Of a stretch of 21,636 nucleotides of DNA, positions 1 to 21,636 are shown piece after piece. The first letter of the stretch is position 1. Every line of letters begins with the position of its first letter. Both the position numbers and the translations under genes were made by a program. This stretch comes from a virus, in IMG/VR virus record IMGVR_UViG_3300025806_002210, positions 1 through 21,636 of that record. One strand, written 5' to 3'. The notes under the pieces were generated by a model. The model made no database searches. It was not told where the DNA came from and saw nothing but the letters and a program-made list of their open reading frames with translations.

Positions 1-34
1 AAGCGTTTACTAAATTTGTTTCTCTTGCTACCAT
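1..34 (-). CDS. 5' fragment of the next downstream virion gene
   Basis: An ATG at 34-32 directly follows the stop codon (37-35) of the beta-propeller gene, and the frame stays open to the window edge. Only eleven codons are visible (MVARETNLVNA). No function can be inferred. The start is supported by the stop-then-ATG junction (TAAATG), also seen at the terminase-portal junction, and by a GGAT just before the stop that could act as a weak ribosome binding site. From gene order, the product is probably another tail or late virion protein. Confidence 0.5.
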   Translation of the reverse strand, partial: MVARETNLVNA

Positions 35-1975
35 TTATCCAAATCTCATTCTTGCAAAGGCATTAACTGCATAAACATCACCTGATGTAATAGCAGCAAA
101 GGCTGTCTGTCTTGTGCCTCTGACCGTCAGTATAGCATACTGTGTCACGCTTCCAACGTTTGGGTTACTAATTATAGGGTAACTTATTTTCTCTACAACT
201 CCAACTATTGTTTCTGCAGGGTCAAATATTTCTAAGGTAACAGCAGTTCCTTCTTTAGATTTTAAAGATTGATAGATACTTTCTCCTAAATTTTTAACTT
301 TAATTGGTTTTCTAAAAGGTCTTTCAACTCTATCAGATATATTGACTGGTATCTGTACTACTACTAGCTCAGGTCTACCTAATGCACGAATCTGTATAGA
401 TTGTAACTTAGGTGTTGATGTTGTAGTTGCAGATTTTAACACTATCTTTGCTGTAACATATCGTGCAACTCTACTCATCTGTGTTTCTACACCCCCTACA
501 CCATCTCTTTGTTCAAGTTCTAAAGACCACGAACTATCATTAGAATCATTTATAGCCTTTAAATCATTTGATACAAAAATGTCTACTGTATTGTTGTTTG
601 TCAATTCTTCTGTTTCTACTTCTACACCTACATATTGTTTAGCTTCTGCTGTAAAGAAATCAGCTGGTGACGTAATTAAGTACCCTTCACTTTCAAAACT
701 TGTAGCAGACTGTTGATGCAAACCACTACCATTTACAGAAGCAATAAATCTTTCATCTACTTTATTAATTCCCTGTACTAAACCTCCAGCATTTAGTTTA
801 TAATATCTAGCTATACCTGCAGTAGGTAAGTAATATCTCCACAAATTGCTTACAGTTGCAGATTCTTTTATACCTGTATAGACAGAATCTCTTGTAACAA
901 AAATTTCTCTAGGTGCTGCATCTAATCCATCTATATCCCATTCTTTAATTAATTGATTGTTTGCTAATACATACAAGTCATCAGCAACTGATAGATTTGC
1001 ACGGTATAATCTACCTATTTTTTTAGCACCTGTTTGATTTACTTTTGTACCATAGAATATTATTCCTTGTGTTTCGCCTACGCATGTAGGTATTTCTCCT
1101 GATATTTCTGTTTGACCTTTAGCTGTTAGTGTACCTGCTATGTCTTTTATAGAATATATTCTTCCATCTGTAGCTGTAGCTAACATTACTGCACCAACAT
1201 CTGCCACGTCTGTCCACGTTTCTCCTGTTGGTAAAGTTAACATTGCTGATGCAACGGTAGTAGCACCATCATAATCATGTAATGCTGTTCCTATAGACAC
1301 AACTAAGTGTCCTTTTACAGACCATATACCATCATATATTGCTGCTGTAAGTTTAGTTGCAGCAGAACTACCATTGTATAAAATTATTTGTGAAGCACTA
1401 CCATTACTTGTAACTATGTACAAACCAGTGCCATGTGCAGCCATAGCTTTTATAGTGTAACCACCAGTTATACCAGTCGTTACAGTAGAAAAACTACTGC
1501 CATTGTTAGTTGATTTATAAAGTACAGCTTCATCAGCTACATAAATATCAGTGCCAACAACAGCTACATAGTTGTCATCATTAGCAGCATCACTAAATGT
1601 TCTTATGTTTGTTGTGGAGTTAAGTAAAGATATGTTATATGCTTTTCCTAAATCACTATTGAATACGTCTATGTTTTCGCTATCCCAATATCTAGTATTA
1701 TCTCTAGGTGTAATATCTGATTTGTGTGCTTTGTCTAGATTACTACCACCACTAAAGTCATTTCTAGAAAATACTCTACCTATGTTAGTAGTAAAATCTT
1801 CAGCATTTTGTTTAACATTAACCGAACCTTCTTGACCTACATCAGAAGATTGTATAATCATTTGCCTATCTTGTGAAGGTCCAATAGATGCTCTTAAAAG
1901 AAAGTCGTCTATTCTAAAATCATAACCTTTTCTTTGTGGATTTATTACATCAGACTGTGTAGTTAGTCTTGGCAT
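35..1975 (-). CDS. Putative tail protein with beta-propeller-like repeats (nozzle-like)
   Basis: This 646-residue protein is rich in beta-strand patterns (short V/I/Y stretches separated by G, N and D turns). Residues 154-162 (KSTNNGSSF) match the Asp-box/BNR style SxNxGxxF, which typically sits in hairpins of beta-propeller blades. The central part, about residues 130-450, repeats strand-turn-strand units of the 'IYVAD...LYIVT...LVVSI' kind. The C-terminal part, about 540-640, looks like a separate beta domain. In short-tailed phages a beta-propeller protein forms the tail nozzle below the adaptor ring, and this gene follows the putative adaptor with a TAATG overlap, so that role is plausible. 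It could instead be another tail-tip or receptor-facing protein. That it is a virion protein is likely; the exact part is inference. Confidence 0.62.
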   Translation of the reverse strand: MPRLTTQSDVINPQRKGYDFRIDDFLLRASIGPSQDRQMIIQSSDVGQEGSVNVKQNAEDFTTNIGRVFSRNDFSGGSNLDKAHKSDITPRDNTRYWDSENIDVFNSDLGKAYNISLLNSTTNIRTFSDAANDDNYVAVVGTDIYVADEAVLYKSTNNGSSFSTVTTGITGGYTIKAMAAHGTGLYIVTSNGSASQIILYNGSSAATKLTAAIYDGIWSVKGHLVVSIGTALHDYDGATTVASAMLTLPTGETWTDVADVGAVMLATATDGRIYSIKDIAGTLTAKGQTEISGEIPTCVGETQGIIFYGTKVNQTGAKKIGRLYRANLSVADDLYVLANNQLIKEWDIDGLDAAPREIFVTRDSVYTGIKESATVSNLWRYYLPTAGIARYYKLNAGGLVQGINKVDERFIASVNGSGLHQQSATSFESEGYLITSPADFFTAEAKQYVGVEVETEELTNNNTVDIFVSNDLKAINDSNDSSWSLELEQRDGVGGVETQMSRVARYVTAKIVLKSATTTSTPKLQSIQIRALGRPELVVVQIPVNISDRVERPFRKPIKVKNLGESIYQSLKSKEGTAVTLEIFDPAETIVGVVEKISYPIISNPNVGSVTQYAILTVRGTRQTAFAAITSGDVYAVNAFARMRFG

Positions 1976-2988
1976 TACGACTGTATTCCATAAACCAAAC
2001 CATCTACAGATACTGATTCTGGATACTTAGCTCTTAGATACTTTCTAGCTTGATTCAATAATAACTGTTGATACTGCAATAAAGAATTTCTAAGACTATT
2101 AGAACTTCCTACTGGATATGAAGCAACAGATAATTGGTCTGATATATAATCTGCAGTAACATTAGGTACATCTCTACCAGAAATAAGTTGAGCTGTTACA
2201 CCTGCCATAATTATAGGTTCGTATTCGTTTTCTAAACCCACAGTTGCTAACGTGTCTGACTCTGCAGTAGGTTCTATAAATTTCTTTTTAAAGGTTACAA
2301 ATGCTGTGTGACCTGAAGCTATACCACTAAACTGAATAGCGTGTACAACACTAGGTCCTGAAGTGTATGTGTATGTTCTTTCTGTTCCACCTGAATCTGT
2401 ATAAACAAATGGATTAGGTAACTCGATTAAAGATGATGCAACTGTAGCAAAGTTTACACCTGTAGTATCAGAACCAGAACTGAAATCTGTGTACTGAGAT
2501 ATTGCACCTATAATAGAAACTATATAGTTGTGTGTACCTATTGAATCGTATGAACCTAGCAATGTATAACCATTAGAAGTAGTTATTGTTTGTGTTTCTA
2601 CAGCAAACAATGTAGGAAACAGGTTATTAATCTGGTCAACTACTGCATCAAAAACAACTTTTCTAGGAAATGGTGGAGCAATTTTTATTGTATCTCCATC
2701 AGCATGTGTAGTTTTAGAAGAACCTCTGACTCCTCTTACAACTGTAACTTGATTATTAATAGTATCGATAGAACTACATAACATAAGTTCTTGATTTATT
2801 TCAATAATAGAACCTGCGTCCATCATATCTTCTTCTTCTTGTGTAAGAAGGTCACCATTAAAACTAATAGTTGTAGCAGATGTGCTGCTAACTGCAGCTG
2901 TTAAAACTGTATATGGTTGTAAATCGTCCATAGGTTCGAGATATTCTCGATAAACCCTATCAACTAGATTACCTATAGTAGTACTCAT
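1975..2988 (-). CDS. Putative head-tail adaptor/neck protein
   Basis: The 337-residue product opens with a helical segment (IGNLVDRVYREYLEP). A beta-rich region follows, containing 'IIEINQELMLC' (about residues 61-71) and 'VTVVRGVRGSSKTTHADGD' (about 81-99). Next come 'PPFPRKVVFDAVVDQINNLFP' type helices and a helical C-terminus (SLRNSLLQYQQLLLNQARKYL). From memory, this pattern of a strand ending in a VRGxRG turn, then THADGD and a helix, is common in phage proteins encoded just after the capsid and decoration genes, and fits a connector or neck protein. The gene starts four bases after the stop of the decoration gene, with only a weak ribosome binding site, suggesting coupling. It overlaps the next gene by one base. 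The adaptor role rests on position and pattern, not on a search. Confidence 0.6.
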   Translation of the reverse strand: MSTTIGNLVDRVYREYLEPMDDLQPYTVLTAAVSSTSATTISFNGDLLTQEEEDMMDAGSIIEINQELMLCSSIDTINNQVTVVRGVRGSSKTTHADGDTIKIAPPFPRKVVFDAVVDQINNLFPTLFAVETQTITTSNGYTLLGSYDSIGTHNYIVSIIGAISQYTDFSSGSDTTGVNFATVASSLIELPNPFVYTDSGGTERTYTYTSGPSVVHAIQFSGIASGHTAFVTFKKKFIEPTAESDTLATVGLENEYEPIIMAGVTAQLISGRDVPNVTADYISDQLSVASYPVGSSNSLRNSLLQYQQLLLNQARKYLRAKYPESVSVDGLVYGIQS

Positions 2989-2992
2989 GGTA

Positions 2993-3331
2993 CTAAGCGT
3001 CTCTGAGTAATACTGTTATTGCTGAACTTGTGTCTTCTGTTGCACCTGATACAAATCTAATTGAACCTGTTGAAGCAAAAGCCCAACCTGACGGGTCAAC
3101 TCTTGTAAGTTTATTAGCAGCTACTGTATAGGATACTGCTGAACCATCGGTTTCTTTTACATCAATATATGTTCCACCACCATCTTGGTCTGCTGACCAT
3201 TGAAAGGTAACGGTTGTTCCATTAAATGCTGCGTTAGGTATAAATCCTGATAGCAACATACCATCTGTTGGTACAGGTGGACTTTGTGTTGCACTTCCAG
3301 TGTAAGTTACGCCTACTAATTTATTTGCCAT
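2993..3331 (-). CDS. Putative head decoration/accessory protein, beta-sandwich type
   Basis: This small acidic 112-residue protein consists almost entirely of beta-strand patterns: 'VTFQWSADQDGGGTYIDV' (about residues 41-58), 'AVSYTVAANKLTRVDP', 'GSIRFVSGA' and a final 'AITVLL'. The pattern of 'TFQxSxDGGxTYxDV ... YTVAA ... LDP' with a closing strand recurs in small proteins encoded after phage capsid genes, and suggests a decoration or head-stabilising protein that binds the outer capsid. It has its own AAGGA ribosome binding site nine bases before the ATG. A hairpin and an extended -10 promoter lie upstream, so its dose may be set separately from that of the capsid. The fold assignment is inference from pattern. 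Confidence 0.6.
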   Translation of the reverse strand: MANKLVGVTYTGSATQSPPVPTDGMLLSGFIPNAAFNGTTVTFQWSADQDGGGTYIDVKETDGSAVSYTVAANKLTRVDPSGWAFASTGSIRFVSGATEDTSSAITVLLRDA

Positions 3332-3358
3332 TAATTCTTTTCCTTATATATTTATTTG

Positions 3359-3367
3359 ATTATAGCA
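3359..3367 (-). promoter_or_regulatory. Extended -10 promoter (TGCTATAAT) before the decoration gene
   Basis: On the minus strand TGCTATAAT matches the extended -10 consensus TGnTATAAT exactly. It ends 27 bases before the ATG at 3331, leaving room for a short leader and the AAGGA ribosome binding site. No good -35 box lies 16-18 bases upstream, as expected for extended -10 promoters. It sits directly after the hairpin at 3369-3402. In such AT-rich DNA a TATAAT alone would mean little; the TG and the position in a real intergenic gap raise the odds. Confidence 0.5.
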
Positions 3368-3368
3368 G

Positions 3369-3402
3369 AACTAAGGGAGCAGGTGGAGCTACTCCCAAAG
3401 TT
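3369..3402 (-). terminator. Hairpin after the capsid gene, terminator-like or mRNA-stabilising
   Basis: On the minus strand the arms are AACT-TT-GGGAG and CTCCC-TT-AGTT: a 5 bp GC-rich stem, a 2x2 TT internal loop and 4 further pairs, around a 12-base loop. It lies 12 bases after the capsid stop codon. No U-tract follows, so it is not a textbook intrinsic terminator. It may give partial termination or protect the 3' end of the abundant capsid mRNA. Alternative pairings within the loop (GGAG/CTCC) exist. Confidence 0.5.
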
Positions 3403-3414
3403 CCAATATTTACT

Positions 3415-4536
3415 TTAGCTATTTGTTTGTTCAAATAGCAAGTGATATGAAGGAGGTCCGAAATCGAATCCCATCTCCATATAAATTGCTTTACCAACTC
3501 TTGCATTAGCATCTTGGTCAATGTCTCTTACGAACACAGTTCCATATCCTGGGATATTTGTGAATACTGGTTGTATAAAGGCAAGGTCTAAGATGTAAGC
3601 AGTTCCTGAAGGCATGATATTAGGGTCAATGACCATCATACCAATAGAACCAAATGGTGTAACAACTGTATCAATGTCGATACCTGCAACGTTTCTATCC
3701 CTTGGGATAATTGCTGCAGCTAGTCCAATGGTACCTTTAGCTAGTTCTTTGTTAAGAGCTAACAATTGTTTCGGTGTTACCACCAATACAGGTTGTTTCA
3801 TTGGAGCATGAGCATCATACAATCTCTTCATGCCGTCTGCTATTGCATCCCATGTGAGGTCACGAGCTGCAGATGTTGCATCTCCGTCACTGTCACAATA
3901 GTGAATGTTACCACCAACATATGTTGGAGCTACTGTATTGTTAGCATTTGCATTAAGACCAATCCATTGTTTAAGTCCACGCATTTCACGTGTTCCTGAA
4001 CCTGGTGTTGTATTAGCACCGTCTGCGAATGTTCCGTTAAAAGCGAACCATTCTACTTCTCTTGCTACTTTCTCCATTGCTAATTCTAATTGATTAGCAA
4101 ATTCGTCTGTTACTGGGTTACCACCAAAAAGACCTAGTTTGTCTCCTGCTGTGACAGTACCGTCTCCGTCTGAGGAGTTGGCAATGTTTGCAGATAAGTC
4201 AAATGGATTTTGGTTCATGTAACTTGCTAAAGCTGTGTATGTCATTTGTACACCTTTATGGAAAACTTGTGTTGCGAAAGTGTAAGCTACCCTATCGCGA
4301 CCTAAGTATTCTGTTGGAGCTGCACCTTCTTGACCTTTAGTAGGTTCTGAAGATACAGTTGCATTATCAGCTGCTTGGATTTGAAAGAAGGTTGACTGTA
4401 TAGCCTTGCCTCCATTTAAACCACCTGTGGCTGATAAGAAAGGTGTCCTTTGACCACCAACTTTAAACAATTCACCAGTAAAGTTATTAATATTCTGAGC
4501 ATAAATGCTACTGTTTGTTAGGGATATTGCTCCCAT
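3415..4536 (-). CDS. Major capsid protein
   Basis: The 373-residue protein lies right after a scaffold-like gene and has the layout of a HK97-fold capsid protein of the SU10/DUF5309-like type. The N-terminal part has 'RTPFLSATGG' (about residues 30-39) and then an extended loop with 'EPTKGQEGAAPTEYLGRDRV' (about 64-83). A long spine-type helix, 'ELAMEKVAREVEWFAFNG', leads into 'TREMRGLKQWIGLN'. The later part has 'PVLVVTPKQLLALNK', and beta-strand patterns end the protein. A strong AGGAGAAG ribosome binding site precedes the ATG, in keeping with very high expression. A hairpin follows the stop codon. That this is the capsid protein is well supported by context and layout; the exact family needs a profile search. 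Confidence 0.85.
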   Translation of the reverse strand: MGAISLTNSSIYAQNINNFTGELFKVGGQRTPFLSATGGLNGGKAIQSTFFQIQAADNATVSSEPTKGQEGAAPTEYLGRDRVAYTFATQVFHKGVQMTYTALASYMNQNPFDLSANIANSSDGDGTVTAGDKLGLFGGNPVTDEFANQLELAMEKVAREVEWFAFNGTFADGANTTPGSGTREMRGLKQWIGLNANANNTVAPTYVGGNIHYCDSDGDATSAARDLTWDAIADGMKRLYDAHAPMKQPVLVVTPKQLLALNKELAKGTIGLAAAIIPRDRNVAGIDIDTVVTPFGSIGMMVIDPNIMPSGTAYILDLAFIQPVFTNIPGYGTVFVRDIDQDANARVGKAIYMEMGFDFGPPSYHLLFEQTNS

Positions 4537-4568
4537 AATTAATCTTCTCCTAGTTTATTATCTATTAC

Positions 4569-5054
4569 TTATTTTTTTGTTTGTTCGTCAAAAGCATCTA
4601 TAGCATGCAGTTTTGCAGATATAGAACTCCTAACACTTGTCTCTGGATTATTAATAAAAGCGTTTAAATCCGAAAATGAATCTGCTGGAGTTGATTCAAC
4701 TCCCAACTTATTAAGTTGTTCTACACGAGACTGAGCTTCAATTACGTTTTGATTAGGTGGAGCGGCTGGTGTAGTGTCAGCATTAATAGCATTTACTTCT
4801 CCAAACTCTTTACTAACAAAATCTGTTATAGCGTCAACTGTTACATCTCCGTCATACAGTTTTGTTACTGCTTTACCTAGTCCTTTATCAGAAGACAAAC
4901 CTATTGAGGTAAGTGCTGAATCCATTGCTACTGCTTTATATTGTTTATTCTCAGCTTTGAGTTTTTTATACTCTTGTCTAAGTTGTTTAATGTTTTCATT
5001 ATCCAATGATTCTTCAACTTCCTCTACGGCTACTTCTTCTTTAATTTCTTCCAT
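4569..5054 (-). CDS. Capsid scaffold protein
   Basis: This 161-residue, highly charged, acidic protein starts with a predicted coiled coil (about residues 1-42: EEIKEEVAVEEVEE then heptad-like IKQLRQEYKKLKAENKQYK). A helical middle, a Pro/Asn-rich break (about 95-103) and a helical C-terminus (SSISAKLHAIDAFDEQTKK) follow. This is the usual build of tailed-phage scaffolds: acidic, helical, poorly conserved and encoded immediately before the major capsid protein. It would guide prohead assembly inside the shell and then leave. A GAGGA ribosome binding site sits six bases before the ATG, at the end of the structured leader. The gene ends in an A7 run just before its TAA. Confidence 0.82.
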   Translation of the reverse strand: MEEIKEEVAVEEVEESLDNENIKQLRQEYKKLKAENKQYKAVAMDSALTSIGLSSDKGLGKAVTKLYDGDVTVDAITDFVSKEFGEVNAINADTTPAAPPNQNVIEAQSRVEQLNKLGVESTPADSFSDLNAFINNPETSVRSSISAKLHAIDAFDEQTKK

Positions 5055-5208
5055 TATTATTCCTCATTTCTCTGGCATCTAAAACCCCTATATAAATAAT
5101 CGCCAGGTAATTAAAGGGATGTCGCAAGGGATTTATGATACACGTTGGACACCTTGGATAACCAACTGCTACGACCCTATGTTTAAAGTGCCGACCTCGT
5201 CAGGCACT
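5055..5208 (-). promoter_or_regulatory. Structured 5' leader of the scaffold-capsid transcript
   Basis: No reading frame of note lies here. Read on the minus strand from the predicted start at about A5208, the RNA can form three elements. The first is a 5'-terminal hairpin: AGTGCC (5208-5203), bulged T5202, GAC, GAG loop, GTC, GGCACT (5192-5187). The second is an enclosing stem: TTAAA 5186-5182 with TTTAA 5115-5111, and GTCG 5175-5172 with CGAC 5124-5121. Inside it are two interlocking helices: GTTGG 5166-5162 with CCAAC 5148-5144, and CAAGG 5156-5152 with CCTTG 5129-5125, an H-type pseudoknot. The third is a long-range CTGGC/GCCAG pair (5106-5102 with 5076-5072) just before the GAGGA ribosome binding site (5065-5061). 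The segment is visibly richer in G and C than its flanks. It matches no RNA family I know. Pairings were read by eye. Confidence 0.55.
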
Positions 5209-5214
5209 ACATGT

Positions 5215-5243
5215 AGTATATAAAGATATAAATCTAAAGTCAA
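5215..5243 (-). promoter_or_regulatory. Sigma70-like promoter for scaffold and capsid genes
   Basis: On the minus strand TTGACT (5243-5238) and TATACT (5220-5215) each match the sigma70 boxes at five of six positions, with an ideal 17-base spacer. The expected start falls at about A5208, which is exactly the first base of the 5'-terminal hairpin. It lies in the only non-coding gap of the window longer than 100 bases, just before the most highly needed gene pair. The match plus position make it the best promoter candidate in the window. Confidence 0.68.
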
Positions 5244-5254
5244 GGTTTAGATTT
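5230..5254. repeat. Inverted repeat over the -35 box; operator or terminator candidate
   Basis: Nine-base perfect arms, AAATCTAAA and TTTAGATTT, flank a 7-base centre. On the minus strand the -35 hexamer TTGACT spans the centre and the second arm, so a dimeric repressor or activator bound here would touch the promoter directly. The repeat also overlaps the stop codon of the preceding gene (5255-5253). It could instead serve as a weak AT-rich terminator for the upstream operon, but no U-tract follows. Confidence 0.55.
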
Positions 5255-6353
5255 AGGTTTCAGTAAGACCTGTTACTTGTCCTGATTGTGTTGTATAAGA
5301 ACCTGTAGCTACTGAACTAGCTGTTATATTTTGTGCTTCTATAGCTTGTATCTCACTTAATAAATTGTCGTCTTTAAACAATGTAGCTTCTAAAACATTA
5401 GACGCTGTACCTACAGTGCTTGCTCTGTTCTGTCTTCTTGACATAGTGTTTAATAATCTTGCTGTTGTAGCTGCAGTAGAAAACTGATTTCTTGCTGAGC
5501 CAAGTGTAATACCTGCTTGTGTAAACTCTTGTATTCGTTCTAAAGAAACATCTTGTCCTATTTCTGTAGTATAGATTGCACCTAGTTCAGATGCGTTTAA
5601 TCTTTTTTGTAGTATCTCTGTATTTAAATTAGGGTCCATAGCAAGTGCTAGTATTGACGATTCATCTAATTTAACATCTTCTCCAAGCTCATTAGAATAA
5701 TAATCATTATAAGCAGACACAACATTTTGTTTCATGCCTTCATCCATTCTGTCAAATATTTTGTAACGAACAGTTTGTACTCTATTTATGTATTCATTTG
5801 GTGATACTTGATTAGCTACCAAAGTTGAGTAAACTTCTCTGCCTTTTTGCTTAGCATATCCACCAAGTCCATTACCAATTAAAGATGCTTTGACTTGTTC
5901 GAATCCTGCAACATAAGAGTTTTCTGACATTCTGATAGCACCTGTTTCAGTGTTTACTATTCCTGGAAATACTGTTTGATATTCAGGAAGTTCTCTCATT
6001 GAAGCTACAGCAGCAGTAGCTGAACCGTCACCTTCAATGTAACCTTTTATATACGCATCTACTAACTTATCTGCATTATCTCCTGCATATGATTTAAGCC
6101 ATGGCAAACGTAAATACACTTGATTAGGACTAAGGTTTATTGCTTCTTCTTCTGTTGTAGAGGTTGTTGTTGATGCTGGAGCAGTATAACTTGAACCACC
6201 TACTAATGATTCTGATTCTCTAATAGCTCGTCCTTTATCTTGAAAGTATCCAGCACTTTCTAAATCAGCTATAAATTGTCTACCTGCAAGGGTTGAATCA
6301 TCTGTTTCTATAGGTGTAAGTTGGTCTCTTCTGTAATAATTAAACTTTGCCAT
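5253..6353 (-). CDS. Putative internal virion protein, 366 residues
   Basis: Not recognised. The 366-residue product has a charged N-terminus (FNYYRRDQLTPIETDD), a Ser/Thr-rich linker (about residues 51-67) and 'LRLPWLKSYAGD' (about 81-92). The rest is largely helical, with alanine- and glutamine-rich stretches, and ends in a Ser/Thr/Gly-rich tail. There is no signal peptide and no clear membrane segment. It overlaps the 469-residue gene by one base (TAATG) and is the last gene of the cassette before the promoter gap. Position between portal and scaffold, next to a lysozyme and a giant protein, suggests it is packaged in the head or tail and ejected. That role is inference. Confidence 0.55.
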   Translation of the reverse strand: MAKFNYYRRDQLTPIETDDSTLAGRQFIADLESAGYFQDKGRAIRESESLVGGSSYTAPASTTTSTTEEEAINLSPNQVYLRLPWLKSYAGDNADKLVDAYIKGYIEGDGSATAAVASMRELPEYQTVFPGIVNTETGAIRMSENSYVAGFEQVKASLIGNGLGGYAKQKGREVYSTLVANQVSPNEYINRVQTVRYKIFDRMDEGMKQNVVSAYNDYYSNELGEDVKLDESSILALAMDPNLNTEILQKRLNASELGAIYTTEIGQDVSLERIQEFTQAGITLGSARNQFSTAATTARLLNTMSRRQNRASTVGTASNVLEATLFKDDNLLSEIQAIEAQNITASSVATGSYTTQSGQVTGLTET

Positions 6354-7762
6354 TACCCTATCCTAGCTGACTGTATTACATTTCCACCTAGACTATTAGT
6401 TATATTTTCTGACATACTATTCATAAAGAACTTATTTCTCTGACTGTATGCTTTTGTTCTGTAATTTTTCCTAGCATCTATTTGTGATAACCCTATGCCT
6501 TCTAAGAACGATTCATCTAACTCATCTGCTGTTTCTCCAAATGTATTTTGCCAAGAACTTTTATATGGACCAACAACCATAGAGTATTTAAGATTTTTAC
6601 CTCCATACTTTTCTCCCCATATTGGGTCGTTATCAAACATAGTTTGCAATCTATCATTAAAAGTATTTGTATCGTTAGCATATAATTCTACTAAATTGTT
6701 TTGTTCTTCTTTAGATAACCCACTCCATCTAGATAAACCTATGTAACTTATAGCTTGGTTTTGTGCAACCATACCATTAGCAAATGATGAATTAGATTGA
6801 TTAAATACAGGTGAATTAAGTTCACTTCTTGGTCCTGAAAAAATCTGGTAGAAATCACTATCTTTACCAAAATCAAATCCTTCTATGCCAAGTACAAATC
6901 CTACGTACTCATCTAACAATGTAGCTGTAATTTTACCTTTGACTGTTTGGTCTAATAAATTTTGGTACAATTCTGGATTTTCTCTTTTAAATACTTCAGG
7001 ACTTATTCCAACATCTTGTAATGCTGTAACTAATTCTCCTTCTTTAGTACCTAGCAACTTAGCAAACTTTTGATTTGTTACTGATTCACCATTTAAATTA
7101 AATGATAAAGGGTCATCTCCTCCTGTAAGAATAGTAGCATTTAAGAAATCTAATTGTCCTTGTGTATATCCTGTAGTTAATCCAGCTCTACTTAATTGTT
7201 CTGCTGTTACTGATGTACCTAATGCTAAGGCTTCAAACAATAAAGTAAGACCTGGTGTCTGACCATTTACTTCATCAAACAACCAAGGGTACGAAGTTTT
7301 TAATTCGTCAAAGCCACTAAAAACAAAATCTGAATAACTATTATTAGCTGTTGAGGCATACTCGCCACCTATTGTAAAACCTGTCATAGATAGGCTAGGG
7401 TCTTCTATAATCTCCCCTGCTGGAGGTGTGTTAGATATAGCAGGACCTACTCTGTTTTCTCCATCTCCAGATACACCCCAGTTAGTTGAATACTTATTAG
7501 GACTTAATCCATTAGCTACATAAGATATAAATGCTGGGTAGCCAACTAGGCTTGATATGTCATAAGCAAAATATACTACGCCTTCTTTTACATAAACAGC
7601 GTCTGCAACTAATTTATTACTATGTACCCAATTAGCATTTGCTACAGGAGCTGATGTTTTTTCTTCTTCTTGTAACCAACCTCTTTCTTTAAAGATTGGA
7701 TAATCTTCTAGTTCTATAACTTTAGTCTGTCCGTCTTTAACAATTGTTATTTCTTCTCTCAT
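6353..7762 (-). CDS. Putative virion protein, 469 residues
   Basis: Not recognised. The 469-residue protein starts with a small beta-like segment (REEITIVKDGQTKVIELEDY) followed by 'PIFKERGWL'. A beta-containing region (about residues 50-150) comes next, then 'SYPWLFDEV' (about 157-165) and a mostly helical remainder. It has no obvious enzyme motif, signal peptide or transmembrane helix. Its start overlaps the lysozyme stop, and its stop overlaps the 366-residue gene start, both by one base. This indicates a single translationally coupled unit. By context it is probably a structural or ejected protein acting with the lysozyme and the giant protein. Confidence 0.55.
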   Translation of the reverse strand: MREEITIVKDGQTKVIELEDYPIFKERGWLQEEEKTSAPVANANWVHSNKLVADAVYVKEGVVYFAYDISSLVGYPAFISYVANGLSPNKYSTNWGVSGDGENRVGPAISNTPPAGEIIEDPSLSMTGFTIGGEYASTANNSYSDFVFSGFDELKTSYPWLFDEVNGQTPGLTLLFEALALGTSVTAEQLSRAGLTTGYTQGQLDFLNATILTGGDDPLSFNLNGESVTNQKFAKLLGTKEGELVTALQDVGISPEVFKRENPELYQNLLDQTVKGKITATLLDEYVGFVLGIEGFDFGKDSDFYQIFSGPRSELNSPVFNQSNSSFANGMVAQNQAISYIGLSRWSGLSKEEQNNLVELYANDTNTFNDRLQTMFDNDPIWGEKYGGKNLKYSMVVGPYKSSWQNTFGETADELDESFLEGIGLSQIDARKNYRTKAYSQRNKFFMNSMSENITNSLGGNVIQSARIG

Positions 7763-8607
7763 TACTCAGTTTCTTTTCTACTATATGTTTTTTCCATAAA
7801 GTCTAGTTGTTTGTCTATAGCACCACTTATACTAAATCTTTCTTTTATTGTATCGCCTAATGATTTAAAAAATCTTGTGAAGTCGTTTCCTACAGTGTCT
7901 TCTTTTTCAGAATCTATTTTATCTTGTTGTTCTTTAGTTAAGTCAGTATCAAAAAATTGTCTTTCTTTTGTTTGTGGATTAAATATAGAATGTTTTTGTT
8001 TTAGTTCTCCACCTAAACTTTGAAAACCTGGACCTACTCCATAGGAAGTATATTCATACAATACTTCTTTATCCTCTGGTGGTGGGTCATCAATTGGTGG
8101 TGGGTCATCAATTGGCGTTGTGTCGAATGTTGTAAAACTTTTCTCTTTAGTCAACCTATTAGTTGCCCACTCAGGTATTTCATTATCATACTTTCTATTA
8201 AACTTTGCTTCTTGGTCAGCAATAACGTCATCTAAATTACCTTTAGCTATTAGCTCTAACCCATCATAGGTACCTCGTTCACCTTGTACATTTCTTAAAG
8301 CCCAAGGTCTATTGAAGTAAACTAAAACAGCATACGATAATTCATCTTGTGTAAAGTCTTCTATTGATACATTAGGACTATTCTTAATAAGATTTTTAAC
8401 AATTCCTTCTGCATGTTCTAAATCTAATTGCAAAACTTCTAGTGCTTTTTCTCTATCTATAGTTTGTCCTTCAACAAAATCAAAAGTCTCTGTAGCTTGG
8501 GTATGTCCAAAACCAATAGTTAAATTATTGTTGACATCATAGTATGCTTCATCTTTAAATCCTTCTAGTTCTTCTATGTGTTCTATAAGTTCTTCTGTAA
8601 GTTTCAT
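7762..8607 (-). CDS. Virion-associated lysozyme, GH24 (T4 lysozyme-like), with C-terminal extension
   Basis: The first 160 residues look like a GH24 muramidase that cleaves the glycan strands of peptidoglycan. The catalytic Glu-Asp-Thr triad is present as E15 (ELEGF), D24 (YYD) and T30 (LTIGFGHT), with the same 9- and 6-residue spacing as E11-D20-T26 of T4 lysozyme. The helical lobe ends in 'EWATNRLTKEKSF', like the usual RR-E-LF end of the family. A Pro/Asp repeat linker (about 164-178) then leads to a unique roughly 100-residue charged tail. Its location among ejection-type genes, not next to a holin, suggests a wall-drilling enzyme carried in the virion. I chose the ATG at 8607 because it follows the preceding stop as TAA-T-ATG. 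In-frame ATGs at 8682 and 8712 would add a hydrophobic N-terminus. Confidence 0.8.
   Translation of the reverse strand: MKLTEELIEHIEELEGFKDEAYYDVNNNLTIGFGHTQATETFDFVEGQTIDREKALEVLQLDLEHAEGIVKNLIKNSPNVSIEDFTQDELSYAVLVYFNRPWALRNVQGERGTYDGLELIAKGNLDDVIADQEAKFNRKYDNEIPEWATNRLTKEKSFTTFDTTPIDDPPPIDDPPPEDKEVLYEYTSYGVGPGFQSLGGELKQKHSIFNPQTKERQFFDTDLTKEQQDKIDSEKEDTVGNDFTRFFKSLGDTIKERFSISGAIDKQLDFMEKTYSRKETE
8077..8112. repeat. Two perfect 18-bp tandem copies encoding the lysozyme linker
   Basis: The plus-strand unit TGGTGGTGGGTCATCAAT occurs twice with no mismatch, and a TGG follows. In the protein it gives the repeated PIDDPP unit between the lysozyme domain and the C-terminal tail. Such in-frame minisatellites can change linker length by slippage. 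Confidence 0.85.
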
Positions 8608-8608
8608 A

Positions 8609-10315
8609 TTAGTTTCCAGGTTGGGAACTGATATTGGCGAGGCTACCCATAAGGCTAGCAAAAGACTTCCTATACTGTGCATCTGCTTGACTCCCTGTAA
8701 TAATATCTCCATAAGTATTTCTCATAAAGTCATTGAAACTGTTAGCCATAGCTGCATCTACATTTACTTCTCCTTCTAATTGACTAGGAGTAAATTGTGA
8801 ACTCATACCAAGACCAGCATACTTTCTTCTTTTTCTTGCATCTTCTAGTTCAAGTTGCATGTTCCTTTGTCTTATATCAAAGTTTTGTTTTTGTAATGAA
8901 TAGTCTTGTTTAGACCACCAATCAAAGTATTGTTGCAACTCTCCATCAGATGCAGGTCTACCTAAACCTTCTGTTATTGCATTTGATATTACATTTGTTG
9001 CATTTGAAAAGTTTGGTTTAGTATATTGAAATATATTCTGGTATGCGTTTTCTCCACCAAAGCCAGGTTCGAAAGCACCAGTACCATAACCGTAGTCTGA
9101 TAAAGTATCTTTAAAGTTTTCTTTTAAGAATACATTCATGTTTGCTGCTGTACTACCAGGTGCCAATAATATACTAAACAAATCCTGCCTAGCCATACCA
9201 TCACCATTTAAATTAAACCTTGACATAGCTGACTCTATAGCTTCTATTGTTCCACCTGGATTGTTATCTAGCACTCCATAAACAAAAGTAAATGGTTGTA
9301 AAAATCCTGATTCAACTAACAACAACTGAGTATCCATTATGTCTTCAGGTGATGCATTAGCAAACAAAGAAGTACCTAATCCTGTCTGGTATAAAGGCAT
9401 AGTACCTTGCCCAGTATCTTCGCTATACACATCTAAATCAAGTTCACCAACACCGTAGTAATCTGTTTCTCCAAAATACTGTTTTGCTCGAATCTGTTCT
9501 TGTTGGTCTGGACTTGTTTCTTCTGGTCCAAAAATCCCAGCCATAGATGTTGGGTCAGCAATTCCTTTGTTTATAAAGTCTATTACATAGTCTTCACCGT
9601 ATTCAGCATCTATAATGTTTTCTATTCCAGCTATGTACTCTTGTGTAGTTATCTCATCGTTGTCTAGTTTATCTTGTAATTCTTTTGCACTATCAAAATT
9701 TATAGCTTCAGCTGCTACTTTTATGTACTCTCCGTCTTTGGCTTCTTTACCTATCTGTGCTTTGTAGGCTAAGTCAGCTTGGTCTGTATAACCTGCTGAT
9801 ATAGCTGTACCTACTATGTCACTACTTATGTGCTGTAGTTCTTCTGGCAGTGTACCTTTTTCATGTAAATCAATAAGTACATTAGCGTTTTCTTTTATCT
9901 GAGAAGCAGCTTCTGCTGATGTTGGATTATTATATGCTAATGATTCATAAGTAAAATTAATTGCGTCTTGCATATTTGGTGGCATCTCGTCCCAAGGTAT
10001 ACCATAAACAGCTTCAGCGTATAGATGATACTCAGCTAAACTTATATCAGGTGAATCAAATGTACCTTCTGGTTCCATTCCACCACTTGTTCTTGCACCT
10101 AAATAATTTTTAACATTAGTTGCAAATTGTCTTACAAACTGGTCATTTCCTAAAAAGAATATACTTAGAAAATCATTAAACTTTTCGTCATCAAAATCTT
10201 TTGATTGAAAACCATCTCTTGTTGCACCAAATGTAAATCGACCATAGCCGACTTCTACTTTAGGACCACCTAAAATATCATCAATAACTGATTGCTCTTC
10301 TTCTGTATACGCCAT
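8609..10315 (-). CDS. Putative virion protein, 568 residues
   Basis: Not recognised. The 568-residue acidic protein contains a tyrosine/glycine-rich central part (FGETDYYGVGELDLDVYSED, about residues 281-300). Near the C-terminus 'GLGRPASDGELQQYFDWW' is followed by a long charged helix (SLQKQNFDIRQRNMQLELED), which could be a coiled coil. There is no signal peptide or convincing membrane segment. Its start overlaps the giant gene's stop by one base and its stop lies one base before the lysozyme ATG. By position it belongs to the giant-protein and lysozyme cassette and is probably packaged with them. Function is inferred from context only. Confidence 0.55.
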   Translation of the reverse strand: MAYTEEEQSVIDDILGGPKVEVGYGRFTFGATRDGFQSKDFDDEKFNDFLSIFFLGNDQFVRQFATNVKNYLGARTSGGMEPEGTFDSPDISLAEYHLYAEAVYGIPWDEMPPNMQDAINFTYESLAYNNPTSAEAASQIKENANVLIDLHEKGTLPEELQHISSDIVGTAISAGYTDQADLAYKAQIGKEAKDGEYIKVAAEAINFDSAKELQDKLDNDEITTQEYIAGIENIIDAEYGEDYVIDFINKGIADPTSMAGIFGPEETSPDQQEQIRAKQYFGETDYYGVGELDLDVYSEDTGQGTMPLYQTGLGTSLFANASPEDIMDTQLLLVESGFLQPFTFVYGVLDNNPGGTIEAIESAMSRFNLNGDGMARQDLFSILLAPGSTAANMNVFLKENFKDTLSDYGYGTGAFEPGFGGENAYQNIFQYTKPNFSNATNVISNAITEGLGRPASDGELQQYFDWWSKQDYSLQKQNFDIRQRNMQLELEDARKRRKYAGLGMSSQFTPSQLEGEVNVDAAMANSFNDFMRNTYGDIITGSQADAQYRKSFASLMGSLANISSQPGN

Positions 10316-13300
10316 TAAATATCTCCTCCATAGTAACTTACTTCTTCTTCTATCTCTACTCTGAATACATCAAAGTACATAAAGTAAAAGTCTGGATTTT
10401 CTAACATTACTTTGTTTGCTACTCCTCGAAGATAAGCTCTAGATTCTTTAGCTTCTGCTCTACTTAATGTAGCATTTAATCCATACTCTGATTTTATTAC
10501 ATTCAATACCCTTTGTCTTGCTGTTAAGTATTTAATGATTCCTTTCATTGCTGACATATCTTTTAACTTCTGAGTAGTACCATCAGGCATTGTTATGGAA
10601 GTATCGCCTTCTCTTTGTATCATTTCAGTAAGTTGTTTTATTTTTGCATCAGTAGATAACGAACGTGGTGCTGTTGATGTATCTCCATATCCTTGAAACT
10701 GTTGTTGTAGTTGTAGTCTTATTAGATATAGTTGTTCTACTCTTTTCTGATATGGCAAGTTTGCATACATAGGTCCGTCCATTATTACTCTTCTAGCATG
10801 TTCATAAGCCAAACTTCCTTGTGCTTGTCTTACAGCTTGTTTATATTCTTCAGGACTAAGGTTAACTCTATCTCCATCAGTGAATGCATTATTCCATGCT
10901 TGAAAATTAAATTCATCTAAAGGACTATCTGGATACATGTAATATGCAACATCAGGGTATTCTTTAAATACAGTTTCATTAAGTTGTTTAAAGTATCCTC
11001 CATCATCTGTAAAAGAAACTTTCTTAATTTGTTTTGACTTAGAAGTCAATAAAGCTGTAGGGTCAAAACCAAATACCTTGATAAACTGTGCTATTGCAAT
11101 AACTCTATCTCCACCTGACTTAGCTAACATCTGATAATATGCATCAGCTAATAGTGTTTGTGCAAAGTATTTACCTTCTGGGTCTTCTTCTTTTGCTTCT
11201 ATTGGGTCTAGATAAGCTCTACCACCTGGTCCAATTTCATAATCGTATTGCAATATAGCACCAGTAGGAGCTATGAATTGTATAAACGCTCTATGTAAAA
11301 GACTTTGTGTAGCTAATTTTTTTGCTTTTTCTAATGAAGCTACTTCTTGTTCTGGTGTAGAGTCATCATAAGACTGTGTCATAAACATAGCTCTTTGAAT
11401 TTCTTTTACAGTATTAGCATAACTTCTTTGAAACTCAGCATCCATTGAGTCACCAGCTATAATGACTTTTCTAAACCAACTAGGCATAGCTTGTTTAGCA
11501 TAGTATATAGGGTTTGCCATTTCTTTTAATCCGTCTTCTGGTCTGCCGTATGGAAAGAAAACTTTATCTACATCAGGAGTAGAAGGTAAAATAGCACTAG
11601 CAGGTATCTGTGCCAATGGTCCTAAGCCAGGTACAATGTCTCCTGCTACCATATTTAAGCCACCAGCATATCCTCTTAACTTAGTATTAATATCAGGTAT
11701 CTCTGTAGTTTGTTGACCAGTTATAGGATTAATTCCTGCTTCATCACCTTCAGGATTTTTAAGACTGTTATCAATATTAAATATATTTTCAAACCAGTTC
11801 ATGTTATACATCTCTTCACCAGACTGTGGGTCAGTTGTAAAGAATCCTTCGTCTTCGTACTCACCAAACAAACTAGGTTTACGCATAGCTTCTATACTTC
11901 TTTGTGCTTTTCTACCAAATAAAGTCTTTTGACCTCTAAGTAATCTTGTCCAAGTACCAGCAATTTCAAGATATACTTCTGCGAAAGGCATAGCTAGTCT
12001 TACCATGTCTGTAATAACATGTCGTTTATTTAAATCGTACAGTAAATCTTTTGTTTCTGTTAGAGCAAATGCTTTGGCTAAGTCATCAACTTGTCTTAAA
12101 TCATCTACTCCTAGTAATTTAGATACATCTGCCTGTTTCATATTCTCTAAACTCTTTATATATTTTCTAGCTCTACTGCCTGGTAATGAATTACCCATCA
12201 TCTTTTTTGCCTGACCTAATACCTGTACTCTTGCAACGTCATCTAGATTTGCATACATGTTTTCCATAAACTTCCAATAAAATTGTCTAAATGCTGGTGA
12301 ACGTGATAAATCATTTGTAGTTGAACCCATTAATCCTGAGAACAATGTTTCTAAAACTTTGTCATATCCACTTGCAAAGTCACCTGTTGTGTCAGTTCTT
12401 GATGCTTTAAAGTGATGTGTGTCACTCCATACTCCACTTTTATTTTTTTGTAACCATGCTCTATATTGTTTATGTTGCGACTCTGACATCTCTCTAGTAA
12501 ATTTAATGTTCTGCGTTTCTCCAGCTTTATTAGTTATAGATACAAATTCATTAGATTCTTTAGCAATGTGACTAATTAGTTCTTCATCTCCAGCTTGTAT
12601 AATGGTATATTCAATAATATTGTTTTCACTTTGTATGTTAGGTTTAATAGAGTTTTCATCCCAAACATTTCCTACAAATTTACCATCAGGTGTTTTCTCT
12701 ACAGCTCTATACCTACCACCAGTTTTATCATGTAGTCTGGCAACAATAGAATCTATATAAGAATCTGCATGTACTTTACTACTTGTTATTAAGTTTTTAG
12801 TATATTTTGATTGTTCATCAGAATTAGAAACAAACGATTTTCTCCATTGACTTAAATCACCATCCCAAAATCTTTTTTTGACTTCATCAATTTGTCTATT
12901 AAATTCTTCTCTACCTCTTACAGGATTGAACTCTACTCTTGCTATAGCTGTAGCTAATGGGTCATCTGCTAGTTGTAATAACTCCTTAGCACCAGCACCA
13001 TAGAATCTTTTGTCACCTTTAGTTACTTGTGTAAAACCTCTAGCTCTCTTTGGGTCAAAGCCAAGAGTCATACCCCCATGAGATTGCGTTAGGGCTTGTT
13101 GATGTCGCATAGCAAGTTCTAATGATTCATCAAATATATCTGTACCACCTCTACCTAGATTCAAGGTATCAGCTAAGTAATCATCTCTTAATAGTTTTCT
13201 TTGGTCTTTAAGAATACCTGCTCTTTGTGATGGCTTTCTACCTAGAACCCAAGCAAATGCAGAAAGAGGGTGAGCAAATGCGTTATCTAAATCTGCTGCC

Positions 13301-16300
13301 CACATACGCAGTTGTTCTTCACCTACAACTCTTACAACCCATGCAGGTCTTAAAAGAATACTAGGTTTCCATATACGTTGCATGTATCCATCACCTACCA
13401 TTGTAAGTAATCCTTCAGTAAGGTTTACTATTTCTTCGTCATCTGCAGTTTTCTTTACATTTACTCTTGATTTTTTAACAAGTAGTTTTAAACTTTCAAA
13501 GAAAGTTCTATCATCTTTTAAAGCTAACTCAGCTAAATCTGTTATTGGTTTTGCTAATAGTCTTTCATAATCAGCATCATTTAAATTTTTACCTCTACCA
13601 GTTAGTCTTAAACCTAAATCTCTCATAGGTCTAAAGACTCTTATAAACAATCTTGCATCAGGCATTGGTATATGACCTTGGTCATAATATTCAGATATTA
13701 AATGTGCTGTTGCTTTAGGAACTTTATTTACTTGTACTCTTTTAGCTAAGTCTTTATTGTTTGCTATTTCATCTGAAATATCTTCAACTAAACTTCTTAG
13801 TTCTTTAGCTGAATATACTGATTCTTCACCAGGTTTTATATTGTTGATAGCATCATCAATTGCAGTCTTTACATTACCTAATGTTATGTTCGGCTTAAAT
13901 ACTTTTTGTACAAAGAATATATCTTCCATAGCTGTTTTAAGCAATGCTTCTTCTGCACCAGTAAATTTACTAGGACCAGAAACATTAAGTGATTTTACAT
14001 TATTAATTTCTGCAAACCTTTGTATTTCTTCTGATTGTTTTTTTGTAAGACCTTTTGATAAATCAACTACAGCATAAGGTTTATGTCCTTGATATACACC
14101 TGGTTTTAATCCTTTAATACCTTCTTCAATAACATGAGTACCTTTTTCCAAGTAGTTAATAACTTGTTTAATACCTTGACCACCTTTATTAGCACCAGTA
14201 AATATAATTGTCATATCAGCATTGTCTAAGTTGTATCTAGATACTCTACTTATTTCTTGTTTGTCTAGTTTCATTGTTGCAAAATCTTGGTCCCAAAAGT
14301 CTTTGTCATAAATCTTTTTCTTATCTAGTTCTGATAAACCTTTAAAGGCAGGGACAACATCATTAACTTGATTTGTCAAGTCACCTATTTGTTTGTCTAT
14401 AGCTGTTCTATCAGTAAGGGCATTAGATAATTCATCTTTAGTAGATTTAACTGCTTCATCTAATTGTTGTGCAATTGCGTCTTTAGCTTCTGCTGTAGTT
14501 GTACCAGGAAATTCTTTTTTATATTTTGTAACATTTTCTGAATTTGGTTTATATTGTTTACTTATCTCATCAACTTGTGTTTTTAAAGAAGTAATTTTTT
14601 CTGTTATGTTTCTTGTTTTACTTTCTAACCCATCAAGTGTTTGTATCTTTGTATTAGTTTTAAGTCTTATTCTTCTAGGTAGCTTTGCAACTTCTTCACC
14701 TACTTCTTCTAATGCACTTTGTCTAGCGAGAGAAAGGTTTTTTAATTGTGCAGCTTTATCTGTATCTGACATATCTGTCAAACCTAATTCTTTCATTCTT
14801 TGTGAAACATCAGTACCAGACTTACCTCTAAAACCATAAGGCACACGACCACCTGTTTGTATACCTATTTCTTCTGCTATGTCTAATGCAGCTTTCTCAA
14901 CACCTTCATAGTATCCACCTGTAACGTACTCTACTAATGCTCTATCTTCTGGTGTAGTAATATTTCCTGCTATCTCTTTAATGTCACTTAGTATTCCATC
15001 TAGCTCATTAGTATCTACTTGATTTGATTTTTTGTACTTAGCTAATACTTTAGATACAATTCCTAAAGCCTCATCATCAGTAAGTTGTTCAGAAAAATAT
15101 GTATCAAAAGGTAAATCTTCTATCTTGCTACCTGGAAAGTATTCAAGTTCTCCAAGTTGGTTTGTAAAATACATTCTAGTTTCATCAATACTTGCCATCC
15201 ATTTGCTTATGCCTTTTTGTAATTCTTTAGGCAAACCTATATTTTCAAATTTTTCACCAATATGTTTTTGTACATCATTCCATATATCTAAAATGTCATT
15301 CATGTTTCTTACACCTTGTGCTCTATCTACGGTATCTATACCTTTTTGTGTAAGAGCTAGGTCTGCTATTCTATCTAAAGCAGGTTCTGCTATTGCATCA
15401 TCTACTCTCGCATATCTCATCCAATCTTGTAAATCAAAAAACGACTGATTAAAGTCATTGACATAAAGTTTTGGTGCAGGAAATGTTTCAAACAATCTAC
15501 CTACAGCAGTGTTATTTAAATTTTGTCGTATAGCCCCAGACAAGCCTACGGCTTCTCCTAGTTCTCCACCGACCATACCACCTAATTTAGATGACACCTT
15601 GCCTCTGAATATCATAGATGTTGGGTTTAGTTTCTTAGTAATCTCTCCTGCTTCTATTGCACCAACTAATAAATCTTCTACATCTTTAGTTGTCTTAGCT
15701 TGTTTAATATTTCTATGTAATACAGCATCAGCACCACTACTACCTCTTTTACCTAGTAATCTTTTTATAGTTCCATAATCATCTGCTTTGACTAATTGAT
15801 TAACAATCTTTCTACCTCCAGCAGTTCTTGTTACATACTCAATAGCAGAAGGAACATGTACTGTTTTTCTTACAGCTTTGTCTATTATTCCAGCACCTTT
15901 TAAAACATCACCTTGTGATAATGACCTAGTAACCTTGCCACCTTTTGACAAATAACCACCAACTAATATTGTTGGGTCAGCTAGCAATGTAAATGCACCA
16001 TCAACAATACCTGTTGCTACATTGTATGACCTTGAACCAGGTTCTAGTACATTAGCAAACATAGGGGCTGCAGGTGTTAATTTAACCGTACCATTCTTAG
16101 ATTGTATAGTTAGTCCTTCGTCTCTAGATTGTTCTTGATTAGTTATATCTTCACCGTAATAAGACTGAACTATCTTCTTTACTTCTTCTGGGTCAGCACC
16201 TCTACCAACCATTTCTTTATATATATCAGTATTCTCTGCTAATGTAGAGTTACCAAAAAATCCTTCACCTAGGTTTACCTTTTCACCTGCAAGAGATTTC

Positions 16301-16815
16301 TTTATTGCATCTCTACCAACAGAAGGACCTAACATTTGTCTAGTCTTTTGCCATTCGCTCTGTGCTTGTTTGTCAAATAATAAAGAAGATGCAGCTGCAA
16401 CAAAACCTTGACCGTCACCATGCTTTCTATCATTAAGATATTTTTGTGTAGCTAACATAGGTTTCTTTACTAACTCATCTTGAAACGAATCAAAACCAAC
16501 AAATGCGGTTCTTACAGCACCTTTACCTGCATTCTTAGTTCTATCCCACCAAGTCTTTTCTACATCTAACCAACGCTCTACTAAAGGAGCTAACTCTGGA
16601 GATTCTGTAGTAAGTCCCATCAAAGCAGAACCAATCAATATATCTTTAGGTAGATAAAAGTTTTCTGAAATAAGTCCTTTGAGGTTTGCAGCAATACCAG
16701 GATTAGATTCTAAAGCAGTAACAAGTTGTTCAGCTTGTACAAATCTTTCTTTTTGAGTTTCTTCTTCTAAATTCTCTGTGTGAGGAGGTTGCCACCACCA
16801 TCTAATTTCTGCCAT
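10315..16815 (-). CDS. Giant virion protein (2166 aa), probable ejected protein with an embedded split SLOG-like domain
   Basis: This is the largest gene in the window, 6.5 kb and uninterrupted. The N-terminus (about residues 1-300) has tryptophan- and glycine-rich segments and a mildly hydrophobic stretch (about 264-290). Residues about 630-690 and 861-968 together resemble a SLOG/YpsA-like nucleotide-binding domain, separated by a charged coiled coil (about 691-860). A conserved-looking middle (about 1140-1200) contains 'SILLRPAWVVRVVGEEQLRM'. A helical region (about 1570-1630) has 'DLLYDLNKRHVITDMVRLAM', and a Gly/Pro-rich hydrophobic patch lies at 1720-1745. No T7/N4-type RNA polymerase motifs were found. 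Very large proteins encoded with structural genes in short-tailed phages are often packaged and injected, and the lysozyme nearby supports that. The start has a TAGGAG ribosome binding site five bases upstream. The CDS is certain; the role is inference. Confidence 0.75.
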   Translation of the reverse strand: MAEIRWWWQPPHTENLEEETQKERFVQAEQLVTALESNPGIAANLKGLISENFYLPKDILIGSALMGLTTESPELAPLVERWLDVEKTWWDRTKNAGKGAVRTAFVGFDSFQDELVKKPMLATQKYLNDRKHGDGQGFVAAASSLLFDKQAQSEWQKTRQMLGPSVGRDAIKKSLAGEKVNLGEGFFGNSTLAENTDIYKEMVGRGADPEEVKKIVQSYYGEDITNQEQSRDEGLTIQSKNGTVKLTPAAPMFANVLEPGSRSYNVATGIVDGAFTLLADPTILVGGYLSKGGKVTRSLSQGDVLKGAGIIDKAVRKTVHVPSAIEYVTRTAGGRKIVNQLVKADDYGTIKRLLGKRGSSGADAVLHRNIKQAKTTKDVEDLLVGAIEAGEITKKLNPTSMIFRGKVSSKLGGMVGGELGEAVGLSGAIRQNLNNTAVGRLFETFPAPKLYVNDFNQSFFDLQDWMRYARVDDAIAEPALDRIADLALTQKGIDTVDRAQGVRNMNDILDIWNDVQKHIGEKFENIGLPKELQKGISKWMASIDETRMYFTNQLGELEYFPGSKIEDLPFDTYFSEQLTDDEALGIVSKVLAKYKKSNQVDTNELDGILSDIKEIAGNITTPEDRALVEYVTGGYYEGVEKAALDIAEEIGIQTGGRVPYGFRGKSGTDVSQRMKELGLTDMSDTDKAAQLKNLSLARQSALEEVGEEVAKLPRRIRLKTNTKIQTLDGLESKTRNITEKITSLKTQVDEISKQYKPNSENVTKYKKEFPGTTTAEAKDAIAQQLDEAVKSTKDELSNALTDRTAIDKQIGDLTNQVNDVVPAFKGLSELDKKKIYDKDFWDQDFATMKLDKQEISRVSRYNLDNADMTIIFTGANKGGQGIKQVINYLEKGTHVIEEGIKGLKPGVYQGHKPYAVVDLSKGLTKKQSEEIQRFAEINNVKSLNVSGPSKFTGAEEALLKTAMEDIFFVQKVFKPNITLGNVKTAIDDAINNIKPGEESVYSAKELRSLVEDISDEIANNKDLAKRVQVNKVPKATAHLISEYYDQGHIPMPDARLFIRVFRPMRDLGLRLTGRGKNLNDADYERLLAKPITDLAELALKDDRTFFESLKLLVKKSRVNVKKTADDEEIVNLTEGLLTMVGDGYMQRIWKPSILLRPAWVVRVVGEEQLRMWAADLDNAFAHPLSAFAWVLGRKPSQRAGILKDQRKLLRDDYLADTLNLGRGGTDIFDESLELAMRHQQALTQSHGGMTLGFDPKRARGFTQVTKGDKRFYGAGAKELLQLADDPLATAIARVEFNPVRGREEFNRQIDEVKKRFWDGDLSQWRKSFVSNSDEQSKYTKNLITSSKVHADSYIDSIVARLHDKTGGRYRAVEKTPDGKFVGNVWDENSIKPNIQSENNIIEYTIIQAGDEELISHIAKESNEFVSITNKAGETQNIKFTREMSESQHKQYRAWLQKNKSGVWSDTHHFKASRTDTTGDFASGYDKVLETLFSGLMGSTTNDLSRSPAFRQFYWKFMENMYANLDDVARVQVLGQAKKMMGNSLPGSRARKYIKSLENMKQADVSKLLGVDDLRQVDDLAKAFALTETKDLLYDLNKRHVITDMVRLAMPFAEVYLEIAGTWTRLLRGQKTLFGRKAQRSIEAMRKPSLFGEYEDEGFFTTDPQSGEEMYNMNWFENIFNIDNSLKNPEGDEAGINPITGQQTTEIPDINTKLRGYAGGLNMVAGDIVPGLGPLAQIPASAILPSTPDVDKVFFPYGRPEDGLKEMANPIYYAKQAMPSWFRKVIIAGDSMDAEFQRSYANTVKEIQRAMFMTQSYDDSTPEQEVASLEKAKKLATQSLLHRAFIQFIAPTGAILQYDYEIGPGGRAYLDPIEAKEEDPEGKYFAQTLLADAYYQMLAKSGGDRVIAIAQFIKVFGFDPTALLTSKSKQIKKVSFTDDGGYFKQLNETVFKEYPDVAYYMYPDSPLDEFNFQAWNNAFTDGDRVNLSPEEYKQAVRQAQGSLAYEHARRVIMDGPMYANLPYQKRVEQLYLIRLQLQQQFQGYGDTSTAPRSLSTDAKIKQLTEMIQREGDTSITMPDGTTQKLKDMSAMKGIIKYLTARQRVLNVIKSEYGLNATLSRAEAKESRAYLRGVANKVMLENPDFYFMYFDVFRVEIEEEVSYYGGDI
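13912..14928 (-). other. Split SLOG/YpsA-like domain within the giant protein
   Basis: The first half, residues 630-690 of the giant protein, reads 'VTGGYYEGVEKAALDIAEEI', then 'GIQTGGRVPYGFRGKSG' and 'LKELGL'-like text. It parallels the family signature ISGGQTGVDRAALDxAxxxGIxxGGxxPxGxR. The second half, residues 861-968, reads 'YNLDNADMTIIFTG', 'HKPYAVVDL' and 'SLNVSGPSKF', parallel to NVRDSDxTLIF, GKPxxVVDL and LNVAGPRES in the same order. Between them lie about 170 charged residues with coiled-coil character. Known members bind nucleotides or related small molecules in a Rossmann-like fold. The glycine loop has one extra residue, and the usual DR is EK. Alignment was by eye. Confidence 0.6.
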
Positions 16816-16823
16816 TAGAACTC

Positions 16824-17144
16824 CTAACGATTGAATTTCATTAAAGCTGCTATTTCTTTACTAGGTAAAACTTGATACATGCCTTGCAATATCATATCAG
16901 GGTCCATACCTGACATCATTGGTTGCTGTGCAAGTGTTTCTTGTGATTCAAAAGGTCTATCTGTAAACCTAGTTACATCTTGTATAGCACCTGGGTTAGG
17001 TCCTATAGCTTGTGGTGCAACTTCTGTTTCAACAACTCTGGTGTCTTGACCAGCCATCATTGCAGCATTTTCTAAATCAGCTAACTCTGTAGCTTCACCT
17101 TTAAAGTTTTCGGCTTTATACTTACCTTTAACTCCTCTACCCAT
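16824..17144 (-). CDS. Small hypothetical virion-region protein, 106 residues
   Basis: Not recognised. The product is a soluble, mixed-charge protein with a basic glycine-rich N-terminus (MGRGVKGKYKAENFKGEA), a middle rich in Pro, Gln and Thr, and a methionine-rich C-terminal helix (PMMSGMDPDMILQGMYQVL). An in-frame ATG three codons earlier (17153) touches the AGAAGGAG ribosome binding site, whereas the ATG at 17144 lies nine bases after it, so I take 17144. The gene overlaps the end of the 59-residue gene by eight bases and ends eight bases before the giant gene. Its place after the portal suggests an accessory head or portal-vertex protein, but nothing in the sequence proves this. Confidence 0.65.
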   Translation of the reverse strand: MGRGVKGKYKAENFKGEATELADLENAAMMAGQDTRVVETEVAPQAIGPNPGAIQDVTRFTDRPFESQETLAQQPMMSGMDPDMILQGMYQVLPSKEIAALMKFNR

Positions 17145-17316
17145 AAAATTCATCTCCTTCTGGAATAATCAACATATCTAGTCTGCCTACTCCAGGTATG
17201 TACGCTAAAGTAATATGACTAATTGGTGTTTCGTTTATTTCTGTTTCTGCTGGTGGAGTATATTCTGGAAAGTTTCTTGCTACTATTTCAGCAAATTGCA
17301 AGTAATCATTCTCCAT
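17137..17316 (-). CDS. Small hypothetical protein between portal and giant-protein operon, 59 residues
   Basis: Not recognised. The ATG at 17316 overlaps the portal stop by one base (TAATG), and the frame runs 59 codons to a TAG at 17139-17137. The product is acidic: MENDYLQFAEIVARNF at the start, a Pro/Glu/Thr middle, and 'AYIPGVGRLDMLIIPEGDEF' at the end, which looks like two beta-strands. Coupling to the portal, an 8-base overlap with the next gene and filling of an otherwise empty 170-base gap support it as a real gene. It is short enough to be missed by length cut-offs. Confidence 0.7.
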   Translation of the reverse strand: MENDYLQFAEIVARNFPEYTPPAETEINETPISHITLAYIPGVGRLDMLIIPEGDEFYG

Positions 17317-19046
17317 TACCCACCACCTAACAATGCACCTAGATTAGGAGGTCCACCCTGTTGTACTGCTTGTGCTTGTTGTGCTTGTTGCAACATAGCT
17401 TGTTCTTCTGGAGAAGGTTCTTCACCTACTGCTGAAAAGAATTTTTCTAATATGCTACCAATGCCTTTAGGATTGTTGTAAATTTCTACAACAGCCATCA
17501 TTGCTTTAGTATCACCCTGTTGGGATTGTTGCAATAACATTTGAAATAATATTTCTTCTGTCTTTTGTTTTGTTATTCTTTCGTTAATTTGTACAATATT
17601 ATCAAGTCCGTCCATTTCTTGTTGCATTGTTTCTTTATCTATGATTCCTGCTTGTAACAACTGTAGACCTGTAATTATTTTGTTAGGTGCATCAAAGGAA
17701 GCCATAGCACCATATTTTCTTTTTGTATTGTAGTTAGTATCTATATCTCTATCTGGAGTATAAAACTCTGCAAAAGATGCTCCTTTGTATGTACCTGTCA
17801 TAGGTTTACGTTTATTACCTAATAAAATCTCATCCAGTTCAAGACGTTTGGAATCAACTTCTTGTAAAGCATACTCTAAAATCGTATGATATTCAGTAAC
17901 CATAGCACCAACGCCAGATTCTAATTCTTCTAAACCTCTACCTGTTACAAATGAGTTAGGTGAGATTGCATCATCCTGAACTGGATAACCTGCTACTACT
18001 CGCAATTGTCTTTCGAGTCGTCCTACAGACTCAAATAATTGATACGGCAAGTTAGTAACTGGTTTAACTACTTGTGAACCAGGAGCTAAATAGTTTATAG
18101 AATGTCTTCCTTTTCTATATTTACCTGATTCTATCTCACCAACAATATTTGTTTCTGTAAAAACTGCATCTTCCATAGCTATAACTGACAAGATGTTTAT
18201 CTTTGCCATAGCTGCCATTAGACCTACTACTTGGTCAAACTGACCTTGTAACTTGTCAAAACTAAATCTTTTAGCAACAACAAAAGCAGGTCCTGATTTA
18301 AGGACATTTGGAATAAAATCTACAATTTTCTTAGAAGCTGGGTGTATAACATATGTTCCTTCAGGATTCATATATTCTACAATGACATCTCCGTCATCAC
18401 TTGAATTACTCCAACTAGCGTCATTATTACCTAATCCGTATAAAGCTGCTGGTTGGTTTTGTCTGTCGTTTTCTTTGGTGTCGTTGTACCATCCTTTGAG
18501 TTCTGGGTACATTTGCAATAATTCTTTAAGAGGAACTGTTTGTACAATAGCTAACTCTTGTGGTTCTTGCATGTTACCTAGATAACCAGGATAACAATCA
18601 TAAGGATTTCTTAGTTCTGCACAAGGATATATGTTTCCGTTAGCATCTTTCTTAGATGTTATAACCCATACACAAAATCCATAACCAGGTAGCCATCTTG
18701 CTACTTGTGGCATTTGTAAATCAAGTTTTTGCATATTGTCGTATGAAGTAACAATTCTTTCTATTTTTTCTTTTTTAGCTTTGTTACGACTACTGTCTCT
18801 TGCATTAGTTATCTGTACATCTAACGAAGGGGTTTTGCCAATCTTTTGTGCTAATCTATCTAAAGCAGATAACATTAAGTTAGGTGCAGGTAAAGTCCCA
18901 CTATCTACATTTTCAGTACCCAGTAATTCTGCTATTCCCTCTTCACCACCATTAAGAATGCTTTTAAATCTGTGCCTGTCAGGTAATGCATCTCTGTGCA
19001 TATTCCTTAAATGTACTGCTCTGTCTAAAATTTGGTCAGGTGTCAT
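17316..19046 (-). CDS. Portal protein
   Basis: The 576-residue product occupies the slot right after the large terminase and has portal-like features. A helical N-terminal region contains 'LPAPNLMLSALDRLAQKIG' (about residues 52-70). Then comes a mixed alpha/beta wing (ARWLPGYGFCVWVI, ELRNPYDCYPGYLG), and the long helical stem and crown region lies near 'LERQLRVVAGYP' and 'GLEELESGVGAMVTEY'. The C-terminus is strongly Gln/Ala/Gly-rich (QAMLQQAQQAQAVQQGG), as in portals with a variable core-facing tail. The portal forms the dodecameric DNA gate at one capsid vertex and docks the terminase. Its ATG directly follows the terminase stop (TAAATG), with a GGAG four bases before the TAA-adjacent ATG. 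The assignment rests on order, size and build. Confidence 0.82.
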   Translation of the reverse strand: MTPDQILDRAVHLRNMHRDALPDRHRFKSILNGGEEGIAELLGTENVDSGTLPAPNLMLSALDRLAQKIGKTPSLDVQITNARDSSRNKAKKEKIERIVTSYDNMQKLDLQMPQVARWLPGYGFCVWVITSKKDANGNIYPCAELRNPYDCYPGYLGNMQEPQELAIVQTVPLKELLQMYPELKGWYNDTKENDRQNQPAALYGLGNNDASWSNSSDDGDVIVEYMNPEGTYVIHPASKKIVDFIPNVLKSGPAFVVAKRFSFDKLQGQFDQVVGLMAAMAKINILSVIAMEDAVFTETNIVGEIESGKYRKGRHSINYLAPGSQVVKPVTNLPYQLFESVGRLERQLRVVAGYPVQDDAISPNSFVTGRGLEELESGVGAMVTEYHTILEYALQEVDSKRLELDEILLGNKRKPMTGTYKGASFAEFYTPDRDIDTNYNTKRKYGAMASFDAPNKIITGLQLLQAGIIDKETMQQEMDGLDNIVQINERITKQKTEEILFQMLLQQSQQGDTKAMMAVVEIYNNPKGIGSILEKFFSAVGEEPSPEEQAMLQQAQQAQAVQQGGPPNLGALLGGG

Positions 19047-20960
19047 TTATCTCCAGGGTATTTCGTTCCAGTCCATGGTATCATACTTATCGTAACTTGG
19101 TGAGTAATCATAGGACATATCTTCATAAGTTAATCTTGTTAAAGTTCTTACAGTTTTCATAGGAAACCAAGAAGCCATCACTACATCTGATGCAATTGCC
19201 CTACTAGTACCCTGTCCTTTAGAGGCAAAGTATGTTAATTGTTTAGTATAAAGTATTGATTTAGATATAGCTTCATCATCTCCAAATGGCAAAGTAATAA
19301 TACCTTCTTGAAACATAGGTGCTAATGATGTTACACCAAACTTTTGGTCCCACTTGTTTTTATGTGTTTCATGTCCTTCTAACTTAATACCTTGTGAAGC
19401 AGCAAATTTTTTAATTCTATCATCTTGTCTAATTGCTTTTTGAAATCCGTTCTCTTCTATAACCCAGTGATAACAACCATATCTGTCATACCATTTCTTA
19501 ATAAGTTCCAATGCTTCATCTAGACCACCACCTTGGTGGTTTTCTAAATCAACCAATGTTAACTTAGGTTTGTTATCTTCTGTTTCTACTGCCCATAAGA
19601 ATCCTGCTTGATAGCCTGTTGCAGCAGGGTCAAGTCCAGCAACTAGGTAACTACCTTGTGGAATGTAACCTAGTGGTATTGATGTGTCGTAACATTTTTC
19701 TATAATCTCTGGATTAAATATATTTAGTCCTTCTGCCATAGCTTTATTCAGATAAACCATCTCAAAGTTTTTTAACCCACCTGTAGTAAGTGCGTCATTT
19801 TTTCTATTCATTAACCATTTAAAAGTTCTAAAACTACTCCACAACATACAGTCAACATGTTTCTCTTCGTCAAACTCTGCTAGAGAACACATGCTGTCAT
19901 GTGCCTCTTCTACTATTGTTTCCCATGCATTGTTGTTTAACAAAGCAGAATATAAATCTTCAGGGTGTTGTCTAGAGCCAATAAGAACCATAGCTGTATG
20001 TTCTTCTTTTCTTGAACCTAATGTAGTCGTCCACCATTGTTTTGTATTTTCTCTTGACTTAGGTTGCATAGTAGAGCTGTGGTCTTCAATGTCATCTGCA
20101 ATAATTATGTCACAGTCTCTTGATAAAATCTTACCACCTCGTCCAATACCTATCATTGTAGGTGACTTGATACCAGGTATAGTTCTAGTAGCAACAGTAA
20201 ATTGATTTTGTGACCAAGACTTACCTGTTCTGTTAGCTGGTTTAAAATTACCACCTGGTCCACAATAGGCTTCTTTAAGTTTATCATTGTTATCTAATGT
20301 ATCCATAATTGATGATACAGAGTTTTTAGCTATGTCCTCGTTACCACCTACCCACATAATTCTCATATTAGGGTTTGTGCATATAAGCCAAACTACAAAA
20401 TGTATAAGAAGTTCTGTCTTGCCATGTCTAGGTGGAGAGAGAATCATTTGTTGTCCACCTGTGTCAATAGCTTTTATAATTGAGTCTATCCACACTTTGT
20501 GAAAATCTGCTGTCTCAAACAGTTCACCTTTCTCTGTTTGGAAATACATATCTCTAAAATCTTGAAAGTCTTTTTCTGCTTGTAAGGTAGCTTCTGATTT
20601 CTCCCAGCTTTGTGTTGCTGCTGCCTGTTGTATATCTTCTTGATAAGCACCTAGTAATCTAGAAATGTGTGCTGGTGTGCAACCTAACAACTCTGCTATC
20701 TCTTTACGTTTCATATTGTTATTAATTAAATCTAGTGCATAACCTTCTTCTACAAATTTGTCATACAACGCACCTCTTCTAGTTGTAGCTACTTGTGTTT
20801 TGTTAATTGATTTTTCTTCAGGTTTATATTCACGATTAAGTTTGTCTGCTCTATGTACTCTTTTTTGTTCTCTCCACTTGCATGTATCAGAACAATATTT
20901 TCTTTTACCTTTTGATAATGAATTTGTACATTCAGGAGAAACGCAAACTAAATTTGGCAT
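19047..20960 (-). CDS. terL: Terminase large subunit with N-terminal zinc finger and HTH
   Basis: This is the packaging motor ATPase and headful or site-specific nuclease. Residues 1-30 carry a C-x4-C-x11-C-x3-C finger (C6, C11, C23, C27). Residues about 80-105 (KRKEIAELLGCTPAHISRLL) form a clear helix-turn-helix. The ATPase follows: Walker A-like SPPRHGKT at 175-182 and Walker B CDIIIADDIED at 283-293. The nuclease has D444 (AGLDP), E502/E503 (WVIEENG) and D592 (ASDVVMASW), the usual acidic triad of the RNase H-like fold. At 637 residues it is longer than many large terminases because of the first 120 residues. The finger plus HTH would allow DNA recognition, a task normally given to the small subunit. 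It overlaps the preceding 71-residue gene by one base. Confidence 0.93.
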   Translation of the reverse strand: MPNLVCVSPECTNSLSKGKRKYCSDTCKWREQKRVHRADKLNREYKPEEKSINKTQVATTRRGALYDKFVEEGYALDLINNNMKRKEIAELLGCTPAHISRLLGAYQEDIQQAAATQSWEKSEATLQAEKDFQDFRDMYFQTEKGELFETADFHKVWIDSIIKAIDTGGQQMILSPPRHGKTELLIHFVVWLICTNPNMRIMWVGGNEDIAKNSVSSIMDTLDNNDKLKEAYCGPGGNFKPANRTGKSWSQNQFTVATRTIPGIKSPTMIGIGRGGKILSRDCDIIIADDIEDHSSTMQPKSRENTKQWWTTTLGSRKEEHTAMVLIGSRQHPEDLYSALLNNNAWETIVEEAHDSMCSLAEFDEEKHVDCMLWSSFRTFKWLMNRKNDALTTGGLKNFEMVYLNKAMAEGLNIFNPEIIEKCYDTSIPLGYIPQGSYLVAGLDPAATGYQAGFLWAVETEDNKPKLTLVDLENHQGGGLDEALELIKKWYDRYGCYHWVIEENGFQKAIRQDDRIKKFAASQGIKLEGHETHKNKWDQKFGVTSLAPMFQEGIITLPFGDDEAISKSILYTKQLTYFASKGQGTSRAIASDVVMASWFPMKTVRTLTRLTYEDMSYDYSPSYDKYDTMDWNEIPWR

Positions 20961-21175
20961 TATTCTTCTTCAGCTAATTTGTTTGCTTCTTCTACCATAA
21001 CTATCATGTTGTAGTTATAATCATCTACGAATTTTTCTATAAGAGTATCTATCTTAGATGTGTTAGGTTTTTTATCTATTATAGGGCTACCGCATGCTGC
21101 AGATAACTCCATTGCCCATAATTTTAAATCTTCAGGTTTTACAAAAATATTTTTTTGTTGTTTTATTTTTGCCAT
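20960..21175 (-). CDS. Small hypothetical protein upstream of terminase; possible small-terminase role
   Basis: The 71-residue product has a basic start (MAKIKQQKNIF), a helix-like middle (EDLKLWAMELSAACGSP) and an acidic helical C-terminus (YNMIVMVEEANKLAEEE). No helix-turn-helix is visible, so a classical small terminase call is not supported, though position directly before the large terminase, with a one-base overlap, invites it. The DNA-binding part may instead have moved into the large subunit. The ATG overlaps the stop of the upstream 40-codon gene by one base. I regard the CDS as real and the function as unknown. Confidence 0.68.
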   Translation of the reverse strand: MAKIKQQKNIFVKPEDLKLWAMELSAACGSPIIDKKPNTSKIDTLIEKFVDDYNYNMIVMVEEANKLAEEE

Positions 21176-21297
21176 TATTTTTTCTTTATTTTTTTTACTT
21201 TGCCATTAACTGTTCTAGCATATTTATGTGTTTTAGTTTCTCTTATTAAAGTACCGTAGTGACGCTTGCCACCCCACATCCAACTTACTTTTGCCAT
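21175..21297 (-). CDS. Tiny basic protein, 40 residues
   Basis: An ATG at 21297 starts one base after the stop of the 88-residue gene, and the frame ends in a TAA (21177-21175) that overlaps the next ATG by one base. The product begins MAKVSWMWGGKRHYGTLIRE and ends in VKKIKKK. It is strongly basic and probably binds nucleic acid or another acidic partner. Tight fit between two neighbours, and the pattern of a short beta-like start followed by a KTH-ARTxNGK motif, argue for a real gene. It is too short for many gene finders. Confidence 0.7.
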   Translation of the reverse strand: MAKVSWMWGGKRHYGTLIRETKTHKYARTVNGKVKKIKKK

Positions 21298-21298
21298 A

Positions 21299-21565
21299 TT
21301 ACCACTTTACCTTATTTGCCCAGTAAGCTGCAGACATCTTACCTTTTTTAATATTCTTAGCGTGTCGTGCTTTAAAAGACTTTCGTCTTGCTTTAGACTT
21401 CGCATCAGTCTTCTTACCAGCACCAGATACACCTTGTTGACCAAATCTAATGAGTTTAATTTTGTCACCTTCTTTAGCTAGGACTGCATGTGACTTACTA
21501 GCTTTAGGAGTTCTCTTAGGTTTATTGTACCCTGAAAACTTCTCACCTCTATATTCAATAGCCAT
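21299..21565 (-). CDS. Small basic phage protein with a C-terminal RRKSFKARH motif
   Basis: The 88-residue, lysine- and arginine-rich protein has an N-terminal tail (YRGEKFSGYNKPKRTPKASK), a short beta-like core with 'DKIKLIRFGQQG', and a C-terminus with 'RRKSFKARHAKN' and 'MSAAYWANKVKW'. From memory, small proteins ending in this RFG ... RRKSFxARH ... YW pattern are common in marine phages and are of unknown function. They sit near structural or packaging genes. It starts on the last base of the upstream stop (TAATG). A nucleic-acid binding or packaged role is a guess from charge. Confidence 0.78.
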   Translation of the reverse strand: MAIEYRGEKFSGYNKPKRTPKASKSHAVLAKEGDKIKLIRFGQQGVSGAGKKTDAKSKARRKSFKARHAKNIKKGKMSAAYWANKVKW

Positions 21566-21636
21566 TACTTTTTAGGTTTCTTTTTATATAGTCGTTTACT
21601 ATTTTTAGTATGTTTCTTGCCAGAATGAATCTGACC
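21565..21636 (-). CDS. 3' fragment of a small lysine-rich protein gene
   Basis: The frame is open from the window edge to a TAA at 21567-21565, which overlaps the next ATG by one base. The last 23 residues begin GQIHSGKKHTKNSKRLYKKK and are almost entirely basic or polar. The start lies outside the window. The overlap and similar lysine-rich character to its neighbours support a real gene in the same operon. Function unknown. Confidence 0.6.
   Translation of the reverse strand, partial: GQIHSGKKHTKNSKRLYKKKPKK

Follow-up and report, generated by a model that had tools for sequence, protein, structure and literature searches.

The intergenic stretch ahead of the scaffold and capsid genes in the virus record analysed here has no long reading frame, and it raises the question of whether its transcript forms a conserved structure and, if so, what that structure may do for the genes behind it. 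The window, by which we mean the whole 21,636 nt (21.6 kb) of the record, carries its late genes on the minus strand, and a near-identical contig of 41.4 kb was found for it (L004, G001). Along the direction of transcription the order is the large terminase subunit, which belongs to an ordinary family, several large proteins, an ORF at 6353-5253, the leader, a 161-aa protein and the capsid protein. A single ORF of 2166 aa (window 10315-16815, minus strand) is also found in this late region of a phage of ~41 kb. The 161-aa protein is a member of phrog_7813, a family that gives no function, and has no Pfam match; it is called a scaffold by synteny and position only, since in Mycobacterium phage Mendokysei this place belongs to a protein annotated as head scaffolding protein. 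The locus thus consists of a capsid gene of the SU10_MCP type with a scaffold gene, so named by position only, ahead of it. The original prediction of a structured RNA in this stretch, lying between two genes, GC-rich against its flanks (47% GC versus 35% in each flanking gene) and transcribed from the first base of its first hairpin, agrees with the sequence, in which the promoter hexamers end at 5215 and place +1 at 5208.

Table 1. Features of the leader and of the scaffold-capsid unit in the window (positions refer to the window)
Feature	Positions	Strand	Basis or remark
Promoter, sigma-70-type, TTGACT-17 nt-TATACT	5215..5243	minus	sequence; predicted +1 = 5208
P1 hairpin, pseudoknot 1: AGUGCC (5208-5203) with GGCACU (5192-5187)	5187..5208	minus	outer pairs covary
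PK1 helix: P1 loop ACGA (5200-5197) with UCGU (5174-5171)	5171..5200	minus	4/4 pairs with double changes
P2 hairpin, pseudoknot 2: GUUGG (5166-5162) with CCAAC (5148-5144)	5144..5166	minus	covariation
PK2 helix: P2 loop CAAGG (5156-5152) with CCUUG (5129-5125)	5125..5156	minus	covariation
P3 hairpin, pseudoknot 3: AUCCC (5120-5116) with GGGGU (5088-5084)	5084..5120	minus	covariation
PK3 helix: P3 loop CUGGC (5106-5102) with GCCAG (5076-5072)	5072..5106	minus	100% paired
Shine-Dalgarno GAGGA	5061..5065	minus	sequence
Scaffold AUG	5054-5052	minus	sequence
Scaffold-like protein, 161 aa	4569..5054	minus	position directly 5' of capsid gene
Major capsid protein	3415..4536	minus	Pfam SU10_MCP E=1.7e-42; phrog_1328
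Terminator-like hairpin 3' of capsid stop	3368..3403	minus	similar hairpin in 19/19 loci inspected, classes A-F

The hairpin behind the capsid stop probably marks the 3' end of the scaffold-capsid unit, and its conservation suggests that leader, scaffold and capsid are probably expressed as one unit of ~1.8 kb. Among the 19 loci its form is independent of the leader class, with stems of GGGUGG..CCACCC, GGGAG..CUCCC or GUGUGGC..GCCACAC and an outer helix of GAAGA/UCUUC or GAAC/GUUC. A TGCTATARTA-like motif that resembles an extended -10 element lies after the hairpin (window 3403-3359, minus strand), and the two together may be a terminator joined to a promoter, or else another structured RNA.

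The leader RNA (minus strand, 5208-5072) can be parsed into three consecutive H-type pseudoknots, the first of which begins at the predicted +1 and the third of which ends 6 nt short of the Shine-Dalgarno sequence. The two interlocking helices of the original prediction, GTTGG/CCAAC and CAAGG/CCTTG, are both present and covary across relatives; they constitute the second pseudoknot, in which double changes were observed in 8/8 pairs of P2, and PK2 changes from CAAGG/CCUUG to UAAGG/CCUUA and CGAGG/CCUUG. The proposed 9-bp hairpin at the 5' end was retained in part, since its outer pairs covary while the inner GAC/GUC pairs are formed in 68% of cells with zero double changes; these inner pairs were rejected on those counts. 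The same bases form PK1, whose 3' strand UCGU sits directly 3' of a conserved AUAGGG. The stem GTCG/CGAC that had been drawn around both helices has to be abandoned, its outer two pairs being formed in 35% of cells, and the element does not end at 5111 as first drawn, because a third pseudoknot (5120-5072) reaches almost to the ribosome-binding site. In this third pseudoknot P3 varies from AUCCC/GGGAU to AUCCU/AGGAU and AUUCC/GGAAU, PK3 varies from CUAGC/GCUAG to CUGGC/GCCAG, and the P3 loop contains a nearly invariant UUUAAUUACCURGCGAUUA. An alternative pairing is available at the junction of PK1 and PK2, where two positions in the 3' strand of PK1 (columns 38-39 of alignment A1) can also pair with the dinucleotide that follows CCUUG (columns 95-96) in 94% of cells, as C-G/U-G and G-C/G-U/A-U; as this pairing competes with PK1, it is possible that it represents a tertiary contact or an alternative fold.

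Single-sequence folding stability, by which the original prediction had proposed that it could be refuted, was unremarkable relative to shuffled sequences (z = -1.40 for 5111-5208 and z = -0.15 for 5052-5208) and formally speaks against a structured RNA, and a crude pseudoknot scan was likewise unremarkable; however, stability is a weak criterion for pseudoknots, so that the comparative evidence decides. Relatives were gathered in two ways, by the capsid protein and by a conserved 19-mer, TTTAATTACCTRGCGATTA, which recovered 84 contig stretches. Every one of the 63 distinct leaders of the window's own class (class A) fits the same series of three pseudoknots. Standard pairs occupy 94.6% of cells across 17 diverse leaders of class A, compared with 35-50% in controls whose partners were slid by 1-3 columns, and compensating changes of the kind predicted for homologous leaders do occur, 18 of the 32 pairs having changed on both sides. 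The covariation score was 0.381 versus 0.184 in shuffles, none of the 500 shuffles being as high. As the 19-mer search selected for the PK3 sequence, it is relevant that the 19-mer is present in 125 of the 129 class A loci tied to the capsid gene, so that the conservation of PK3 is not mainly a search artefact.

A more stringent, tree-based covariation test, modelled on R-scape and written for this analysis, was applied to class A alone. Only PK1 pairs reached an alignment-wide E<0.05 (3 pairs, with pair 10-42 above every null value and two further pairs at E about 0.02), and two off-structure pairs that also passed come from the same fully coupled columns as PK1. The other helices have too few independent changes for significance in this test within class A, whose leaders are closely related outside PK1, and the comparison was therefore extended to classes B and C. 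Class B leaders have four pseudoknots, their nine helices being 91-100% paired with clear double changes, as in one loop helix that changes from CUAUG/CAUAG to CACAG/CUGUG and CACGG/CCGUG. Class C leaders have three, and in 30 distinct leaders the terminal one always has 5-7 bp at one loop offset, realised by about nine sequences (for instance UCAUAC/GUGUGA, UUAUAC/GUAUAA, CUAAU/AUUAG and UCUACA/UGUAGA). Tandem H-type pseudoknots with compensatory changes are thus found in classes A, B and C. Class A has 76 G-U pairs and 0 A-C mismatches, and class B has 107 and 19, an excess which indicates that the selected molecule is the minus-strand RNA rather than the DNA or the opposite strand. Comparison of these relatives shows a conserved fold, in which the minus-strand transcript forms a chain of H-type pseudoknots that is maintained while its sequences change.

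A leader of the pseudoknot type was identified in each of the 296 capsid-anchored upstream regions that were long enough (for classes D-F this was judged by eye), comprising 129 loci of class A, 98 of class B, 64 of class C and five of classes D-F together, and at least six classes, each with three to four pseudoknots, can be distinguished. Class D was recovered by the class A covariance model (E=5.8e-8) and its first part resembles class B (E=4e-11), so that modules look exchanged between classes. An HMM of the PK2 module of class B finds class D (4e-11), class F (4e-5) and, weakly, class C (0.003); class A was not found by it. The shared layout suggests, without proving it, that all leader classes may have originated from one ancestor. 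According to the class A model, genomes of ~41-43 kb carry at most one copy, always at the scaffold gene, with no further class A copies elsewhere in the same genomes. Two contigs of ~52 kb, IMGVR_UViG_3300020468_000009 (L049/L104/L271/L297) and IMGVR_UViG_3300025769_000167 (L120/L124), show two capsid genes or two leaders, which reflect either assembly joins or repeated ends. At one class F locus (L226; 400 nt upstream of scaffold), a reverse-complement Shine-Dalgarno-like stretch, CCTCCTTTCTGTCCCC, precedes the leader and is absent from other loci.

No Rfam 15 family matched at the gathering threshold in the window or in ten class A, B or C relatives, as had been anticipated, and no Rfam match was found for the class D, E and F loci even up to E=1. 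Two sub-threshold hits were discarded: CRISPR-DR36, which reached 16.9 of the 38 bits required and lay on the other strand, and SAM-II, which reached 14.4 of 44 bits on the opposite strand of the class C leader of L022; for the latter leader, preQ1 was not listed up to E=10. No description of the leader was found in the literature searched, though large surveys of phage RNA motifs may list some of the sequences. The original designation of an undescribed structured RNA ahead of scaffold and capsid therefore holds, given the missing Rfam match, the strong covariation and the conserved position, with "undescribed" meaning absent from Rfam 15 and from the literature searched; structured leaders of phage mRNAs have precedents and it is the architecture that is new.

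Both ends of the chain are held at nearly fixed distances from the flanking signals. Counted from the -10 hexamer, pairing begins after 6-7 nt in 41 of the 53 class A leaders measured and after 7-8 nt in 42 of the 54 of class B, which places the first paired base of most loci at the predicted +1. Across the loci measured the last pseudoknot ends 1-9 nt ahead of the Shine-Dalgarno sequence, the gap being 7 nt in 36/52 class A loci and exactly 1 nt, to GGAGG, in 62/62 class B loci; the distance from the last strand to the AUG is 11-13 nt in class B and mostly 17-20 nt in class A. These distances imply that the pseudoknot chain is fitted between the transcription start and the ribosome-binding site.

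The leader class follows the scaffold gene more closely than either of the other neighbouring genes. The association was evaluated on 169 distinct loci that are related, so that AUC values are descriptive. Scaffold identity is 0.50-0.81 (10th-90th percentile) within a leader class and at most 0.42 between classes (AUC 1.000), whereas the AUC is 0.72 for capsid identity and 0.947 for the upstream gene. Pairs of different class with capsids more than 93% identical number 168, and among the 169 loci there is no pair of different class with scaffolds above 55% identity. For instance, the capsids of L005, L006 and L008 are 96-97% identical to that of the window, while their scaffolds are 28-39% identical and their leaders belong to class C. 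Comparison thus shows that leader and scaffold gene are inherited together. With only about 20 nt between the end of the leader and the first codon of the scaffold gene, this co-inheritance may reflect plain linkage; linkage explains part of it, but the upstream gene, also a close neighbour, is less tightly tied to the class, with 985 same-class pairs having scaffolds above 60% and upstream genes below 40% identity and no pair showing the reverse.

The host of these uncultured ocean phages is probably an uncultured marine Actinomycetota, an assignment that rests on binning: in genome contigs the capsid was found only on two phage contigs, whose leaders are of class A and class B respectively, both binned to one marine Actinomycetota MAG. 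The putative host order comprises 42 genomes of 0.6-1.1 Mb, among which the MAG with the phage contigs was the only one found to carry the class A RNA, and phages of marine Actinomarinales have been described (PMC7771536). RNase E/G is present in 36 of 41 genomes of the order, and no convincing RNase J was found in it. The sole strong RNase J match in the order (G028, contig C8, 7772-9133) is degenerate, contains an in-frame TAG and may be contamination. Among cultured phages the best relatives of capsid and terminase are actinophages at 30% identity or less; the gaps ahead of the scaffold in Mendokysei, Dulem virus 32 and B22 are 69-201 nt, and in two of these no convincing leader match was found by reading.

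Among the functions that had been listed for the element, control of scaffold translation is the best supported, given that the leader segregates with the scaffold gene and keeps a fixed distance to the Shine-Dalgarno sequence; protection of the mRNA is compatible with the evidence. Since leader and scaffold gene are passed on together, the leader is probably the switch that sets the amount of scaffold. We give about an even chance to a cis-acting leader that would control translation of the scaffold-capsid mRNA, probably as a candidate operator of the scaffold itself. The last pseudoknot would extend into the 30S initiation footprint, its folding state would set how easily ribosomes start on the scaffold, and initiation on the scaffold, and through it on the capsid, would come under the control of the leader. 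The Shine-Dalgarno sequence itself is not sequestered by the fold, so that repression would need a bound protein, for which the most likely candidate would be the scaffold. Free, unassembled scaffold would bind and stabilise the leader of its own class and turn off further scaffold synthesis, and assembly would end the shut-off by consuming free scaffold. The 5'-terminal pseudoknot, which would leave little or no free 5' end, may in addition slow 5'-end-dependent decay by host RNase E/G. Put forward more tentatively is the full form of this scheme, an assembly-gated autogenous operator in which a pseudoknot chain of matching class would let the scaffold sense its own state of assembly, the leader and scaffold being swapped as one cassette.

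The main alternative is passive stabilisation of the mRNA, which may also act alongside an operator but which we consider unlikely as the whole explanation. The chain would here block 5'-end-dependent decay and keep the ribosome-binding site open on what would be the most heavily used late mRNA, with nothing sensing the leader. That the chain starts at +1 with its first base paired, that the host order has RNase E/G and that the terminator-like hairpin closes the unit after the capsid, leaving both mRNA ends structured, are all consistent with such a platform. However, a simple hairpin would suffice as a 5' block, blocking of an exonuclease is unlikely in a host order without RNase J, and the near-invariant loops (UUUAAUUACCURGCGAUUA and AUAGGG) together with the perfect association with scaffold type ask for specific recognition.

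It is improbable that the leader is an antitermination element of the HK022 put kind, which would influence RNA polymerase while carried at the 5' end of the nascent late transcript. The leader is 5'-terminal, structured, present in single copy and at the head of an operon that has a terminator-like hairpin after the capsid, and put likewise lies just downstream of its promoter, PL, and contains an RNA triplex (PMC9378689); but put consists of two stem-loops in ~70 nt, for which that source mentions no pseudoknot, and antitermination gives no reason for a fixed Shine-Dalgarno distance or a tie to the scaffold type. A metabolite riboswitch made of stacked pseudoknots, a ligand response having been among the functions first listed, seems very improbable, as nothing indicates a small-molecule ligand. 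H-type pseudoknots beside the Shine-Dalgarno sequence are typical of preQ1-I and SAM-II riboswitches, which, like the high conservation of loops within class A, counts in its favour; yet no Rfam riboswitch scores, a structural gene is an odd target, and classes that differ in nearly all loop sequences would need to share one ligand. Least likely of all is a trans-acting or virion RNA, such as a packaging RNA, that merely shares the locus with the scaffold leader, for although the leader is large, ornate and conserved and phi29 pRNA is a precedent for the use of such an RNA by a phage, the terminator scan found none between leader and scaffold, the last helix is placed to the nucleotide against the Shine-Dalgarno sequence and the family of the large terminase is an ordinary one.

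The leaders constitute a sizeable new RNA family (296/296 loci and at least six structural classes) that was missed by standard annotation. Should the leader prove to be the operator of the scaffold itself, it would offer a defined RNA target for the balance of scaffold and capsid, which is an old question, and the swapped classes would serve as natural specificity controls. The regulatory logic proposed here resembles that of phage P22, in which free scaffold lowers its own synthesis post-transcriptionally (autogenous control), although the P22 proteins are unrelated to the present scaffold and we know of no leader with tandem pseudoknots in P22. The operator of T4 gene 32 offers the nearest likeness in position, since there too a phage mRNA has a pseudoknot at its 5' end, ahead of the ribosome-binding site (PMC535899), and it acts on the gene that it precedes, as the candidate operator described here may do for a scaffold. 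However, its only pseudoknot, of 28 nt, gives way to over 40 nt of unstructured sequence (PMC535899), and the leader shares with it the 5' pseudoknot but not the unstructured repeat: where T4 has an unstructured UUAAA region before the ribosome-binding site, three to four pseudoknots fill the leader. The rpsO mRNA of E. coli and M. smegmatis has a pseudoknot in its translation initiation region that is bound by ribosomal protein S15, which provides an actinobacterial example (PMC8470358); it differs in being a single pseudoknot ahead of a ribosomal-protein gene, and the one in E. coli includes the start of the coding sequence. HK022 put is also a structured phage RNA that acts in cis at the 5' end of a transcript (PMC9378689), but two stem-loops acting on RNA polymerase are a different design from the three to four pseudoknots of the leader. 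Three consecutive pseudoknots in an untranslated region are found in the upstream pseudoknot domain of TMV (PMC4683447), which lies in the 3' UTR of an RNA plant virus; no sequence relation is expected. Neither Rfam nor the literature searched yielded a DNA-phage mRNA that opens directly with a chain of three to four pseudoknots, and with three or four pseudoknots each the present leaders use more of them than do T4 gene 32 or rpsO.
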